Shown here: piece after piece, positions 1-64,000 of the stretch
How positions within the stretch are numbered: position 1 is the first letter of the stretch
Layout: the number at the start of each line of letters is the position of its first letter
Assembly (NCBI RefSeq): GCF_022788715.1
Contig: NZ_CP085167.1
Coordinates: 927,001-991,000 of the forward strand
Direction of reading: 5' to 3'
DNA: 64,000 bases
DNA from: Sulfitobacter sp. DSM 110093
Lineage (GTDB): Bacteria > Pseudomonadota > Alphaproteobacteria > Rhodobacterales > Rhodobacteraceae
Position numbers and translations under genes: made by a program
Notes under the pieces: model-generated
Database searches by the model: none
The model's input: only the letters and a program-made list of their open reading frames with translations
Told to the model about the DNA's origin: nothing

Positions 1-2
1 GG

Positions 3-119
3 CGTATTCCTGAGCGTGCGATCTATGGCGAGGCGCGGCTGGATCAGGCGCGGGCCTTGGTTGAGGAAGGCGTGCCCCTAATGTCGCTGCCGTTCAAACC
101 CAAACGCCAGCTTTCCTGA
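3..119 (+). CDS. C-terminal end of an unidentified protein (truncated by window edge)
   Basis: An open frame enters from the left edge and stops at a TGA at 117-119. Only the last 38 residues are visible, ending in LPFKPKRQLS. The text reads like normal coding sequence, with alpha-helical composition and a basic tail, but I recognise no family. The SDR gene begins 26 bp downstream on the same strand, so the two may be co-transcribed. Confidence 0.5.
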   Translation, partial: RIPERAIYGEARLDQARALVEEGVPLMSLPFKPKRQLS

Positions 120-145
120 AAACTCATTCTTGTAAAGGATCGCCC

Positions 146-790
146 ATGACCATCGTTATCACCGGCGCAAGTCGGGGCATCGGCGCGGCGCTGGCTGCAC
201 AATTCGAAGATGCAGGCGAAGAGGTGATCGGCACCGCGCGCGGCGCGGGGGCAGAAGCCGTGTTGGACGTGACCGACCGGGCAAGCCACACCGCCTTTGC
301 TACCCAGCTGAAAGATCGTCCGCTGGACCTGCTGATCTGCAACGCGGGCGTCTATCTTGATAAGGGTCACGATTTGGAAACCGGCTTTGGCGCCGATCTC
401 TGGGCGCAGAGTTTCGCGACCAATGTGACCGGCGTGTTCCTGACGGTGCAATCGCTCTTGCCCAACCTGCGGGCTGCGTCGAGCGCGAAAATCGCGATCA
501 TTGCTTCGCAAATGGGGTCTTCGACGCGGGCACCGGGCGGCAGCTATATCTACCGTGCCTCCAAGGCGGCGGCGATCAATCTGGGGCGCAATCTGGCGGT
601 CGACCTCAAACCTAAGGGCATCGCGGTAGGCATCTACCATCCCGGCTGGGTGCGCACGGATATGGGCGGCGATCAGGGCGAGATCAGCGTCGCGGAGTCT
701 GCGCGAGGCCTTGTACAACGGATTGCCGCGCTGGACCTTGCTCAGACGGGCGCGTTTGAGACATGGGATGGATGCCCGCATCCGTTCTAA
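146..790 (+). CDS. SDR-family NAD(P)-dependent oxidoreductase
   Basis: A 214-residue classical short-chain dehydrogenase/reductase of unknown substrate. The Rossmann glycine motif TGASRGIG is at residues 6-13, the NAG structural motif at 66-68, a catalytic serine near 121-125, and the YxxxK pair at Tyr136/Lys140. The protein is shorter than typical 250-residue SDRs because the C-terminal substrate loop is reduced, as in the CsgA/YciK-like subgroup. A purine-rich AAAGGA ribosome site lies just before the ATG. The enzyme is soluble and cytoplasmic. The neighbouring lysC gives no clue to substrate. Confidence 0.85.
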   Translation: MTIVITGASRGIGAALAAQFEDAGEEVIGTARGAGAEAVLDVTDRASHTAFATQLKDRPLDLLICNAGVYLDKGHDLETGFGADLWAQSFATNVTGVFLTVQSLLPNLRAASSAKIAIIASQMGSSTRAPGGSYIYRASKAAAINLGRNLAVDLKPKGIAVGIYHPGWVRTDMGGDQGEISVAESARGLVQRIAALDLAQTGAFETWDGCPHPF

Positions 791-877
791 GCTGCGCAGC
801 ATAACATCATGTTAAATAGGCTTGCCCTTGCCGTGCCGGGGGCTTAGACCGCGCTGGACTGTTGCGCGGGGGACAAT

Positions 878-2116
878 ATGCCTGTTCTGGTTATGAAATT
901 CGGTGGGACTTCGGTCGCCACCTTGGACCGTATCCGCCGCGCAGCAAAGCGCGTCGGCGTCGAGGTTGCTAAAGGCTATGACGTGATCGTCATCGTTTCG
1001 GCCATGTCGGGCGAGACGAATAAGCTGGTGGGCTTCGTCAACGAGACTTCGCCGCTTTACGACGCGCGCGAATATGACGCCATCGTGTCGAGTGGCGAGA
1101 ATGTTACCGCTGGTCTGATGGCGCTGACCCTGCAAGAAATGGACGTGCCCGCACGCTCGTGGCAGGGCTGGCAGGTGCCAGTGCGCACGACTGATGCCCA
1201 TTCCGCCGCGCGGATTGAGGAAATTCCAACAGACAACATCACCGCCAAATTCGGCGAAGGCATGAAAGTCGCCGTGGTTGCAGGCTTTCAGGGCATCAGC
1301 CCGCAGGGCCGGATCACCACGCTGGGCCGGGGCGGGTCTGACACGACCGCCGTGGCCTTTGCCGCTGCCTTCGGTGCGGAGCGCTGCGATATCTATACCG
1401 ACGTGGACGGCGTTTACACGACCGACCCGCGGGTCGAATCCAAAGCACGCAAACTTGACAAGATCTCCTTTGAAGAGATGCTGGAACTGGCCTCTCTCGG
1501 GGCAAAGGTTTTGCAGACCCGGTCGGTCGAGCTGGCGATGCGCTATAAGGTTAAACTGCGGGTGCTGAGCAGTTTCGAAGAACAATCTGACGATGCCGGG
1601 ACGCTCGTCTGCGATGAGGAGGAAATCATGGAAAGCAATGTGGTGGCCGGGGTCGCGTTTTCCCGTGATGAGGCAAAGATGACTTTGGTGTCCGTGGCGG
1701 ACCGCCCCGGCATCGCGGCGACGATCTTTACCGCGCTCAGCGAAGGTGGCGTGAACGTCGACATGATCGTCCAAAACATCGCCGAAGAAGGCCGCACCGA
1801 TATGACGTGGTCTTGCCCCGTCGATCAGGTGATCCGCGCCGAAAAGGCCATGGAAAAGGCCCATGAAGAGGGGGTCATCAACTATCAAGAGTTGATCGCC
1901 GACAAGGCTGTGGCCAAGGTTTCGGTGGTGGGCATCGGCATGCGCAGCCACACCGGCGTGGCGGCCAAGATGTTCAAAGTCCTCTCGGACGAGGGGATCA
2001 ACATCAAGGTTATCACCACCTCTGAAATCAAGATCAGTGTGTTGATTGACCGCAAGTATATGGAGCTGGCCGTGCAGGCGCTCCATGACGCTTTCGGGCT
2101 TGATAAAGCCGCTTAA
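878..2116 (+). CDS. lysC: Aspartate kinase
   Basis: A 412-residue aspartokinase catalysing ATP-dependent phosphorylation of L-aspartate, the first step towards lysine, threonine, methionine and diaminopimelate. The N-terminal kinase signature KFGGTSV is at residues 7-13 and a TLGRGGSDT nucleotide-binding segment lies near residue 150. Two C-terminal ACT domains follow (about 265-340 and 345-405, including the DRPGIAA segment), which in this family mediate feedback inhibition by lysine and/or threonine. The length is normal for a monofunctional enzyme. A strong hairpin follows the stop codon, and ptsP lies downstream in the order usual for alphaproteobacteria. Confidence 0.97.
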   Translation: MPVLVMKFGGTSVATLDRIRRAAKRVGVEVAKGYDVIVIVSAMSGETNKLVGFVNETSPLYDAREYDAIVSSGENVTAGLMALTLQEMDVPARSWQGWQVPVRTTDAHSAARIEEIPTDNITAKFGEGMKVAVVAGFQGISPQGRITTLGRGGSDTTAVAFAAAFGAERCDIYTDVDGVYTTDPRVESKARKLDKISFEEMLELASLGAKVLQTRSVELAMRYKVKLRVLSSFEEQSDDAGTLVCDEEEIMESNVVAGVAFSRDEAKMTLVSVADRPGIAATIFTALSEGGVNVDMIVQNIAEEGRTDMTWSCPVDQVIRAEKAMEKAHEEGVINYQELIADKAVAKVSVVGIGMRSHTGVAAKMFKVLSDEGINIKVITTSEIKISVLIDRKYMELAVQALHDAFGLDKAA

Positions 2117-2134
2117 GCATCTGCGATAAAATGG

Positions 2135-2165
2135 GTTTTACGCGAGGTTGCGCCTTGCGTAAAAC
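2135..2165 (+). terminator. Strong hairpin after lysC, probable terminator
   Basis: The arms GTTTTACGC (2135-2143) and GCGTAAAAC (2157-2165) are perfect complements. The stem continues inward through a G-T pair and AGG/CCT to leave a 5-base loop. It begins 19 bases after the lysC stop. There is no run of T after the 3' arm, so termination is plausible but not certain. Confidence 0.45.
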
Positions 2166-2277
2166 TGCAGCATCCCGCCGATATGCTGGCAGAGGATGCA
2201 GGGTATGTCGCGAATAGCATTTCTATCCTTGCGCGAGTGCGCTAAACCCTGCTCCAGAGGGACAGGGACCAGATCAT

Positions 2278-4521
2278 ATGGCCGAACGGGTTGAAACAGA
2301 AAGCCGCAAGCTGCTGGGGCGGCTGCGCGATGCGATGGCCAGTGATGTGGCGGGGCAAGCGCGGCTCGACAAGATCACCCAGTTGATCGCCAACTCCATG
2401 GGCTGCGAAGTCTGCTCGATTTATCTGTTTCGCGACGAAGACACGCTTGAGCTTTGTGCCACCGAAGGCCTGAACGAGGCGGCGGTGCATGAAACCCGTA
2501 TGAAACTGGGCGAAGGTCTGGTGGGGCGCGTGGCCAAGCGCCGCACGGTGATCAACACGCCCGATGCGCCGCAAGCTGCCGGTTTCCGTTTTATGCCAGA
2601 GACGGGGGAGGAGATTTACTCTTCGTTCCTTGGCGTGCCGATTCAACGCTTGGGCGAGACGCTGGGCGTCTTGGTGGTGCAGTCGAAACAGGCACGCGAA
2701 TTCTCGGCAGATGAGGTTTACGCGCTTGAGGTCGTGGCCATGGTGCTGGCCGAAATGGCCGAGCTTGGTGCCTTTGTCGGTGAGGGCGCGGCGATGTCGG
2801 CGCGGCACAGCCAGCCGGTTTTGCTGCGCGGCACCGTGGGGCAAGAGGGCGTGGCCGAGGGCCATGTCTGGCTGCATGAGCCGCGGGTGGTGGTTTCCAA
2901 CCCCATCGCCGATGACCCGGAGCGTGAGACGGAGCGTTTGACCGAAGCGGTCGAGCAATTGCGCGTCAGCGTTGACCAATTGTTAAGCCTTACCGCCGAC
3001 AAAGAGCAGCAACAGGTGCTCGAAGCCTATCGCATGTTCGCCAATTCCAAAGGCTGGATGCGGCGCATGGTGGAGGATATTCAAAGCGGGCTGAGCGCCG
3101 AGGCTGCGGTCGAGAAAGAACAATCCATGGCCCGCGCCCGATTGGGGCAGGTCAATGACGCTTATCTGCGGGAGCGGCTGTCGGATCTGGACGATCTGTC
3201 GAACCGCTTGCTGCGGCATTTAACGGGGCAGGGCAGTGACACGGGTGCAGAGATGCCGGTCGATCCGATCCTCGTGGCGCGCAACATCGGCCCGGCGGAA
3301 TTGCTGGACTATGGGCGGACGCTGCGCGGCATCGTGTTGGAGGGCGGCTCTGTCGGGTCGCACGCGGCTATTGTGGCACGGGCGCTGGCAATTCCGCTGA
3401 TCGTTCACGCGAGCCGCATCACCAATGATGCGCTGAATGGCGATCACATCATGGTGGATGGGGAACAGGGCGTGGTGCATCTGCGGCCCGACGATACCGT
3501 GGCCACGGCCTTTCGCGACAAGATCGCGATGCAGGCGGCGGCGCAGGAGCGCTATGCCTCGATCCGCGACAAACCTGCTGAAACGAAATGCGGGCGGATC
3601 ATCAGCCTGCAGATGAATGCGGGCTTGATGGCTGATCTGCCGTCCCTCGAAGGGTCGGGGGCTGAAGGGGTGGGGCTGTTCCGCACCGAGTTGCAGTTCC
3701 TTGTGCGCAATCAAATGCCGCGCCGGACCGAATTAGCCGCGCTTTATGCCCGCGTGCTGGATGCTGCACATGGCCGCCGGGTGGTGTTTCGCACGCTCGA
3801 TATCGGATCGGACAAGGTGCTGCCCTATATGAAGCCAAACGATGAGCCGAACCCGGCTTTGGGTTGGCGCGCGATTCGTGTGGGCTTGGACAAGCCGGGC
3901 GTTATGCGGATGCAGTTGCAAGCGCTGATCCGCGCTGCGGCGGGGCGGCCCCTTGCGGTGATGTTTCCTTTCGTTGCGCAATTCGAAGAATTCCGCGCCG
4001 CCCGCGCCGAGGTCGACAAGGCAATGGAGCGTGAACGTATTCTGGGCCATCAACTACCCGAGAAGTTGGAAATCGGCGCCATGCTTGAGACTCCCAGCCT
4101 CGCTTTTGCGCCGAAGAAATTCTTTGAAGAAGTTGAGTTTCTGTCCATCGGGGGCAACGATCTGAAACAGTTCTTCTTTGCCGCCGACCGCGAAAATGAG
4201 CGGGTGCGCAAGCGCTATGACACACTGAACGTTTCGTTCCTGACGTTCCTCGAAGGTATCGTGGAACGCTGCGCCGAAACCGATACGGCGCTGTCGTTCT
4301 GCGGAGAGGACGCGGGCCGCCCCGTTGAAGCGCTGTGTTTCGCGGCCATTGGGCTCAATACGCTTTCAATGCGCCCTGCTTCGATCGGGCCCGTCAAAAG
4401 TCTGCTGCGACGGTGCAACCTTGATGATGTGCGCGAGGTAATCCATGCGGCGCGCGAACGGGGCGAAATGTCGGTCCGAGGTGCGGTGATGGATTACGTG
4501 CGTCAACAGCACCAGCACTGA
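2278..4521 (+). CDS. ptsP: Phosphoenolpyruvate-protein phosphotransferase PtsP (enzyme I-Ntr)
   Basis: A 747-residue enzyme I of the nitrogen-related PTS. It passes phosphate from PEP to NPr (PtsO) and then to EIIA-Ntr, a regulatory relay rather than a sugar importer. An N-terminal GAF domain (about residues 20-165) distinguishes it from sugar-PTS enzyme I. The phospho-histidine swivel domain follows, with the active His362 in GSHAAIVAR. The C-terminal TIM-barrel PEP-binding domain carries GVGLFRTE, FRTLDIGSDK and GGNDLKQF. Its position after lysC is the common alphaproteobacterial arrangement. The partners ptsO and ptsN are not in this window. Confidence 0.95.
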   Translation: MAERVETESRKLLGRLRDAMASDVAGQARLDKITQLIANSMGCEVCSIYLFRDEDTLELCATEGLNEAAVHETRMKLGEGLVGRVAKRRTVINTPDAPQAAGFRFMPETGEEIYSSFLGVPIQRLGETLGVLVVQSKQAREFSADEVYALEVVAMVLAEMAELGAFVGEGAAMSARHSQPVLLRGTVGQEGVAEGHVWLHEPRVVVSNPIADDPERETERLTEAVEQLRVSVDQLLSLTADKEQQQVLEAYRMFANSKGWMRRMVEDIQSGLSAEAAVEKEQSMARARLGQVNDAYLRERLSDLDDLSNRLLRHLTGQGSDTGAEMPVDPILVARNIGPAELLDYGRTLRGIVLEGGSVGSHAAIVARALAIPLIVHASRITNDALNGDHIMVDGEQGVVHLRPDDTVATAFRDKIAMQAAAQERYASIRDKPAETKCGRIISLQMNAGLMADLPSLEGSGAEGVGLFRTELQFLVRNQMPRRTELAALYARVLDAAHGRRVVFRTLDIGSDKVLPYMKPNDEPNPALGWRAIRVGLDKPGVMRMQLQALIRAAAGRPLAVMFPFVAQFEEFRAARAEVDKAMERERILGHQLPEKLEIGAMLETPSLAFAPKKFFEEVEFLSIGGNDLKQFFFAADRENERVRKRYDTLNVSFLTFLEGIVERCAETDTALSFCGEDAGRPVEALCFAAIGLNTLSMRPASIGPVKSLLRRCNLDDVREVIHAARERGEMSVRGAVMDYVRQQHQH

Positions 4522-4758
4522 GAACTGCAGCTTTGCGCTGAGATCATCGCGAAACCATGGGGCGAAACGGGCAACGACTGCTTTATTCTGAGAATGAATT
4601 TAAAGGCGGTCTTTGCGGCAGTTCGGATTGCGGCGACCGGTTCGACGGTGTCCTAGGTGACGGCGGGGCTGTGCGGTGTGGACGCATACAGAAAAACCGC
4701 CACCACACGTCCGGGCACGCGACCGTTCGGTCGCAAACATCGTTCTCTATGGGAGTAT

Positions 4759-4832
4759 TGGAGGCGAGTACCGGAATCGAACCGGTGTACACGGATTTGC
4801 AATCCGCTGCGTAACCACTCCGCCAACTCGCC
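4759..4832 (-). tRNA. tRNA-Cys (anticodon GCA)
   Basis: On the minus strand a 71-base cloverleaf is followed by an encoded CCA. The acceptor arm GGCGAGT pairs with ACTCGCC, the T arm holds GGTTCGATTCC, and the anticodon loop reads TTGCAAA with anticodon GCA. The discriminator base is T, as usual for tRNA-Cys. The surrounding stretch 4522-4975 has no credible protein gene. It also holds a short GC-rich palindrome at 4719-4734, downstream of the tRNA in its own direction. Confidence 0.96.
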
Positions 4833-4975
4833 ATTCCGTGGTTGGCGCACTGCTATCGGATCACGAAGAGGGCCGCAAGACCCATATGCGTGTGAAAATG
4901 CGGTCAGGGCGTTGCCGCTGGCCCGGCAATGTGGCACATCACTCTTCAGACACCCTGAACGAATGAGTTTAGCTG

Positions 4976-5629
4976 ATGAGTGATTTCGCCGCCCGCCGCG
5001 TAACCATGGTAGATACGCAGGTTCGTCCTTCGGATGTGACCAAGTTCCCAATCATCGACGCGATGTTGACCGTGCAGCGCGAAGACTTCGTGCCGGCGGC
5101 GCAGCGTGAGGCCGCTTATCTGGGTGAAAACCTTGATCTGGGCCAAGATCGTGTGCTGCTCGACCCGCGGACATTGGCCAAGATGCTCGATCACCTCGAC
5201 ATCACCAACAACGAACTGGTGCTCGATATCGGCTGCGCCATGGGGTATTCCAGCGCCGTGATCGCCCATATGGCCGAAGCCGTTGTCGCCGTTGAAGAAG
5301 ACGAAGCCATGGCCGCCGAGGCGCAAGAGGCGCTGGCGCAGGCTGGTGCGGATAACGTGATTGTTCATGTCGCGCCGTTGACTGATGGGGCGCCGCAGCA
5401 TGGACCCTATGACGTGGTGATCGTGCAGGGAGCTGTTGGCGAACTGCCTAAGGCGCTGCTTGAACAGGTGAAAGAAGGCGGGCGCATTGCGTGCCTCTTT
5501 ATGGAGCGTGGTCTGGGCGAGGTGCGCGTGGGCTATAAACGGGGCGGGCAGGTCTCTTGGCGGCCCGAATTTAACGCCGGTGCGCCGGTGCTGCGTGGCT
5601 TTGAACGTCAGGCAGAATTTCAGCTGTAA
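4976..5629 (+). CDS. Protein-L-isoaspartate O-methyltransferase family protein
   Basis: A 217-residue class I SAM-dependent methyltransferase of the Pcm family. The SAM-binding motif I reads VLDIGCAMGYSSAV (about residues 82-95). It is preceded by the Pcm-like N-terminal helix region with the RPSDVTKFPI segment and followed by an acidic VAVEEDE strand end. Canonical Pcm repairs L-isoaspartyl residues. Proteins of this divergent subgroup lie immediately upstream of tolC-like genes in many alphaproteobacteria, and whether they keep the repair activity is uncertain. The tolC homologue starts 128 bp downstream. Confidence 0.82.
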   Translation: MSDFAARRVTMVDTQVRPSDVTKFPIIDAMLTVQREDFVPAAQREAAYLGENLDLGQDRVLLDPRTLAKMLDHLDITNNELVLDIGCAMGYSSAVIAHMAEAVVAVEEDEAMAAEAQEALAQAGADNVIVHVAPLTDGAPQHGPYDVVIVQGAVGELPKALLEQVKEGGRIACLFMERGLGEVRVGYKRGGQVSWRPEFNAGAPVLRGFERQAEFQL

Positions 5630-5757
5630 ACGTGGTGGCGGATTCTCGAAGTGAATCGGGTGCCGCAACATCGTTTCCAAGGTAGGGGCACCTGTCCCGG
5701 TCGGCCAATGGGTCGGTCTAAGAAGGTCTATATAAAGCCAATCAGGGGCATCGAGCC

Positions 5758-7194
5758 ATGAGTGCGATCAGTATCCGAAAATCCCTTAAACGTTTTGCCC
5801 TTGCGGTGCCGGTAAGCCTTGCCCTAGCGGGTGCAGTGGCGCTGCCGCGTCCGGCCTCAGCCGAGACGCTGGCTGATGCTTTGGTCGGGGCCTACGAGTA
5901 TTCCGGGCTTCTTGAGCAGAACCGGGCGCTGCTGCGCGCAGCCGACGAAGATGTTGCAACTGCGAAATCAGCGCTTAAGCCGGTTTTGCAGTGGGCCGCC
6001 GGCCTCACGCAGAGCTTTGGCACCACCCGCACCTCTTCATTGCTGGCAGCACAATCAACGGAAAGCTTGAAAGCGTCGATCAGTCTGATCGGTCAGCTGC
6101 TTATCTATGATTTTGGGGCCAGTGCCTATCGCATTGAAGCCGCCAAGGAAACTGTGCTGGCCACCCGCCAGACGCTCGTGAACCTTGAGCAGCAAGTGCT
6201 GTTGCGTGCGGTTGCGGCCTATATGGGGGTGATCGAAGCCTCGGAAACTGTGGAGCTGCGTAACAACAACCTGCGTCTGTTGACCCAAGAATTGCGCGCC
6301 GCGCGGGATCGTTTTGACGTGGGCGAAGTGACCCGTACCGATGTCGCCTTGGCCGAAGCACAACTGGCCGATGCCCGCAGCGGTCTGGCCGGTGCCGAAG
6401 GGGATCTGCTGCGTGCTGTCGAAGAATACCGCAACGCCGTTGGCCGCCAGCCCGGTAACCTTAACCAGCCGCCAAGCCTGCCCAATGTCGGGGGCAACCT
6501 TGCGGCGGCCAAAGGTCTGGCCGTGCGTCAGCACCCGTCGATTATCTCGGCTCAGCATCAGGTGGCTGCCGCCGATCTTGGGGTCGAAGCCAATGAAGCG
6601 GCGATGGCGCCGCGTGTCACGTTGAACGGCCAATACGGTTTGAATGAGACGTTCGACAGCAATTCCTATACCCGCAGTGGCAGTGTCGGCGTTGAAGTGG
6701 GGCAGACCATCTATCAGGGCGGTGCGCTGTCTTCGGCTGTGCGCAGTTCCATGGCCCAGCGTGATGCGCAGCGGGCAAACCTGCATGTGGTGCGCCGGAA
6801 CGTGGAGCAGGAAGTGGGCAACGCCTATGCCGCGCTGTCTTCGGCTCGTGCACAATTGGAGGCCTCCGAGCGGCAAATTCGTGCCGCGCGTATCGCCTTC
6901 CGCGGTGTCCGAGAGGAAGCCACACTTGGCGCGCGTACCACGTTGGATGTGCTAGATGCGGAACAGTCCCTGCTGGATGCGGAATCGACCCGCGTGTCAG
7001 CCCGTGCGAACCTATATGTTGCCGCCTATTCGGTTTTGGCGGCGACCGGTCAATTGACCGCGCGTGACCTGAAATTGCCAGTGCAGATCTATGATGCAGG
7101 GGCCTATTACAACCTTGTTAAGGATGGGCCTGCTAAATACTCGAAAGAGGGGCAAGCACTTGATCGGGTGCTGCGTGCACTGCAAAAAGACTGA
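5758..7194 (+). CDS. tolC: TolC family outer membrane efflux protein
   Basis: A 478-residue outer-membrane channel of the TolC family, the exit duct for type I secretion and RND efflux. A Sec signal peptide ends at about residue 35 (ASA-ET). Two homologous OEP repeats follow, each with long amphipathic helices. Typical motifs are FDVGEVTRTDVALAEAQLADA in the first repeat and ARTTLDVLDAEQSLLDAE in the second. The length is normal. The preceding Pcm-like gene is on the same strand; no inner-membrane partner (ABC or RND pump) is adjacent. Confidence 0.93.
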   Translation: MSAISIRKSLKRFALAVPVSLALAGAVALPRPASAETLADALVGAYEYSGLLEQNRALLRAADEDVATAKSALKPVLQWAAGLTQSFGTTRTSSLLAAQSTESLKASISLIGQLLIYDFGASAYRIEAAKETVLATRQTLVNLEQQVLLRAVAAYMGVIEASETVELRNNNLRLLTQELRAARDRFDVGEVTRTDVALAEAQLADARSGLAGAEGDLLRAVEEYRNAVGRQPGNLNQPPSLPNVGGNLAAAKGLAVRQHPSIISAQHQVAAADLGVEANEAAMAPRVTLNGQYGLNETFDSNSYTRSGSVGVEVGQTIYQGGALSSAVRSSMAQRDAQRANLHVVRRNVEQEVGNAYAALSSARAQLEASERQIRAARIAFRGVREEATLGARTTLDVLDAEQSLLDAESTRVSARANLYVAAYSVLAATGQLTARDLKLPVQIYDAGAYYNLVKDGPAKYSKEGQALDRVLRALQKD

Positions 7195-7286
7195 CGGGTC
7201 ACACCGACCGGACATTTTGCACCGCCCCATTGTGAGAATCCCCCCGCGCGGTTAAGCTATCCGCGAGGAAAGAGTGGTAGAGAAAC

Positions 7287-8462
7287 ATGTCCGAACCCGT
7301 CACAAATGCGGAGGTGGAAGACGTTTTGTCGTCGATCCGCCGATTGGTGTCCGAAAACAAGCGCCCCTTGCAAGCCTCTGGCCCTGCAGGGGAAAACGCT
7401 CCCAAAGCTGCTGCGCCCCAATCAGAGGGGCAGACAGTTCAGGAAGGTGAGTTCAAGAGCGCGCGTGTAACGCCTTCGGATACGGACGCTTCTGAGGCCG
7501 CGTCTTCTGATGACTTCACCCCGCATCTATCCATTAGATCGGCGTCCAATGGTGTGACGCGCCCGCTGAGCTTGACCCAAGCTATGCAGACCGAAGATGA
7601 CCGAAGCGGTGGTACTGCGGAACGTCCCTTTGTCTCGGCGCGCGGCCCCTCTACGCCGCCCCCCGCCAAAGCACCCGATCCATCAAGCGACCGTTTGGTG
7701 TTGACCCCGGCGTTGCGGGTTGCCACGTCGGACGGCAAAGATCGCCCGACGCCCGCTGCAATTGAACCGGCCAAGGTCACCCCCTTGGATTACGATATGC
7801 TGCATGATGATCCCAGTGATTTACATGCCGAAGACTTCAGCAGCCCACCGCAGGACGCTGTAGCCGAAGTGAAAGCTCCAGCAGAACCCGTTGCTGAAAA
7901 ACAAATAGAGACCCCGACCAAACCCATATCCGAGGTGGCGGCCAAAGCGAGCAGTGGTTCGCGCAGTGACAAGCTGGCAGCGTTGGAGACGGCCATTGGC
8001 AAGATTACTGACGATTGGGACCCCGACAGCCCCGGCGATAATGACTATTCCGGTACGGAACCTCCGGCGATGGAATGGAAAGACGATGTTGAACTGGACA
8101 CGCCAGAGACGCCGATCGCCGATACCGCGACTGTAGAAGCCGCCGATACCGCGCCGCGCGCGCGCCCCACGCAACCGTCCACGCCGCAGGTCGAGGAGCA
8201 AGTGCGTCGCTTTGCCGATACCGGCCCCCGCGTGGCCGATCCCGCAGCGACGGCGCCGGAATTTGGCTATGCCGCCCCTGCGGAAGATGAAGGCATGGGG
8301 GGCGAAGACCAATTCCTCGACGAAGAGGCGCTGCGCGATCTGGTGACCGAAATCGTCCGGGCCGAGTTGCAGGGTGCCTTGGGAGAGCGGATCACCCGCA
8401 ATGTCCGTAAACTGGTGCGCCGTGAAATTCACCGTGCCATGACGGCGCAAGACCTCGAATAG
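7287..8462 (+). CDS. PopZ-like (DUF2497-related) polar-organising protein
   Basis: A 391-residue acidic protein with the two-ended layout of PopZ. A short N-terminal helix, EVEDVLSSIRRLVSE (about residues 10-24), matches the PopZ N-terminal motif. A long middle (about 30-330) is rich in Pro, Ala, Asp and Glu and predicted disordered. A C-terminal helical block, DEEALRDLVTEIVRAEL through RREIHRAM (about 345-387), resembles the DUF2497 oligomerisation region. In Caulobacter, PopZ forms a pole-located hub that tethers ParB. The role here is inferred from architecture only. The gene follows tolC by 92 bp. Confidence 0.7.
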   Translation: MSEPVTNAEVEDVLSSIRRLVSENKRPLQASGPAGENAPKAAAPQSEGQTVQEGEFKSARVTPSDTDASEAASSDDFTPHLSIRSASNGVTRPLSLTQAMQTEDDRSGGTAERPFVSARGPSTPPPAKAPDPSSDRLVLTPALRVATSDGKDRPTPAAIEPAKVTPLDYDMLHDDPSDLHAEDFSSPPQDAVAEVKAPAEPVAEKQIETPTKPISEVAAKASSGSRSDKLAALETAIGKITDDWDPDSPGDNDYSGTEPPAMEWKDDVELDTPETPIADTATVEAADTAPRARPTQPSTPQVEEQVRRFADTGPRVADPAATAPEFGYAAPAEDEGMGGEDQFLDEEALRDLVTEIVRAELQGALGERITRNVRKLVRREIHRAMTAQDLE

Positions 8463-8585
8463 TCTTAGGCGCGACCACAGTTGTCCTTTCCTTTATTTGC
8501 ATGACGCTGCGCGACTTGCTTCGCGCGGTCTTGCGGCCCGTTGATGCGTGGTTACATTATACGCAACAGGGCAGAAGGATCACCG

Positions 8586-9044
8586 ATGGAATTGACGGTT
8601 AACGGCACGGTCCACGACGTGGACGTGGAAGACGATATGCCGCTTCTGTGGGTCCTGCGCGATGAGTTGGGCATCACCGGTCCGAAATACGGCTGCGGCA
8701 TTGCGCAATGTGGGGCCTGTACCGTGCATGTTGACGGTCTGGCCGTGCGCTCGTGCCAATTGCGGGCGGGCGATGTAGATGGCGACGTTACCACGATCGA
8801 AGGCTTGGGCACGCCAGAGGCGCTGCATGTGGTTCAGGCAGCATGGATCGAGCATCAGGTCGCGCAATGCGGCTACTGCCAATCGGGGCAAATCATGCAG
8901 GCGGCCTCTTTTCTTGATCTCAATCCCGAACCAACCGATGACCAGATCGACGCGGCAATGAGCGGAAACCTCTGTCGTTGCGGCACATACCCGCGTATCC
9001 GCGCCGCCGTCCACAGCGCCGCCGCCCGACTGCGGGGGGCCTGA
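8586..9044 (+). CDS. iorA: [2Fe-2S] small subunit of a molybdenum hydroxylase (IorA type)
   Basis: A 152-residue electron-transfer subunit of the xanthine oxidase family. The plant-ferredoxin-type cluster is bound by Cys37, Cys42, Cys45 and Cys57. The C-terminal all-helical domain binds the second cluster with Cys95, Cys98, Cys130 and Cys132 (CGYC and CRC). All eight ligands are present. I chose the ATG at 8586 because GAAGGA precedes it and the family starts here; an upstream in-frame start at 8541 has no matching sequence. It is adjacent to the molybdopterin subunit (2 bp gap). The substrate is an N-heterocycle or an aldehyde; the sequence does not say which. Confidence 0.9.
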
Positions 9045-9046
9045 GC

Positions 9047-11287
9047 ATGTCGCGTCTGCGCACCATCACCCGCCGCAGTTTCATCGTCGGTTCTGCTGCG
9101 ATTGTCGGGGGCGTCGCCTTTGGCACCTACCTCTATAAACGTGACCTGAAAAACCCGCTGCTAGAGGGGCTGCCACCCGGCGCGGCGGCGATCACGCCCT
9201 ATGTTAAGATCGATGCCAGCGGTGTCACCCTAATCACCCCGCGCGCTGATGTGGGGCAGGGGGCGTATTCGGTGCAAGCCCATATGATTGCTGAGGAATT
9301 GGATGTCGATCTCGACGCGGTTCAGATCACGCCCGGCCCCCCTTCGCCGGTCTATTACAATGGCGTGGTCGGGGTTGAGGCAATGCCGATCGCCGCGACC
9401 TCGGAAACCTTGCTGGCCCGCACCGGGCGCGGGGCGTCGGATGTAGCGGGCAAGCTGTTGGGCCTGCAACTGACCGGCGGCAGTTCCACCGTGCCGGATA
9501 TGTATGACCGTTTGCGCATGGCAGGCGCTGTGGCACGTGAAACGCTTTTGGCTGCCGCTGTGGCGCAGACCGGGCTGGACCGCGATCAGTTCAAGACCGA
9601 ATCGGGCGCTGTGGTACTGCCCGATGGCATGCGACTGGCCTATCAAGACCTTGCCGCCGCCGCGGCGGAGATTGATCCAGTAACCGAAGTGACACTGCGC
9701 GATCCCAGCGAATGGCGGCATCTGGGCAAGGCGCAGATGCGCACTGATATCCTGCCCAAATCCACCGGCACCCAGACCTATGGCATCGACATGGCGCTGG
9801 AGGGGATGGTGTACGCCACGACCCGCACCAATCCGGCGCAGGGTGGGGAGATCATGGGGTTTGACGCAGGCCGTGCCGAAAAGATGCGTGGCGTGCAGGC
9901 CGTGCTACCGATCACCGGCGGGGTAGCCGTGGTGGCGGACAATACATGGCGCGCCTTTCAGGCCGTGCAGGCAGTCGACTGTGACTGGGGGCCGTCGCCC
10001 TATACCGGCGACACGGTAGATCAGTTCAAAGCTGTCGCGGAGTCTTTCACCGATGATCGGCAGGACAGCCGGTTTCGCGATGATGGCGATGTCAGCGCCG
10101 CGCTTTCCGATGGCGAGTTGCTAGAGGCTGAGTACCGTATCCCCTATCTCGCCCATGCCCCGTTAGAGCCGATGAGCGTCGTGGTGAAGCTTGAGAAGGG
10201 CCGCGTCGACATTTGGACCGGCACGCAGATTCCGCGTTTCATGCAGGCCAACGTCGCCGCGCTGACCGGGATCGACGCCGAGAACGTACATATTCATGTG
10301 CTGATGTCAGGCGGCAGTTTCGGACGGCGGTTGGAGGATGACTATACCCTGCGCGCCGTCGAAGTGGCGCGGCAGATACCCGGTACACCGATCAAGATGG
10401 TCTGGTCGCGGGAGGAGGATTTCACCCATGATTTCCCCCGACCGCTGGCCATGGCCCGGGCGCGTGGCAAAGTCGCAGACGGGCAGATCGCGGCCTATGA
10501 TCTGGCTATCGCTGCGCCATCTACCGCAGAGTCGCAGATGGCGCGGCTGAACCAGCCTGTTTTCGGCCCCGACATCGCCATCGTGGCGGGCGCGTGGGAT
10601 CAGCCGTTTGCGATTCCCGACTACCGTGTGACCGGCCACCGGGTGCCCGCGATGGTTCCGGTGAGTTCGTGGCGGTCGGTCGGGGCGTCGGGCAACGGGT
10701 TTCTGCACGAAAGCTTCATGGATGAGATGTGCCACGCCGCAGGCGTCGATCCACTGGAGGAACGGTTGCGGCTTTGTACCCATGACCCATCGCGCAAGGT
10801 GCTGGAAGCTGTGGGCGAGATGTCGGATTGGGGCGCGGACCTTGGGCCGGGGCGGGGCCGGGGGCTGGCGTTTTGCCTGTCCTTTGGCGTGCCGGTGGCC
10901 GAGGTGGTCGAGGTCAGCCAGACTGACGCGGGCCTCAAGATCGACCGGGCTTTCGTCGCCGCCGAAGTGGGCCGCGTGATGGACCCGGTGAATTTCGAGG
11001 CGCAACTCTCAGGCGCGGTGATCTGGGGCTTGGGCCATGCGATGAATTGCGAGCTGACCTATCGCGATGGGGTGCCGCAACAGGACAACTATCACCTCTA
11101 TGAGGGGCTGCGGCTGTATCAGACGCCGAAGATCGAAGTGCGCGGGTTGGAGAATGGCGGCAAGCTGCGCGGCATCGGTGAGCCGGGCGTGCCGCCAGCC
11201 GCTCCTGCGCTGGCCAATGCGATCTTTGCCGCCACGGGCCAGCGTATCCGTGAACTCCCCCTCTCCAAGTCCGTGGATTTCGCATGA
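9047..11287 (+). CDS. iorB: Molybdopterin-binding large subunit of a molybdenum hydroxylase (IorB type), Tat-exported
   Basis: A 746-residue catalytic subunit of the isoquinoline 1-oxidoreductase / membrane aldehyde oxidase class. The N-terminus carries a twin-arginine signal (TRRSFIVGSA, about residues 6-15), so the complex should be exported folded. The molybdopterin domain includes GGSFGRRLEDD, and the likely catalytic glutamate lies in the GEPGVPP motif near residue 720. The start at 9047 follows iorA directly. A cytochrome gene overlaps its end, giving an electron path from the Mo centre through the [2Fe-2S] clusters to heme c and the respiratory chain. No XdhC-type cofactor inserter is encoded nearby. 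Confidence 0.9.
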   Translation: MSRLRTITRRSFIVGSAAIVGGVAFGTYLYKRDLKNPLLEGLPPGAAAITPYVKIDASGVTLITPRADVGQGAYSVQAHMIAEELDVDLDAVQITPGPPSPVYYNGVVGVEAMPIAATSETLLARTGRGASDVAGKLLGLQLTGGSSTVPDMYDRLRMAGAVARETLLAAAVAQTGLDRDQFKTESGAVVLPDGMRLAYQDLAAAAAEIDPVTEVTLRDPSEWRHLGKAQMRTDILPKSTGTQTYGIDMALEGMVYATTRTNPAQGGEIMGFDAGRAEKMRGVQAVLPITGGVAVVADNTWRAFQAVQAVDCDWGPSPYTGDTVDQFKAVAESFTDDRQDSRFRDDGDVSAALSDGELLEAEYRIPYLAHAPLEPMSVVVKLEKGRVDIWTGTQIPRFMQANVAALTGIDAENVHIHVLMSGGSFGRRLEDDYTLRAVEVARQIPGTPIKMVWSREEDFTHDFPRPLAMARARGKVADGQIAAYDLAIAAPSTAESQMARLNQPVFGPDIAIVAGAWDQPFAIPDYRVTGHRVPAMVPVSSWRSVGASGNGFLHESFMDEMCHAAGVDPLEERLRLCTHDPSRKVLEAVGEMSDWGADLGPGRGRGLAFCLSFGVPVAEVVEVSQTDAGLKIDRAFVAAEVGRVMDPVNFEAQLSGAVIWGLGHAMNCELTYRDGVPQQDNYHLYEGLRLYQTPKIEVRGLENGGKLRGIGEPGVPPAAPALANAIFAATGQRIRELPLSKSVDFA

Positions 11288-11859
11288 AATACCTGCTTAC
11301 CTGTGCCGCGCTGATGCTGGCCGCCCCTGCGATCGCGCAGGACGATCCCAACCGCGTCGAGGGGCTGGCGGCTTGGGACCGGATCTTTGCCGTCACCTCG
11401 CACCCGCGCTGCACCAACTGTCATGTAGGCGAAGAGGGCCAGCCGATGTGGCAGGCATTGGGGTATGGGCCAGAGGCGGTGCATGGCATGAACGTGCGCG
11501 CGGGCGATAGCCGGATCGGGGCCGAGAGCATTCCTTGCGACGCCTGCCACGTCACCTCTGCCGCTGCGAACACCGTGCCCCATGCCCCACCGCATATCGA
11601 CGATGCGTGGCGGCTGCCTCCGGTGGAATTGGCGTGGCTCGGCAAGACCTCGGCAGAGGTCTGCACCCAGTTGCGCGACCCTGAGACCAATGACGGCCAT
11701 GACATCGCCTCACTGGTCGACCACCTGCAAAACTCGGCCTTTGTGAACTGGGGTTTCGCCCCCGGTGCGGGGCGGTCGGTGCCCGAAGGATCGCTCGATG
11801 GGCTGGTGCATGATGTGACGGTCTGGGGCGCTGCGGGCACACCCTGCGAGGGGGATTGA
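11284..11859 (+). CDS. Exported diheme cytochrome c-like subunit of the Ior-type complex
   Basis: A 191-residue periplasmic protein with a signal peptide (cleavage after AIA near residue 18). It has two heme-attachment motifs: CTNCH at residues 43-47 and CDACH at 85-89. The start overlaps the iorB stop by ATGA, indicating translational coupling. It is probably the electron acceptor of the molybdenum hydroxylase. The heme motifs and operon position are seen directly; the role as partner is inferred from similar three-gene arrangements of aldehyde and isoquinoline oxidases. Confidence 0.82.
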   Translation: MKYLLTCAALMLAAPAIAQDDPNRVEGLAAWDRIFAVTSHPRCTNCHVGEEGQPMWQALGYGPEAVHGMNVRAGDSRIGAESIPCDACHVTSAAANTVPHAPPHIDDAWRLPPVELAWLGKTSAEVCTQLRDPETNDGHDIASLVDHLQNSAFVNWGFAPGAGRSVPEGSLDGLVHDVTVWGAAGTPCEGD

Positions 11860-11862
11860 CCG

Positions 11863-12798
11863 CTAATCGCTCATCGCGCGGGCCAGTCTGCGAATGCGCA
11901 GGGCGCGGTTCAACTCTCCGCCAAATATCAGCACTAGTGCGGCGAGATACATGAAATACAACGCCGCGATGATTCCGGCCATACCTGCGTAATAGCTGGA
12001 ATAGGTAGCAAAGCTGCGAAGATAAGATGAAAAAAGCATCGCAAGCAGGGTCCACGCAACGGCGGTGGCCACCACGCCGGGCCAGATGTTGTTAAACTTG
12101 GTGCGGCGCGCGGGCAGGATCACATGCGCCGCGAAAAGGGCGATCAATAGGATCGTCGCTGACACCGGAAAGCGGACAAGCCCAACGGTCACGGACCTTG
12201 GGTCAAATCCCGGCATCAACATATGTAGCCAAGACCCCGCACGAGGGGCCAGAACCAGCAGATAGCCGACGATCACAAGGATCAGGCTTGCCAGCAGCAC
12301 CATCACCACCTGCACAGCGTAGATCGTGAAAACCGAACGTGTTTCGCGCAGCCCATAGGCGCGGTTAAGGCCGACGCGCACGCCATCTACCCCACCAACC
12401 GCAAACCATACGGTGAGCAGGATACCGACGCTCAGCAAATCGCCGCGCGGCACGGTCATGACCTTTTCCACCTCGGACACGATCGGCTCAATTAGGGCAG
12501 GGGGGACAATGGCGATAAGGAAATGGATCAGATCGTCGGCCATCGACCGGTCGCCGACATAGGCGGTCAGCGAACTGGTGAAGATTAGGAACGGAAAGAT
12601 CGCCAGAAGCGCCCGAAACGCCACATTGCCCGCCATGCCAAAGGCGTCATCGCTCCACAGACGCAGCACCGCTTCGTGAAGCACTGCGCGCCCGACCCGC
12701 CAACCACGGCCATGAAAAAGATCCTCGGGGTTCTCACTCAGAACACCGTGGGTCATCACGACTTCGCGCTTTTGGTCCTGAGCCGGTCTGGCGTCCAT
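11863..12798 (-). CDS. YihY/BrkB family inner membrane protein
   Basis: A 311-residue polytopic membrane protein of the BrkB/YihY family (once called RNase BN by mistake). About six transmembrane helices are visible, with the family segment AGNVAFRALLAIFPFLIF near residues 56-73 and a Gly/Tyr-rich YYAGMAGIIAALYFMYLAAL stretch before the C-terminus. The start at 12798 has GAGG eight bases upstream. The gene converges on the cytochrome gene with 3 bp between stops. The function of the family is unknown. Confidence 0.88.
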   Translation of the reverse strand: MDARPAQDQKREVVMTHGVLSENPEDLFHGRGWRVGRAVLHEAVLRLWSDDAFGMAGNVAFRALLAIFPFLIFTSSLTAYVGDRSMADDLIHFLIAIVPPALIEPIVSEVEKVMTVPRGDLLSVGILLTVWFAVGGVDGVRVGLNRAYGLRETRSVFTIYAVQVVMVLLASLILVIVGYLLVLAPRAGSWLHMLMPGFDPRSVTVGLVRFPVSATILLIALFAAHVILPARRTKFNNIWPGVVATAVAWTLLAMLFSSYLRSFATYSSYYAGMAGIIAALYFMYLAALVLIFGGELNRALRIRRLARAMSD

Positions 12799-12966
12799 TC
12801 CCGTGCCTCATTTTGATCCGTGGGGCATAAGCTAGTGCCCCTTGGCGTTGGCGACCACCTTGATGAAGGGCTGTTGGCAAAAGCAGGCTTATTCGATTGA
12901 TCGCTCCTAAGGAGCATGGCTCCACTTGACGCTCCTCAAGCGATAAAATAGGAGAGAAACCGTAGC

Positions 12967-13040
<74 letters not shown>

Positions 13041-13173
13041 CTCTTCCTGATATACTTCATCCTTTTGGCTGGTCCTGCCAAAGGCGTGCCGGATGCTTGG
13101 TTTCCCTTACGTCAACGTCTATAGCTGCGCCATCCGCGCGCTGCGTGCGGGCGACACTCCTAAAGGACACATC

Positions 13174-14184
13174 ATGCTAAAGCATTCCACACCGGGCCTT
13201 GCCGCTCTGGCCCTTTCCACACTCGCCGCGCCGCTGGCAGCGCAAGAGCCGATGCCCGTCAAGGTGTTCATTGGCGCGATGTTTGAGATTGGCGAAAACA
13301 CCGGCGACCGGGCGGGCGAATTGCAGCATTGGTACGAGAGATATTGGTCCGAGACTGAAGCGCAGGACGTGCCGGGGGCATTTTCTTCGATGTATTGCAA
13401 CGACGATGGCGTTTGCGGCGCGGTATTGGGCATGGGCAAGGTGAACTCTTCGGCCTCTATGCAGGCGATTCTGTTGAACCCGGCTTACGATTTTTCGCAG
13501 ACCTATTTCATGCTGTCGGGCGTGGCGGGCACACCCCCATCGCGCGGCACAATCGGTGATGTGGTCTGGGGCAGTTGGTTGGTGGATTATGACCTTGGTC
13601 ACCGCTGGGCGCCTGAAGAAGGGAAACCTGACGCGCCGGTTTTCATGCCGCGCGCAGGATATGAGGATTACCGCCGCTTTGAGCTGAATGCGCAGTTGGT
13701 TTCATGGGGTGTTGAACTTTCCCAAGATGTCGAGATGCAGGATTCCGATTCTGCGCGTCAATACCGCCAGCGCTATCCAGATGACGCCGCGCAGGCCGCG
13801 CCGAGCGTTAAGGTCGGCACGCATATGACAGGCGATACTTTCTTTCACGGGCCGGGCTTGTCGGAAGAGGCGCAGTATATGGCCGAGCTTTACGGGGCTG
13901 ACGACTATATGATCACAGAGATGGAAGCGGCAGCAATCGCACTGGTTATCAAACGTCTGCACGGCACAGACCGGATCGCCAGCCTGCGCGGCGCGGTGAA
14001 CTTTGATCAAGGCCACCCGGATGAGACCACGCTTGAGCACCTTGACCCGGCGCCGGGTGAGACGGCCGGTGGCTTTGCCGAAACGGTAGAGAATATCACC
14101 CTCGTCGGTGCGCCGCTGGTCGATCAGATCGTCGCCAATTGGGGCGATTGGAAAGACGGCGTACCCGCACCCTCCGCCGAGTAA
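13174..14184 (+). CDS. Purine nucleoside permease (NUP) family protein
   Basis: A 336-residue protein of the NUP family (PF06516), named after fungal purine nucleoside permeases. The bacterial members carry a signal peptide and look like a nucleoside phosphorylase fold rather than a membrane channel. The signal peptide ends near residue 22 (LAAPLAAQ). Family-like segments include VKVFIGAMFEIGEN, YFMLSGVAGTPPS and MEAAAIALVIKRL. The start at 13174 is preceded by AAAGGA; an in-frame start at 13093 lacks one. The protein probably acts in the periplasm on purine nucleosides, but whether as binder, enzyme or transporter is unclear. Confidence 0.85.
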   Translation: MLKHSTPGLAALALSTLAAPLAAQEPMPVKVFIGAMFEIGENTGDRAGELQHWYERYWSETEAQDVPGAFSSMYCNDDGVCGAVLGMGKVNSSASMQAILLNPAYDFSQTYFMLSGVAGTPPSRGTIGDVVWGSWLVDYDLGHRWAPEEGKPDAPVFMPRAGYEDYRRFELNAQLVSWGVELSQDVEMQDSDSARQYRQRYPDDAAQAAPSVKVGTHMTGDTFFHGPGLSEEAQYMAELYGADDYMITEMEAAAIALVIKRLHGTDRIASLRGAVNFDQGHPDETTLEHLDPAPGETAGGFAETVENITLVGAPLVDQIVANWGDWKDGVPAPSAE

Positions 14185-14199
14185 ACTCGCACACCAACA

Positions 14200-14229
14200 C
14201 CCTGCGGCGTCTTGTTTTGCGCTGCAGGG
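14200..14229 (+). terminator. Hairpin after the NUP gene, possible terminator
   Basis: A 10-bp stem (CCCTGCGGCG at 14200-14209 with CGCTGCAGGG at 14220-14229, one G-T pair) encloses a 10-base T-rich loop, 15 bases after the stop. No T run follows, so it could be a weak terminator or an mRNA 3' end stabiliser. Confidence 0.4.
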
Positions 14230-14319
14230 CAGGGGTGGCAGATTGTCCCGTTGGGGCGGTCTTGCTTGACCCCGCTCGGTCCCCGCGCCATGACCATGTC
14301 GCAAGACAAAGGAATGCCC

Positions 14320-16128
14320 ATGGCCCGCACGCCCACCCCCGCACCGACCGCCAAAGATGAACGCGAAAAGTCACGGCGGATCGGAGCATTGGCGGCGTTG
14401 ACGCCCTTCCTTGGACCCTATCGTTGGTTGATGGTTGCTGCCGGGGCTGCTTTGGTCATGACGGCGATGATCTCGCTCACTTTGCCCTTGGCGGTGCGTC
14501 GGGTGATCGACAATTTCGGCACCGGCGAGACGGAGTTGTTGGACCAATATTTCATCGCAGCGTTGATCATTGCCGGGTTGCTCGCTGTGGGCACCGGCCT
14601 GCGCTATGCGCTGGTTACACGGCTGGGCGAAAGGGTCGTGGCCGACATCCGGCGCGCCGTGTTTGACCGGGTGATCGGGATGAGCCCGTCGTTCTATGAG
14701 CGCATCATGACGGGCGAAGTCCTAAGCCGCATCACCACCGACACCACGCTGATCCTGTCGGTAATCGGCTCTTCGGTGTCCATCGCGCTGCGCAACCTAT
14801 TAATCTTTGTGGGCGGGCTGGGGCTAATGCTGCTGACCTCTGCCAAGTTGACGGGTCTGGTGCTGCTGATCGTGCCTGCTGTGGTGATCCCCATTTTGAC
14901 ACTGGGCCGCCGTCTGCGTGTCCTTAGCCGTGAGAACCAAGACTGGATCGCCGCCAGTTCGGGCAATGCATCAGAGACATTAGGCGCGGTACAAACCGTG
15001 CAAGCCTTTACCCATGAGACGGCCAGCCGGGGCCAATTTGCACAGATGACCGAAGCGTCTTTTGATGCGGCGCAACGCCGGATCAAGACCCGCGCGGCAA
15101 TGACGATGATCGTTATCTTTCTAGTGTTTTCCGGCGTGGTCGGCGTGCTTTGGATCGGGGCGCGGGACGTGCGCGCCGATGTGATGAGTGCAGGCGCGCT
15201 GGTGCAATTCGTGATCTATGCGGTCATGGTCGCAGGTGCCGTCGCTGCCCTGTCAGAGATCTGGGGTGAATTGCAGCGCGCGGCAGGTGCCACGGAACGG
15301 CTGGTTGATCTGCTGCAAACCGAAGACAGCGTGAAAGACCCATCCGCCGACGCACAAGCCCACCTGCCGGACCCCGTTGCGGGTAAGATCACGTTTGAGA
15401 ACGTACAATTCACCTATCCGGCGCGGCCTGATGTGGCGGCATTGGACGGAATTAATCTGGTGATCAACCCCGGTGAAACGGTGGCTTTCGTCGGCCCGTC
15501 AGGCGCGGGGAAGACGACAATCATTCAAATGATCCTACGGTTCTATGACCCGCAAACCGGCCGCATCACGCTTGATGGTGTGGACCTTCGGGATGTGGCA
15601 CGGGATCATTTCCGCCGGGCCGTCGCCTTGGTGCCGCAAGACCCGGTAATCTTTGCCGCGACCGCTGCTGAGAACATCCGCTTTGGTCGGCCCGACGCCA
15701 GCGATGCCGAGGTAGAGCAAGCTGCGCGTGCCGCCGCCGCGCATGGTTTCATCGCCGCACTTCCCGAAGGCTATGACAGCTATCTGGGCGAACGCGGCGT
15801 GATGTTGTCAGGCGGGCAAAAGCAGCGGATCGCCATCGCCCGCGCCATTCTGCGCGATGCGCCGGTGTTGCTGCTGGACGAGGCAACAAGTGCGCTGGAT
15901 TCCGAAAGCGAAGAGCTGGTGCAGGCAGCCGTGGACCGCCTGAGTGCCGACCGTACCACGTTGATCGTGGCGCACCGTCTAGCCACGGTGAAAAAGGCCG
16001 ACCGCATCGTGGTGATGGAAGCCGGACGGATTGCCGCCATCGGCACACATGATGAATTGGTCGCCAGTGATGGGCTTTATGCGCGTTTGGCGCGTTTGCA
16101 ATTTACTGATGGGGCCGCTGCCGCCTGA
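14320..16128 (+). CDS. ABC transporter, fused permease and ATPase (MsbA-like exporter)
   Basis: A 602-residue type IV ABC exporter half-transporter expected to work as a homodimer in the inner membrane. Six transmembrane helices occupy about residues 25-320. The ATPase domain has Walker A GPSGAGKTT at 392-400 (Lys398), signature LSGGQKQR near 496 and Walker B VLLLDEATSALD. I chose the ATG at 14320 because AAAGGA lies six bases upstream; in-frame ATGs at 14290 and 14296 are less well placed. The substrate may be a lipid or a hydrophobic drug; nothing in the context decides it. Confidence 0.9.
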   Translation: MARTPTPAPTAKDEREKSRRIGALAALTPFLGPYRWLMVAAGAALVMTAMISLTLPLAVRRVIDNFGTGETELLDQYFIAALIIAGLLAVGTGLRYALVTRLGERVVADIRRAVFDRVIGMSPSFYERIMTGEVLSRITTDTTLILSVIGSSVSIALRNLLIFVGGLGLMLLTSAKLTGLVLLIVPAVVIPILTLGRRLRVLSRENQDWIAASSGNASETLGAVQTVQAFTHETASRGQFAQMTEASFDAAQRRIKTRAAMTMIVIFLVFSGVVGVLWIGARDVRADVMSAGALVQFVIYAVMVAGAVAALSEIWGELQRAAGATERLVDLLQTEDSVKDPSADAQAHLPDPVAGKITFENVQFTYPARPDVAALDGINLVINPGETVAFVGPSGAGKTTIIQMILRFYDPQTGRITLDGVDLRDVARDHFRRAVALVPQDPVIFAATAAENIRFGRPDASDAEVEQAARAAAAHGFIAALPEGYDSYLGERGVMLSGGQKQRIAIARAILRDAPVLLLDEATSALDSESEELVQAAVDRLSADRTTLIVAHRLATVKKADRIVVMEAGRIAAIGTHDELVASDGLYARLARLQFTDGAAAA

Positions 16129-16158
16129 TCTGCTCTTGAACCGCGCCACTCCGGTGTT

Positions 16159-16178
16159 ACGTCAACTTTGTGTGACGT
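16159..16178. promoter_or_regulatory. Palindromic operator-like site upstream of the acyl-CoA synthetase
   Basis: ACGTCA (16159-16164) and TGACGT (16173-16178) form a perfect inverted repeat with an 8-base spacer, about 100 bp before the acyl-CoA synthetase start. The size fits a dimeric regulator site, but no regulator is known from this sequence. Confidence 0.3.
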
Positions 16179-16275
16179 TGCGTCTGTTGCCGCCGATTGC
16201 TTGCGAAATGGCGCGTTTCGCCGCAATCTGAGCACGGAGAACAAGCCGGAACACCGGCATAGGGGAGGAGACACC

Positions 16276-18156
16276 ATGACATTCGCCGGGATCGAAGACC
16301 GCAATGTTATCGCCGCGGAAATGCCGTGGGAAGACCGAGACGTGGCCAAGACGCTCTATGGGATGCTAAGCAATACGACCGCGAAATTCCCCAACCACAA
16401 CGCCGTCAGCTATCAGATTTTCTCGGGCCCCAAGGACAAGGCGGAAACGCTGACTTGGAAAGAGTTGCATGGCCGTGTGACGCAGGCCGCGAACCTGTTC
16501 CGCAGCCTGGGCGTGGGCGAGAAAGACGTGGTGGCCTATGTGCTGCCGAACTGTAACGAGACGACGATCACCCTGCTGGGCGGAGCCGTGGCCGGGATCG
16601 TCAGCCCGATCAACCCGCTGCTGGATGCCGAACAGATCGGCGCGATCCTGCGCGAAGTTGGCGCATCGGTCGTCGTCACTCTGCGGCCTTTCCCCAAAAC
16701 GGATGTGGCCCAAAAGACTGCCGAGGCGGTGCGGCTTGCGCCCAAGGTGCATACGGTGCTCGAAGTCGATCTGGTTCGCTATCTCACCCCACCGAAAAGC
16801 TGGATCGTCCCGCTGGTTCGGCCCAAGGGGATGATGAACAATCAGGCGAAATACCTCAACTTCAACGCCGAAATCGCCAAGCAGAACACTTCGCTCAACT
16901 TCGAGGATGTGCAAGAAGACCGCGTTGCCTGCTATTTCCACACCGGCGGCACCACCGGCATGCCCAAAGTCGCGCAGCACAAGTATTCCGGGCTGATCTA
17001 CAACGGTTGGCTGGGCCATCGTCTGCTGTTCAGCGAGCAGGACAATATCATGTGTCCGCTGCCGCTGTTCCACGTCTTTGCCTGCCACGTCATCCTGATG
17101 GCCGCCGTGGCATCAGGCGCGCATGTGGTCTTTCCGACGCCGCAGGGCTATCGCGGCGACGGGGTGTTCGACAACTTCTGGAAGCTGATTGAACGGTGGA
17201 AGATCACCTTTATCATCACCGTGCCCACGGCGATTTCGGCCAAGATGCAGCGCCCGATCGATGCGGATGTCAGCACCGTAAAAACTGCCTTCTCCGGCTC
17301 GGCCCCGCTGCCGCTGGAACTCTTCCGCCGCTTTGAAAAGGCCACAGGAATCACGTTGATTGAGGGCTATGGCCTGACTGAGGCGACGTGCCTTGTGTCC
17401 TGCAACCCACCGGATGGCGTCAAAAAGGTTGGCTCTATCGGCGTCGCCTTTCCCTATTCGGATGTGCGGATCATCAAGGGCACGGCGGACGGACCGGTTG
17501 ACGCAGATGTCGATGAGATCGGCGAGATCTGCGTGTCGAACCCCGGTGTCTTTGCGGGCCATACCTATGTCGAAGAGGAAAAGAACAAAGACCTTTTCTA
17601 TCATGGGAAGTACCTGCGCACCGGTGATTTGGGCCGGATCGACAACGACGGCTACGTCTGGATCACCGGGCGTGCCAAAGACCTGATCATTCGCGGCGGG
17701 CACAACATTGATCCTGCTGAGATTGAAGAGGCGCTGTTGGGCCATGAGGCCGTCGCCTTTGCCGGAGCCATCGGTCAACCCGACGCCCATGCGGGCGAGG
17801 TGCCCTGCGCCTTCGTCGAACTGGTGGACGGTGCCAATGTGACAGAGGAAGAGCTGCTCGCCTTTGCGCGAGAGAAGGTTGCCGAACGTGCGGCGCAGCC
17901 GAAACACCTCAAGATCATGGATGAGTTGCCGAAGACCGCCGTTGGCAAGATCTTTAAGCCCGACCTGCGCAAAGATGCGATCACGCGAGTCTACAATGGC
18001 AGCCTAGAGAAAGCCGGCAGCGCCGCGCGGGTAACGGAGGTTGAGGACAACAAGAAGCGTGGTTTGGTGGCCAAGGTGACGATGAACGGTGCATCGCACG
18101 ATGACGTCGGTAAAGTGCTTAGCGCCTATACGCGCCCTTGGGAACCTGTGAGCTAA
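16276..18156 (+). CDS. Acyl-CoA synthetase (AMP-forming)
   Basis: A 626-residue member of the ANL superfamily, activating a carboxylic (probably fatty) acid to acyl-AMP and then acyl-CoA. The P-loop-like A3 motif reads YFHTGGTTGMPK near residue 219, the A5 motif GYGLTEAT follows, and the A7/A8 region is RTGDLGRIDNDGYVWITGR. A conserved catalytic lysine sits in KTAVGKIFK near the C-terminus. A GGGGAGGAG ribosome site precedes the ATG at 16276. The chain length of the substrate cannot be read from the sequence. A good intrinsic terminator follows. Confidence 0.9.
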   Translation: MTFAGIEDRNVIAAEMPWEDRDVAKTLYGMLSNTTAKFPNHNAVSYQIFSGPKDKAETLTWKELHGRVTQAANLFRSLGVGEKDVVAYVLPNCNETTITLLGGAVAGIVSPINPLLDAEQIGAILREVGASVVVTLRPFPKTDVAQKTAEAVRLAPKVHTVLEVDLVRYLTPPKSWIVPLVRPKGMMNNQAKYLNFNAEIAKQNTSLNFEDVQEDRVACYFHTGGTTGMPKVAQHKYSGLIYNGWLGHRLLFSEQDNIMCPLPLFHVFACHVILMAAVASGAHVVFPTPQGYRGDGVFDNFWKLIERWKITFIITVPTAISAKMQRPIDADVSTVKTAFSGSAPLPLELFRRFEKATGITLIEGYGLTEATCLVSCNPPDGVKKVGSIGVAFPYSDVRIIKGTADGPVDADVDEIGEICVSNPGVFAGHTYVEEEKNKDLFYHGKYLRTGDLGRIDNDGYVWITGRAKDLIIRGGHNIDPAEIEEALLGHEAVAFAGAIGQPDAHAGEVPCAFVELVDGANVTEEELLAFAREKVAERAAQPKHLKIMDELPKTAVGKIFKPDLRKDAITRVYNGSLEKAGSAARVTEVEDNKKRGLVAKVTMNGASHDDVGKVLSAYTRPWEPVS

Positions 18157-18169
18157 ACGACTCAGTTTC

Positions 18170-18192
18170 GGGGGCGGCTGATCCGCCCTCTT
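18170..18192 (+). terminator. Intrinsic terminator after the acyl-CoA synthetase
   Basis: An 8-bp GC-rich stem (GGGGGCGG with CCGCCCTC, one G-T pair) encloses the loop CTGAT and is followed by a short pyrimidine stretch (TTACCTCTC). It lies 13 bases after the stop codon. Confidence 0.6.
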
Positions 18193-18369
18193 ACCTCTCA
18201 AATCTCTGTTTGCAGCCCTGCTGCGTTGCGCCGATGCACAATTCCTGTGGGTCGGCGCAAAAATTTTAGGCTTTTTTGCACATAGTTAGGGGTGGGCCTT
18301 TCGCGTCAGGCATAGCGCCTATGCAAATTCTGAGGGTTCAAACTAGGGTCAGAGCGTACTACTTCTGCA

Positions 18370-18400
18370 TTGCAGCATTTAACAATGCACTTGCAGCATT
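18370..18400 (+). repeat. Two direct copies of TTGCAGCATT, 21 bp apart
   Basis: The 10-mer occurs at 18370-18379 and 18391-18400, exactly two helical turns apart, just before the ribosome site of the first DUF1127 gene. The intervening AACAATGCAC carries a related ATGCA core. This could be a tandem operator or part of the 5' UTR structure. Confidence 0.4.
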
Positions 18401-18418
18401 CTGAAAGGAGTTGCGCTT

Positions 18419-18661
18419 ATGACGATGGCAATCTCACGTGGCACTACCCTGAGCTCCGCGCTCGATGGGCTTCAACACACCTATGACGGCATGCGTCGTC
18501 GTGTGGCCCAGATCAAGGCCCGGCGCGCAGCTTACGACCGAACTTTCACAGAACTTAACGTACTGAGCGATCGCGAACTGTCCGATATCGGCATCGCGCG
18601 GTGCGACATCCGGCGTGTGGCGTCGGAAGAACTTTCAAAGGAGCAGACCTATGAAGTATAA
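18419..18661 (+). CDS. DUF1127 domain protein (first of an overlapping pair)
   Basis: An 80-residue basic protein. The DUF1127 signature LSDRELSDIGIARCDIRRVA fills residues 48-67. Proteins with this domain in alphaproteobacteria are small, often induced in stress or stationary phase, and some act through RNA or phosphate and carbon metabolism; the role here is unknown. GAAAGGAG precedes the ATG. The last 11 bases overlap the start of the next gene, so the two are translationally coupled. Confidence 0.85.
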   Translation: MTMAISRGTTLSSALDGLQHTYDGMRRRVAQIKARRAAYDRTFTELNVLSDRELSDIGIARCDIRRVASEELSKEQTYEV

Positions 18662-18911
18662 CAACACCCTTAGCGCCCCCCACGGCTTTTCTTTCCGCGA
18701 CGCGACAGCGCCTGTTGTTGGTGCCCTCGGCACCGCAGCTGGCAAAGTCGGCAGCTTGCTGGCACGCGGCGTGACCCAGATGCAGATTTCGCGCATGCAG
18801 TCCGTCCTCAATAGCATGAGCGACGATCAGCTAGAGCGCGCGGGCATCGACCGGAACCAGATCCCGCAGCACGCCGAAGCGCTGGTTACCGAAGAATACG
18901 ACGGTTTGTAA
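18651..18911 (+). CDS. DUF1127-like small protein (second of an overlapping pair)
   Basis: An 86-residue protein whose C-terminal part, MSDDQLERAGIDRNQIPQHA, reads as a divergent DUF1127 motif. The N-terminal half is Gly/Ala-rich. The start at 18651 is set by AAAGGAG inside the upstream gene. The pair probably arose by duplication and divergence. The motif similarity is seen directly; the function is unknown. Confidence 0.75.
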   Translation: MKYNNTLSAPHGFSFRDATAPVVGALGTAAGKVGSLLARGVTQMQISRMQSVLNSMSDDQLERAGIDRNQIPQHAEALVTEEYDGL

Positions 18912-19044
18912 GCCTTAGGCTTTCGACCTTCAGAGATCAATGTCGCGCAATAGCGCTGCATTGTCAGGTGCCGGACCCCGCTCCTTCCCGGGTTGATCTG
19001 ACACCGCATCTTAACGGTCCTCCTCCTCCCGGACCCGTTATACC

Positions 19045-19080
19045 GGCCGGCAAGCTTACCTCCTCCCAAGCTTGCCGGCC
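19045..19080. terminator. Long perfect hairpin between convergent transcripts
   Basis: A 13-bp perfect stem (GGCCGGCAAGCTT at 19045-19057 with AAGCTTGCCGGCC at 19068-19080) and a 10-base loop lie between the DUF1127 pair (plus) and dtd (minus). CATGCTTTT follows on the plus strand. It can serve both directions, with the better T run on the plus side. Confidence 0.7.
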
Positions 19081-19100
19081 CATGCTTTTCCCGCTTTCGA

Positions 19101-19547
19101 TCAAGGTGCCGCGCTGTCGAGCCACAGAGTCACTGGCCCGTCATTGACCAGCGCCACTGACATATCCGCGCCGAACCGTCCCGTCTGAACTGGAATATCC
19201 AAGTCGGCAAAGCTGCGGGCAAAATGCTCATATAGCGCTTCGGCCATGTCAGGTTTCGCCGCGCCCGAAAAACCGGGACGATTGCCGCGTGATGTATCTG
19301 CGGCGAGAGTGAATTGGCTGACGACCAGTGCCGCGCCACCGGTCTGAGCAAGGCTCAAGTTCATTTTGCCGCCCTCATTTTTAAACAGCCGCAGTTTCGA
19401 AATTTTCAGCGCCAGCTTCTCTGCCCCCTCTTTTGTGTCCTCGGGCATGGCGCAGACGAGGATCAGCAGGCCGGGGCCTATCTCTCCGATGATCTTACCT
19501 TCGACCGTGACTGACGCCTCGGTCACCCGTTGCAGCAATGCGCGCAT
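19101..19547 (-). CDS. dtd: D-aminoacyl-tRNA deacylase
   Basis: A 148-residue DTD enzyme that hydrolyses D-amino acids (notably D-Tyr) and mischarged glycine from tRNA. It begins [13 protein letters not shown], the family start, and holds the catalytic [17 protein letters not shown] segment (about residues 77-93) and the Gly-Pro-type motif [11 protein letters not shown] near the end. I chose the internal ATG at 19547 because the upstream extension overlaps the nitroreductase gene and matches nothing. It is the last gene of the minus-strand cluster, one base after the nitroreductase stop. Confidence 0.95.
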
Positions 19548-19548
19548 G

Positions 19549-20226
19549 TCAGTCTTTCCAGTCGATAATGTCTGAGGGGGCCGCCCGTTCGGTACGAAAG
19601 GCGTTGGTCGGGTGATCTGAGTCTGCATATCCAAATGAGATGGCGCAGAGCACCAGCCGATCTTCGGGGAGATCAAGGGATTCGCGGACCAATGGCGCAT
19701 AGGCGGCAATGGCGGCCTGCGGGATGCTGGCCACGCCGAGCGCGGTTGCCGCAAGGGTAAAGGCCGTGACAAAGCCGCCGCAATCCATCGCGCCATAGGG
19801 CCCAAGCTCGGCAGGGGAGGTTACGATGGCCACATGTGGCGCGTCGAAAAGTTCGTAGTTCCGCAGCATCTGCGCCTTGCGCGCGTCGCGGTCGGATTTG
19901 GCGATGCCCACCGCATCATAAAGCTGAAACCCACAGGTGCGGCGGCGCTCGGCATATGGGCCGGAGTAGCCACTGGGCCAAGCGAGGTCAGGCTCAACCG
20001 GGGTGTTTTCATTGGCAGCCTTGAGCAGCGCGGCGCGAAAGGCGTCGGTGGCTGCGCCACGCGTTACGGTCACCTGCCATGGCTGGGCGTTGCACCACGA
20101 AGGCACATGGCGCGCGGCGCTCACGATCTGGATGATGGTTTCTTCAGGCAGCGGGTCAGACCGGAACGCGCGACAGGAATAGCGCGCCTGCAAAAGCGCG
20201 GCGAATTGGTTGTAAGTTTGGGTCAT
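19549..20226 (-). CDS. Nitroreductase family protein
   Basis: A 225-residue FMN-dependent oxidoreductase of the nitroreductase fold. The N-terminal FMN-phosphate-binding segment [17 protein letters not shown] is at about residues 15-31, [17 protein letters not shown] provides the second contact, and [16 protein letters not shown] lies in the C-terminal half. These enzymes reduce nitro compounds, quinones or flavins with NAD(P)H; the native substrate is unknown. The gene overlaps the zinc-ribbon gene upstream by 4 bp and abuts dtd downstream. Confidence 0.9.
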
Positions 20227-21335
20227 TGCTGTGCCATGAAATAGCCGACAATGGCGGCGGCAATTAGCCCCAGCACGACGGCAAATGTGATTTTAATCGC
20301 GGAGTAGGGCCGTTCGCCCTGCACCTTGCCGGAATGGCCGTTCACCACAAATCGATAGGTCTTGCCGCGGTATTTGTAGGCGGCAAGCCAGACCGGCAGC
20401 AGAATATGTTTGAAGGTCACATCGCTGATCTGCGTGTCGATATCATGCACGCGCTGACGGTCGCCGCCGATGTCAAATTTCACGTCACGTTCGATCACGC
20501 GGTCCATATGGGCGCGGGCCTGAACGAAGCCTTCCTCCAGCGTGATGCCATAGGCCTCGGCCCGGAAACCGGCGAGGTATTCGGGCGCATAGGGTTCCAG
20601 CGCGGACAGATCCCAAGGGTGCAGCGCGTCGGTGTGTTTCTTGGGCAGAGACCGGGAGGCCAGCACCAGCACGTCGTCAAAGAACCGCGCCACCCGGCCC
20701 GAGGCCGCGCGCCAGCGGATTTTCGGCACCTGCTGCTGCACGCGCTTGCCATCGCGCATGACGGTACGGGTCACGTAATAGACCGTGCCACGTTCCCCGC
20801 GATAGCTTGATGCCGTCTGCGCGTCATAGGTCCAGAAGGGCACGTAAATCCCCTGCATTCGGCGGCCCTTACGCGCGTATTGCTGCAAGCCGTTGGGCGC
20901 GAACCAAAGGCTGCCGAGCCAATCTTTCATTGCATTACGGGCGCTTTCTTCGGGCAGAGCAAAGGGCAGCACGGCGCGGGGTTTGATATGGCGGTTGGTG
21001 CCGGTGTCGATCACGATGGGCGTGGCGCAGAACGGGCATTCACGGGCGTGTTTACCGGGGGCGAACTCTACCTCGGCTGCGCAATTGGGGCAGGTGGTGA
21101 CGCGGGTTTCTTCCATTTCGGCGGCGGGCAGGGCGGATTGCAAGCCTGCGCGGAAGTCTTGCTCGGCGATGGCATGGGCGTGACGACCGGTGCCGTCGAT
21201 CGGTTCAACATTGCCGCAGTGATCGCAGATCAGCAGCGACTGCGCCGGATCAAAGCGCATGTCAGAGCCGCAGGTATCACAGGGGAAACGATGCTCTTCA
21301 AGCGGGGCGGCGGGGGGCAGATCGGTGGCGGACAT
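20223..21335 (-). CDS. Double zinc-ribbon protein with C-terminal membrane anchor (YdjG-like)
   Basis: A 370-residue protein with two four-cysteine zinc ribbons: Cys19/22/37/40 and Cys82/85/100/103. A long middle domain of unknown fold follows, and a single hydrophobic helix at about 345-366 is the likely membrane anchor. Homologues are often mislabelled as primosomal protein N' or TFIIB-like factors because of the ribbons; there is no helicase motif. The architecture resembles Bacillus YdjG, a membrane partner of PspA (family knowledge). An SPFH protein is encoded two genes away, which supports an envelope-stress role (inference). Confidence 0.75.
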   Translation of the reverse strand: MSATDLPPAAPLEEHRFPCDTCGSDMRFDPAQSLLICDHCGNVEPIDGTGRHAHAIAEQDFRAGLQSALPAAEMEETRVTTCPNCAAEVEFAPGKHARECPFCATPIVIDTGTNRHIKPRAVLPFALPEESARNAMKDWLGSLWFAPNGLQQYARKGRRMQGIYVPFWTYDAQTASSYRGERGTVYYVTRTVMRDGKRVQQQVPKIRWRAASGRVARFFDDVLVLASRSLPKKHTDALHPWDLSALEPYAPEYLAGFRAEAYGITLEEGFVQARAHMDRVIERDVKFDIGGDRQRVHDIDTQISDVTFKHILLPVWLAAYKYRGKTYRFVVNGHSGKVQGERPYSAIKITFAVVLGLIAAAIVGYFMAQQ

Positions 21336-21406
21336 GGGATATGCTTTGCAAGGTTAATCGCGGCGGAGCCTAGCGGCCTTGGGGTGCATGGGCCAGACCT
21401 TGAACC

Positions 21407-21955
21407 TCACAAAAAGCGGTGCAGGCATTTCGGCGCCATGATCCGCAGCGCGTTGTCGCGCAGGCGCAGGTGACGCCAAAGGTGGAACAGCGCATGGGCG
21501 CCCGCGATGGCGGCGAGCAGGTAGAATTCATAGATGTGGATTTTGCCAATCAGATCATGCGCATGCGGCAGGTTCAGCGGCGGGGCGACGGGCACCAGAT
21601 CGCTCGCCATAAAGAGACGCGGTGCAGTAAGACCAAGGCCAAAGCCCGTAAGTGCCACGCCAAACAGCCCCCAAATCAGCGCCTTATGCATCCATTGGTG
21701 CACACGCCGCGCCCAAGGCGGCAGCTTTGGCCCCGGTCGGCTGGCAAGACCCCTACGCAGGTAATCGGCGGTCCATAGCAAGCAGGCGGTGACAAAGACC
21801 AGCCCCAGCAGCGAATGAATGCGAAAGGCCGTGCGGCCAAAGGGCAGTACATCGGCGGGGGTCACGAGGATGAACCAGATCAGCAGCGGCACCATCGACC
21901 AATGCAGCACCTTTAGGGCGCTGCGGCGGTGCGGAAGGGTAAAGCGCGGTGTCAT
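21407..21955 (-). CDS. Cytochrome b561-type membrane protein
   Basis: A 182-residue four-helix di-heme cytochrome b of the prokaryotic b561 family. Candidate axial histidines lie in KVLHWSM (helix 1), RIHSLLGLV (helix 2), MHKALIWG (helix 3) and HIYEFYLLAAIAGAHALFHL (helix 4). Such proteins carry electrons across or within the inner membrane, often to or from quinone. Its presence within a TelA/SPFH cluster is unusual and suggests a redox component. Spacing to neighbours is 51 and 71 bp. Confidence 0.88.
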   Translation of the reverse strand: MTPRFTLPHRRSALKVLHWSMVPLLIWFILVTPADVLPFGRTAFRIHSLLGLVFVTACLLWTADYLRRGLASRPGPKLPPWARRVHQWMHKALIWGLFGVALTGFGLGLTAPRLFMASDLVPVAPPLNLPHAHDLIGKIHIYEFYLLAAIAGAHALFHLWRHLRLRDNALRIMAPKCLHRFL

Positions 21956-22006
21956 GGCAAAGCCACGGGCAAAAGGCGTGAAAGTTTCACCCGCAGCAGC
22001 GCCGGA

Positions 22007-23128
22007 TCACGCGGGCGGCGGCGGAGGGGGCGGTGGCATCACGGTAAAGAGCTGCGCGAGTTCGGCCACGTCTTCGGCCCGTTGCCAGCCGTCTTGGCCC
22101 GGCGTCCAGACCAAAGAATCGCGCCCAAGGCTGGCTTCGCTCACTTTGCGGCCCATCGCGGCCTTGGAAAAGGGGCCAGAGGTCGCGCCATCTTTGGCGA
22201 TATGCCAGACTTTTTCGACCGGCGGTGGGGGCGGCGGAACGGGCGCGGCAGCGGCAGGCGCAGGGCGCGCACCCCATGGGCCGGCCTGGGCGGTGGCGGC
22301 TTGGGCCATGCTCATGCCGAGGCCCGCACCAAGGCCGGTTTGCATCGCCGCACCCCCGGCACCGTCGCGGCCAAGCGCTTCGGCAGCCTGAAACTGCATG
22401 TATTCGTTGAGATTTCCAACGACGCCCATGGATGTACGCTTGTCCATCACCGCCTCAACCGCAGGGGGAAGCGAGATGTTTTCGATATAGAGCTCTGGCA
22501 TCGCCAGACCGTATTCCGCGATCTGCGCGGCGATATCCTTGCCCACCAACTGCCCCAACTCGCGCGTGTTTGCGGCCATGTCGAGCACCGGGATGCCAGA
22601 GGATGCAAGCGTGCGTGAGAATGCTTGAACGATGATATTACGGATTTGGTAAGAGATTTCGTCCATGGTGAATTCACCATCGGTGCCGACGATCTCAATC
22701 AGGAATTTCGCCGGGTCGCTTACCCGCACCGAATAGGTGCCATAGGCCCGCAATCGTACGGGGCCAAACTCAGGATCGCGGGCGATGATCGGGTTTTTTG
22801 TGCCCCATTTCAGATCGTTAAACCGGGTGGTGTTGACGAAGTAGATTTCGGATTTGAACGGGCTTTTGAAGCCGTGATCCCAATGCTGAAGGGAGGTCAT
22901 AATCGGCATATTGTTGGTCTCAAGCATATAGAGACCGGGGGTAAAGACATCCGCCAACTGCCCCTCATGCACAAAGACCGCGGCTTGCCCCTCGCGCACC
23001 GTCAGCTTGGCGCCGTATTTGATCTCATGGCCTTCACGCTCAAACCGCCAGACCATCGTGTCGCGGGTGTCGTCGGTCCAGTGAATGACGTCGATGAACT
23101 GGCCAGAGAGGAAATCGAAAATGCCCAT
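22007..23128 (-). CDS. SPFH/Band-7 domain protein with C-terminal GYF_2-like domain (YdjI-like)
   Basis: A 373-residue protein. Residues about 25-235 form an SPFH domain of the group once named virion core protein, with the segments IFDFLSGQFIDVIHW at the start and LGQLVGKDIAAQIAEYGL in the helical part. An Ala/Pro-rich linker (about 265-305) leads to a GYF_2-like domain, WHIAKDGATSGPFSKAAM through LVWTPGQDGWQRAEDV (about 308-355). The tail is proline-only. SPFH proteins scaffold membrane microdomains; the Bacillus homologue YdjI helps recruit PspA. GYF_2-like domains bind peptides, so this may be an adaptor. Confidence 0.85.
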   Translation of the reverse strand: MGIFDFLSGQFIDVIHWTDDTRDTMVWRFEREGHEIKYGAKLTVREGQAAVFVHEGQLADVFTPGLYMLETNNMPIMTSLQHWDHGFKSPFKSEIYFVNTTRFNDLKWGTKNPIIARDPEFGPVRLRAYGTYSVRVSDPAKFLIEIVGTDGEFTMDEISYQIRNIIVQAFSRTLASSGIPVLDMAANTRELGQLVGKDIAAQIAEYGLAMPELYIENISLPPAVEAVMDKRTSMGVVGNLNEYMQFQAAEALGRDGAGGAAMQTGLGAGLGMSMAQAATAQAGPWGARPAPAAAAPVPPPPPPVEKVWHIAKDGATSGPFSKAAMGRKVSEASLGRDSLVWTPGQDGWQRAEDVAELAQLFTVMPPPPPPPPA

Positions 23129-23163
23129 GGGGGTGGTCCTTATTTTTTCGTCGTAAAGGTGCG

Positions 23164-24126
23164 CTACACCGGCCCGTCCGTCAACTCGCGCGCGATGATC
23201 CGGCTGATCGGGTCGACCTGCTCTGCCGTCATACCGGGGCGCAGACGCGCGTCATAGAGCATCTTAAGCAGAAGCTCGTCGTGGTTGGTCAGCAGGGCGA
23301 ATTCGTCATCATCGTTAAAGATTGATGGCCGCGCGCTGGGGCTGTCGTTGGCCAGACCTAGCCCCTGAGCCAGTTCTTCGTGAATGCACGATAGCCGCAA
23401 CAGTTCAGGGTTTTCCGACCGGATCACCGCGACGGCGGCGGTGTAGACGTTGGGATTGTCGCCCGCCGCATAGGCAGCTACGGCGCAATAGGTGTCGCGG
23501 CGCATGTTGCGCATCGCGCGTAGCGATGAAGGGCTGACACCCGCGACCTCTTCGGCGGCTTGGGTCAATGCTTCGACGCGGTCATCCTCGGAGGCGACGA
23601 TCACCATGAAATTAGGCGTGCCATTGGTCGAAACCGGATGCCCGGTGACCCGTGAAAGGCGTCGGGCAAACGCTTTGATGTGGGCCGTGTCAGAGCGGCG
23701 CTGCGAAGGGGGGATGCTATCGCCAAAGATGATCCCCATATGCACCGGCGCTTCCCAGCGGCGCAGCGGGCTTGCGCCGCCCTGGCCCGCAAAATTGCCA
23801 TCGTATTCATTATAAAGCGCGATCTGTTCAAAGTTCCGCGCCAGCATGTCGCTGGTGAAAGGCGTGTCGGGCCCACCGCCGTCTTGGCGCAGCAGGTCTT
23901 GGCCCAATTGCGCCTTCTCAACCTGATGCAAATAGCTGCGCAGCATTGCGCTTTTTTGAGATGTGGGTTTGGCAACCTCGGGGGGGCGCGGGGCAGGTTC
24001 AGCCGGGCGTGCTTGGGGTTTAGCAACCGTTTGCGGCGCCGGCGCGGGTTCCGCACAGGCAAGCAACAAGGCGCAGAAAGACAACACCCCAGCGACGCGC
24101 AAATGTCGGCGCAAACGTCCTTGCAT
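23164..24126 (-). CDS. DUF2927 domain lipoprotein
   Basis: A 320-residue predicted lipoprotein: signal helix with lipobox LLLACAEPA (Cys near residue 23), then a Pro/Ala-rich linker. A DUF2927 domain follows (about residues 100-300) containing RRWEAPVHMGIIFG and a metalloprotease-like CIHEELAQGLGLANDSP segment (His and Glu pairs). I chose the ATG at 24126 because it starts the lipoprotein signal and avoids overlap with telA. DUF2927 proteins have no known function; the HEELxQxLG motif suggests a zinc peptidase relative, which is inference. Confidence 0.8.
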   Translation of the reverse strand: MQGRLRRHLRVAGVLSFCALLLACAEPAPAPQTVAKPQARPAEPAPRPPEVAKPTSQKSAMLRSYLHQVEKAQLGQDLLRQDGGGPDTPFTSDMLARNFEQIALYNEYDGNFAGQGGASPLRRWEAPVHMGIIFGDSIPPSQRRSDTAHIKAFARRLSRVTGHPVSTNGTPNFMVIVASEDDRVEALTQAAEEVAGVSPSSLRAMRNMRRDTYCAVAAYAAGDNPNVYTAAVAVIRSENPELLRLSCIHEELAQGLGLANDSPSARPSIFNDDDEFALLTNHDELLLKMLYDARLRPGMTAEQVDPISRIIARELTDGPV

Positions 24127-24148
24127 TGCCAGTTCCCTCACGTCGGTC

Positions 24149-25348
24149 TTAGCTCGGGACCGCGTTGCTGGTGGTGTCCCCCAAACCCGTTTCGCGTGCT
24201 TTGGCTGCGGCCAATGTGTCGCGCAAGCGGCCTTCCATCTCTTGCAGGTCTTTTTCTGCAGCCGCACGTTTTGCTTTGCCTTGGTCCGCGATCTGAAGCG
24301 ATTCTTCGATGGTGCCGATCAGGTCTTCATTGGCCTGTTTTACCGCTTCGATGTCAAACACACCGCGTTCCATCTCTTGGCGGATGACCTTGTTGCTGTC
24401 GCGCAGGTTCTTGGCGTTAGAGGTCAACAATTCGTTGGTCAGATCATTCGCTTCGCGCACGGCATTTGCCGCCTCACTGCTGCGTTGGATCGTCACGGCC
24501 TGCGCAAGTTGCGTTTCCCACAGCGGCACGGTGTTGACCAAGGTCGAGTTAATCTTGGTCACAAGACTTTTATCGTTTTCTTGCACCAAGCGGATGGAGG
24601 GGAGGGATTGCATCGTCACCTGCCGCGTCAGTTTAAGGTCATGCACCCGGCGTTCCAGATCATCACGCGCGGCGCGAAGATCGCGCAATTCTTGGGCGCG
24701 CATTACCTGATTTTCTTCGCTCGCCTTATCCAGCGCGGTCTGTTTTGCGGGGATGGTTTTGTGATCCAACTCTACGATCTTGGCCTCACCGGCAGAAATA
24801 TACAGCGCCAATTCATCGTAGAATTGCAGCGTCTTTTCATAAAGCAAGTCGAGCGATTTGATGTCTTTCAATAGTGTGTGCTCATGGGCCAGCAAATTGT
24901 CAGTGATCTGGTCAATCTGGCCTTGCACCTCTTCAAAACGCGCGGTGAATTTGGCGAAAGGCGTGGCACGGCCCAGCAGTTTTTCCCACCAGCTTTGCTT
25001 GCGGCGGACATCCAGCTCCGAGACCGAGAAACCGCGAATCGCGCTGACAATGGTGCGCAGGCTGTCGCCTGCTGGCCCGACATCCTTGTTGCGCACATCG
25101 GCGAGCATGGATTGGCTGATCTCTTGTAACTCGGCCTGCGCGGCAGAGCCGAAGCTGACGATGGATTGGGTGTCGGTCACGTCAATCTCGGCCATGCGTT
25201 TTTGAATTTCTGCGCTCTGGGTCGCGTCGGCTTTGGCCAATGGCACGATGGCGTTGGCGTCCGAAGGTTCGGGCAGGACGGTTGCGTTCACTTCTTCGAC
25301 CAGCCCTTGGGACTGGGCAGCTTTTTCACGGACGGCATCGGTCATCAC
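24149..25348 (-). CDS. TelA/KlaA family toxic-anion resistance protein
   Basis: A 399-residue cytoplasmic, strongly coiled-coil protein of the TelA family (PF05816), linked in plasmids and Bacillus to tellurite and envelope or antimicrobial stress. Family segments visible are QISEIN-like N-terminal helices, KQSWWEKLLGRATPFAKF near residue 120, and the C-terminal half with NTVPLWETQLAQAVTIQ. The length is typical. The start overlaps the XpaC gene by 4 bp, as TelA-XpaC pairs usually do. The biochemical activity is unknown. Confidence 0.9.
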   Translation of the reverse strand: MMTDAVREKAAQSQGLVEEVNATVLPEPSDANAIVPLAKADATQSAEIQKRMAEIDVTDTQSIVSFGSAAQAELQEISQSMLADVRNKDVGPAGDSLRTIVSAIRGFSVSELDVRRKQSWWEKLLGRATPFAKFTARFEEVQGQIDQITDNLLAHEHTLLKDIKSLDLLYEKTLQFYDELALYISAGEAKIVELDHKTIPAKQTALDKASEENQVMRAQELRDLRAARDDLERRVHDLKLTRQVTMQSLPSIRLVQENDKSLVTKINSTLVNTVPLWETQLAQAVTIQRSSEAANAVREANDLTNELLTSNAKNLRDSNKVIRQEMERGVFDIEAVKQANEDLIGTIEESLQIADQGKAKRAAAEKDLQEMEGRLRDTLAAAKARETGLGDTTSNAVPS

Positions 25349-26259
25349 TGATCTTCCTTAGTATTTACGGGCGTAGACTGATCCAGCCTGACCCCCTCGC
25401 GGGAGAGACGCGCACGCAGCACGTCGATTTCGACGTTCAGATCGCTGCGATCGTCAAGCAGGGATTTCGCCGTTCGAGCGGCGAAATTCTCATCCAGATC
25501 GTCGAGCAGCGCAAGGTAATCATCGCGGGCTTGTTCATCGTGGTTGCGGGCATACAGGTCTGCGAACTTCACCGTCGCATCATGCGCGCCGCGTAGGTAG
25601 ACGACAAGGTATTTGCGGGCGGCTGTCAAATCACGCGGGTCTTCTTCGACGGTACGGATCAGGTGACGTGCGGTGTCTTGGAAATCTGCCAATCTTGCTT
25701 CAGCACGGCGGTCCCCGGCGCGGAGGATTGCCTGGCTCATGCCTGACAGCAGTTTTTCCGCCTCGTCCACCACGCGGGCCACGCGGTCTTGTTGGAAGGT
25801 GTCGATACCTTCCATCCCTTTGTTTTTTAAGGGGTCAATGCCAAAGGCAGCCACATGCAGCGCTCCAACCGCCACGCCGTACAGCAGCGGGGCGACTGTG
25901 CCGGGCTCTGACGTGTAGGCGGCGAGTGCAGTGCCCAATCCGGCCAGAAGGGCAGCGAAGATTTTGCGGGGCCACGCGGGGCGGCGGGCGACCTTGCGCT
26001 CGTTATACTCAGCTTCGGCAAGCAAACCTTCGCGCAAAAGCCATACGCCAGAGGCCAACACAAAAGCCCCGGCAAGCCCAATGACCAAAGTACCAGCGCC
26101 ACCCATCAAAGAGGTCGCGGCCAAAACAATGGGTGGCAGGAACATCAGGTTCACACGCCCGCCCGCTGGGTCAACGCGCAGCCGTTGCGTTTTGCGCGGA
26201 GTCTTACCGGGCTGTGTATCGGGATCGGGGCTATAGCGGCCCCCAAAGCGTTGCGCCAT
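25345..26259 (-). CDS. XpaC family protein (5-bromo-4-chloroindolyl phosphate hydrolysis protein)
   Basis: A 304-residue protein of the XpaC family. Two to three transmembrane helices lie at about residues 40-115, followed by a soluble helical domain (about 135-300) with the segments RVVDEAEKLLSGMSQAI and LIRTVEEDPRDLTAARKYLV. The name comes from a phosphatase phenotype in Bacillus, but no phosphatase motif is visible. It is almost always next to TelA, as here, with a 4-bp ATGA overlap. It probably anchors TelA-type function at the membrane (inference). Confidence 0.85.
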   Translation of the reverse strand: MAQRFGGRYSPDPDTQPGKTPRKTQRLRVDPAGGRVNLMFLPPIVLAATSLMGGAGTLVIGLAGAFVLASGVWLLREGLLAEAEYNERKVARRPAWPRKIFAALLAGLGTALAAYTSEPGTVAPLLYGVAVGALHVAAFGIDPLKNKGMEGIDTFQQDRVARVVDEAEKLLSGMSQAILRAGDRRAEARLADFQDTARHLIRTVEEDPRDLTAARKYLVVYLRGAHDATVKFADLYARNHDEQARDDYLALLDDLDENFAARTAKSLLDDRSDLNVEIDVLRARLSREGVRLDQSTPVNTKEDQ

Positions 26260-26262
26260 GGC

Positions 26263-26493
26263 TTAGAGCCCCCCGAGAAAGCCGCTGGTCACGCCCAGTA
26301 GCACTACCAGAAGCGCCCCATAAGCGATTTTCTGAAAGGGTGTGGGCGCCATCAAGTTTCCCCTTTTGCTGCCCCAGATGGGGCGCAGAGCTGTGCCTGC
26401 GGTGTCTGCCGCGCGCCCCAAGAGCGAGGCCGCGCCGAGGATGATAACCACCAGCGCGGCCAAGGCCACCAAAAACATCAGTATTCGCGCCAT
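26263..26493 (-). CDS. Small two-helix membrane protein
   Basis: A 76-residue protein with hydrophobic helices at about residues 4-24 and 57-75 joined by a basic, probably cytoplasmic, loop. Only 3 bp separate its stop from the xpaC start, so it is likely the first gene of the nine-gene minus-strand transcript. I recognise no named family. The function is unknown; an accessory subunit of the TelA/XpaC membrane complex is a reasonable guess. Confidence 0.65.
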   Translation of the reverse strand: MARILMFLVALAALVVIILGAASLLGRAADTAGTALRPIWGSKRGNLMAPTPFQKIAYGALLVVLLGVTSGFLGGL

Positions 26494-26604
26494 ATTGCCC
26501 TTTTCTGACAGCGGTTTCGCGCCGGTCTTGCCTGTCGTTCTCTATTCAACGCGCGCATTACAGCAGCGTTCCAGCAATCGGCGGCTCAGATGGGGGCGAG
26601 AATG

Positions 26605-27663
26605 TCAGCGGCGGGGCTTTGGGCCCCTGCTGCCGGGTTTGCCACCCGTACGGCCACCGGGGCGCGCGCCCGGTTTGGCTGTGTTTCTGCCCGATGTCGC
26701 CTTGCCACGCGGCGCGTTCTTGGCCTTGCCGCCACCGCGACGGGGCGGTGGTTCGTCGTCTTCGCCGCGTTGCACCGGCATGCCCGGCTGACCCGCGCCG
26801 CCGAAGCCACCGGGTTTGCGCCGCGGCGGGCGACGTACTGTGGTGGGTTTCTTGACGGCGGTGCCGGTGGGGTCTTCCAGCTCTAGCCCCAATTGGTCAC
26901 GCACGACCTTGCGGCGCAGCTCTTCGACTTCGCCAGTTTTAAGTTCGCCCAATTGGAACGGGCCATAGGAGACGCGGATCAGCCGGTTCACAGTCAGACC
27001 AACGGCCTCCATCGCGCGGCGGATCTCACGGTTGCGGCCTTCGCGCAGGCCGATGGTCAGCCAAGCGTTCGCGCCTTGCTGACGGTCCAGCGATACATCC
27101 ATAGGTTGGAACTGTTCGCCCTCCACGGTGATGCCTTTGCGCAGCGGTTCCAGCATCTCATCGGTGGGGCGGCCATTCACCCGGGCACGATAGCGGCGCA
27201 GCCAGCCGGTGCTGGGCAATTCCAGCTTGCGTTTCACGCCGCCGTCATTGGTCAGTAGCAGCAGACCTTCGGAATTGAGATCAAGCCGCCCCACGGTCAT
27301 CACGCGGGGCATGTCCTCGGGCAGGGCGTCAAAGATCGTTTCGCGGCCTTTTTCGTCAGAGTTCGTCGTCACCAACCCGGTGGGCTTGTGGTAGAGCCAG
27401 ATGCGCGGCGGCTCGGGCGCGCCGACGGGGGTGTTGTCGACTGTAATCTTATCGTCGGGCGTCACGTTCAGCGCGGGCGAGGTGATCTGTTCCCCATTCA
27501 CGCGCACGCGGCCCGCCTCGATCATCCGCTCAGCCTCACGACGCGAGGCGATGCCTGCGCGAGACAGCACTTTGGCAATGCGGTCGCCCTTCGCCGTATC
27601 GGCGGCGGCATCGGAAGAATCAGCAGTCGGGCCGGAGCCGGAGGAGGGAGGTTTTGCGTTCAT
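26605..27663 (-). CDS. rluB: 23S rRNA pseudouridine synthase, RluB type
   Basis: A 352-residue RsuA/RluB-family enzyme making pseudouridine in large-subunit rRNA. An S4 RNA-binding domain (about residues 27-85, RIAKVLSRAGIASRREAERM) precedes the catalytic domain with GRLDLNSEGLLLLTNDG (catalytic Asp in the first motif) and REGRNREIRRAMEAVG. Residues about 265-352 form a Gly/Pro/Arg/Lys-rich disordered tail, longer than in E. coli RluB and common in alphaproteobacteria. It is divergent from tadA, with 62 bp between starts. RluB rather than RluE or RluF is the best guess from the S4 domain and tail. Confidence 0.88.
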   Translation of the reverse strand: MNAKPPSSGSGPTADSSDAAADTAKGDRIAKVLSRAGIASRREAERMIEAGRVRVNGEQITSPALNVTPDDKITVDNTPVGAPEPPRIWLYHKPTGLVTTNSDEKGRETIFDALPEDMPRVMTVGRLDLNSEGLLLLTNDGGVKRKLELPSTGWLRRYRARVNGRPTDEMLEPLRKGITVEGEQFQPMDVSLDRQQGANAWLTIGLREGRNREIRRAMEAVGLTVNRLIRVSYGPFQLGELKTGEVEELRRKVVRDQLGLELEDPTGTAVKKPTTVRRPPRRKPGGFGGAGQPGMPVQRGEDDEPPPRRGGGKAKNAPRGKATSGRNTAKPGARPGGRTGGKPGSRGPKPRR

Positions 27664-27725
27664 ACACTGCGCTTACCCTGTTTCACGCCCTTGCGAAAGG
27701 GTGGCGTTTGCGGCCATGTGAGCGG

Positions 27726-28181
27726 ATGAAGTTTCGCTCATATATGGCTCAGGCGCTGGAAGAAGCCCGTGCCGCCGCCGCGCGCGGCGAGGTGCCGGTG
27801 GGCGCGGTTGTGGTCTCTCCCACGGGAGAGATCATTGCAGCGGCGGGCAATGAGACCCGCGCACGCCATGATCCGACCGCCCATGCCGAGATGTTGGCCC
27901 TGCGTGCCGCCTGTGCCGCGGTTGGGTCGGAGCGGCTGATCAACCATGCGCTCTACGTCACATTAGAGCCTTGTGCGATGTGCGCCGGGGCCATCGCCGC
28001 CGCCCGGGTCGGGCGGTTGTTTTATGGCGCGGCAGACCCCAAGTCAGGCGGCGTGGCACAAGGCGCGCGGGTGTTTTCGCATCCGCAATGCCACCATGCG
28101 CCAGAGGTCTTTGATGGTATCGCCGCGAGCGATGCCGAAGACTTGCTGATCGATTTTTTCAAAGCAAAAAGAGGGGGGTAA
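27726..28181 (+). CDS. tadA: tRNA-specific adenosine deaminase
   Basis: A 151-residue zinc deaminase converting A34 to inosine in tRNA-Arg(ACG). The HAEMLALRAA motif (His/Glu) and PCAMCAGAI (two Cys ligands) make the catalytic centre. The start MKFRSYMAQALEEA at 27726 fits the family; an ATG at 27744 is a possible alternative. A longer reading from 27654 would overlap rluB and is unlikely. The following DUF5671 gene begins 3 bp after the stop. Confidence 0.95.
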   Translation: MKFRSYMAQALEEARAAAARGEVPVGAVVVSPTGEIIAAAGNETRARHDPTAHAEMLALRAACAAVGSERLINHALYVTLEPCAMCAGAIAAARVGRLFYGAADPKSGGVAQGARVFSHPQCHHAPEVFDGIAASDAEDLLIDFFKAKRGG

Positions 28182-28184
28182 CCC

Positions 28185-28805
28185 ATGGCGAGCAGTAGGG
28201 ATTTGGCTGTATTCGTACGGGATGCGCTGAGCGCGGGCAAAAACCGCGCAGAGATCGCATCAGTGCTGACGCAGGCAGGCTGGTCAACGCATGAGATTAC
28301 GGACGCGCTTGATGGCTGGGCCGATGTGCCCTTCGCCCCGCCGGTGCCGCGCCCGCAGACCGTCGTCACAGCGCGGGACTTTTTTATCTATGCGTTGATG
28401 TTCGGCGCGCTGTTATTTGGCGCGGGCTATCTGGTGGGGCTGCTGCATGCGCTGATTGACCACCTGCTCGACGCGCCGGCGCGCACGGCGGATCATCGTA
28501 TCCGTTGGGCGGTGGCAGTGCTGATTGTGACCTTGCCGCTTTATCTCTGGCTCGCCACCCGCGAACGGGCGCGGCTGGCGGCGGACCCGGCGTTACAGCG
28601 TTCAGCCATCCGCAATTGGATGACCTATGTAACGCTGCTTTTTGCCGCTGCCGTGCTTTTGGGCGATCTGGTTGCGGTGATCTATGCCTTTCTGAATGGC
28701 GATTTCACGTTGCAGTTCGCGCTGAAGGCCTTGGTCGTGGCGGGCATTGCCGGGGGCATTTTCGGCTATTACCGCGCGGGCGATGGGCGCGGAGCAGCGG
28801 TGTGA
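28185..28805 (+). CDS. DUF5671 domain membrane protein
   Basis: A 206-residue protein. A soluble N-terminal segment (about 1-50) has a repeated helical pattern (FVRDALSAGKNRAEIASVL) like a SHOCT-type short helical domain. Four transmembrane helices follow in the DUF5671 region (about 60-200), with RDFFIYALMFGALLFG at its start. The function is unknown. It is packed between tadA (3-bp gap) and the next gene (4-bp overlap), so it is in the tadA transcript. Confidence 0.75.
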   Translation: MASSRDLAVFVRDALSAGKNRAEIASVLTQAGWSTHEITDALDGWADVPFAPPVPRPQTVVTARDFFIYALMFGALLFGAGYLVGLLHALIDHLLDAPARTADHRIRWAVAVLIVTLPLYLWLATRERARLAADPALQRSAIRNWMTYVTLLFAAAVLLGDLVAVIYAFLNGDFTLQFALKALVVAGIAGGIFGYYRAGDGRGAAV

Positions 28806-29200
28806 ATAAGCTGCTTTTTGTTGCGGTGATTGCAGTCGTGTCGGGCGCGGTTGTTTCGGGGCTCGCGGTGGTAGGCGGGCCGGGGCAGGCGCGGGCCGAA
28901 AAGCGCGATGACCAGCGCATCGCCGATCTGCATCGAATCGCCGATGCGATTATTTGCGATGCGGGCGATGGGAGGGCATTCTCGCGGGCTTGCCGTTCTG
29001 CGGCGGACGCAACGGACCCACAGACCGGGGCGGCCTATGAGGTGACGCAAGGTGAAGATGCTTTCCAAGTATGTGCGCGGTTTGAGTTGGCGCAGGCGGA
29101 GTCCTCTATGAGAGACGCGTTGCACTTTGACGGGGCGCGCGGGTGCCTGCGGTACCAACTGGCGCAACCGTCAAAGCAGTGGGTGATCGAAGGGCACTGA
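28802..29200 (+). CDS. Exported or membrane-anchored small protein of unknown function
   Basis: A 132-residue protein starting at the GTG at 28802, which overlaps the DUF5671 stop (GTGA). The N-terminal hydrophobic stretch (about residues 3-24) is a signal peptide or anchor. The soluble part has four cysteines (in AIICDAGD, SRACRS, FQVCARF and RGCLRYQ) that could form two disulfides in the periplasm. No family recognised. The coupling to the DUF5671 membrane protein suggests the two work together. Confidence 0.7.
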   Translation: MNKLLFVAVIAVVSGAVVSGLAVVGGPGQARAEKRDDQRIADLHRIADAIICDAGDGRAFSRACRSAADATDPQTGAAYEVTQGEDAFQVCARFELAQAESSMRDALHFDGARGCLRYQLAQPSKQWVIEGH

Positions 29201-29285
29201 ATGGGGGTGCTATGGCTGTTTATGGTCGCGGCCTGTCTGACGCATGCGCGGGCAGGGCTTTGAACTTGCCCCCATTCCCAAACGC

Positions 29286-29313
29286 AAAAGACCACGCGCA
29301 TAGCACGTGGTCT
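29286..29313 (-). terminator. Intrinsic terminator of rpmG
   Basis: Read on the minus strand, the stem AGACCACG/CGTGGTCT with a 9-base loop is followed by TTTTGCG. It begins about 25 bases after the rpmG stop. Confidence 0.75.
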
Positions 29314-29338
29314 AATAAACCATTCAAGTCAGGCGATC

Positions 29339-29506
29339 TTACTTGATCTTGCCTTCTTTGTATTCCACGTGCTTGCGCGCAACAGGGTCGTATTTCTTGA
29401 TGACCATTTTCTCGGTCATGGTGCGTGCGTTCTTCTTTGTAACGTAGAAATGGCCTGTGCCCGCGGACGAGTTCAGACGGATCTTGATCGTGGTTGGCTT
29501 CGCCAT
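29339..29506 (-). CDS. rpmG: 50S ribosomal protein L33
   Basis: A 55-residue basic protein matching L33 along its whole length ([18 protein letters not shown] at the start, EYKEGKIK at the end). The zinc-binding cysteine pairs are absent, so this is the C-minus, zinc-free form. AGGAG precedes the ATG. It is monocistronic with its own terminator and encodes a structural component of the large subunit near the tRNA E site. Confidence 0.96.
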
Positions 29507-29630
29507 GTGTCTTCTCCTGCTGCAGCGCCGCGCAGGCGTGCGTGAATTCTGAATTTCGGGTTCTAGTCAGACCCGCGCCCGAGTCAACCGCTATTTGCCC
29601 GTCCGGTGCCGAAAGACGCCGGTTTCGTCG

Positions 29631-29662
29631 AAAAACCTGTCTTTCGGACCTGAAAGAGCAGG
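29631..29662 (-). terminator. Intrinsic terminator of rnpB
   Basis: On the minus strand, CCTG and TCTTTC pair with GAAAGA and CAGG (one bulged base, 6-base loop), followed directly by TTTTT at 29635-29631. It sits right after the 3' end of the RNase P RNA. Confidence 0.8.
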
Positions 29663-29667
29663 AATAT

Positions 29668-30150
29668 GCGCGGAAGGCCTATAAGCCGGATTTTGTACCT
29701 GCCCTAAAGCAGGCGATGACCATTCCTCTGACTGCACCGTTGCCGATGCAGCTATAGCTGCCAACCCGGACCTGCTGGGGCAGAAGAGCCCCGCCTTTGA
29801 CCCGAAGATCATCGGCGCGCGGTCCCTATTTGGCATTGCTCCCGGTGGGGCTTGCCGTGCCAGAGCTGTTGCCAGCCCCGCGGTGGGCTCTTACCCCACC
29901 GTTTCACCCTTACCCCTGCGGCTGTTCCGGCAAGCCGGACCGTAGGGGCGGTTTCATTTCTGTGGCGCTTTCCGTCGGGTTGCCCCGCCCGGGCGTTACC
30001 CGGCACCGTTCCTTCTTGGAGTCCGGACTTTCCTCTACGCCGCTTTTGTCTCGCAAAAGCGACGCCGCGAAGGTCACACATGCTTGTGACGGGAGCGGAC
30101 GTCGGTCATGCGACACGAGTCGACGCAGCGGCCATCCAGCCTTCCGCGCC
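29668..30150 (-). ncRNA. rnpB: RNase P RNA, bacterial class A
   Basis: The catalytic RNA that trims tRNA 5' leaders. On the minus strand the P4 signature GAGGAAAGTCCGGACTCC is present. The 3' P4 partner ACAAAATCCGGCTTAT lies near the end. The two ends (GCGCGGAAGG at 5', CCTTCCGCGC at 3') pair as helix P1. The stretch GGTAAGAGCCCACCGC and the J-region with two GAAA-rich turns are also typical. At about 480 nt it is at the long end; the extra length is between P1 and the P4 signature, in a long P3-type arm. Ends are set from P1 and are accurate to a few bases. Confidence 0.93.
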
Positions 30151-30180
30151 TGACCGCCCTAGACCCCGCCGCGCGGCGCG

Positions 30181-30849
30181 TCAATGGGCGTGGGGCAGGG
30201 CAGTGTGGTCTGCGGGGGTGAGAGGGCCTCTCCCCCATGGTCTGAACCGCATCCGCACGGTACTCAACAGCGTGTCATCGTCGCAGGGCGCGGTGAAGCC
30301 TGCGGCCCGCGCGGCATCGCGAAAGGTTTCGGCGGTCACCCTCTCGGGCAAAGGGCCGGAGCCTGCAGGCTGCGCCAGTCCACGCCATGCCAGACGTGCC
30401 CAATCGAATCTGGGGCCGGGGTCAACCTTGCGGCCTGGTGCCATGCACGAATGACCGATCACCCCCTTAGTGGGGATGTCATGTCGGGCCATGATGTTGG
30501 GCAATAAGGTTTCGAGCGCCTGCATTTGGGGCTCCGAAAACGGGTGATCGCCGCGATTGTCCAATTCGATGCCGATTGAGCGGGAATTGATGTCGTCCAT
30601 CCCCGCCCATTCGCCTTGGCCCGCGTGCCATGCACGCTGATCCTCGTCGACCATCTGAATGACTTCTCCGCTGCCTGAAATCAGGTAGTGGGCAGAGACT
30701 TCGGCAGAAGGGTCGCAAAGCCGTTCCAGCGCCGCTTGGGCGCTGGCCATGGCCGTGTAATGCAGGACGATAAGCCGGGGGCGCAGCCCGCCGCGTCGCG
30801 GGCCGCAATTGGGCGAAGGCTGCGCCGATACGTCAGGCGCGACGGGCAT
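30181..30849 (-). CDS. N-acetylmuramoyl-L-alanine amidase (AmpD/amidase_2 family)
   Basis: A 222-residue zinc amidase cleaving MurNAc-L-Ala bonds of peptidoglycan fragments. Zinc-site residues are visible in LIVLHYTAM (His), the AHYLISGSGEVIQMV strand with WHAG, and GHSCMAPGRKVDPG (His and Asp). No signal peptide is visible, so it is likely the cytoplasmic recycling enzyme (AmpD-like). A C-terminal extension of about 60 residues follows the domain. The upstream Excalibur lipoprotein gene ends 3 bp before its start. Confidence 0.88.
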   Translation of the reverse strand: MPVAPDVSAQPSPNCGPRRGGLRPRLIVLHYTAMASAQAALERLCDPSAEVSAHYLISGSGEVIQMVDEDQRAWHAGQGEWAGMDDINSRSIGIELDNRGDHPFSEPQMQALETLLPNIMARHDIPTKGVIGHSCMAPGRKVDPGPRFDWARLAWRGLAQPAGSGPLPERVTAETFRDAARAAGFTAPCDDDTLLSTVRMRFRPWGRGPLTPADHTALPHAH

Positions 30850-30852
30850 CTA

Positions 30853-31611
30853 TCAGCCCTGTGCAGCCCGGCGAAAGGGCGTCGGATCCCAGTTACAGGC
30901 AAATCCGTCGCCGTCGGGGTCCATGCCGTTGCGGTCCTTCTCTGGGCCACCGGCCTCTAGAAAGGCGATCTGCGCTTGATCTGCGTGGCTGTACTGCGCA
31001 CAGGCCCGCTCAAACTTCCGTGCCTTGTTAAAGCCAATCCGGCTGTAGATTTGCTGGCCGACCGACTGATTGCTTTGCAACGCGTAAGCGACGATATTGG
31101 GGCCGCTATTGCTGCGCTCGGGCAGGGCTTCGGGTTGGACGACCTGATATTGCGCCCGGTTGGCTGCAACACGCGCGGCATCGTCTTGAATGCTGCGCTG
31201 GCCAGAAACCGCGTCAAAGTTATTCTCATTCGAGATGCCCACCGCGTTAACCGCCGTTGGGGCCGGATTTGACGGGCTGGCGTTAACGGGCGCGACACCG
31301 GAGTTGGTGGCCGCGTCGTTGCCCAATCCGTTGCTGGCCCCGCCGGGACGGGTGGCGGCCAAAACGCGTGCGGTTTCGGCTGCTGTGGCCTCGGGCGAAC
31401 CATCCGCCGGGGCGGGCGTAGTCGCCGCGATGGCACTGTCGATGCTATCGTTGGCAAGTGCCGCATCGCGTGCACGCTGTTCGGCCTCAAAGCTGCCATC
31501 GCCAAAGCCGACGCCGCGCCCGCTGTTGACGCTCCCGGAATCGGGGATCGCAGGTTGGCAGGCTGCCAAAAGACCGCCCGCTGTCATCGCTAGAAGTGTC
31601 CGTTTGATCAT
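30853..31611 (-). CDS. Lipoprotein with C-terminal Excalibur-like calcium-binding motif
   Basis: A 252-residue protein. The signal peptide has lipobox GLLAACQPA (Cys near residue 18). Residues about 25-165 are low-complexity (Ala, Asn, Pro, Ser). The C-terminal part has FERACAQYSHADQAQIAFLE and an Excalibur-like loop, MDPDGDGFACNWDP, that resembles an EF-hand. The role is unknown. The very short distance to the amidase suggests a cell-wall context. I would expect an inner-leaflet outer-membrane or periplasmic-face location. Confidence 0.8.
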   Translation of the reverse strand: MIKRTLLAMTAGGLLAACQPAIPDSGSVNSGRGVGFGDGSFEAEQRARDAALANDSIDSAIAATTPAPADGSPEATAAETARVLAATRPGGASNGLGNDAATNSGVAPVNASPSNPAPTAVNAVGISNENNFDAVSGQRSIQDDAARVAANRAQYQVVQPEALPERSNSGPNIVAYALQSNQSVGQQIYSRIGFNKARKFERACAQYSHADQAQIAFLEAGGPEKDRNGMDPDGDGFACNWDPTPFRRAAQG

Positions 31612-31648
31612 CTGACCCGCTCTTGCCTGTTAAATAACGCCCGTGGGC

Positions 31649-33136
31649 TTACCACCATTTTTCAGGCTTGGCCACAAAACCGGCTGCCTTCTCCAGCGCA
31701 TAGGCGGAGGATAGCAACTCGGCCTCTTCCCACGGCCGCCCAATCAGTTGCAGACCCAACGGCAAGCCTGTGGCGCTTTGCCCCGTCGGCAGCGCGACAC
31801 CGGGCAGACCGGCAAGGTTCACCGTCACGGTGAAGACGTCGTTGAGATACATCGCGACCGGATCGGCGTCCTTCATTTCGCCCAGACCGAAGGCGGCCGA
31901 GGGGGTCGCCGGGGTCAGGATGCTGTCGATGCCTTGGGCGAAGACGTCTTCGAAGTCTTTCTTGATCAGGGTGCGGACCTTGCGGGCGCGGTTGTAATAG
32001 GCGTCATAGAAACCCGCCGACAGCACATAGGTACCGACCATCACACGGCGCTGGACTTCGTGGCCGAAGCCCTCGGCGCGGGTTTTCTCATACATCTCGG
32101 TGATGCCGTCGCCGTGGTCGAGCTTGGCACGGTGGCCAAAGCGCACACCGTCATAGCGCGCGAGGTTCGAGGACGCCTCGGCGGGGGCGATGACGTAATA
32201 GGCGGGCAGGGCGTATTTCGTGTGCGGCAGCGAGATATCGACGATCTCGGCGCCCGCGTCCTTCATCATGGCAATGCCGTCTTGCCAGAGCTTGTCGATC
32301 TCGGCGGGCATGCCGTCCATGCGGTATTCGCGCGGGATGCCGATCTTCTTGCCACGGATGTCGCCGGTCAGCGCGGCTTCAAAGTCCGGCACCGCCAGAT
32401 CGGCGCTGGTGCTGTCTTTGGCGTCATGGCCGCACATGGCTTCCAACATAATCGCGGCGTCGCGCACCGTCTTGGTCATCGGCCCGGCTTGGTCGAGGCT
32501 TGAGGCGAAGGCGACGATGCCCCAACGCGAGCAGCGGCCATAGGTCGGCTTGATGCCCACGGTGCCGGTGAAGGCCGCAGGCTGGCGGATTGAGCCGCCG
32601 GTGTCGGTGCCGGTGGCGGCGAGGCAGAGGTCAGCGGCCACGGCAGCGGCGGAACCACCCGAGGAACCGCCCGGTGTCAGGTCGGCGGTGTCGCCCTGAC
32701 GGCGCCACGGGTTCACTGCATTGCCATAGACAGAGGTCTCGTTCGACGAGCCCATGGCGAATTCGTCCATGTTGAGCTTGCCCAGCATCACCGCGCCGCT
32801 GTCTTTCAGCTTTTGGCTGACGGTGCTCTCATACTCGGGCAGGAAGCCTTCAAGGATGCGGCTGCCCGCTTGGCTGGGCACGCCCTTGGTGCAGAAAAGA
32901 TCCTTGATGCCGATCGGCAGGCCGCACATGGCGGGGGCGTCACCCTGCTTGATGCGCGCGTCAGCCTCGGCGGCCTGTTCCAGCGCGATCTCGGGGGTGC
33001 GGTGCACGAAGGCGTTCAGCGCGCCTGCGCCGTCGATGGCCTTGAGGCAGGCCTCGGTCAGGTCTTTCGAGGTGGTCTCACCCTTGCGCAGGGCGTCGCG
33101 GGCTTCGGCAAGGCTCAGTTTGTTCAGATCGGTCAT
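31649..33136 (-). CDS. gatA: Aspartyl/glutamyl-tRNA amidotransferase subunit A
   Basis: A 495-residue amidase-signature subunit of GatCAB. It releases ammonia from glutamine to convert Glu-tRNA-Gln and Asp-tRNA-Asn to the amide forms. The Ser-cisSer-Lys triad is Lys78 (GIKDL), Ser158 (GGSSGGS) and Ser182 (GGSIRQP). The ATG shares one base with the gatC stop (TAATG), so translation is coupled. gatB is not in the window. A genome using this enzyme typically lacks GlnRS and/or AsnRS. Confidence 0.97.
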
Positions 33137-33423
33137 TATTCCACCACCTTCGGCACGGCAAAGAACCCTTCACGGGCATCGGGGGCATTGGCCAGCACGC
33201 GGTCTTGCTGGTCGCCATCGGTGACCACATCCTCGCGCCGTTTCAGGCGCTGTGGCGTGACTGAGGTCATCGGCTCGACGCCGTCGACATCCACCTCGCT
33301 CAGCTGTTCGATAAAGCCGAGGATGTTGTTGAACTCTTCCGCAAGCGCCGGAAGCGCGTCGGGTTCAACTTTGATCCGTGCCAGTTTCGCCACCCGTGCG
33401 GCGGTGTTTTCGTCGATCGACAT
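33136..33423 (-). CDS. gatC: Aspartyl/glutamyl-tRNA amidotransferase subunit C
   Basis: A 95-residue GatC with the usual helices ([16 protein letters not shown], then [18 protein letters not shown]) and the [20 protein letters not shown] linker that wraps GatA. I chose the ATG at 33423, which gives the family start [11 protein letters not shown] with GGAG six bases upstream; an ATG at 33435 would add four residues. Confidence 0.95.
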
Positions 33424-33499
33424 GAACATCTCCATCTCTTTGAGGCTCCTCTACCGTCTGGGGGCGGGCCTCGCAAGGGTTTGAGAGGGGCGAAGCGGA

Positions 33500-33640
33500 G
33501 CCGGGCAGCGCCAGACCGGGGGATGGCGCCTGCTTCGAAGCAGTTGGGCAATTTATGTTTGCTGGGGTATTGCGCGATGGCGGGATGGCTTCCGGCTTGC
33601 AGAAGCGCCAGCCCGTTGGGCCGGTCTGGCGCTGCCCGGC
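33500..33640. repeat. Structured intergenic element: 20-bp perfect inverted repeat around a palindrome
   Basis: The 326 bp between the gatC start and the UPF0173 start contain no credible gene. A 20-bp arm at 33500-33519 (GCCGGGCAGCGCCAGACCGG) is perfectly complementary to 33621-33640, 101 bp away. Between them lie the perfect 14-bp palindrome CTGCTTCGAAGCAG (33530-33543) and a small GCTT/AAGC hairpin near 33594. This looks like a dispersed intergenic repeat or a structured RNA rather than a simple terminator, because it sits between divergent genes. Confidence 0.6.
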
Positions 33641-33749
33641 GGGCATGCGCCCTTGTTTCCGGGCTGGTGGCATGCGGAGGCGTTTACTTGATTCCGCGCT
33701 TCGGAGGGTCAAATCTGACGTAAAACCCACATTACTCAGGAGAACTCCA

Positions 33750-34442
33750 ATGAACATCATCTGGCTCGGCCATGGCTCATTTCGCATCGAGATCGAAGAT
33801 CAAGTGCTGCTGATCGACCCTTGGCTCAAAGACAACCCGATGCTGCCTGAGGAACACCATGCCGATGCAATCAAAGGTGCGACTCAAATCCTCGTCACTC
33901 ACGGCCATTTCGACCACACAGCCGACATCGCCGATGTCGCCCGGCAGACCAACGCGCCGGTGGCGGGGATGGTCGAGTTGATGGGCTGGCTTGAAGGGCA
34001 GGGTGTCGAGAACACCACAGGCTTCAACAAGGGCGGTACGATCCGCGCGGGCAATGTCGCGATTAGCATGGTGCCTGCGTCGCACTCCTCCTCGGTCGAG
34101 GGCGACAACGGGCCGATCTACACCGGGATGGAGACGGGGTTCATGATCTCGGGCGAGGGGCATACGATCTATCACTCCGGCGACACGGCGATCATGGCGG
34201 ATATGGATTGGATGGGCGACTACCACAAACCCGACCTTGGCATTCTATCCGCGGGTGGGCATTTCACGATGGACATGGCGCAGGCCGCCTATGCCGCGAA
34301 ACGCTATTTTAACTTCAAGACGGTTATCCCCTGCCACTACCGTACCTTCGATGCACTAGAGCAATCGGCGCAGGTGTTGGTCGACGGGCTGCCGGGCGTC
34401 GATGTGGTGGAACCGCAGGTGATGCAGCCGATCAAGCTCTGA
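33750..34442 (+). CDS. UPF0173 metal-dependent hydrolase (metallo-beta-lactamase fold)
   Basis: A 230-residue enzyme of the YtkL/UPF0173 family. The metal-binding motif is THGHFDHTAD (HxHxDH), with further ligands in MVPASHSSS and YHSGDTAIMADM, and the final histidine in IPCHYRTFD. AGGAGA precedes the ATG at 33750; in-frame upstream codons run through the structured spacer and are not used. The natural substrate is unknown for the family. Confidence 0.92.
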   Translation: MNIIWLGHGSFRIEIEDQVLLIDPWLKDNPMLPEEHHADAIKGATQILVTHGHFDHTADIADVARQTNAPVAGMVELMGWLEGQGVENTTGFNKGGTIRAGNVAISMVPASHSSSVEGDNGPIYTGMETGFMISGEGHTIYHSGDTAIMADMDWMGDYHKPDLGILSAGGHFTMDMAQAAYAAKRYFNFKTVIPCHYRTFDALEQSAQVLVDGLPGVDVVEPQVMQPIKL

Positions 34443-34514
34443 CCGGCCCCCCTTCGCCTTGCGCTGCAAGACGGAACAGGGGATACCTGAAGACCAACTG
34501 CCCGGGGAAATGCC

Positions 34515-34673
34515 ATGTCTGCCAAATCGACTGCCGTGATTTTGTTGCTGACGCTGGGGGCCTGCGCCCCGCTGGACCGGGCCGAGCCTACGGGCAGTGT
34601 CGGTTTCACGGGCGTCGGCGGTGACCGCCCGGTCATCTTCCCGGCGCATATACTGGTTTACCAGCCGCAATAG
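34515..34673 (+). CDS. Small lipoprotein, 52 residues
   Basis: A short gene with GGGGAA just before its ATG. The signal helix STAVILLLTLGAC ends in a lipobox with Cys17. The mature part is only about 36 residues, Gly/Pro-rich and ending VYQPQ. It is in the gap between the UPF0173 hydrolase and the VIT protein, on the same strand. Function unknown. The good lipobox and ribosome site argue that it is real. Confidence 0.6.
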   Translation: MSAKSTAVILLLTLGACAPLDRAEPTGSVGFTGVGGDRPVIFPAHILVYQPQ

Positions 34674-34689
34674 ACGTAAGGCGGCCGCG

Positions 34690-35379
34690 ATGCCAAGAGA
34701 AGGACACTATATCAACCGCAGCAATTGGCTGCGCGCCGCCGTGCTGGGGGCCAATGACGGTATCGTCTCCTCCGCCAGTTTGTTGGTCGGGGTGAGTGCG
34801 GCTGGCATGGCGCATGGTAACGTCGTGTTGACGGGGCTTGCCGGGCTCACCGCAGGGGCGCTGTCAATGGCGGCGGGGGAGTATGTCTCTGTTTCCGCGC
34901 AGGCGGACGTAGAGAAAGCCGATCTGGAACGCGAGCGCGTGGCGCTGATCGAAGACCCGGATTACGAACTTAGTGAGCTTGCCGAGGGGCTGGAGAACCG
35001 GGGCGTAGAAAGTGACCTTGCACTAGAGGTGGCCGCCCAGATGACGGATCATGACGCCCTTGGTGCCCACGCTAGGGAAGAGTTGGGGATGTTTGGTCTC
35101 GCCGGACAGGCTGATCCGTTGCAGGCGGCGGGGGCTTCTGCATTTGCCTTCGCACTCGGGGGCGGTCTGCCTTTGATCGCCGCGATTGTAACGCCTTCAG
35201 GCACGCGCGGTGCCTGTGTCGCATTGGTGGCGGTGTTTGCGCTGGTGTTGCTGGGGATAGGGGGTGCACGGTTGGGCGGCGCGCCTGTGTGGCCTGCGAT
35301 CCGGCGGGTGGTGTTCTGGGGCGGGCTGGCTATGGCAGTAACCGCGGGTGTCGGTCAGCTTTTCGGCGCGGTGGGTTAG
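34690..35379 (+). CDS. VIT family membrane protein (Fe/Mn transporter-like)
   Basis: A 229-residue member of the VIT1/CCC1 family, which moves Fe2+ or Mn2+ out of the cytosol by H+ exchange. The N-terminal NRSNWLRAAVLGANDGIVSS segment is diagnostic. Five transmembrane helices are visible: two before and three after a charged cytoplasmic region (about residues 70-140, rich in Glu) that binds metal in plant VIT1. The start at 34690 is preceded by TAAGGCGG. No iron-regulation site is evident. Confidence 0.88.
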   Translation: MPREGHYINRSNWLRAAVLGANDGIVSSASLLVGVSAAGMAHGNVVLTGLAGLTAGALSMAAGEYVSVSAQADVEKADLERERVALIEDPDYELSELAEGLENRGVESDLALEVAAQMTDHDALGAHAREELGMFGLAGQADPLQAAGASAFAFALGGGLPLIAAIVTPSGTRGACVALVAVFALVLLGIGGARLGGAPVWPAIRRVVFWGGLAMAVTAGVGQLFGAVG

Positions 35380-35460
35380 GCCTGCACACTGCCCCGCCCG
35401 CATGGAAGGGTGTCACTAATCCATTCGGACGGTAGATTATAGAATGGATCGGCCCAAAGA

Positions 35461-35493
35461 AAAAGGCCGGCCCTTTTCAGAACCGACCCTTCC
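35461..35493 (-). terminator. Intrinsic terminator of the Bax-inhibitor-1 gene
   Basis: On the minus strand AAGGGTCGG pairs with CCGGCCTTT (two wobble pairs) around a 12-base loop, and T residues follow. It starts about 20 bases after the stop. A second inverted repeat, ATCCATTC/GAATGGAT at 35419-35449, lies between it and the VIT gene and may end that transcript. Confidence 0.65.
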
Positions 35494-35513
35494 GCATTCA
35501 TATTACGCGTAAG

Positions 35514-36290
35514 TTATTCACGGTTACCGAAAAGCGACAGCAACATCATGAACATGTTGATGAAGTTCAGGTAAAGGTTCAGCGCACCCATGATGGCGGC
35601 TTTGCCCAGCCACTCGGTGTCGCCATGGTGCGCATGGGCCAGATATTCCGTCTTGATGCGCTGGGTGTCATAGGCAGTAAGACCCGCGAAGATCAGCACG
35701 CCAAGGGCCGAAATCGCAAACATCAGCGCCGAAGAGGCGAGGAAGATGTTCACGATCGACGCCACGACAAGACCGATCACACCCATGATGAGGAAGCTGC
35801 CCCATGCTGAGATGTCTTTCTTGGTGGTGTAGCCCCATAGCGACAGACCCGCGAACGCGATCGAGGTGATCAAAAAGATCTGCGCGATAGAATAACCTGT
35901 GAAGACCAAGAAGATTGAGCTGATTGAAACGCCCATCACCGCAGCAAATGCGTAGAACACAACCTGCGCCGTGGCCGCCGACATCTTGTTGATCATGGCG
36001 CTAAAGCCAAAGACAAAGGCCAGCGGCGCAAACATCACAACCCATTTCAACGGGGAGGCGTAAAGCGCATAGCCCAATTGTGTCAGGTATTTATCTTGGC
36101 TGAGCTGCGCCGCAGCTGCGGACGGATCAGATGTGACAGATAGACCCGAGATGGCCCAAGCAGCGGCAAAGGTGATCAACATGCCAACCGACATGGTGCC
36201 ATACACCTTATTCATATGCGCGCGCAGCCCCGCGTCGATCGCAGAGGCGTGCGACCCGGCAGCAGAGCGAATTGAATTGACGTCAGCCAT
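35514..36290 (-). CDS. Bax inhibitor-1/YccA family membrane protein
   Basis: A 258-residue protein with about seven transmembrane helices and the BI-1 family segments MNKVYGTMSVGMLITF near residue 26, GYTTKKDISAWGSFLIMG and, near the C-terminus, GALNLYLNFINMFMMLL. Bacterial members (YccA, YbhL, BsYetJ) are pH-sensitive Ca2+ leak channels or FtsH modulators. The gene is monocistronic with a terminator. Confidence 0.92.
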   Translation of the reverse strand: MADVNSIRSAAGSHASAIDAGLRAHMNKVYGTMSVGMLITFAAAWAISGLSVTSDPSAAAAQLSQDKYLTQLGYALYASPLKWVVMFAPLAFVFGFSAMINKMSAATAQVVFYAFAAVMGVSISSIFLVFTGYSIAQIFLITSIAFAGLSLWGYTTKKDISAWGSFLIMGVIGLVVASIVNIFLASSALMFAISALGVLIFAGLTAYDTQRIKTEYLAHAHHGDTEWLGKAAIMGALNLYLNFINMFMMLLSLFGNRE

Positions 36291-36914
36291 TTAGTGACTC
36301 CCATTGGCAAAGTTGCGTGTCGCAAACAAGCCGACACGTTCTTGGGTTTGAATATCGGGCCTGATGGGCTGAATTTCAAGTGTCTTGCTGTCTGATTTCA
36401 GGGTGATAGCCGCAGGTTTCGACAGATGTGCATCGCATGGCCAACGGGGAAGGGGCGGATTGCTCTTTGTTGTCTATCAGGGCCCCGTAAACAGCCTCGA
36501 TAGGCGGAAAACCCCCGTCACCTGCCGCATATCTGCGCAAGAGGGAAAACAAGAAGTCCAATACCATAAATAGATTAAATTTAGGAACTGAAAGATACTC
36601 TGGGAACCGATTGATATCTTTTGCGTTCATCCACTGGTTGCTGGGCGGGAACTAGTACGCCTAAGGAAAATTGGGTCATTCGTCCCCGCCCGGCTAAGAG
36701 GAAACAAGAGCATTGCACCGCCTAGGGTTGCAGTTGATAGAGGCGGATATTTACCATTGTGTGAAATTTCTTTGCTGAATTCGACGCAACCATTATAATT
36801 AAGGGAAGGCCCCATGCGCAACCAATGCGGTACTGCGCTGGGTGACGGCGCAATTCGTTCATGTTCGGAAATGAGATTGGCACGGTAGCATGTGCCCTAT
36901 AAGGAATATGCTAG
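36291..36914. other. 624-bp AT-richer intergenic region without a convincing gene
   Basis: This gap separates the divergent Bax-inhibitor and XRE genes. It is visibly richer in A and T than its surroundings. Open frames of 60-85 codons exist on the minus strand (36376-36630, 36627-36821), but their codon use is unlike the neighbours and they match nothing I know. A 24-codon frame at 36814-36888 with AAGGGAAGG upstream is the only one with a fair ribosome site. Expect promoters for both flanking genes. Confidence 0.5.
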
Positions 36915-37283
36915 ATGGTACATGTAGTTGATGTTCACGTCGGAAAACGCATCCGGCAACGACGCTGGCTAACAGGGATGACCCAGCAACGGCTGGCAGA
37001 ACTCGTTGGCATTAAATTTCAGCAGATACAAAAATATGAGACTGGCGCGAACCGCGTGAGCGCTTCACGGCTGTGGGATATCGCAGATGCCCTCGACGTG
37101 CCGGTGCCTTTCTTCTTCGAAGGGCTGAAGGAAGATGAAGCCGATGCACCGATAGACGGTCTGCCTGCTGATCTGATGGCTGACAAAGAAGCGATGGAGT
37201 TGGTCCGCTCGTATTATGCCATTCCAGAGAACCAGCGGCGCAGGCTGTTTGAATTGGCCCGTGTGTTAAGCGACGTGGCCTGA
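36915..37283 (+). CDS. XRE-family transcriptional regulator (PraR-like)
   Basis: A 122-residue protein. Residues about 8-62 form an HTH_3 domain, with VGKRIRQRRWLTGMTQQRLA then VGIKFQQIQKYETGANRVSA as the recognition helix region. The FQQIQKYExGxNRVSASRL pattern matches PraR of rhizobia and related small alphaproteobacterial regulators. AAGGA precedes the ATG. Its C-terminal part (about 90-122) is helical and may dimerise. PraR controls phage-like or biofilm genes in rhizobia; the targets here are unknown. Confidence 0.85.
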   Translation: MVHVVDVHVGKRIRQRRWLTGMTQQRLAELVGIKFQQIQKYETGANRVSASRLWDIADALDVPVPFFFEGLKEDEADAPIDGLPADLMADKEAMELVRSYYAIPENQRRRLFELARVLSDVA

Positions 37284-37337
37284 CGGCAACCGAGATCGTT
37301 GCTACGGCACTTTGACCCTAACGGGGTTTTGGTCAAA

Positions 37338-37372
37338 CTGGCAGGCTTGCGCAAACAAGCGCAAGCTGTCAG
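37338..37372 (+). promoter_or_regulatory. Hairpin in the leader of the HisN-type gene
   Basis: GCTTGCGC and GCGCAAGC pair (8 bp) around AAACAA, and the stem extends by CTGGCA/TGTCAG with one bulged G. Its 3' arm ends 9 bases before the ATG at 37382 and includes the AGG that would be the ribosome site. It could end the XRE transcript or mask translation. Confidence 0.4.
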
Positions 37373-37381
37373 GTCTTCGTC

Positions 37382-38182
37382 ATGATGAACGCCCCTGATT
37401 TTGATCCCGATATTCGCCGCGTCGCCCATCTGATGGCTGATGCTGCGCGTCAGGTGATCTTGCCCTATTTCCGCAGCCTTGATTTGCAGGCTGACAACAA
37501 GCTCGGTACGGGTTTTGACCCTGTGACCGAAGCAGACCACGCCGCCGAACGAGCAATGCGCGATATCTTGGCGGCGGAACGGCCCGCCGATGGCATTTTG
37601 GGCGAGGAATATGGCGCGCAGCCCGGCACGTCGGGGCTGACTTGGGTACTCGACCCGATTGACGGCACGCGCGGGTTTCTCAGCGGCACACCAACATGGG
37701 GCGTGCTGATCGCGGTCAGCGATGCGTCGGGGCCATTCTACGGCATCATTGACCAGCCCTATATCGGCGAGCGGTTCGAGGGCGCACCGGATGGCGCGCT
37801 GATGACCGGGCCGCATGGAAGCCGCCCCTTGCAAACCCGCGCGGCGCGGGACCTGCGGCAGGCCATCGTTTTCACCACATTCCCAGAGGTCGGCAGCACC
37901 GAGGAGGCCAGCGCCTTTCGGGCCGTCGCGTCGCAGACGCTGCTGACCCGCTATGGTATGGACTGCTACGCCTATGCGCTGGTCGCGGCGGGGCAGGTCG
38001 ATCTGGTGATTGAGGCAGGATTGAACGCCTATGACATTCAAGCGCCCATCGCAGTGATCCAAGCGGCCGGGGGCATCGTCACCGATTGGCAGGGAAATCC
38101 GGTGCATGAAGGGGGCAGGGCGCTGGCGGCGGCCAACCGCGAAATCCACGCGCAGGCGCTTGCGATCCTTTCCGCCTATTGA
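37382..38182 (+). CDS. hisN: Inositol monophosphatase family protein, likely histidinol-phosphatase
   Basis: A 266-residue Mg2+-dependent phosphatase. The IMPase motifs are GFDPVTEADHAAE and ILGEEYG (metal-binding Glu), WVLDPIDGTRGFLSG (the DPIDGT signature) and, later, the NAYDIQAPIAVIQAAGG motif. The pattern GTRGF after the DPIDGT signature is typical of the HisN type, which dephosphorylates histidinol phosphate in Actinobacteria and many alphaproteobacteria lacking HisB or a PHP phosphatase. An inositol monophosphatase is the alternative. There are no other his genes nearby. Confidence 0.82.
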   Translation: MMNAPDFDPDIRRVAHLMADAARQVILPYFRSLDLQADNKLGTGFDPVTEADHAAERAMRDILAAERPADGILGEEYGAQPGTSGLTWVLDPIDGTRGFLSGTPTWGVLIAVSDASGPFYGIIDQPYIGERFEGAPDGALMTGPHGSRPLQTRAARDLRQAIVFTTFPEVGSTEEASAFRAVASQTLLTRYGMDCYAYALVAAGQVDLVIEAGLNAYDIQAPIAVIQAAGGIVTDWQGNPVHEGGRALAAANREIHAQALAILSAY

Positions 38183-38314
38183 TCCAATTGTCAGAACCCG
38201 CGGATTGACCGGCCCCAGCGGGATGCGATAATGCCGTATAGGCTGGTTCTCTCGCCCGTTTTCCACCGGCCACACACACTTTGCATGAGACGGGCATAGC
38301 GAAAAGTGTGACCT

Positions 38315-39649
38315 ATGGCAGAGACCCTCATCCGCGGCGCGGATTACCTCATCACGATGGACGACACCCGGCGCGAGCTTGCCGGCGCGGACCTGTTGCT
38401 GCGCGACGGGGTGATTGCCGAGATCGGGCAGGGCCTTCGGACGGACGGTGAGATTGTCGAGGCGAAGGGTTGCGTCGTCACGCCGGGTCTCGTGAACACG
38501 CATCACCATCTCTACCAAAGCATGACCCGCGCCGTGCCGGGGGCACAGGATGCGCTGCTCTTTGGCTGGTTGCAGCGGCTCTATCCCATTTGGGCGCGTA
38601 TGGGGCCAGAGCATATGTTCGTCTCGGCCCAGATCGGTTTGGCTGAACTTGCGCTGTCGGGCTGTAGCCTGAGTTCGGATCACCTTTACCTCTACCCAAA
38701 CGGCGTAAGGCTGGAGGACACGATCCATGCCGCCGCCGAACTTGGGCTGCGCTTCCACCCCACCCGCGGCTCGATGAGCATCGGGGAAAGCGATGGTGGC
38801 CTGCCGCCTGATGCGCTGGTGGAGCGGGAAACGGCGATTTTGGACGATTGCATTCGCGTGGTCGACGCCTTTCACGATCCCGCCGAAGGGTCGATGTGCC
38901 GCGTTGGGCTGGCCCCTTGCTCTCCTTTCTCGGTCAGCCGCGAGTTGATGCGCGACACGGCTCTGCTGGCGCGGGACAAGGGCGTGATGCTGCACACCCA
39001 TCTTGCTGAGAATGCCGAGGATGTGGCCTATTCGCTGGAGAAATTCGGCTGCCGCCCCGGAGAATATGCCGAAAGTCTTGGTTGGCTGGGCGATGACGTT
39101 TGGCATGCCCATTGCGTGCAGTTGGACGGGGCGGAGATTGATCTTTTCGCGCGCACAGGCACCGGGGTGGCGCATTGCCCCTGTTCCAATTGCCGCCTTG
39201 GGTCGGGCATCGCGCCGGTGCGGGCGATGCTGGATGCAGGCGTGCCGCTGGGGCTGGGGGTCGATGGATCGGCCAGCAACGACAGCGGCAATCTGGCAGC
39301 CGAGGCGCGGCAGGCGATGCTGTTGCAGCGCGTGGCACGCGGCGCTGATGCGATGAGTCCCCGCGCCGCCTTGGAAATGGCCACACGCGGCGGGGCGGAT
39401 GTGTTGGGGCGCCCTGATTGCGGGCGGCTGATGCCCGGCAAACGGGCCGATGTGGCGATCTGGGACGTTTCCGGCGTGCATAGCGCAGGCAGTTGGGATC
39501 CTGCTGCGCTGCTTCTTGCCGGTCCGACGGCGGTGCGCGACCTTTTCGTTGAAGGCCGTCAGGTGGTGCGCGATGGTCACATCACCACGATTGACTTGGC
39601 CGCACAGGTGGCGCGGCAAAACGAATTGGCGAAAGGCTTGGCTGAATGA
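38315..39649 (+). CDS. 8-oxoguanine deaminase
   Basis: A 444-residue amidohydrolase that converts 8-oxoguanine to urate. Metal ligands lie in GLVNTHHHLYQSM (two His) and HTHLAENAED. RGSMSIGESDGGLPPD, APCSPFSV and GLGVDGSASND match the characterised Pseudomonas enzyme as I recall it. The family also includes atrazine and melamine deaminases, but the substrate-loop segments fit 8-oxoguanine best. A CAP-domain gene overlaps its stop, and guanine deaminase lies just beyond. Confidence 0.85.
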   Translation: MAETLIRGADYLITMDDTRRELAGADLLLRDGVIAEIGQGLRTDGEIVEAKGCVVTPGLVNTHHHLYQSMTRAVPGAQDALLFGWLQRLYPIWARMGPEHMFVSAQIGLAELALSGCSLSSDHLYLYPNGVRLEDTIHAAAELGLRFHPTRGSMSIGESDGGLPPDALVERETAILDDCIRVVDAFHDPAEGSMCRVGLAPCSPFSVSRELMRDTALLARDKGVMLHTHLAENAEDVAYSLEKFGCRPGEYAESLGWLGDDVWHAHCVQLDGAEIDLFARTGTGVAHCPCSNCRLGSGIAPVRAMLDAGVPLGLGVDGSASNDSGNLAAEARQAMLLQRVARGADAMSPRAALEMATRGGADVLGRPDCGRLMPGKRADVAIWDVSGVHSAGSWDPAALLLAGPTAVRDLFVEGRQVVRDGHITTIDLAAQVARQNELAKGLAE

Positions 39650-40065
39650 GGCCATTTTTTCTATCGATCCTGATGCTGGCCGGTATGCCAGCATTGGCCG
39701 ACCCCATGGGGTTGGAGCGCGTAAATGCGCTGCGGGATGTGCAGGGGCTCAAACCTCTCGTCTATGATGGCCGTTTGGCGCAGGCGGCGCAAACCCATGC
39801 CACCGATATGGCAGAGCATGACTATTTCAGCCACAAAGGCCGCGATGGCACGGATGTGGGCCGTCGTGCCGCGATGGCGGGGTATCAATGGTGTTTTGTG
39901 GCCGAGAATATTGCCAAGGGGCAGCACTCCTTGGATGAGGTCATGACCGGCTGGACCAACTCGCCGGGGCATTACCGCAATATGGTCGACAGCCGCGCCG
40001 AAGAGATGGGGCTGGTGCAGGCCGATAGTGAGGTTTGGGTCATGGTGCTGGGCGCGCCCTGCTAA
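39646..40065 (+). CDS. CAP-domain (SCP/PR1) exported protein
   Basis: A 139-residue protein with a signal peptide (cleavage near residue 19, PALAD) and a complete bacterial CAP domain. LNALRDVQGLKPLVYDGRL-type start, then QAAQTHATDMAEHDYFSHKG (the two His positions), AENIAKGQHSLDEVM and WTNSPGHYRNMVD are seen. The ATG overlaps the 8-oxoguanine deaminase stop by 4 bp. CAP proteins are often secreted with unknown targets; why one is coupled to a purine deaminase is unclear. Confidence 0.88.
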   Translation: MRPFFLSILMLAGMPALADPMGLERVNALRDVQGLKPLVYDGRLAQAAQTHATDMAEHDYFSHKGRDGTDVGRRAAMAGYQWCFVAENIAKGQHSLDEVMTGWTNSPGHYRNMVDSRAEEMGLVQADSEVWVMVLGAPC

Positions 40066-40089
40066 CTTGAACCAATCGCGGGTGGTGCG

Positions 40090-41391
40090 TTACGCTGTGC
40101 CACCCCGACGCGCACCCGCAACCCAAACATCTGCAATCGCACGGTCATCGCCCATCATGATGGTGGCGAAAAGGCTTTCCCAGATATCCTTGGCTGCCGC
40201 GTGACGCTGCGCGATGGCGGAGGTGGAGTCGAGCGATAGCACGGTAATATCCGCCTCCATCCCTTCGGCCAGACTGCCGACGTGATCCTGCAAATGAAGG
40301 CTGCGGGCCGAGCCTGCGGTGGCGAGCCAGATCAGCTGCGCCGCATGCAGCGGCGTGCCGCGCAGTTGGCCGACCTCATAGGCTGCCGCCATGGTCCGCA
40401 GCATCGAGAATGAAGAGCCGCCCCCGGTATCCGTTGCCAGCGCCAGCGGAATGTCCCGCGCCGCAAGGCCGGTCATGTCAAACAGCCCCGAACCGATAAA
40501 CGTATTGGAGGTGGGGCAATGCACCAGCGCCCCGCCTGTCTCTGCCAGCCGGTCAATCTCACGCGGCTCTAGGTGGATCGCATGGCCGTAAAGGCCGCGC
40601 TCGCCCAACAGCCCGTGGGCCTCATAGGTATCAAGGTAATCGCGCGCCTCTGGGAACAGGCCGCGCACCCATTCGATCTCATCCGTTTGTTCGCTGAGGT
40701 GGGTCTGCATCAGACAGGTCGGATGCTCTGCCCAAAGCGCACCGAGGGCCGAGAGTTGCTCGGGCGTCGAGGTCGGAGAGAAACGCGGCGTGATCGCATA
40801 GCTCGCGCGGCCTTTGCCGTGCCACCGCTCGATCAGCGCTTTGCTGTCGTCATAGGCCGATTGCACCGTATCGCGCAGCCCCTCGGGGGCGTTGCGGTCC
40901 ATGCAGGTCTTGCCCGCCACGATCCGCTGACCGCGATCTTCTGCCGCCTGAAACAGCGCGTCGGCGCTGTGGGGGTGGATCGTGCAATAAGACGCGACCG
41001 TGGTGGTGCCATGGGCCAGCGTCAGGTCCAGATAACGCGCGGCGATGTCACCCGCATAGGCGGGATCCGAGAGGCGCATCTCTTCGGGGAAGGTGTAGGT
41101 ATTCAGCCAGTCGATCAGCCGCTTGCCCCATGACGCGATGATCGCGGTTTGCGGATAATGCACATGGGCGTCGACAAACCCCGGACAAATCAGCGCCTCG
41201 CCATAGCGCGTCACCTCGGCTTGCGGATGGTCGGCACGCAGGCGTTCGCCATTGCCCAAGGCGGCAATGCGACCGTCTTCGATCAAGACACCGCCTTCGG
41301 TGTCGATCTTCACGGTATCTTCCCACGCGCTTTGCATCGGGTTGCCGGAATAGGTGAGCGTCGCGCCCAAAAGGAGTCGTTGATTTGTCAT
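40090..41391 (-). CDS. guaD: Guanine deaminase
   Basis: A 433-residue amidohydrolase converting guanine to xanthine and ammonia. Metal ligands are in GFVDAHVHYPQTA (HxH, with the PQT of guanine deaminases), QTHLSEQTDE, GHAIHLEPREI and ATDTGGGSSFSML (Asp). The length fits GuaD. It converges with the CAP gene (24 bp between stops), so two guanine-type deaminases, one for oxidised and one for normal base, lie side by side on opposite strands. Confidence 0.95.
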   Translation of the reverse strand: MTNQRLLLGATLTYSGNPMQSAWEDTVKIDTEGGVLIEDGRIAALGNGERLRADHPQAEVTRYGEALICPGFVDAHVHYPQTAIIASWGKRLIDWLNTYTFPEEMRLSDPAYAGDIAARYLDLTLAHGTTTVASYCTIHPHSADALFQAAEDRGQRIVAGKTCMDRNAPEGLRDTVQSAYDDSKALIERWHGKGRASYAITPRFSPTSTPEQLSALGALWAEHPTCLMQTHLSEQTDEIEWVRGLFPEARDYLDTYEAHGLLGERGLYGHAIHLEPREIDRLAETGGALVHCPTSNTFIGSGLFDMTGLAARDIPLALATDTGGGSSFSMLRTMAAAYEVGQLRGTPLHAAQLIWLATAGSARSLHLQDHVGSLAEGMEADITVLSLDSTSAIAQRHAAAKDIWESLFATIMMGDDRAIADVWVAGARRGGTA

Positions 41392-41512
41392 GCCAGTGGT
41401 TTAGGTGAGGGCGAGACAGGGAACAATACCGAAGCGTCGCGGGCGGCATTGTGCCCGTGCGGGCGCTTGCATATTGTCGGCCCAAAGCGCAGCACAGGCA
41501 CGGAGAACGCGG

Positions 41513-42916
41513 ATGTCAGAGCAGATCGAAGAGCTGGATCCGGCGGTACCTTCTGAGGAGAATGCCGAAGCCTATATGCTGGACCGCAAGGCCGTGGCCG
41601 CGATCCTTGAAACCGTAGAGGCCAACGATCAAGCCCATCTGACCAAGTTGATGGAACCGCTGCACGCGGCGGACATCGCTGACCTTTTGGAACAGATCGA
41701 CGAAGATGACCGCGCAGCACTGATCCGGCTTTACGGGCAGGAATTCGACGGTGAGATTCTGTCGGAACTCGACGAGTCGATCCGCGAAGAAGTCATCTCC
41801 ATCCTGACGCCGCAGGTCCTGACCCAAGCGGTGCGTGAACTGGACAGCGATGATGTTGTCGACCTGATCGAAGATCTGGAGGACGCGCAGCAGGAAACCA
41901 TCCTCGACGCGCTGGAGGAAACCGACCGGGTCGCCGTTGAACAGGCGCTGAACTGGCCAGAATACTCCGCCGGTCGTCTGATGCAGCGCGAGGTTGTGAT
42001 GGCGCCCGAGCATTGGACGGTGGGCCAAACCATCGACCATCTGCGCGCCACCAAGGAAGAAGACCTGCCAGACCAATTCTATCACATTGTCATGGTCGAC
42101 CCGCGTCTGCACCCGGTGGGCAATGTGACACTGGGCAAGCTGATGCGCTCGCGCCGCGAGACGCGGCTGGCGGATATCTTAGAGGAAACGTTCCAAATCA
42201 TCCCCGCCATGCGCGATGAGGGCGATGTGGCCTATGCGTTTAACCAGTACCACCTGATCTCGGCCCCGGTGGTTGATGAAGAGGGGCGGTTGATCGGCGT
42301 CATCACCATTGATGATGCCATGGCGGTGCTGGATGAAGAACACGAAGAAGACATCCTGCGTCTGGCGGGTGTGGGCGAGGGTTCACTTTCCGACCGGGTG
42401 GCGGAAACGACCAAACAACGTCTGCCATGGCTCGCGGTGAACCTTGTGACGGCGATTGCCGCATCGATGGTCATCTCGCAGTTCGAAGCCGCCATCGCGC
42501 AGATCGTGGCGCTGGCGGTGCTGATGCCGATCGTGGCGTCGATGGGCGGCAATGCGGGCACGCAGAGCCTGACCGTCGCGGTGCGTGCGATTGCGACGAA
42601 AGACCTTACCGGCTCCAACGTCTGGCGGGTGATCCGGCGGGAGGTTCTGGTGGGGCTGGTGAACGGGCTGATCTTTGCGGTGATCATGGGCATCGTCGGG
42701 GTGATTTGGTTCGGCTCTCCGGCGCTTGGCTATGTGATTGCGACCGCGATGGTGATTAACCTTGTGGTGGCAGGACTTGCGGGCACCGGTATCCCGATTT
42801 TGCTGGAGCGGTTTGGGGTCGACCCGGCGCTCGCCTCGGGGGCCTTTGTGACCACGGTGACGGATGTTGTCGGCTTCTTTGCCTTCCTCGGTCTCGCGGC
42901 GCTGGTGCTGTTGTGA
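41513..42916 (+). CDS. mgtE: Magnesium transporter MgtE
   Basis: A 467-residue Mg2+ channel. An acidic N-domain (about residues 20-140) with repeated ADIADLLEQIDEDDRAALIRL-type helices senses Mg2+, a CBS pair occupies about 145-265, and five transmembrane helices fill about 290-467 with MPIVASMGGNAGTQSLTVAVR as the pore motif. I chose the ATG at 41513; an upstream in-frame start at 41405 would add unmatched Arg-rich sequence. The 5-FCL gene overlaps its stop. Confidence 0.95.
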   Translation: MSEQIEELDPAVPSEENAEAYMLDRKAVAAILETVEANDQAHLTKLMEPLHAADIADLLEQIDEDDRAALIRLYGQEFDGEILSELDESIREEVISILTPQVLTQAVRELDSDDVVDLIEDLEDAQQETILDALEETDRVAVEQALNWPEYSAGRLMQREVVMAPEHWTVGQTIDHLRATKEEDLPDQFYHIVMVDPRLHPVGNVTLGKLMRSRRETRLADILEETFQIIPAMRDEGDVAYAFNQYHLISAPVVDEEGRLIGVITIDDAMAVLDEEHEEDILRLAGVGEGSLSDRVAETTKQRLPWLAVNLVTAIAASMVISQFEAAIAQIVALAVLMPIVASMGGNAGTQSLTVAVRAIATKDLTGSNVWRVIRREVLVGLVNGLIFAVIMGIVGVIWFGSPALGYVIATAMVINLVVAGLAGTGIPILLERFGVDPALASGAFVTTVTDVVGFFAFLGLAALVLL

Positions 42917-43479
42917 GTGATTGCGCCACCCAGAAGGCCGAAGCGCGCAAGGCGGCATTTGCCCGCCGCAAGCCGTTGTTTGAACAGGCGAATGCCGCGC
43001 AGGCGGGGTATCTTTCCGAAGTGCTGGCAGGGTATCGCGGCGTGCCGCTTTCGGGCTTTATGCCGATCCGCACCGAAATCGACCCGCGCCCGGCCATGGC
43101 CGAAGCCTGCGCCCATGGGCCAGTCGGCGTGCCGGTGATCATGTGGCCCGACCACCCGCTGTCGTTCTCGCGCTGGACGCCGGAGACGCCGATGGTCGCG
43201 GGCACTTTCGGCGCAATGATCCCCGAACATAACGATTTCTTTGAGCCGGAGATCGTGATCGTGCCGCTGCTGGCCTTTAACCGCGCGGGGGCGCGGCTGG
43301 GCTATGGCGGCGGGTTTTATGATCGGACATTGGCGATGCTGCGCGCGCGCAGGGCCACTATGGCAATCGGTTTCGCCTTTGCCGGGCAGGAGTGCGATGA
43401 CATTCCGCTCGAGGAAACCGATGAGACGCTGGACCTGATCGTGACAGAGGCCGGTGTGATCGAAGTGACGCAACACTAA
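42913..43479 (+). CDS. 5-formyltetrahydrofolate cyclo-ligase
   Basis: A 188-residue enzyme that turns 5-formyl-THF into 5,10-methenyl-THF with ATP. The substrate and ATP-binding motifs are PIRTEIDPRP and FNRAGARLGYGGGFYDRTLA (the GYGGGYYDR family signature). It uses a GTG start at 42913 that overlaps the mgtE stop (GTGA). Three co-directional genes (mgtE, this, ymdB-like) follow closely. Confidence 0.93.
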   Translation: MSDCATQKAEARKAAFARRKPLFEQANAAQAGYLSEVLAGYRGVPLSGFMPIRTEIDPRPAMAEACAHGPVGVPVIMWPDHPLSFSRWTPETPMVAGTFGAMIPEHNDFFEPEIVIVPLLAFNRAGARLGYGGGFYDRTLAMLRARRATMAIGFAFAGQECDDIPLEETDETLDLIVTEAGVIEVTQH

Positions 43480-43536
43480 CCCGCCCACGCGGAATAAGGG
43501 TTGCCGCCAAGCCACGCGCGTCCTAGTCCATAGTTT

Positions 43537-44349
43537 ATGAAGATTTTGTTTCTTGGCGATGTGATGGGCCGGGCCGGACGGCGGGCAATCACCGAAAATC
43601 TGGCGCGGCTGCGGCGCGACTGGAAGCTCGATTTTATTGTGGTGAATGGCGAGAATGCGACCGGGGGCATGGGCCTGTCGGGCGCGCATGCCAAGACGTT
43701 GCTGGATGCCGGGGCTGACTGTCTGACCCTTGGCGATCACGCGTTTGACCAAAAAGACATGCTCAGCTTTATCGAGCAAGAGCCGCGAATTATCCGGCCT
43801 CTGAACTTTTCCAAAAGCGCGCCGGGCAAGGGGGCAAAGCTGTTCACGGCGCAGAACGGCAAGAAGGTTCTGGTCACTCAAGCGCTTGGCCAAGTCTTTA
43901 TGAAACGCCCCTTTGATGACCCCTTCTCAGCGCTGGAGCCGGTGTTGAAAACTCATCCTTTGGGTGGAATGGCCCAAGCGATCATCGTCGATATGCACTG
44001 CGAAGCCACGAGCGAAAAAATGGCCATGGGCCATTGGTGCGACGGGCGTGCGAGCCTTGTTGTCGGCACTCACACCCATGTGCCGACCGCCGATGCGATG
44101 ATCCTGCCGGGCGGGACGGCCTACCTGAGCGATGCGGGCATGTGTGGCGATTATCATTCGGTGATTGGCATGGACAAGGCCGAGCCGCTGCGCCGTTTCA
44201 TCACCGGCATGCCGCGCGAACGCTTTACCCCCGCAAATGGCGAAGCAACACTATCTGGCGTCTATATCGAGACCGATGACCGCACAGGCCGCGCCACGCG
44301 CATTGTGCCGGTGCGCGATGGTGGCGCATTACAGGCCAGTGCCCCCTGA
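43537..44349 (+). CDS. TIGR00282/YmdB family metallophosphoesterase
   Basis: A 270-residue calcineurin-like phosphoesterase. Metal-binding residues are in FLGDVMGRAGRR (Asp), FIVVNGENATGG (Asn/Glu), LGDHAFDQKD (Asp/His), MHCEATSEK and GTHTHVPTAD (His). Bacillus YmdB hydrolyses cyclic nucleotides and affects biofilm versus motility; the substrate here is unproven. No signal peptide, so it is cytoplasmic. Confidence 0.92.
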   Translation: MKILFLGDVMGRAGRRAITENLARLRRDWKLDFIVVNGENATGGMGLSGAHAKTLLDAGADCLTLGDHAFDQKDMLSFIEQEPRIIRPLNFSKSAPGKGAKLFTAQNGKKVLVTQALGQVFMKRPFDDPFSALEPVLKTHPLGGMAQAIIVDMHCEATSEKMAMGHWCDGRASLVVGTHTHVPTADAMILPGGTAYLSDAGMCGDYHSVIGMDKAEPLRRFITGMPRERFTPANGEATLSGVYIETDDRTGRATRIVPVRDGGALQASAP

Positions 44350-44443
44350 GATCTGACAGCATGCGCCTTTGCGTCAGGCTTGCGCAGGGCGCCGCAATCG
44401 GCGTAACTGGACAACGGCCTTTTGCCCGAATGACAGGTTCTTG

Positions 44444-46216
44444 ATGGAATTTTTCAGTTTCTCTCCGATGGAGACGTCGGTGCTCACCTTGGTGGTCGTC
44501 GGCATGATGTTCGTGCTTTTCCTGCGCGAAGCCTTTCCCACCGAGGTGGTTGCCATTGCTGGGGCGGCTTTGCTGCTGGCAATCGGCGTTTTACCCTATG
44601 ACGATGCGCTAGAGGTGCTATCAAACCCCGCACCTTGGACCATTGCCGCCATGTTCATCATCATGGGGGCGTTGGTGCGGACCGGGGCGCTTGATGTGCT
44701 GACGCGGCTGGCCGAACGAACGGCCAAGACCCACCCGAAATCCGCAGTAGCGGGGGTTGTCCTGTCGGTCATGGCGGCCAGCGCCATCATGAACAACACA
44801 CCCGTTGTTGTAGTGATGATTCCGGTGGTGGTGCAATTGACCCGCACGCTCAACACCAAAGCTTCTAAGTTGTTAATTCCGCTGAGTTATGCCGCGATCA
44901 TGGGCGGCTCTCTCACGTTGATCGGCACCTCGACCAACCTACTGGTTGACGGTGTGGCGCGGGCGCAGGGCATGGCACCATTCGGTATCTTCGAGATCCT
45001 TCCCGTGGGACTTGTGGTCTGTACGTGGGGTCTGATCTATATGCTGTTCTTTGCCGACAGGCTGCTGCCTGCGCGCGACAGCATGGCGAACATGCTGTCG
45101 GACCGATCCAAGATGAAGTTCTTCACCGAAGCGGTAATCCCGCCTGAAAGCAACCTTATCGGGCGCGATGTGTTGGATGTGCAGCTGTTCAAGCGCGAGG
45201 GCGTGCGGCTAATCGACGTGGTGCGCGGTGATGATTCCCTGCGACGCAGCCTTAAGGGGGTCGAGCTTCAGGTCGGGGACCGCGTGGTTCTGCGGACCCA
45301 AATGACCGAGCTTTTGAGCCTGCAAAATAACAAGGAATTGCGCCGCGTTGACCAGCTGTCGGCGGTCGAAACCACGACCGTTGAGGTGCTGATCACACCG
45401 GGTTGCCGGATGGTGGGGCGTTCGCTCGGCTCCATGCGGTTGCGGCGGCGTTATGGGGTTTATGCGCTGGCGGTGCATCGGCGGAACCAGAACATCGGCC
45501 AGCAGCTTGAGCAACTGATCGTCAAGGTGGGCGACACGCTGCTGCTGGAGGGGGCTGCGGAAGATATCCAGCGGCTCGCCAGTGAAATGAACCTTGTGGA
45601 CGTGACCCAGCCATCGTCCCGCGCGTTCCGCCGGGGGCACGCGCCGATTGCCATTGCTGCTCTCGCGGGCATCGTGGTGCTTGCGGCCTTTAACGTGGCG
45701 CCGATTTTGGCTTTGGCTGTGATCGCCGTAGCGGTGGTGCTGGTGACAGGCTGTATCGACGCCGAGGAGGCGTTTTCTTTTGTCGAAGGGCGTTTGTTAG
45801 CGCTTATTTTTGCCATGCTGGCCGTGGGCGCGGCGCTGGAAAACTCAGGTGCGATTTCGCTGATCGTCGATAACATCGCACCGGGATTGGCCGAGCTGCC
45901 CCCCTTCTTCATCATCTGGGCGGTATTCCTGTTGACCACGACATTGACCGAGATCGTCAGCAACAACGCCGTGGCCGTTATCATGACGCCCATCGCCATC
46001 AGCCTCAGCACGGCCCTTGGCATGGACCCGCGCCCCTTGGTCGTGGCGGTGATGATCGCGGCCTCTTGCGCCTTTGCCACGCCCATCGGCTATCAAACCA
46101 ACACGCTGGTTTACGGGCCGGGGGGGTACAAATTTACTGACTTCATGCGCATCGGCATACCGCTGAACCTGAGCATGTCGCTGTTGGTCAGCGCGGTAAT
46201 CCCGCTGTTTTGGTAG
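44444..46216 (+). CDS. SLC13/DASS family permease with TrkA-C domains (copy 1)
   Basis: A 590-residue membrane transporter. The N-terminal six-helix half (about residues 10-200) and C-terminal half (about 395-590) carry the SLC13-type paired motifs, IMNNTPVVVVMIP and IVSNNAVAVIMTPIAI. A cytoplasmic insert (about 215-390) holds two TrkA-C (RCK_C) domains. Family members transport sulfate, dicarboxylates or other anions with Na+; the RCK domains suggest nucleotide or ion gating. I chose the ATG at 44444 with AGG upstream. It converges with a same-size paralogue. Confidence 0.88.
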   Translation: MEFFSFSPMETSVLTLVVVGMMFVLFLREAFPTEVVAIAGAALLLAIGVLPYDDALEVLSNPAPWTIAAMFIIMGALVRTGALDVLTRLAERTAKTHPKSAVAGVVLSVMAASAIMNNTPVVVVMIPVVVQLTRTLNTKASKLLIPLSYAAIMGGSLTLIGTSTNLLVDGVARAQGMAPFGIFEILPVGLVVCTWGLIYMLFFADRLLPARDSMANMLSDRSKMKFFTEAVIPPESNLIGRDVLDVQLFKREGVRLIDVVRGDDSLRRSLKGVELQVGDRVVLRTQMTELLSLQNNKELRRVDQLSAVETTTVEVLITPGCRMVGRSLGSMRLRRRYGVYALAVHRRNQNIGQQLEQLIVKVGDTLLLEGAAEDIQRLASEMNLVDVTQPSSRAFRRGHAPIAIAALAGIVVLAAFNVAPILALAVIAVAVVLVTGCIDAEEAFSFVEGRLLALIFAMLAVGAALENSGAISLIVDNIAPGLAELPPFFIIWAVFLLTTTLTEIVSNNAVAVIMTPIAISLSTALGMDPRPLVVAVMIAASCAFATPIGYQTNTLVYGPGGYKFTDFMRIGIPLNLSMSLLVSAVIPLFW

Positions 46217-46324
46217 GGTAGAGGGATACGCTTAGCCACACCTCGGCGCAGGAAGAAGGGGTCGGGGCTATGATACGCTTTGAAGATGTCTTTGATGTTG
46301 TTTGAGCCAGACAGTTTAAACCTT

Positions 46325-46354
46325 AAAAGGCGCGCCAGAGATGGCGCGCCTTTT
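46325..46354. terminator. Bidirectional intrinsic terminator between the two SLC13 genes
   Basis: AAAAGGCGCGCC and GGCGCGCCTTTT pair perfectly over 12 bp with the loop AGAGAT. A-run and T-run on opposite ends make it act in both directions, ending the plus-strand transporter (108 bp earlier) and the minus-strand one (9 bp after its stop). Confidence 0.9.
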
Positions 46355-46363
46355 GCGTTCTGC

Positions 46364-48136
46364 TCAGAGCGGCCAGAAGACGAGGATCGCGGGGATCGAC
46401 ACCGCGACGACGATGATCTCTAGCGGCAGCCCCATGCGCCAATAGTCGCCAAAGGAATAGCCGCCGGGGCCAAGGATCAGGGTGTTGTTCTTATGCCCAA
46501 TCGGCGTGAGGAACGCCGAAGAGGCTGCCACCGCCACCGCCATCAGGAAGGGGTCGGGCGACACCCCGAGCGTCTGCGCCATCTGGATGCCCACCGGGGC
46601 GGCGACGATTGTCGTCGCCGTGTTGTTCAGCACATCCGACAGCGACATGGTCACCACCATGAGCACCGTCAGCACGACCCATGCGGGCAGCCCTTCGGTC
46701 AGTCCGACAAGTGCGCCCGCGATCAACTCGGTCCCGCCCGAGGTTTCCAGCGCCGCGCCCAGCGGGATCATGGACCCCAAAAGCACGATCACCGGCCATT
46801 CGATATGGGTATAGAGCTCCGACAGCGGCACGATCTTGGCCAGCACATAGCCCACGACCACCAGCCCAAGCGCGATGGGCAGATAGATCAACCCAAAGGA
46901 GGCCGCCGCCACCGCACCTGCGAACATGCCGATGGCAAGCCACGTCTTGCTGTCTTGGGTTACGGCAAGGCCACGGTCGGCCAAGGGCAGCACGCCCAGC
47001 CAGTCGGTGACATGGGCCACCGTGTCACGCGGCACCAGCAGCAAGAGGATGTCACCGGGTTTCAACTCGGTCGTGCGCAGCTGAGAGGTGATCTTGCGAC
47101 CCTGCCGCGACAAGCCCAGCAACACCGTGCGCTGGCGCCACGAGAGGCCCACCGCCTGCGCCGTGCGACCATTGAGACGCGAGGCTTCGGTCACCACAAC
47201 CTCGACAATCTCGACCCCGTCGCCATCGGCCAGCAGCAGGTCTTCACGGTCACTGTCCGCCAGCGCGAGGTTCAGCGTGCTGCGAAATTCATCTAAAGCG
47301 TCGGGCGTGGCTTCCAGCACGATCGCGTCCCCGGCCTGCAGCACCACATTGCGCGCGGTGCCATAGCGCCTCTTGCCGTCCCGCATCAGCCCAAGGATCG
47401 CCACATCGGCCTTATGTGCTTCTTCCTGTAGCTCTGCCAAACGCTTGCCGATCTGCTTATTGCCCTCGGGCACGGTCAACTCGGCGATATATTCCGCGAT
47501 ATCCTCAGCCTCGATCATCGCGTCTTCGCGGGCGGGGATCAAACGCCAGCCGATCAGCGCCACGAAGATCAGTCCGGCAATGGCGGCCAAACCGCCCACC
47601 GGCGCAAAATCGAACATCTTGAACGGCGCACCCAGCGATTCTTGCCGGATCGACGCGATGATGATATTGGGCGGTGTGCCGATCAGCGTGGCCATGCCGC
47701 CAAGGATGGTGGCAAAACTCAGCGGCATCAGGCTTAGCCCCGGCGCGCGGCCCGCTTTTCGGGCGGTCTGAATGTCGACCGGCATCAAAAGCGCCAAGGC
47801 CGCCACGTTGTTCATAAAGGCCGAGAGCACCCCGCCGACGGCCCCCATAATCGAAATATGCGCGCCCAAGCTGCGCGAACTGTCCACCAGCGTGCGGGTG
47901 ATCAACATCACCGCGCCCGACCGCACCAGCCCGGCGGAAACCACCAGCACCAGCGCGACGATCAGCGTCGCCGGATGGCCAAAGCCGTCAAAGGCGTTTT
48001 CCGTGGGCACCACGCCCAGCACGACCCCGGCCATCAGTGCGCCAAAGGCCACGATGTCATAGCGAAAGCGGCCCCACAGCAGCAGGCCAAAGACCGCGCC
48101 AAAGAGGGTAAAGAGAATGATCTGATCTGTGGTCAT
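46364..48136 (-). CDS. SLC13/DASS family permease with TrkA-C domains (copy 2)
   Basis: A 590-residue transporter with the same layout as the copy at 44444. Helical halves flank a cytoplasmic region (about residues 205-385) with two TrkA-C domains. Paired motifs are AFMNNVAALALLMPVDI and DVLNNTATTIVAAPVGI. The identical length and order show common descent, but the sequences differ widely, so substrates may differ (sulfate and dicarboxylate are the usual possibilities). It is convergent with its paralogue through the shared terminator. Confidence 0.88.
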   Translation of the reverse strand: MTTDQIILFTLFGAVFGLLLWGRFRYDIVAFGALMAGVVLGVVPTENAFDGFGHPATLIVALVLVVSAGLVRSGAVMLITRTLVDSSRSLGAHISIMGAVGGVLSAFMNNVAALALLMPVDIQTARKAGRAPGLSLMPLSFATILGGMATLIGTPPNIIIASIRQESLGAPFKMFDFAPVGGLAAIAGLIFVALIGWRLIPAREDAMIEAEDIAEYIAELTVPEGNKQIGKRLAELQEEAHKADVAILGLMRDGKRRYGTARNVVLQAGDAIVLEATPDALDEFRSTLNLALADSDREDLLLADGDGVEIVEVVVTEASRLNGRTAQAVGLSWRQRTVLLGLSRQGRKITSQLRTTELKPGDILLLLVPRDTVAHVTDWLGVLPLADRGLAVTQDSKTWLAIGMFAGAVAAASFGLIYLPIALGLVVVGYVLAKIVPLSELYTHIEWPVIVLLGSMIPLGAALETSGGTELIAGALVGLTEGLPAWVVLTVLMVVTMSLSDVLNNTATTIVAAPVGIQMAQTLGVSPDPFLMAVAVAASSAFLTPIGHKNNTLILGPGGYSFGDYWRMGLPLEIIVVAVSIPAILVFWPL

Positions 48137-48255
48137 ATATCCGGTCTAACGTGATTGCCCTATCGGCGGAAAGCTAAGCACAGGCCGGGTGGCTTGTTCC
48201 AGCGGTGATGCTGGCATATAGAGTGGCGCAAACGCATTGCCAGAACGAGGTATTC

Positions 48256-48996
48256 ATGGCCGGTCACTCCAAATGGGCAAACATCCAGCATCGCAAGGGC
48301 CGTCAGGACAAGCTGCGCGCCAAGGTGTTTTCCAAACTTTCCAAGGAAATCACCATCGCGGCCAAGATGGGCGATCCCGACCCGGAAAAGAACCCGCGTC
48401 TGCGCATGGCCGTGAAAGAGGCCAAGGGCCAGTCCATGCCCAAGGACAACATCGAACGCGCCATCAAGAAGGCCGTGGGCGGTGAAGGCGAGGATTACGA
48501 GGAAATCCGCTATGAGGGCTATGGCCCCAACGGCGTGGCGGTGATCGTCGAGGCGATGACCGACAACCGCAACCGCACCGCTTCGACCGTGCGCTCGACC
48601 TTTACCAAGAATGGCGGCAATCTGGGCGAGACGGGTTCGGTCGGCTTTATGTTCGAGCGGAAGGGCGAGGTGATCTACCCCGCGTCCGTGGGCGACGCCG
48701 ACACAGTAATGATGGCGGCGATCGAAGCCGGAGCCGAGGATGTCGAAAGCTCCGAAGACGGCCACGTCATTTACTGCGCCGACACCGATCTCAACGATGT
48801 CTCGACCGCGCTCGAGGCCGAACTGGGCGAATCGGAATCGACCAAGCTGATCTGGCGTCCGGTCACGACGACAGAGATGGACCTTGAGAACATGGAAAAG
48901 CTGATGAAGCTTGTCGATGCGCTTGAGGAAGACGACGACGTTCAGCGCGTCACTACCAACTTTGAAGCCTCTGACGAGGTTATGGCGCAGCTTTAA
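48256..48996 (+). CDS. yebC: YebC/PmpR family protein
   Basis: A 246-residue protein of the YebC family, described both as a DNA-binding regulator and as a ribosome-linked factor helping translation of proline-rich stretches. It starts with the diagnostic [18 protein letters not shown] and has the conserved [25 protein letters not shown] segment at about 95-115. I chose the ATG at 48256; an upstream extension to 48205 is not conserved. Its stop overlaps that of the convergent LysR gene by 4 bp. Confidence 0.95.
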
Positions 48997-49874
48997 CGCG
49001 CCCCTTGCACCAGCGCCTCGCGCGCCGTGGCCCTTATGGCAGCGGTGAGCGGGGCAAGCGCGGGGGCCATGATCCGCGCGACCTGCCAGTAAAGCGGCAC
49101 ATCCAATGGCAATGCGTCGTCGAGCGAGACGAGGCGGTCTTTCTCCATATCCTCGGCCACCAGAGGGGCAGGGTTCATGCCCCAGCCCAAGCCTTCGCGC
49201 GCCGCCGTCACGAAACCGTGGCTTGAGGGCAGATGGTGGCTGGGCGGGGTCAGTCGCTGCCCGGTCTTTTGCATCAGCCAACGCCCCTGCAATTGATCCT
49301 TGCGGTTAAAGGTCAGCATCGGCGCTTGGCTCAGTGTCTCGGTGGTGACACCTCGGGCAAACCATTTCTTCATGTAGGCGGGGCTGGCGGTGGGGTGATA
49401 ACGCAGCGCGCCCAAGGGCCGCACATCACAGCCCGGTGCGGCGCGGGCTTGTCCGGTCACGGCTGCGCTGACCTCTCCACGCCGCAGCCAATCGGCAGAG
49501 GTGTCTTGATCGTCGATCACCAGATCAAACAGCATATCCGGTATCTGAGCCAAGGCCGGGATGAGCCATGTCGCCAGAACATCCGCAGGCACCGCCAGCC
49601 GCAGCCGGGGTGGGGAGGTGTTGCCGCTGACGCCCAATGCCTGCGCTTCGAGCAGGGCAACGTCTTCGGCGTGTTTGGCAAGGCGCTGGCCGGTCGGCGT
49701 GCCCGTGCAGGGTTGGCCGCGCAGGACGAGCGTGGTGCCGACACGATCCTCAAGCGCCTTCACCCGCTGCGAAATGGCGGAGGGGGTGACCCCGAGCGCC
49801 GCCGCTGCCGCATCAAAACTGCCAAGTCGCAGGATGCTCGCCAAAGCGGTCAGTTGGGCGCTGTCTAGCTGCAT
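48993..49874 (-). CDS. argP: LysR-family regulator, ArgP type
   Basis: A 293-residue LysR regulator. The wHTH (about residues 1-65) includes [20 protein letters not shown] and a [20 protein letters not shown] recognition segment, both typical of ArgP/LysG. The effector-binding domain follows. In this group it senses lysine or arginine and activates the exporter next to it. The divergent LysE gene, 88 bp away, fits exactly. argP is thus a well-supported symbol by context. Confidence 0.88.
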
Positions 49875-49962
49875 AAGTTTTTCTAATCCTAGCGGAGCTT
49901 ATTGAATTTGAGTAATTTGAAGCAGGGGGCTAGGCAAAGGCAACCCATAACAGGACATACCA

Positions 49963-50562
49963 ATGCTGACCTCTTTCCTCCCCGGCTTTGCGCTAAGCCT
50001 GACGCTGATTATGGCCATCGGTGCGCAGAACGCCTTTGTGCTGCGCCAAGGGCTGCGGCGTGAGCATGTGCTCCCGGTCTGTTTGGTCTGCGCAGCTTCG
50101 GATGCGCTGCTGATTGGGGCAGGGGTCGCCGGTTTTGGCGCGCTGGCCGAGGCAGCACCATGGTTTGGTCCGCTGATGCGCTATGGCGGGGCGGCGTTCC
50201 TGCTTTGGTATGGTTGGCGCAACGCTGTGTCGGCATGGCGCGGGGGTGAGGCTTTGGAAGCCGACGGGCAGGCCACGCGCAGCTTGGGCAAGGCAATCTT
50301 AACCCTGCTGGCGCTGACATGGCTGAACCCGCATGTCTATCTGGACACGCTGGTGCTGCTCGGCTCCCTTTCGGCGCAATACCCTGATCGGCTGAGCTTT
50401 GGCCTTGGGGCGGCGTCGGCCAGTTTTGTGTTCTTCTTTGCCCTCGGCTATGGTGCGCGGTTGCTTGCGCCGCTTTTCGCTAAACCGCGCAGCTGGCAAA
50501 CTCTGGACGCGCTGATCGCCGTGACCGTGTGGTCTATTGCCCTCAAGTTGCTTGCGATGTGA
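49963..50562 (+). CDS. lysE: LysE/ArgO family basic amino acid exporter
   Basis: A 199-residue membrane exporter with five to six helices. The family start FLPGFALSLTLIMAIGAQNAF is followed by VLRQGLRREHVLPVC and a central LTWLNPHVYLDTLVLLG motif. It exports lysine and/or arginine, and canavanine in E. coli. It is transcribed away from argP, its likely activator. Confidence 0.92.
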   Translation: MLTSFLPGFALSLTLIMAIGAQNAFVLRQGLRREHVLPVCLVCAASDALLIGAGVAGFGALAEAAPWFGPLMRYGGAAFLLWYGWRNAVSAWRGGEALEADGQATRSLGKAILTLLALTWLNPHVYLDTLVLLGSLSAQYPDRLSFGLGAASASFVFFFALGYGARLLAPLFAKPRSWQTLDALIAVTVWSIALKLLAM

Positions 50563-50617
50563 ATAAAAATGCTGCGGCTATCTTGCCCTTACCTGCACTT
50601 TGGGAAAGGGTCGCGGC

Positions 50618-51547
50618 ATGACACAAAGCCCGGCCACCACGCCCGATATCCCCGTTCCCGCCAACCGTCCGCTTGTCGGCGTCTTTTGGATGCTGGTCAC
50701 GGGGGCTTGCTTCATCGGCGTGACTGCGTTGGTGAAATACATGGGCCCGCGCCTGCCCTCGGCAGAGGCCGCATTCCTGCGCTACGCGATGGGGCTGGTC
50801 TTTGTCCTTCCGATCCTGCGCTCGCTGCTTGCAACCCCGGTCAGCAGGCGTCAGTGGGGGCTGTTCGGTCTGCGCGGGTTTTTTCACGCGGGCGGGGTGA
50901 TCTTGTGGTTCTACGCCATGACCCGCCTGCCGATTGCCGAGGTCACGGCGATGAACTACCTCGCGCCGATCTATGTCACTGTCGGGGCTGCGATTTTTTT
51001 GGGCGAAAAGCTCGCGGCGCGGCGCATCGTGGCGGTCTGCTTGGGGCTGGCGGGGGCGGCGATCATCCTGCGGCCCGGCTTTCGCGAAGTCTCAACCGGG
51101 CATCTGGCGATGCTGCTGGCAGCGGTGGTGTTTGCAGGCTCCTACCTCTTGGCCAAGGTGCTGGCGGATGAGGCACGCCCGGTGATGATCGTCACCATGC
51201 TGTCGATCTTCGTCACCATCGGGTTGGCGCCCTTTGCCTTCACCGTTTGGATCACCCCGACCACGCAGGAGCTGCTGATCCTCGCCGGGGTCGCTTTTTT
51301 TGCCACGGCGGGGCATTTCACCATGACGCTGGCATTCGCCGCCGCCCCGGTGACGGTGACGCAGCCAGTCACGTTCCTGCAATTGGTCTGGGCCACGATC
51401 CTCGGCGTGGTGGTCTTTGCCGAGCCGGTGGACGTCTGGGTCGTGCTGGGTGGTGCTGTGATTTTGGGCTCGGTTACTTTTATCACATGGCGCGAAGCGA
51501 TGCTGAAACGGCAGGTCACGCCGCCCGCTCATGCCACGAAATTCTGA
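50618..51547 (+). CDS. EamA/DMT family transporter
   Basis: A 309-residue transporter with ten helices in two EamA repeats. Repeat 1 includes AEAAFLRYAMGLVFVLPILR and AEVTAMNYLAPIYVTVGAAI; repeat 2 includes APVTVTQPVTFLQLVWATIL. I chose the ATG at 50618, which has GGGAAAGGG upstream. Drug or metabolite exporters are typical; the substrate is unknown. It precedes the bet operon by 92 bp but ends before the BetI operator. Confidence 0.9.
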   Translation: MTQSPATTPDIPVPANRPLVGVFWMLVTGACFIGVTALVKYMGPRLPSAEAAFLRYAMGLVFVLPILRSLLATPVSRRQWGLFGLRGFFHAGGVILWFYAMTRLPIAEVTAMNYLAPIYVTVGAAIFLGEKLAARRIVAVCLGLAGAAIILRPGFREVSTGHLAMLLAAVVFAGSYLLAKVLADEARPVMIVTMLSIFVTIGLAPFAFTVWITPTTQELLILAGVAFFATAGHFTMTLAFAAAPVTVTQPVTFLQLVWATILGVVVFAEPVDVWVVLGGAVILGSVTFITWREAMLKRQVTPPAHATKF

Positions 51548-51570
51548 CGGAGGCGGTGGCCTTCGGTAAC

Positions 51571-51590
51571 TTGATTGACGAGTCAATAAA
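51571..51590. promoter_or_regulatory. BetI operator
   Basis: TTGATTGACGAGTCAATAAA lies 50 bp before betI. Its core ATTGAC-GA-GTCAAT is a perfect palindrome, and the whole resembles the BetI operator (bet box) pattern of choline-regulated loci. It probably autoregulates betIBA. Confidence 0.7.
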
Positions 51591-51639
51591 GATTCCCCTA
51601 TCCTGAGGCGGTCAACACTGCCCCAAGGACCCGAATCCA

Positions 51640-52215
51640 ATGCCCAAAGTCGGAATGGAACCCATCCGCCGCTCTGCGCTGGTCAAAGCCACCATCGCCG
51701 AGATTGGCGAGGCTCAGTCGCTGGATGTGACGGTGAGCCAGATCGCCAAGCGGGCAGGCATGTCGAGCGCGCTGGCGCATCACTATTTCGGCGGCAAGAA
51801 CCAGATCTTCCTCGCGGCGATGCGGCATATCCTGTCGGAATATGCCGCCGGGGTGCGCGAACGGCTGGCCACGGCCCGCACGCCGCATGACCGGGCGGCG
51901 GCGATCATCGTCGCCAGTTTCGACGACACCGGCTTTCACCCCGGCACGATCAGCGCGTGGATGACGCTTTATGCCCATGCCCGCACCAATCCCGAAACGC
52001 GGAGGCTGCTGACGGCTTATCAAAGCCGTCTGCGCTCGAACCTCACCCATGCGCTGCGCCCGATCAGCCCCCAACCCGAAGGCGACGCCGACACATTGGC
52101 GGCGCTGATTGATGGGCTCTATCTGCGCGCCGCGCTGTCGGACGATGTGAGCGCTGCCGAAGCCATGACCCGCGCGCTCTATACCCTCGACCTGCTGCTG
52201 AAAGCGGGCCGCTAA
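51640..52215 (+). CDS. betI: Transcriptional repressor BetI
   Basis: A 191-residue TetR-family regulator that represses the choline-to-betaine genes until choline binds. The HTH is at about residues 25-45, with [22 protein letters not shown] as the recognition region, and the BetI-like start [18 protein letters not shown]. The C-terminal ligand domain follows. The operator overlaps its promoter. betB starts 76 bp after its stop. Confidence 0.93.
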
Positions 52216-52291
52216 ACACTGCGGAGAATGGCGGCATTGCCGCGCTCCGCCTCCTCGAACACTCCGCCCCTCAGGCAAGAAAGTATCTTTG

Positions 52292-53749
52292 ATGTCTTAT
52301 GATCCCCAACCCACAGCCAGCCATTTCATCGACGGCGCCTATGTCGAAGATACGGAGGGCACGCCGATCCCGGTGATCTATCCCGCCACGGGCGAGACGA
52401 TCGCCACCCTCTATGCCGCCACGCCTGCGATTGTTGAACAAGCCATCACCTCGGCCCGCAAGGCGCAGGCCGCATGGGCCGCGATGACAGGCACCGAGCG
52501 GGGGCGCATCCTGCGCCGCGCCGCCGACATGATCCGCGAACGCAACCACGACCTGTCGGTGCTGGAGACCTATGACACCGGCAAACCCTATCAGGAGACC
52601 TCTGTCGCCGATGCCACCAGCGGGGCTGACGCGCTGGAGTATTTCGGCGGACTTGCAGGCAGCCTGACGGGCGAGCATATCCAACTGGGCGAAGACTGGG
52701 TCTATACCCGCCGCGAGGCGCTTGGCCTTTGTGTGGGCATCGGCGCGTGGAACTACCCCACGCAGATCGCCTGCTGGAAAGCCGCGCCAGCGCTCGCCTG
52801 TGGCAATGCGATGATCTTTAAGCCGTCCGAGACGACACCGCTTTGTGCGCTGAAGGTGGCCGAGATACTCATCGAGGCCGGGCTGCCTGCGGGCCTGTTT
52901 AACGTGGTGCAGGGCATGGGCGAGGTAGGGCAGTCGCTGGTCACCGATGCCCGCGTCGACAAGGTGTCGCTGACTGGCTCCGTTCCGACGGGCCGCAAGG
53001 TCTATGCAGCCGCCGCCGAAGGCATCAAGCACGTCACGATGGAGCTGGGCGGCAAATCCCCCATGATCGTTTTTGAAGATGCGGATATCGACAACGCCGT
53101 GAGTGGCGCGATTTTGGGCAACTTCTATAGCTCCGGCCAGATTTGTTCGAACGGCACGCGGGTCTTTGTGCACCGCGATATCAAGGAGGCGTTTCTCGGG
53201 CGGCTGTCTGAGCGGTTGGAAAACGCCGTGATCGGTGACCCGATGGACCCCGACACCAGCTTTGGCCCGATGGTCAGCGACCGCCAGATGCAGATCGCTC
53301 TGGACTATGTGGCGAAGGGCGAGGCTGAAGGCGCGCGGCTGGTCTATGGCGGCAAACGGATCGAGCGCGACGGTTTCTACATGCAGCCCACCGTTTTCGC
53401 GGATGTCAAAGACGACATGGCAATCGCCCGCGAAGAGATTTTCGGCCCCGTCATGGCGGTGCTCGATTTTGAGGATGAGGCCGAGGTCATGGCCCGTGCC
53501 AATACCACGGAATTCGGCCTCGCCGCCGGTGTCTTTACCCAAAACCTGACCCGCGCACATCGCGTGGCTGCCGGGTTCGAGGCGGGGACCTGCTACATCA
53601 ACACCTATAATGACGCGCCCGTCGAAGCGCCCTTTGGGGGCATGAAGAACTCCGGCGTGGGCCGCGAAAATTCCAAGGCGGCGATCAACCATTATAGCCA
53701 GTTGAAGTCGGTCTACGTCCGCATGGGCGATGTCGAAGCGCCGTTCTAA
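52292..53749 (+). CDS. betB: Betaine aldehyde dehydrogenase
   Basis: A 485-residue NAD(P)-dependent aldehyde dehydrogenase oxidising betaine aldehyde to glycine betaine. The catalytic cysteine is Cys285 in [11 protein letters not shown], the general-base Glu is in [13 protein letters not shown], and [12 protein letters not shown] contacts the cofactor. Segment [17 protein letters not shown] near residue 155 is typical of BetB. The protein is cytoplasmic. The start at 52292 gives the family N-terminus. Confidence 0.95.
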
Positions 53750-53835
53750 GCAACGGAAAATTAGGCCGCAGCGCATAAAGCCGACACCGTCGGGCGCTGC
53801 CCCGCACCCGTGCGGATTTGCGGAAGGTGAGTGGA

Positions 53836-55494
53836 ATGGAAGCTGAATTTGTAATCGTCGGGGCGGGCTCTGCAGGCTGCGCCATGGCCTACCGTCTGGC
53901 CGAGGCCGGGCGAAAGGTGATCGTCATCGAACATGGCGGCAGCGACGCGGGACCGTTCATCCAGATGCCTGCTGCACTCAGCTATCCGATGAACATGCCG
54001 CGCTATGATTGGGGCTATAAGTCTGAGCCTGAGCCGCATTTGAACAACCGCGAGCTGGTCTGCCCGCGTGGTAAGGTGATCGGCGGCTCGTCGTCGATCA
54101 ATGGCATGGTCTATGTGCGCGGCCATGCCAAGGACTTCGACCATTGGGAGGAAAGCGGCGCGCAGGGCTGGGGCTATGCCGACGTGCTGCCCTATTACAA
54201 ACGCATGGAGACGTGGCACGAGAACGGCCATGGCGGGGATGCAGCATGGCGCGGCAAGGACGGGCCTTTGCATGTCAGCCGTGGGCCGCGCGCGAACCCT
54301 TTGTTTGACGCCTTTGTGCAGGCTGGGTCGCAGGCCGGGTACCAGATGACCGAAGATTACAACGGAGAGAAGCAAGAGGGCTTTGGCCCCATGGAGCAGA
54401 CGGTCTGGAACGGGCGGCGCTGGTCGGCGGCGAACGCCTATCTGCGGCCTGCGCAAAAGACGGGCAACGTCACCTTGATCCGCGCGCTGGCGCAGCGCGT
54501 GGTGATCGAAGACGGGCGTGCCGTGGGCGTCGAGGTCAAGCGTGGCAAAACGGTCGAGATCATCCGTGCGCAGCGCGAAGTGGTGCTGGCGGCATCATCG
54601 ATTAACTCCCCAAAACTCTTGATGCTATCGGGCATTGGCCCGGCAGCCCATCTGGCCGAGCATGGGATCGATGTGGTCGCAGACCGCCCGGGTGTAGGGC
54701 AGAATTTGCAGGACCATCTGGAGCTTTACATCCAGATGGCCTCAAGCCAACCGATCACGCTCTATAAGCACTGGAACCTGCTGTCCAAGGCGGTGATCGG
54801 GGCGCAGTGGCTTTTTACCAAGACCGGTATGGGGGCGTCGAACCAGTTTGAATCCGCTGCCTTCATCCGCTCCAAGCCCGGCGTGGACTATCCCGATATT
54901 CAATACCATTTCCTGCCAATTGCCGTGCGCTACGACGGGCAGGCAGCGGCCGAGGGGCATGGATTTCAGGCCCACACCGGGCCGATGCGGTCCAAGTCGC
55001 GGGGCGACATCACGCTGCGGTCGGCTGACCCGGCGGAGGCGCCGAAAATCCGCTTTAACTACATGTCGCATCCCGATGACTGGGAGGAATTCCGCACCTG
55101 TATTCGCCTCACGCGGGAGATATTTGGGCAGGAGGCGTTTAAGCCTTTCGTAAAGCACGAAATCCAACCCGGTGCCGCGCTGCAATCGGATGCGGAGCTT
55201 GACAGCTTTATCGCCGAACACGCAGAAAGCGCCTATCATCCATGCGGCACCTGCCGCATGGGCGCGGCCGATGACCGGAACGCCGTAGTCGACCCACAGG
55301 CCCGGGTGATCGGGGTCAAGGGGCTGCGGGTGGCCGACAGCTCAATCTTCCCGCGCATCACCAATGGCAACCTGAACGCGCCGTCGATCATGGTAGGAGA
55401 GAAGGTTTCGGACCTGTTGCTGGGCCGCGATCCGCTGCCCCGCGCCAATGACGAACCTTGGATGCATCCAAACTGGCAGGTGGCGCAGCGTTGA
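53836..55494 (+). CDS. betA: Choline dehydrogenase
   Basis: A 552-residue FAD-dependent GMC oxidoreductase oxidising choline to betaine aldehyde (and further). The FAD motif [10 protein letters not shown] is at residues 6-15, the GMC signature [19 protein letters not shown] lies near residue 85, and the catalytic His is in [10 protein letters not shown] near 467. It is membrane-associated. GGAAGGTGA precedes the ATG at 53836. Together with betB it makes the osmoprotectant glycine betaine or feeds it to catabolism. No choline importer or betC is adjacent. Confidence 0.96.
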
Positions 55495-55555
55495 TCGTTA
55501 ACCTCTCTTAATTCGGACTCTTGAAGCTGGCGGGGCAGGGCGTCATACCTGCCGC

Positions 55556-56230
55556 ATGTTAAGGATTTGTTCACTTTTCGTCCTCAGTCTCTCGCTGAGC
55601 TTTGGGGCCGCTTCGGCTGGGGCGCAGACCGTCTCTGGCGTGGTGCGTGTGATTGATGGGGATACCTTCGATCTTGGCGGTACGCGCATTCGTTTGCATG
55701 GGATCGACGCGCTTGAGGCGCGCCAAACCTGTGAGACCGAGGGCGGGCAGCCCTGGGCCTGCGGCGATTGGACAACGAGGGAGGTGCGCGACCGTTATCA
55801 AGGGGAACAAGCCCAGTGCGAAGAACTGGATCGGGACCGCTATGAGCGTATCGTGGCGCGATGCCGTATAGATGGCGTCGACGTGGGGCAGGCGCTGGTG
55901 CAGGAGGGGCTGGCCTTTGCCTATCGCAAATACTCGATGGATTATGATCTGGATGAAAAAGCCGCCTTTGTCGCGGCGCGCGGGATTCATGGCTTCAAAA
56001 CGGTGTCCCCTGCGCGTTATCGCGTGACCCGACGCAGCGGGGCGGAACCCGAGCGTCCCGAAGGAAGCTGCCAGATCAAGGGGAACATCAGCGCCAAGGG
56101 AACCAAGATTTATCACATGCCGGGGCAGAGTTTTTACAGCCGCACCCGGATCAGCAGCCAAAATGGAGAGCGTTGGTTCTGTTCCGAGGCGGAAGCCCGC
56201 GGCGCTGGCTGGCGACGCGCACAGCGCTGA
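55556..56230 (+). CDS. Exported thermonuclease-family (SNase-like) nuclease
   Basis: A 224-residue protein. A signal peptide ends near residue 24 (ASAGAQ). The SNase fold has VRVIDGDTFDLGGTRIRLHG (Asp metal ligand and the first Arg region), ELDRDRYERIVARC (Glu/Arg) and a helical end, about residues 27-145. A C-terminal domain (about 165-224) with CQIKGNIS and GERWFCSEAEARGAGWR is a cysteine-containing module found on several SNase proteins and probably forms a disulfide. Acts in periplasm or outside the cell. Confidence 0.88.
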   Translation: MLRICSLFVLSLSLSFGAASAGAQTVSGVVRVIDGDTFDLGGTRIRLHGIDALEARQTCETEGGQPWACGDWTTREVRDRYQGEQAQCEELDRDRYERIVARCRIDGVDVGQALVQEGLAFAYRKYSMDYDLDEKAAFVAARGIHGFKTVSPARYRVTRRSGAEPERPEGSCQIKGNISAKGTKIYHMPGQSFYSRTRISSQNGERWFCSEAEARGAGWRRAQR

Positions 56231-57631
56231 TCACTCTACCCGATAGGGCAGCACGTCGCGCAGATGCGGGTCAACAACCAACTGCCGTTCCAGCGGTGGT
56301 ACAGAACGTTGATGGCAATCGCGCCGTTCGCAGATGCGGCAGGAAATGCCAATCGGCTCAAAGGCTTCGGCGCGATTGATGTCCATCCCATCGGCGTAAA
56401 CTAGCGCGGGCGCATGGCGCACCTCGCACCCCAAAGAGATCGCGTAGCGCCGCACTGGCGCCCCAAACCGTCCCGCCGGTTTCGAGATGTCGCGCGCCAG
56501 ACTAATATAGCGCACCCCATCCGGCGTTTCGGCCAATTGCCGCAGAAAACGGCCGGGCGTCTCAAAGGCGCGGTGCACATTCCACAGCGGGCAAGCGCCC
56601 CCAAAGCGCGCGAATTGCAGCCGCGTTGCAGAGTGGCGTTTGGTGATTGTGCCGGCTTGATCGACACGCACAAAGAAGAAGGGGATGCCCTTCGCCCCGG
56701 GCCGCTGTAAGGTCGATAGGCGATGTGCCACCTGTTCGATCGACGCGCCGAAATGCCCGGCTAGAACCTCAAGGTCATGGCGGCAGGCCTGGGCCTTTTC
56801 CAGAAAACGCCCATAGGGTAATAGCGCCGCCCCAGCGAAGTAATTGGCCAGCCCGATTTTGGCGATGTCTCGCGCAGCGGCGCTGTGGAACCGGGCCAGA
56901 TCAAGTGTCGCCTCTAGCAGTGCATCTTGCCGGGTTAGCGCCACTTGCAGCAAAAGCTGAAAGGTCTGCGTCTCAGGTGCCGCGCGGGAAGAGAGCTGCA
57001 GCGTTTTACTGGCCGGATCGTAAGCGCGCAGGCGGTCATCATCGTCGAAAACCACTGACACTCCGGCGTTGCTGAGAGTGGCCATCGCCGTCGTCCGGGC
57101 ATCGCCAGTCGTGCCTTTGCGGGTGGCAAAATGTTCTGCCGCACGGTCGACCGCATCAATGTAATTGTCGCAATAGTGAAAGAAGTCCCGCACCTCTTCC
57201 CACGGAGAGGGGGTGGCGCGGGCATCCTCGCGCCCCAATGCTTCGTCCAATGAGGCAAGTCGTTCGTGCACCTGCCGGTAGCTTTGGTGTAGGGCTAGAA
57301 ATGCATGCGCGAGCCCCGGTGCGTTAGACGCGGTAAGACGCAGATCAGCCGTTGGTGGCGTCTTTCCAGCGAAAATTGGATCGGCCAGGGCTTCGCGCAG
57401 ATCGCTTACCAATCGCTCTCCGTCACCACTGGAAAGCTCGGTCACATCCAGCCCAAACTCTGAAGCTAGCGCCAGCACGACACTGGTGCTGACGGGGCGG
57501 TTGTTGTTTTCCATCTGGTTGAGATAGGGCAGGGATACGCCAAGCCGGGCGGCAAAGTCTTTTTGCGTCAGCCCCGCGCGCGTGCGGGTTTCACGCAGTT
57601 TCACACCGGCGTAGAGTTTTTGGATCGCCAT
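56231..57631 (-). CDS. pccR: Short-chain fatty acyl-CoA regulator PccR (ScfR family)
   Basis: A 466-residue regulator. The N-terminal HTH (about residues 8-62, LRETRTRAGLTQKDFAARLG) is XRE type. The middle has an M78/IrrE-like region with FATRKGTTG and RDIAKIGLANYFAGAALLPYG, and the C-terminal DUF2083-type region has a cysteine cluster, CRICERRDCHQRS. The family (PccR, RamB) senses acyl-CoA and controls propionyl-CoA and related pathways; Rhodobacter sphaeroides PccR controls propionyl-CoA carboxylase. pccB is nearby and TTTGCAAA boxes overlap its own ribosome site. Confidence 0.93.
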   Translation of the reverse strand: MAIQKLYAGVKLRETRTRAGLTQKDFAARLGVSLPYLNQMENNNRPVSTSVVLALASEFGLDVTELSSGDGERLVSDLREALADPIFAGKTPPTADLRLTASNAPGLAHAFLALHQSYRQVHERLASLDEALGREDARATPSPWEEVRDFFHYCDNYIDAVDRAAEHFATRKGTTGDARTTAMATLSNAGVSVVFDDDDRLRAYDPASKTLQLSSRAAPETQTFQLLLQVALTRQDALLEATLDLARFHSAAARDIAKIGLANYFAGAALLPYGRFLEKAQACRHDLEVLAGHFGASIEQVAHRLSTLQRPGAKGIPFFFVRVDQAGTITKRHSATRLQFARFGGACPLWNVHRAFETPGRFLRQLAETPDGVRYISLARDISKPAGRFGAPVRRYAISLGCEVRHAPALVYADGMDINRAEAFEPIGISCRICERRDCHQRSVPPLERQLVVDPHLRDVLPYRVE

Positions 57632-57640
57632 CCGCGCCCC

Positions 57641-57679
57641 TTTGCAACTTTGCAGTTTCCCGCAGCGTAGCTTTGCAAA
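57641..57679. promoter_or_regulatory. PccR box cluster at the pccR start
   Basis: TTTGCAAC-TTTGCAGT (57641-57656) are two abutting near-matches to the TTTGCAAA box. A perfect TTTGCAAA follows at 57672-57679. They lie 10-48 bp upstream of the pccR ATG (minus strand), and the first overlaps the AAAGGGG ribosome site. This indicates autoregulation. Confidence 0.65.
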
Positions 57680-57716
57680 CTGATGGTCGCAAGGTGGGTC
57701 GCGTGGCTAACGCAGG

Positions 57717-58931
57717 TTACAGGCCCAAGACCTTCTCGCGGTGAATTACCAGCCAGATCGACCCGACCGAGGCGATGGCCGTCAGCAGCATCAGCCACAA
57801 AAGCGGATAGGCCCCTGTTTCAGGGGTAAGCAGCGCCCCCGCCAGTGCGCTAAGCGCCGCGCCGCCAACGATCATGATCGCCCCGCCAAGACCAGAGGCC
57901 GTGCCCGCCAGATGTGGGCGCACGGACAGCATGCCAGCGGTGGCATTGGGGATGCACAGCCCATTGCCCAGACCCACCAGCGTCATCAGTCCAAAAAAGC
58001 TGAGTGGGGAGCCGTAGCCGGCGAGGAAGATTAGCAGCGATACTGTGCCGCCAACCGCGTTGGAAATGCAGCCCCAAAGCACCAGCGTATTAACCCCGTA
58101 GCGGGTCGCGGTGCGCGCGGTGATGAAATTGCCGACGAAATAGCCAATGGCTGGCGCGCCGAAATAGATGCCCAGCACAGCCGGTTCCATCCCAAACACC
58201 ACGGTCCCCACGAAGGGCGCACCGCCGAGATAGGCAAAAAATGCACCCGAACAGAAGCCCGTCGCCAGCGCATAACCCCAAAAACGTGGGGAACGCAGGA
58301 GTTCAGGGTATTCACCAAACTGTTGGGCCAAAGATTTGCCACTTGCACGGGCCGTTTCGCCCAAATCTGCCCACGCGGCCCAGAACACAAGCCCGCCAAG
58401 GATGAGCATCGCCCAGAAGGAAGCCTGCCAACCAAAGGCTTGTTCTAGCAGGCCGCCCACGGCGGGGCTGATCATCGGCACCAGCGCCATGCCCATGGTG
58501 ACATAGCCGATCATCGAAGCTGACTGTTCTTGGGTGTAAAGATCGCGGATCACCGCACGGCTGAGAACCATGCCGGTGGCGATGACGGCTTGCGCCATCC
58601 GAAAGACAAGAAAGATGCCGATATTGGGTGCAAGCAGGCAGCCAACAGTCGCCCCAAGAAACAGCCCCAACCCCCAAAGCATAACGCGCCGCCGCCCAAG
58701 GTTGTCCGAGATTGGACCGATGAAAATCTGCAATATCCCGCTGAAGAACAGATACAGCGGCACCGAAAGCTGGATGACAGCGTAATCCGTGCCGAAATGC
58801 TCTGCCATTTTGGGCAGGCTTGGCAGGAATATGTTCATCACCATGGCCGAAAGCCCCGCAAGCAGGATCAGCGTGGAAATGTGGGGCGGGGTCGTTCGGT
58901 CTAAATACCGGACACGGGGGAGATCGCTCAT
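57717..58931 (-). CDS. Bcr/CflA family multidrug MFS transporter
   Basis: A 404-residue transporter with 12 transmembrane helices of the major facilitator superfamily. The Bcr/CflA-type motifs IGPISDNLGRRRVMLWGL (motif A, about residues 65-82) and RAVIRDLYTQEQSASMIGYV are seen. I chose the ATG at 58931, giving MSDLPRVRYLDRT; an in-frame ATG at 58961 lies upstream. It probably exports hydrophobic drugs or sulfonamide-like compounds. It is divergent from pccB across a region that contains PccR boxes, so it may share regulation. Confidence 0.9.
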   Translation of the reverse strand: MSDLPRVRYLDRTTPPHISTLILLAGLSAMVMNIFLPSLPKMAEHFGTDYAVIQLSVPLYLFFSGILQIFIGPISDNLGRRRVMLWGLGLFLGATVGCLLAPNIGIFLVFRMAQAVIATGMVLSRAVIRDLYTQEQSASMIGYVTMGMALVPMISPAVGGLLEQAFGWQASFWAMLILGGLVFWAAWADLGETARASGKSLAQQFGEYPELLRSPRFWGYALATGFCSGAFFAYLGGAPFVGTVVFGMEPAVLGIYFGAPAIGYFVGNFITARTATRYGVNTLVLWGCISNAVGGTVSLLIFLAGYGSPLSFFGLMTLVGLGNGLCIPNATAGMLSVRPHLAGTASGLGGAIMIVGGAALSALAGALLTPETGAYPLLWLMLLTAIASVGSIWLVIHREKVLGL

Positions 58932-59022
58932 GCTATGGCAAGTAGTCGGGGGTGTGGGCAATGTCCATGTTAACTAGATTGATTTGCAACTTTTCAATTT
59001 GCCGTTCAGTCTATGTATTAGT

Positions 59023-59038
59023 TTTGCAAATTTGCAAA
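59023..59038. promoter_or_regulatory. Tandem PccR boxes upstream of pccB
   Basis: Two perfect TTTGCAAA copies abut at 59023-59030 and 59031-59038, about 63 bp before pccB. A near-match TTTGCAAC lies at 58983-58990 in the same divergent region. The box is itself palindromic, so it reads alike on both strands. Confidence 0.75.
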
Positions 59039-59100
59039 AATGCGCTTTGGTCGTCTGCGCTCCTCCGATAGACTGGTCAAAATCACAATAGGGGTGCGTC

Positions 59101-60633
59101 ATGAAAGACATTCTCGAACAACTGGAGCAGCGCCGCGAAGATGCGCGCTTGGGCGGCGGTCAAGCGCGGATCGATGCGCAGCATGGCCGTGGCAAGCTGA
59201 CGGCGCGCGAGCGGGTCGATCTGCTGCTCGACGAAGGCTCGTTTGAGGAATTCGACATGTTCGTCACCCACCGCTGCACCGATTTCGGCATGCAGGATCA
59301 AAAGCCCGCAGGCGACGGTGTGGTCACAGGATGGGGCACGGTTAACGGCCGTCTTGTCTATGTCTTTAGTCAGGATTTCACTGTTTTTGGTGGCTCCCTT
59401 TCGGAAACACACGCACAGAAGATTTGCAAAATCATGGACATGGCCGTGCAAAACGGCGCACCTGTGATCGGCATTAACGATTCCGGCGGCGCGCGTATTC
59501 AAGAAGGCGTCGCAAGCCTTGCAGGCTATGCCGAGGTGTTTCAGCGCAACATCGAAGCCTCGGGTGTGATCCCGCAGATCAGCGTGATCATGGGCCCCTG
59601 CGCGGGCGGGGCGGTCTATTCGCCTGCGATGACCGATTTCATCTTCATGGTCAAAGACAGCTCTTATATGTTCGTGACCGGCCCTGATGTGGTGAAAACC
59701 GTCACCAACGAAGTCGTCACCGCCGAAGAGCTTGGCGGTGCCGTGACCCATACCCGTAAATCCTCCGTGGCTGATGCGGCGTTTGAGAACGATGTCGAAG
59801 CGCTCGCCGAAGTGCGCCGCCTTGTTGATCTGCTTCCCGCCAACAACCGCGAGAAACCACCCGTTCGGCCCTTCTTTGATGATCCCAACCGGATCGAGCC
59901 GTCGCTCGACACGTTGGTCCCGGCCAATGCCAATACCCCCTATGACATGAAGGAATTGATCCTAAAGCTGGGAGATGAGGGCGACTTCTATGAAATCCAA
60001 GAGGAATTCGCCAAGAACATCATCACCGGTTTCATCCGCCTTGAGGGGCGTACCGTCGGCGTTGTGGCCAACCAACCGATGGTGCTGGCGGGCTGCCTCG
60101 ACATTGATAGTTCCCGTAAGGCCGCACGTTTCGTGCGCTTTTGCGATGCATTCGAAATCCCGATCCTGACCCTCGTAGACGTGCCCGGCTTCCTGCCAGG
60201 CACCGGTCAGGAATTCGGCGGCGTCATCAAGCATGGTGCGAAACTGCTGTTCGCCTATGGCGAAGCAACCGTGCCGATGGTCACAGTGATCACCCGCAAA
60301 GCCTATGGCGGCGCCTATGACGTGATGGCCTCCAAACACCTCCGGTCTGACTTTAACTACGCCTGGCCCACGGCCGAGGTCGCCGTGATGGGCGCCAAAG
60401 GCGCGACCGAGATCATCCACCGCAAAGACCTGAACGATCCCGAAAAGATCGCGCAGCACGCGAAGGATTACGAAGACCGGTTCGCCAATCCCTTTGTCGC
60501 CGCCGAACGCGGTTTCATCGACGAAGTGATCCAGCCGCGCAGCACCCGCAAACGGGTCGCCCGCGCCTTCGCCTCCCTACGCAACAAAAAAGTGCAGACC
60601 CCGTGGAAGAAGCACGACAACATCCCGCTCTGA
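59101..60633 (+). CDS. pccB: Propionyl-CoA carboxylase beta (carboxyltransferase) subunit
   Basis: A 510-residue carboxyltransferase of biotin-dependent propionyl-CoA carboxylase, which makes methylmalonyl-CoA from propionyl-CoA. The N-terminal [18 protein letters not shown] and [18 protein letters not shown] segments are typical. The acyl-CoA pocket has [20 protein letters not shown], and the C-terminal carboxybiotin half has [20 protein letters not shown] and [15 protein letters not shown]. The length fits PccB rather than acetyl-CoA carboxylase. Regulated by PccR boxes immediately upstream. Confidence 0.97.
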
Positions 60634-60671
60634 GCACCGCCATGCAGTTTCATCCTTTCTTAAATACCGAT

Positions 60672-60704
60672 CCCACCGAGGCCGCATGCGGAACCCTCGG
60701 CGGG
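60672..60704 (+). terminator. Branched hairpin after pccB, possible terminator or attenuator
   Basis: CCCACCGAGG (60672-60681) pairs with CCTCGGCGGG (60695-60704), with one mismatch, around an internal CCGC-AT-GCGG palindrome. It begins 38 bases after the pccB stop and has no following T run. Confidence 0.4.
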
Positions 60705-60738
60705 CTGGGTGGTTTCCTTCGCAAAGGAGGGTCACCCC

Positions 60739-60993
60739 ATGCCAAATTCATCCATCAAAGACGAAGAGACCTACAAATCCCTGCGCGAGGATGGGGCGAG
60801 CAAGGAGAAAGCCGCCCGCATCGCCAATGCGCAGGCCAACGACAGCCAGCATCCCGGCAAGAAGGGGGGCAAGCAGCCGCCTTACGAGGATTGGACCAAG
60901 GACGACCTCTACGACCGGGCGCAGGAACTTGGGATCGAGGGGCGCTCGGACATGGACAAGGACGCGCTGATCAACGCGCTGCGCAACCATTAA
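60739..60993 (+). CDS. Small protein with Rho-N-like (SAP-type) helical domain
   Basis: An 84-residue protein. The N-terminal half KDEETYKSLREDGASKEKAA and the glycine-lysine linker precede a Rho termination factor N-terminal-like helix pair, WTKDDLYDRAQELGIEGRSD then MDKDALINALRNH (about residues 50-84). Such small proteins are common in bacteria and bind nucleic acid in some cases. AAAGGAGG precedes the ATG at 60739. The function here is unknown; the position between pccB and pccA is probably incidental. Confidence 0.8.
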   Translation: MPNSSIKDEETYKSLREDGASKEKAARIANAQANDSQHPGKKGGKQPPYEDWTKDDLYDRAQELGIEGRSDMDKDALINALRNH

Positions 60994-61001
60994 CCGCGGG
61001 A

Positions 61002-61391
61002 ATCGCACGCGCGCTGCTGGTTGGTGCGCTTGCATTCGGGCTGGTAACGCCCGCGCTGGCGATTGATGTGCCTTCCGGCCAAGCTATTGATCTTCAAGAG
61101 GTGTTGATCGAGGAATTGGGCGGCGAGACGTGGCTGCGCTTCCGCTTTGTTGCGCCGCAGATTGCAAAAGGGCCGGATGCCATCGCCTATGATCTGGCCG
61201 CGCCTGATATGGAACACCTCTGCGCGGCCGTCGCCCTGCCTTACATGACCGAACACGCGCTTGCGGGGCAGGTAATTGTCGTCTCACTTGCTGACCGTTT
61301 CGTGGAATTCGGCGCCGCTGACCCCGACGCGACCCAGTATTTCGAAGCGTTCCGCGCCCAGGATGGCACCTGCATCTGGGAGGGTTTGTGA
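61002..61391 (+). CDS. DUF6497-type exported protein with no clear start codon
   Basis: A coding frame of about 129 residues ends at the TGA at 61389-61391. It begins with a signal peptide (ALLVGALAFGLVTPALA) and then a mature part with IDLQEVLIEELGGETWLRFRF, VALPYMTEHALAGQVIVVSLA and GTCIWEGL, which I recall as DUF6497. No ATG, GTG or TTG is found in frame within 100 bp upstream of the signal; ATC at 61002 and CTG at 61014 are the only nearby candidates. So either a non-standard start is used or the 5' end has been lost. The coordinate given is the approximate start. Confidence 0.55.
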   Translation: MARALLVGALAFGLVTPALAIDVPSGQAIDLQEVLIEELGGETWLRFRFVAPQIAKGPDAIAYDLAAPDMEHLCAAVALPYMTEHALAGQVIVVSLADRFVEFGAADPDATQYFEAFRAQDGTCIWEGL

Positions 61392-61605
61392 TGCAGACGC
61401 AATATCTTGCAAGAATCCGCCGATCCCGCATTTGGAATGATGCTTTGGAGTCACAACGCGACCGATTGCGCTTGCAACCGTATCCATTGCCATGTGAATC
61501 GCATATGATGCGGTCAAGGAATACCGACGTATCCCTTGCCTCAGAACCCGGGCTTGGTCGGCATGATGTCGCACCAGGTTCCACTAACATTAATAGGAGA
61601 CTTAC

Positions 61606-61752
61606 ATGTCCAAGAGCATCAAGATGCTGGCAGCTTTCGGTTTCGTCGCAGTCGTTTCCGCCTGCACAAGCGGTCAGACCGAAGAAGAGTTCGTTGTTGT
61701 CGAGCCCGAGCCCATTTCGGTTGAGCCCGTATACACCGGCAAGTACAAGTAA
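61606..61752 (+). CDS. Small lipoprotein, 48 residues
   Basis: A 48-residue protein with TAGGAGA upstream of its ATG. The signal helix MLAAFGFVAVVSAC ends in a lipobox with the Cys near residue 20. The mature part is short and acidic, TEEEFVVVEPEPISVEPVY, ending GKYK. A strong hairpin follows. It is too short for most gene callers but has the hallmarks of a real gene. Function unknown. Confidence 0.7.
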   Translation: MSKSIKMLAAFGFVAVVSACTSGQTEEEFVVVEPEPISVEPVYTGKYK

Positions 61753-61760
61753 TGCCGTTG

Positions 61761-61786
61761 CAGGGCAGGCGTCCGCGCCTGCCCTG
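61761..61786 (+). terminator. Perfect hairpin after the small lipoprotein
   Basis: CAGGGCAGGCG and CGCCTGCCCTG pair over 11 bp around TCCG. It starts 8 bases after the stop. No T run follows, so it may end or stabilise the mRNA. Confidence 0.5.
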
Positions 61787-61821
61787 ATCCCTGCCACCCC
61801 TGCAATCGGGAGGGGTGTGTA

Positions 61822-62181
61822 ATGCCCGCCTATATGCTGAAACACCGCGGGTTCCCGGGCCGTCTGCCCGGCACCGATTTCCAATTCACTGTTCGCCGCC
61901 CGAACCCTAAAGGGGTTACGCCGATCACCCGTCGTGAGCGTCGCAATGACCGCCGCGCGCCGGATCGCCGCGCCGACACTGCCTTTGTCAAAGCGTTGTG
62001 GGAGGCCTTTGGCGAACATCCCTTTGAGCGCGGCAACCTTGATGCAGGCCGTCTTTCGTGGCTCTTTGGCCGCGAGGTGCTGCCCGCGACCGACCCGTTT
62101 GATCCTGCCGATTACGAAGCGCTGTTGGTCTTGGATGTGCCCGCCGCCCGCGCGGCCTTCCCCGAAGCATTCGAGGGTTGA
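61822..62181 (+). CDS. Hypothetical protein, 119 residues
   Basis: A protein with no recognised family. GGGAGGGG precedes the ATG. The middle is basic, TRRERRNDRRAPDRRADT, and then a mixed helical part with ALWEAFGEHPFERGN and a WLFGREVLPATDPFDP segment. No signal peptide or membrane helix is visible. The base composition and codon use resemble neighbours, which supports coding. It sits between pccB and pccA on the same strand. Confidence 0.55.
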   Translation: MPAYMLKHRGFPGRLPGTDFQFTVRRPNPKGVTPITRRERRNDRRAPDRRADTAFVKALWEAFGEHPFERGNLDAGRLSWLFGREVLPATDPFDPADYEALLVLDVPAARAAFPEAFEG

Positions 62182-62503
62182 TAGGCATGTTGTCGCCGCG
62201 CCTCTTTGCAAATCAGCATAGGCTTGCCGAAGTCTTGCCGCCGCGCATGCCCCGCTTGGCGCGGGTGCGGCCTTGGGGCAGATATAAGTCTGTTGGCGGG
62301 GCAGTAATTGTCCAAAGCTCCGCTAAGCATGAAGACCATACCCCTTCCCCTGTCGGGCAGCGGACCAGACCTCTGGCGTCGCTGTCCGACTTTTTACTAA
62401 TGTGGTCTTTTTGGCGCAGGGCATCAAACAGAAGAACCGGCTGGGAACCCTATGCCAATCAGGGCGTTGGTCGGTTAGTTAACAGCAGTGAAGGAACAGG
62501 CTC
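62182..62503. other. 322-bp gap before a small lipoprotein gene
   Basis: No credible gene. Besides the TTTGCAAA at 62205-62212 I see nothing certain; the promoter for the lipoprotein gene and perhaps pccA should be here. Confidence 0.4.
62205..62212. promoter_or_regulatory. Single TTTGCAAA box upstream of the lipoprotein and pccA
   Basis: A perfect copy of the PccR box in the intergenic region before 62504 and 62845. No second copy abuts it, unlike at pccB and pccR. By eye, all perfect TTTGCAAA copies I noticed in the window are in the pcc locus. Confidence 0.45.
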
Positions 62504-62707
62504 ATGTCCATCCGTAATATCATTCTCGCGCTTGGCGCGGCAGCCGGGCTTGCCGCCTGTGGCGACAACATCGGCGAACAAGGTCTGGGCGGCGCAGCCG
62601 TTGGCGCAGGCGCAGCCGCAATCACCGGCGGATCTCTGGCGCAGGGTGCTGCGATCGGTGCGGCAGGCAACGTCGCCTATTGCCAGCTTAACCCCGGCAA
62701 ATGTTAA
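62504..62707 (+). CDS. Small glycine-zipper lipoprotein
   Basis: A 67-residue protein. The signal helix NIILALGAAAGLAAC ends in a lipobox Cys near residue 19. The mature part is Gly/Ala-rich, GLGGAAVGAGAAAITGG, a glycine-zipper pattern seen in small outer-membrane lipoproteins, and ends with two cysteines (CQLNPGKC). Probably outer-membrane. Two hairpins follow before pccA. Confidence 0.7.
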   Translation: MSIRNIILALGAAAGLAACGDNIGEQGLGGAAVGAGAAAITGGSLAQGAAIGAAGNVAYCQLNPGKC

Positions 62708-62723
62708 TCTAAGCCCTCGGACC

Positions 62724-62752
62724 GCTCTGTCCACCATCGGCGTGGGCAGAGC
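62724..62752 (+). promoter_or_regulatory. Hairpin between the lipoprotein and pccA
   Basis: GCTCTGTCCAC (62724-62734) pairs with GTGGGCAGAGC (62742-62752) over 11 bp with one wobble. It precedes the terminator at 62785, so the two could form part of a 5' leader or 3' end of the lipoprotein mRNA. Confidence 0.45.
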
Positions 62753-62784
62753 TTCGGACCCTTCTAACACTACATTCACAGGCA

Positions 62785-62813
62785 CCGCGCAGCCCCGGCT
62801 GACGCGGCTTTTT
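62785..62813 (+). terminator. Intrinsic terminator immediately before pccA
   Basis: CCGCGCAGC pairs with GCTG and CGCGG (one bulged A) around CCCG, followed by CTTTTTG. It ends only 31 bp before the pccA ATG and 19 bp before its AAAGGA ribosome site. Confidence 0.8.
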
Positions 62814-62844
62814 GCGTTGCCTGTCACCGTCAAAGGAACTGCTG

Positions 62845-64000
62845 ATGTTTGACAAGATCCTCATTGCCAACCGGGGCGAAATCGCCTGCCGCGTCATTAA
62901 AACCGCCAAAAAGATGGGGCTGAGCACCGTCGCGATCTATTCAGACGCGGACGCCAATGCGTTGCATGTCGAAATGGCGGATGAGGCCATTCACATCGGC
63001 CCACCCCCTGCCAACCAATCCTATATCGTCATCGACAAGGTGATGGAGGCGGTCAAGAAATCCGGCGCGCAGGCGGTGCATCCGGGCTATGGGTTCCTCA
63101 GCGAAAACAGCAAGTTTGCCGAGGCTCTTGATGAGATCAGCGTGGCCTTTGTCGGCCCGCCCGTTGGTGCTATCGAGAAGATGGGCGACAAGATTACTTC
63201 TAAAAAGATCGCGCAGGAGGCGGGCGTCTCGACCGTGCCGGGCTATATGGGGCTGATCGAAGACGCCGATGAGGCCGTGAAAATCTCCAATGAGATCGGC
63301 TATCCGGTGATGCTCAAAGCCTCGGCTGGTGGCGGCGGCAAGGGCATGCGGATCGCTTGGAACGACGAAGAGGCCCGCGAGGGTTTCCAGTCGTCCAAGA
63401 ACGAGGCGGCCAATAGCTTTGGTGATGACCGTATCTTTATCGAGAAATTCGTCACCCAGCCGCGCCACATCGAAATTCAGGTGCTCTGCGACGCGCATGG
63501 CAATGGTATCTATCTGGGCGAGCGAGAATGTTCGATCCAGCGCCGCAACCAGAAGGTTGTCGAAGAAGCACCAAGCCCTTTCCTTGACGAAGCCACCCGC
63601 AAAGCCATGGGCGAACAGGCCGTCGCTTTGGCGCAGGCCGTGGGCTATACCAGCGCAGGCACGGTGGAGTTCATCGTCGATGGGGACAAGAACTTCTACT
63701 TCCTTGAAATGAATACCCGCCTTCAGGTGGAACACCCGGTCACCGAACTGATCACCGGCGTCGATCTTGTCGAGCAGATGATCCGCGTCGCCAATGGCGA
63801 GAAATTGTCGATCACCCAAGACGATGTGACCCTGACCGGTTGGGCCATCGAAAACCGGCTCTACGCCGAAGACCCTTACCGTGGTTTCCTGCCGTCCATT
63901 GGCCGTCTGACCCGCTACCGCCCGCCGCAGGAAGTAGCCGCAGGGCCGCTGCTGGAGCAAGGCACATGGCAGGGCGATGCACCCAGCGGCGAGATGGCCG
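62845..64000 (+). CDS. pccA: Propionyl-CoA carboxylase alpha (biotin carboxylase) subunit, 5' part
   Basis: The first 385 codons of the biotin-containing alpha subunit, cut by the window end. [19 protein letters not shown] is the biotin carboxylase start. The ATP-grasp part has [18 protein letters not shown] (glycine-rich loop) and [14 protein letters not shown], with [20 protein letters not shown] in between. The full protein should be about 660-680 residues with a C-terminal biotin carboxyl carrier domain beyond the window. AAAGGA precedes the ATG. Partner of pccB. Confidence 0.96.

Follow-up and report, generated by a model that had tools for sequence, protein, structure and literature searches.

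A conserved TelA, XpaC, SPFH-GYF and zinc-ribbon gene block in Rhodobacteraceae, with a likely pseudo-metzincin lipoprotein and a possible PspA-independent role in envelope maintenance

Rhodobacteraceae carry a conserved block of five genes, encoding XpaC, TelA, a DUF2927 lipoprotein, an SPFH protein and a double zinc-ribbon membrane protein, of which the nine-gene set found in Sulfitobacter sp. DSM 110093 is a local version. The block is real, and in this genome it does not need PspA. We prefer to read it, tentatively and short of calling this probable, as a PspA-independent envelope-maintenance module, and we infer that the products may form a complex, that part of it may act as a sensor, and that the stress met would be one of the envelope. 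What is new is the variant itself, which combines two known themes, SPFH with zinc ribbon and XpaC with TelA, and joins to them a lipoprotein that is likely a pseudo-metzincin. A cluster of TelA or XpaC with SPFH, PspA, band-7 or zinc-ribbon proteins is not described among the literature matches listed (titles and abstract starts); comparative-genomic work on Ter systems is a possible place of an earlier notice.

The gene block in Sulfitobacter sp. DSM 110093

The window is a 64,000-nucleotide stretch of this genome, in which ORF coordinates and Pfam searches confirm the nine minus-strand ORFs, with the families and spacing described in a first-pass annotation:

26263..26493, minus strand: small membrane protein of 76 aa with two hydrophobic segments (ORF and hydropathy); optional
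25345..26259, minus strand: XpaC, membrane protein whose cytosolic part is helical (PF10112, Halogen_Hydrol, E 1e-26, 94.5 bits against a cut-off of 29.8; two hydrophobic segments; conservation); core
24149..25348, minus strand: TelA, soluble and all-helical (PF05816, E 3e-106, 355.7 bits against a cut-off of 30; AF2 model); core
23164..24132, minus strand: DUF2927 lipoprotein, predicted matrixin-fold pseudo-metzincin (PF11150, E 9e-61; alignment, model, fold matches, motif counts); core in Rhodobacteraceae
22007..23128, minus strand: SPFH (Band_7_1) protein with a C-terminal GYF_2 domain between proline runs (PF13421, E 6e-101; PF14237, E 6e-18; alignment, proline and hydropathy counts); core
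21407..21955, minus strand: cytochrome b561-type membrane protein (PF01292, E 1e-7, 32.1 bits against a cut-off of 30.1); optional
20223..21335, minus strand: double zinc-ribbon protein with one C-terminal transmembrane segment (invariant cysteines; hydropathy); core
19549..20226, minus strand: nitroreductase-family protein (PF00881, E 6e-29); optional
19101..19547, minus strand: dtd, D-aminoacyl-tRNA deacylase (PF02580, E 2e-53; Pfam and NCBIfam); common downstream neighbour, probably housekeeping

The ORFs overlap by 4 bases at XpaC/TelA and at zinc ribbon/nitroreductase, and the widest spacing in the block, between b561 and the zinc ribbon, is 71 bases. A promoter scan of positions 18900-27800 found no sigma-70-like site, against 2.5 expected in shuffles, and the same region holds 8 terminator-like sites, against 9.4 expected. 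Over all 6 contigs of the genome (4.34 Mb in total), profile searches return a single TelA match and a single Band_7_1 match.

A five-gene core in Rhodobacteraceae

Relatives were collected by a TelA scan of genome contigs, of which the best 80 of 91 were kept and all 80 used; they represent Rhodobacteraceae and Rhodobacterales genera, or MAGs labelled by family or higher, and the nearest named genome by TelA is Sulfitobacter dubius (99%). Gene order was established by tblastn with the window proteins, keeping the best match per gene and locus. Among these best 80 of 91 relatives, 72 loci carry XpaC, TelA, DUF2927, SPFH and zinc ribbon complete, in the same order and on the same strand, and in the remaining eight the genes found keep that order, which is never broken. 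Six of these eight end at a contig end (L015, L040, L041, L059, L074 and L077), and two (L026 and L061) hold the first four genes and give no tblastn match to the zinc-ribbon protein, although the fetched stretch continues.

The surrounding genes are more variable. Of the 72 complete loci, 16 have b561 between SPFH and zinc ribbon, 30 have a nitroreductase after the zinc ribbon, 59 have dtd downstream in the same orientation, 60 have tadA and a pseudouridine synthase gene (pus) upstream of the block, and 18 give a tblastn match to the small membrane protein. When 76 loci were inspected for a two-TM small ORF directly upstream of XpaC, 26 had one, though a small number of them are probably spurious. 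Because b561, nitroreductase and the flanks vary while the five genes keep their order, the nine genes are best described as a five-gene core with local additions. By the same token, the redox half of the initial reading, which had placed the heme-b protein in a membrane-surveillance or redox-stress complex, is weak, as these genes and the small ORF are optional. Between zinc ribbon and dtd we also observed 22 related ORFs, replacing the nitroreductase or beside it, one scanned member of which is a PfkB kinase.

These frequencies also bear on a narrower function, in which the block would be a tellurite or toxic-anion resistance operon, TelA and XpaC acting against oxyanions and nitroreductase and b561 giving reducing power. 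The window does contain both of the latter, and in Rhodobacter sphaeroides, a member of the same family, a gene named telA is listed in a review as a chromosomal tellurite-resistance element (PMC6955997, in excerpt, citing O'Gara 1997). The two redox genes come and go, however, whereas the SPFH and zinc-ribbon genes are constant parts of the block, and a Listeria telA mutant becomes 4-fold more sensitive to nisin but only 2-fold to tellurite (PMC12791056, in excerpt, citing Collins 2010). We therefore regard a dedicated resistance operon as unlikely.

Recurrence of the core outside the family

Over 142 alphaproteobacterial genomes, the Pfam profile search places TelA over cut-off in 12 and a full-length Band_7_1 protein (E below 1e-70) in 7. 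All seven Band_7_1 genomes have TelA, six of them in the same cluster; in the seventh (G012) the two genes lie about 128 kb apart. If one of the two genomes from Rhodobacteraceae itself is dropped, 141 genomes remain, 11 with TelA and six with Band_7_1; the chance that all six would have TelA is about 5e-8 when genomes are treated as independent. Four of the six joint clusters come from other families (L096-L099) and show XpaC, TelA, SPFH and zinc ribbon in the same order and tightly packed, with DUF2927, tadA, pus and dtd matches all absent at these clusters, so that DUF2927 is an add-on. Conservation of the gene order thus reaches far past the closest relatives, for five genes in relatives and for four in other families.

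Ordinary synteny, by which the genes would be neighbours through shared Rhodobacteraceae descent alone, could draw on the frequent tadA-pus and dtd flanks, but two relatives (L067 and L068) hold all five core genes without tadA or pus upstream, and L096-L099 hold four without any of the three flanking genes. On these grounds we rejected mere synteny, to which we give hardly any credence. Taken together, the fixed order in relatives and the recurrence in four families with different flanks provide strong evidence that the core linkage exceeds chance.

An alternative to a complex is a stress-gene operon made up of two independent pairs, TelA-XpaC and SPFH-zinc ribbon, linked by common transcription and not by contact. 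The pairs do occur apart: L100 has XpaC-TelA, with SPFH and zinc-ribbon matches absent at the locus, SPFH and zinc-ribbon genes are part of the pspA operon in Bacillus (PMC8581546 and PMC11237479, both in excerpt), and insertions separate SPFH from zinc ribbon by more than 1000 bases in 11 of the 72 complete loci among the best 80 of 91 relatives. Set against this are the order fixed in relatives and the return of the four genes outside the family, next to different neighbours, and we consider two unconnected pairs rather unlikely.

TelA itself has other partners, since there are TelA loci that lack SPFH and zinc ribbon or that adjoin different genes: at L101, L102, L103 and L105 TelA is present, with XpaC, SPFH and zinc-ribbon matches absent; at L104 TelA is detected by the Pfam model only, and SPFH and zinc-ribbon matches are absent; and at L102 and L140 a VWA/SBP protein adjoins TelA. 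Matches were also absent at L092 and L093, in stretches under 4 kb. In L139, from another class, the product encoded after XpaC-TelA has a GYF domain and matches Band_7_1 below threshold; a gene without any match comes next, and then two genes with transglycosylase domains, which are a pointer to the cell wall.

Absence of PspA and comparison with known systems

PspA had been noted as lacking at the locus, and it is likewise lacking elsewhere: no PspA (PF04012) is found in the whole genome at E 1e-3, with the control positive in 9 of 14 known genomes, and no TPM protein of the YdjH kind (PF04536), with the control positive in 8 of 14. To call the system PspA-less is accordingly correct for this genome, but it names no defining trait. 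Of 120 Rhodobacteraceae genomes, 105 have TelA, 114 DUF2927, and 22 PspA over cut-off (25 at E below 1e-3); PspA is present in 19 of the 105 TelA-bearing genomes, and the two are uncorrelated (Fisher p=1), since TelA is about as common in the 22 genomes that have PspA (19) as in the 98 that do not (86). From these counts it follows that PspA is usually absent and that TelA is no one-for-one replacement, which rules out TelA as a strict PspA substitute.

The nearest known arrangement is pspA-ydjGHI of Bacillus subtilis, an operon that likewise combines SPFH with a two-zinc-ribbon TM protein (PMC8581546 and PMC11237479, in excerpt). There YdjI, the SPFH protein, depends on two membrane proteins, YdjG and YdjH, for its localisation at the membrane, and PspA foci in turn depend on YdjI (PMC8581546). 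The Sulfitobacter genome differs in having neither PspA nor TPM and in adding TelA, XpaC and the lipoprotein. The SPFH C-terminus is also different, a GYF domain here and a zinc ribbon in the Bacillus protein as described, and the likeness to YdjG is one of layout, compared by description: two zinc ribbons, a further domain and a TM helix (PMC11237479, in excerpt). In Firmicutes, XpaC and TelA (YaaN) form an adjacent pair of the same families, for instance Listeria lmo1966-lmo1967 (PMC12791056, in excerpt), whereas here the pair is part of a larger block of fixed order that also contains SPFH, zinc-ribbon and DUF2927 genes.

The SPFH, zinc-ribbon, TelA and XpaC proteins

GYF domains bind proline-rich peptides, and proline runs flank the GYF domain of the SPFH protein, 70 of 73 proteins having such a run in the linker and 72 of 73 having one within the final 20 residues (from 80 loci, best of 91, with ORFs under 330 aa left out); binding between SPFH subunits is therefore a simple guess. 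Hydropathy gives no hydrophobic segment in the SPFH protein, which by this measure is soluble, and a TM segment at 349-367 in the zinc-ribbon protein. The latter carries eight invariant cysteines, as four CxxC pairs, across 25 aligned sequences, and its Pfam zinc-ribbon matches are sub-threshold only. Compared by sequence with solved structures, the SPFH protein matches in its GYF domain only, the zinc-ribbon protein has no credible relative beyond small zinc ribbons, and TelA, XpaC and DUF2927 have none.

TelA and XpaC are widespread, and their names derive from old phenotypes; no mechanism for either was found in the literature examined, part of it in excerpt. The AF2 model of TelA, of modest confidence (pTM 0.58), has long helices at 130-208 and 211-327, and its matches in the PDB are generic, to helical bundles and pore-toxin hairpins, with no PspA, Vipp1 or ESCRT-III among the best 50 matches listed per structure search. 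As the confidence is modest and the matches generic, we withhold a fold claim for TelA.

A likely pseudo-metzincin lipoprotein

The DUF2927 protein carries a lipobox; its true start is likely the ATG at 24126, with residues numbered here from the TTG at 24132. Its predicted model matches matrixin metzincins by fold, an assignment in which our confidence is fair to good; the Foldseek matches, with a best E of 0.011 and none below 0.001, are weak on their own, and by sequence no metzincin match is found in the PDB. DUF2927 is named in none of the papers in the literature collection searched.

Where matrixin metzincins (MMPs, karilysin) have three zinc-binding histidines, DUF2927 has Glu, Gln and Asn, in the pattern E252-E253-x-x-Q256-x-x-G259-x-x-N262; the lipobox is a further difference. 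All 26 aligned sequences show EExxQxxGxxN, with His at none of the three ligand positions, and among 120 homologues listed EExxQxxGxxND occurs in 119 and HExxHxxGxxH in none. (Alignments A1, A2 and A4 hold 26, 25 and 24 selected sequences, respectively; the motif count across relatives covers 75 of 80 loci, with ORFs under 200 aa left out.) DUF2927 is thus likely a pseudo-metzincin, with a predicted matrixin-like fold and its zinc ligands lost, and because the three ligand positions are not His we predict that it binds rather than cuts. The conservation of E253, at the general-base position, in 26 of 26 sequences, together with ligand positions that are invariant and show no drift, could instead speak for an active metallopeptidase that binds metal via Glu, Gln and Asn; given the replacement of all three histidines in the alignment and in the homologues listed, we find this very unlikely.

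Proposed role of the module

In the envelope-maintenance module as we picture it, XpaC would hold TelA at the inner membrane, where the zinc-ribbon protein may anchor an SPFH oligomer, much as YdjI's membrane partners do in Bacillus, and GYF domains might bind the proline runs of adjacent SPFH subunits. The pseudoprotease lipoprotein, its cutting activity presumably lost, would face the periplasm, where it could bind damaged proteins or peptides and report to the complex. The initial reading lets such a complex reach the outer membrane; the lipobox marks the protein as a lipoprotein, which may sit in either membrane. The module would be expected to help cells tolerate stress on the membrane and the cell wall, and sensitivity to tellurite would be one measure of this. 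If this is right, an abundant marine family would have here one of its principal modules for maintaining the envelope (TelA in 105 of 120 genomes, 95 of 120 being without PspA at E 1e-3). A bolder version, which we think improbable, puts TelA in PspA's structural place, as a helical polymer that remodels membranes and is recruited both by XpaC and by an SPFH/GYF-zinc-ribbon scaffold, with the dead matrixin lipoprotein as a periplasmic damage sensor; if true, bacteria would possess a second machine for membrane repair, PspA-independent and with a pseudo-metzincin as a component. For TelA and XpaC, the fixed linkage to SPFH and tail-anchored zinc-ribbon proteins provides a testable setting, and for DUF2927 there is now a fold prediction, along with grounds for expecting binding, not cutting.

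The genome encodes a second DUF2927 protein (L106:3744-5114, 456 aa, with a lipobox-like start), whose gene sits between those of an AAA ATPase (AAA_5; its bpMoxR match is sub-threshold, and MoxR type is our own label) and a CoxE-like VWA protein. This trio has the same order in all four genomes looked at (L106, L107, L108 and L109), and a DUF2927 paralogue beside an ATPase-VWA pair would fit the predicted binding role.

A second DUF2927 locus and other TelA settings

The Sulfitobacter genome encodes a second DUF2927 lipoprotein outside the window. It has the Glu-Glu-Gln-Gly-Asn pattern in common with the DUF2927 lipoprotein of the operon, and its gene has one for an AAA_5 ATPase on one side and one for a CoxE-like VWA protein on the other. 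The same trio recurs in three further genomes (L107, L108 and L109).

L106:2359-6161 (own genome, G000:C1:1338000-1347000): AAA_5 ATPase, DUF2927 lipoprotein and CoxE-like VWA protein
L105:8235-14566 (another family), opposite strands: distant TelA and DUF2927 gene
L139:3149-8314 (another class): XpaC, TelA, GYF-domain protein, then further genes
L102:6977-8548 and L140:6049-7623: TelA adjoining a protein that carries SBP_bac_11 and VWA domains

At L105, TelA and the DUF2927 gene are separated by ∼4.4 kb, and their proximity may reflect either chance or a relic. At L139, XpaC and TelA are accompanied by a GYF-domain protein whose Band_7_1 match is sub-threshold, followed by one unmatched gene and two transglycosylase-domain genes, neighbours that make a link between TelA and peptidoglycan possible. 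The SBP_bac_11/VWA protein at L102 and L140 represents a different TelA partnership.

The SPFH protein and the downstream flank

Window 22007-22240, minus strand: GYF domain of the SPFH protein, with proline runs on either side
Window 18419-18911, plus strand: two adjacent small ORFs with similar ends

Among the relatives, the proline run on the linker side is found in 70 of 73 SPFH proteins and that on the tail side in 72 of 73; SPFH subunits could possibly bind one another, GYF domain to proline runs. In one alphaproteobacterial genome (G012), the Band_7_1 gene (L145) lies ∼128 kb away from TelA, and two DUF4178 genes are found near it. The paired small ORFs, located immediately downstream of the operon, resemble tandem DUF1127 proteins.
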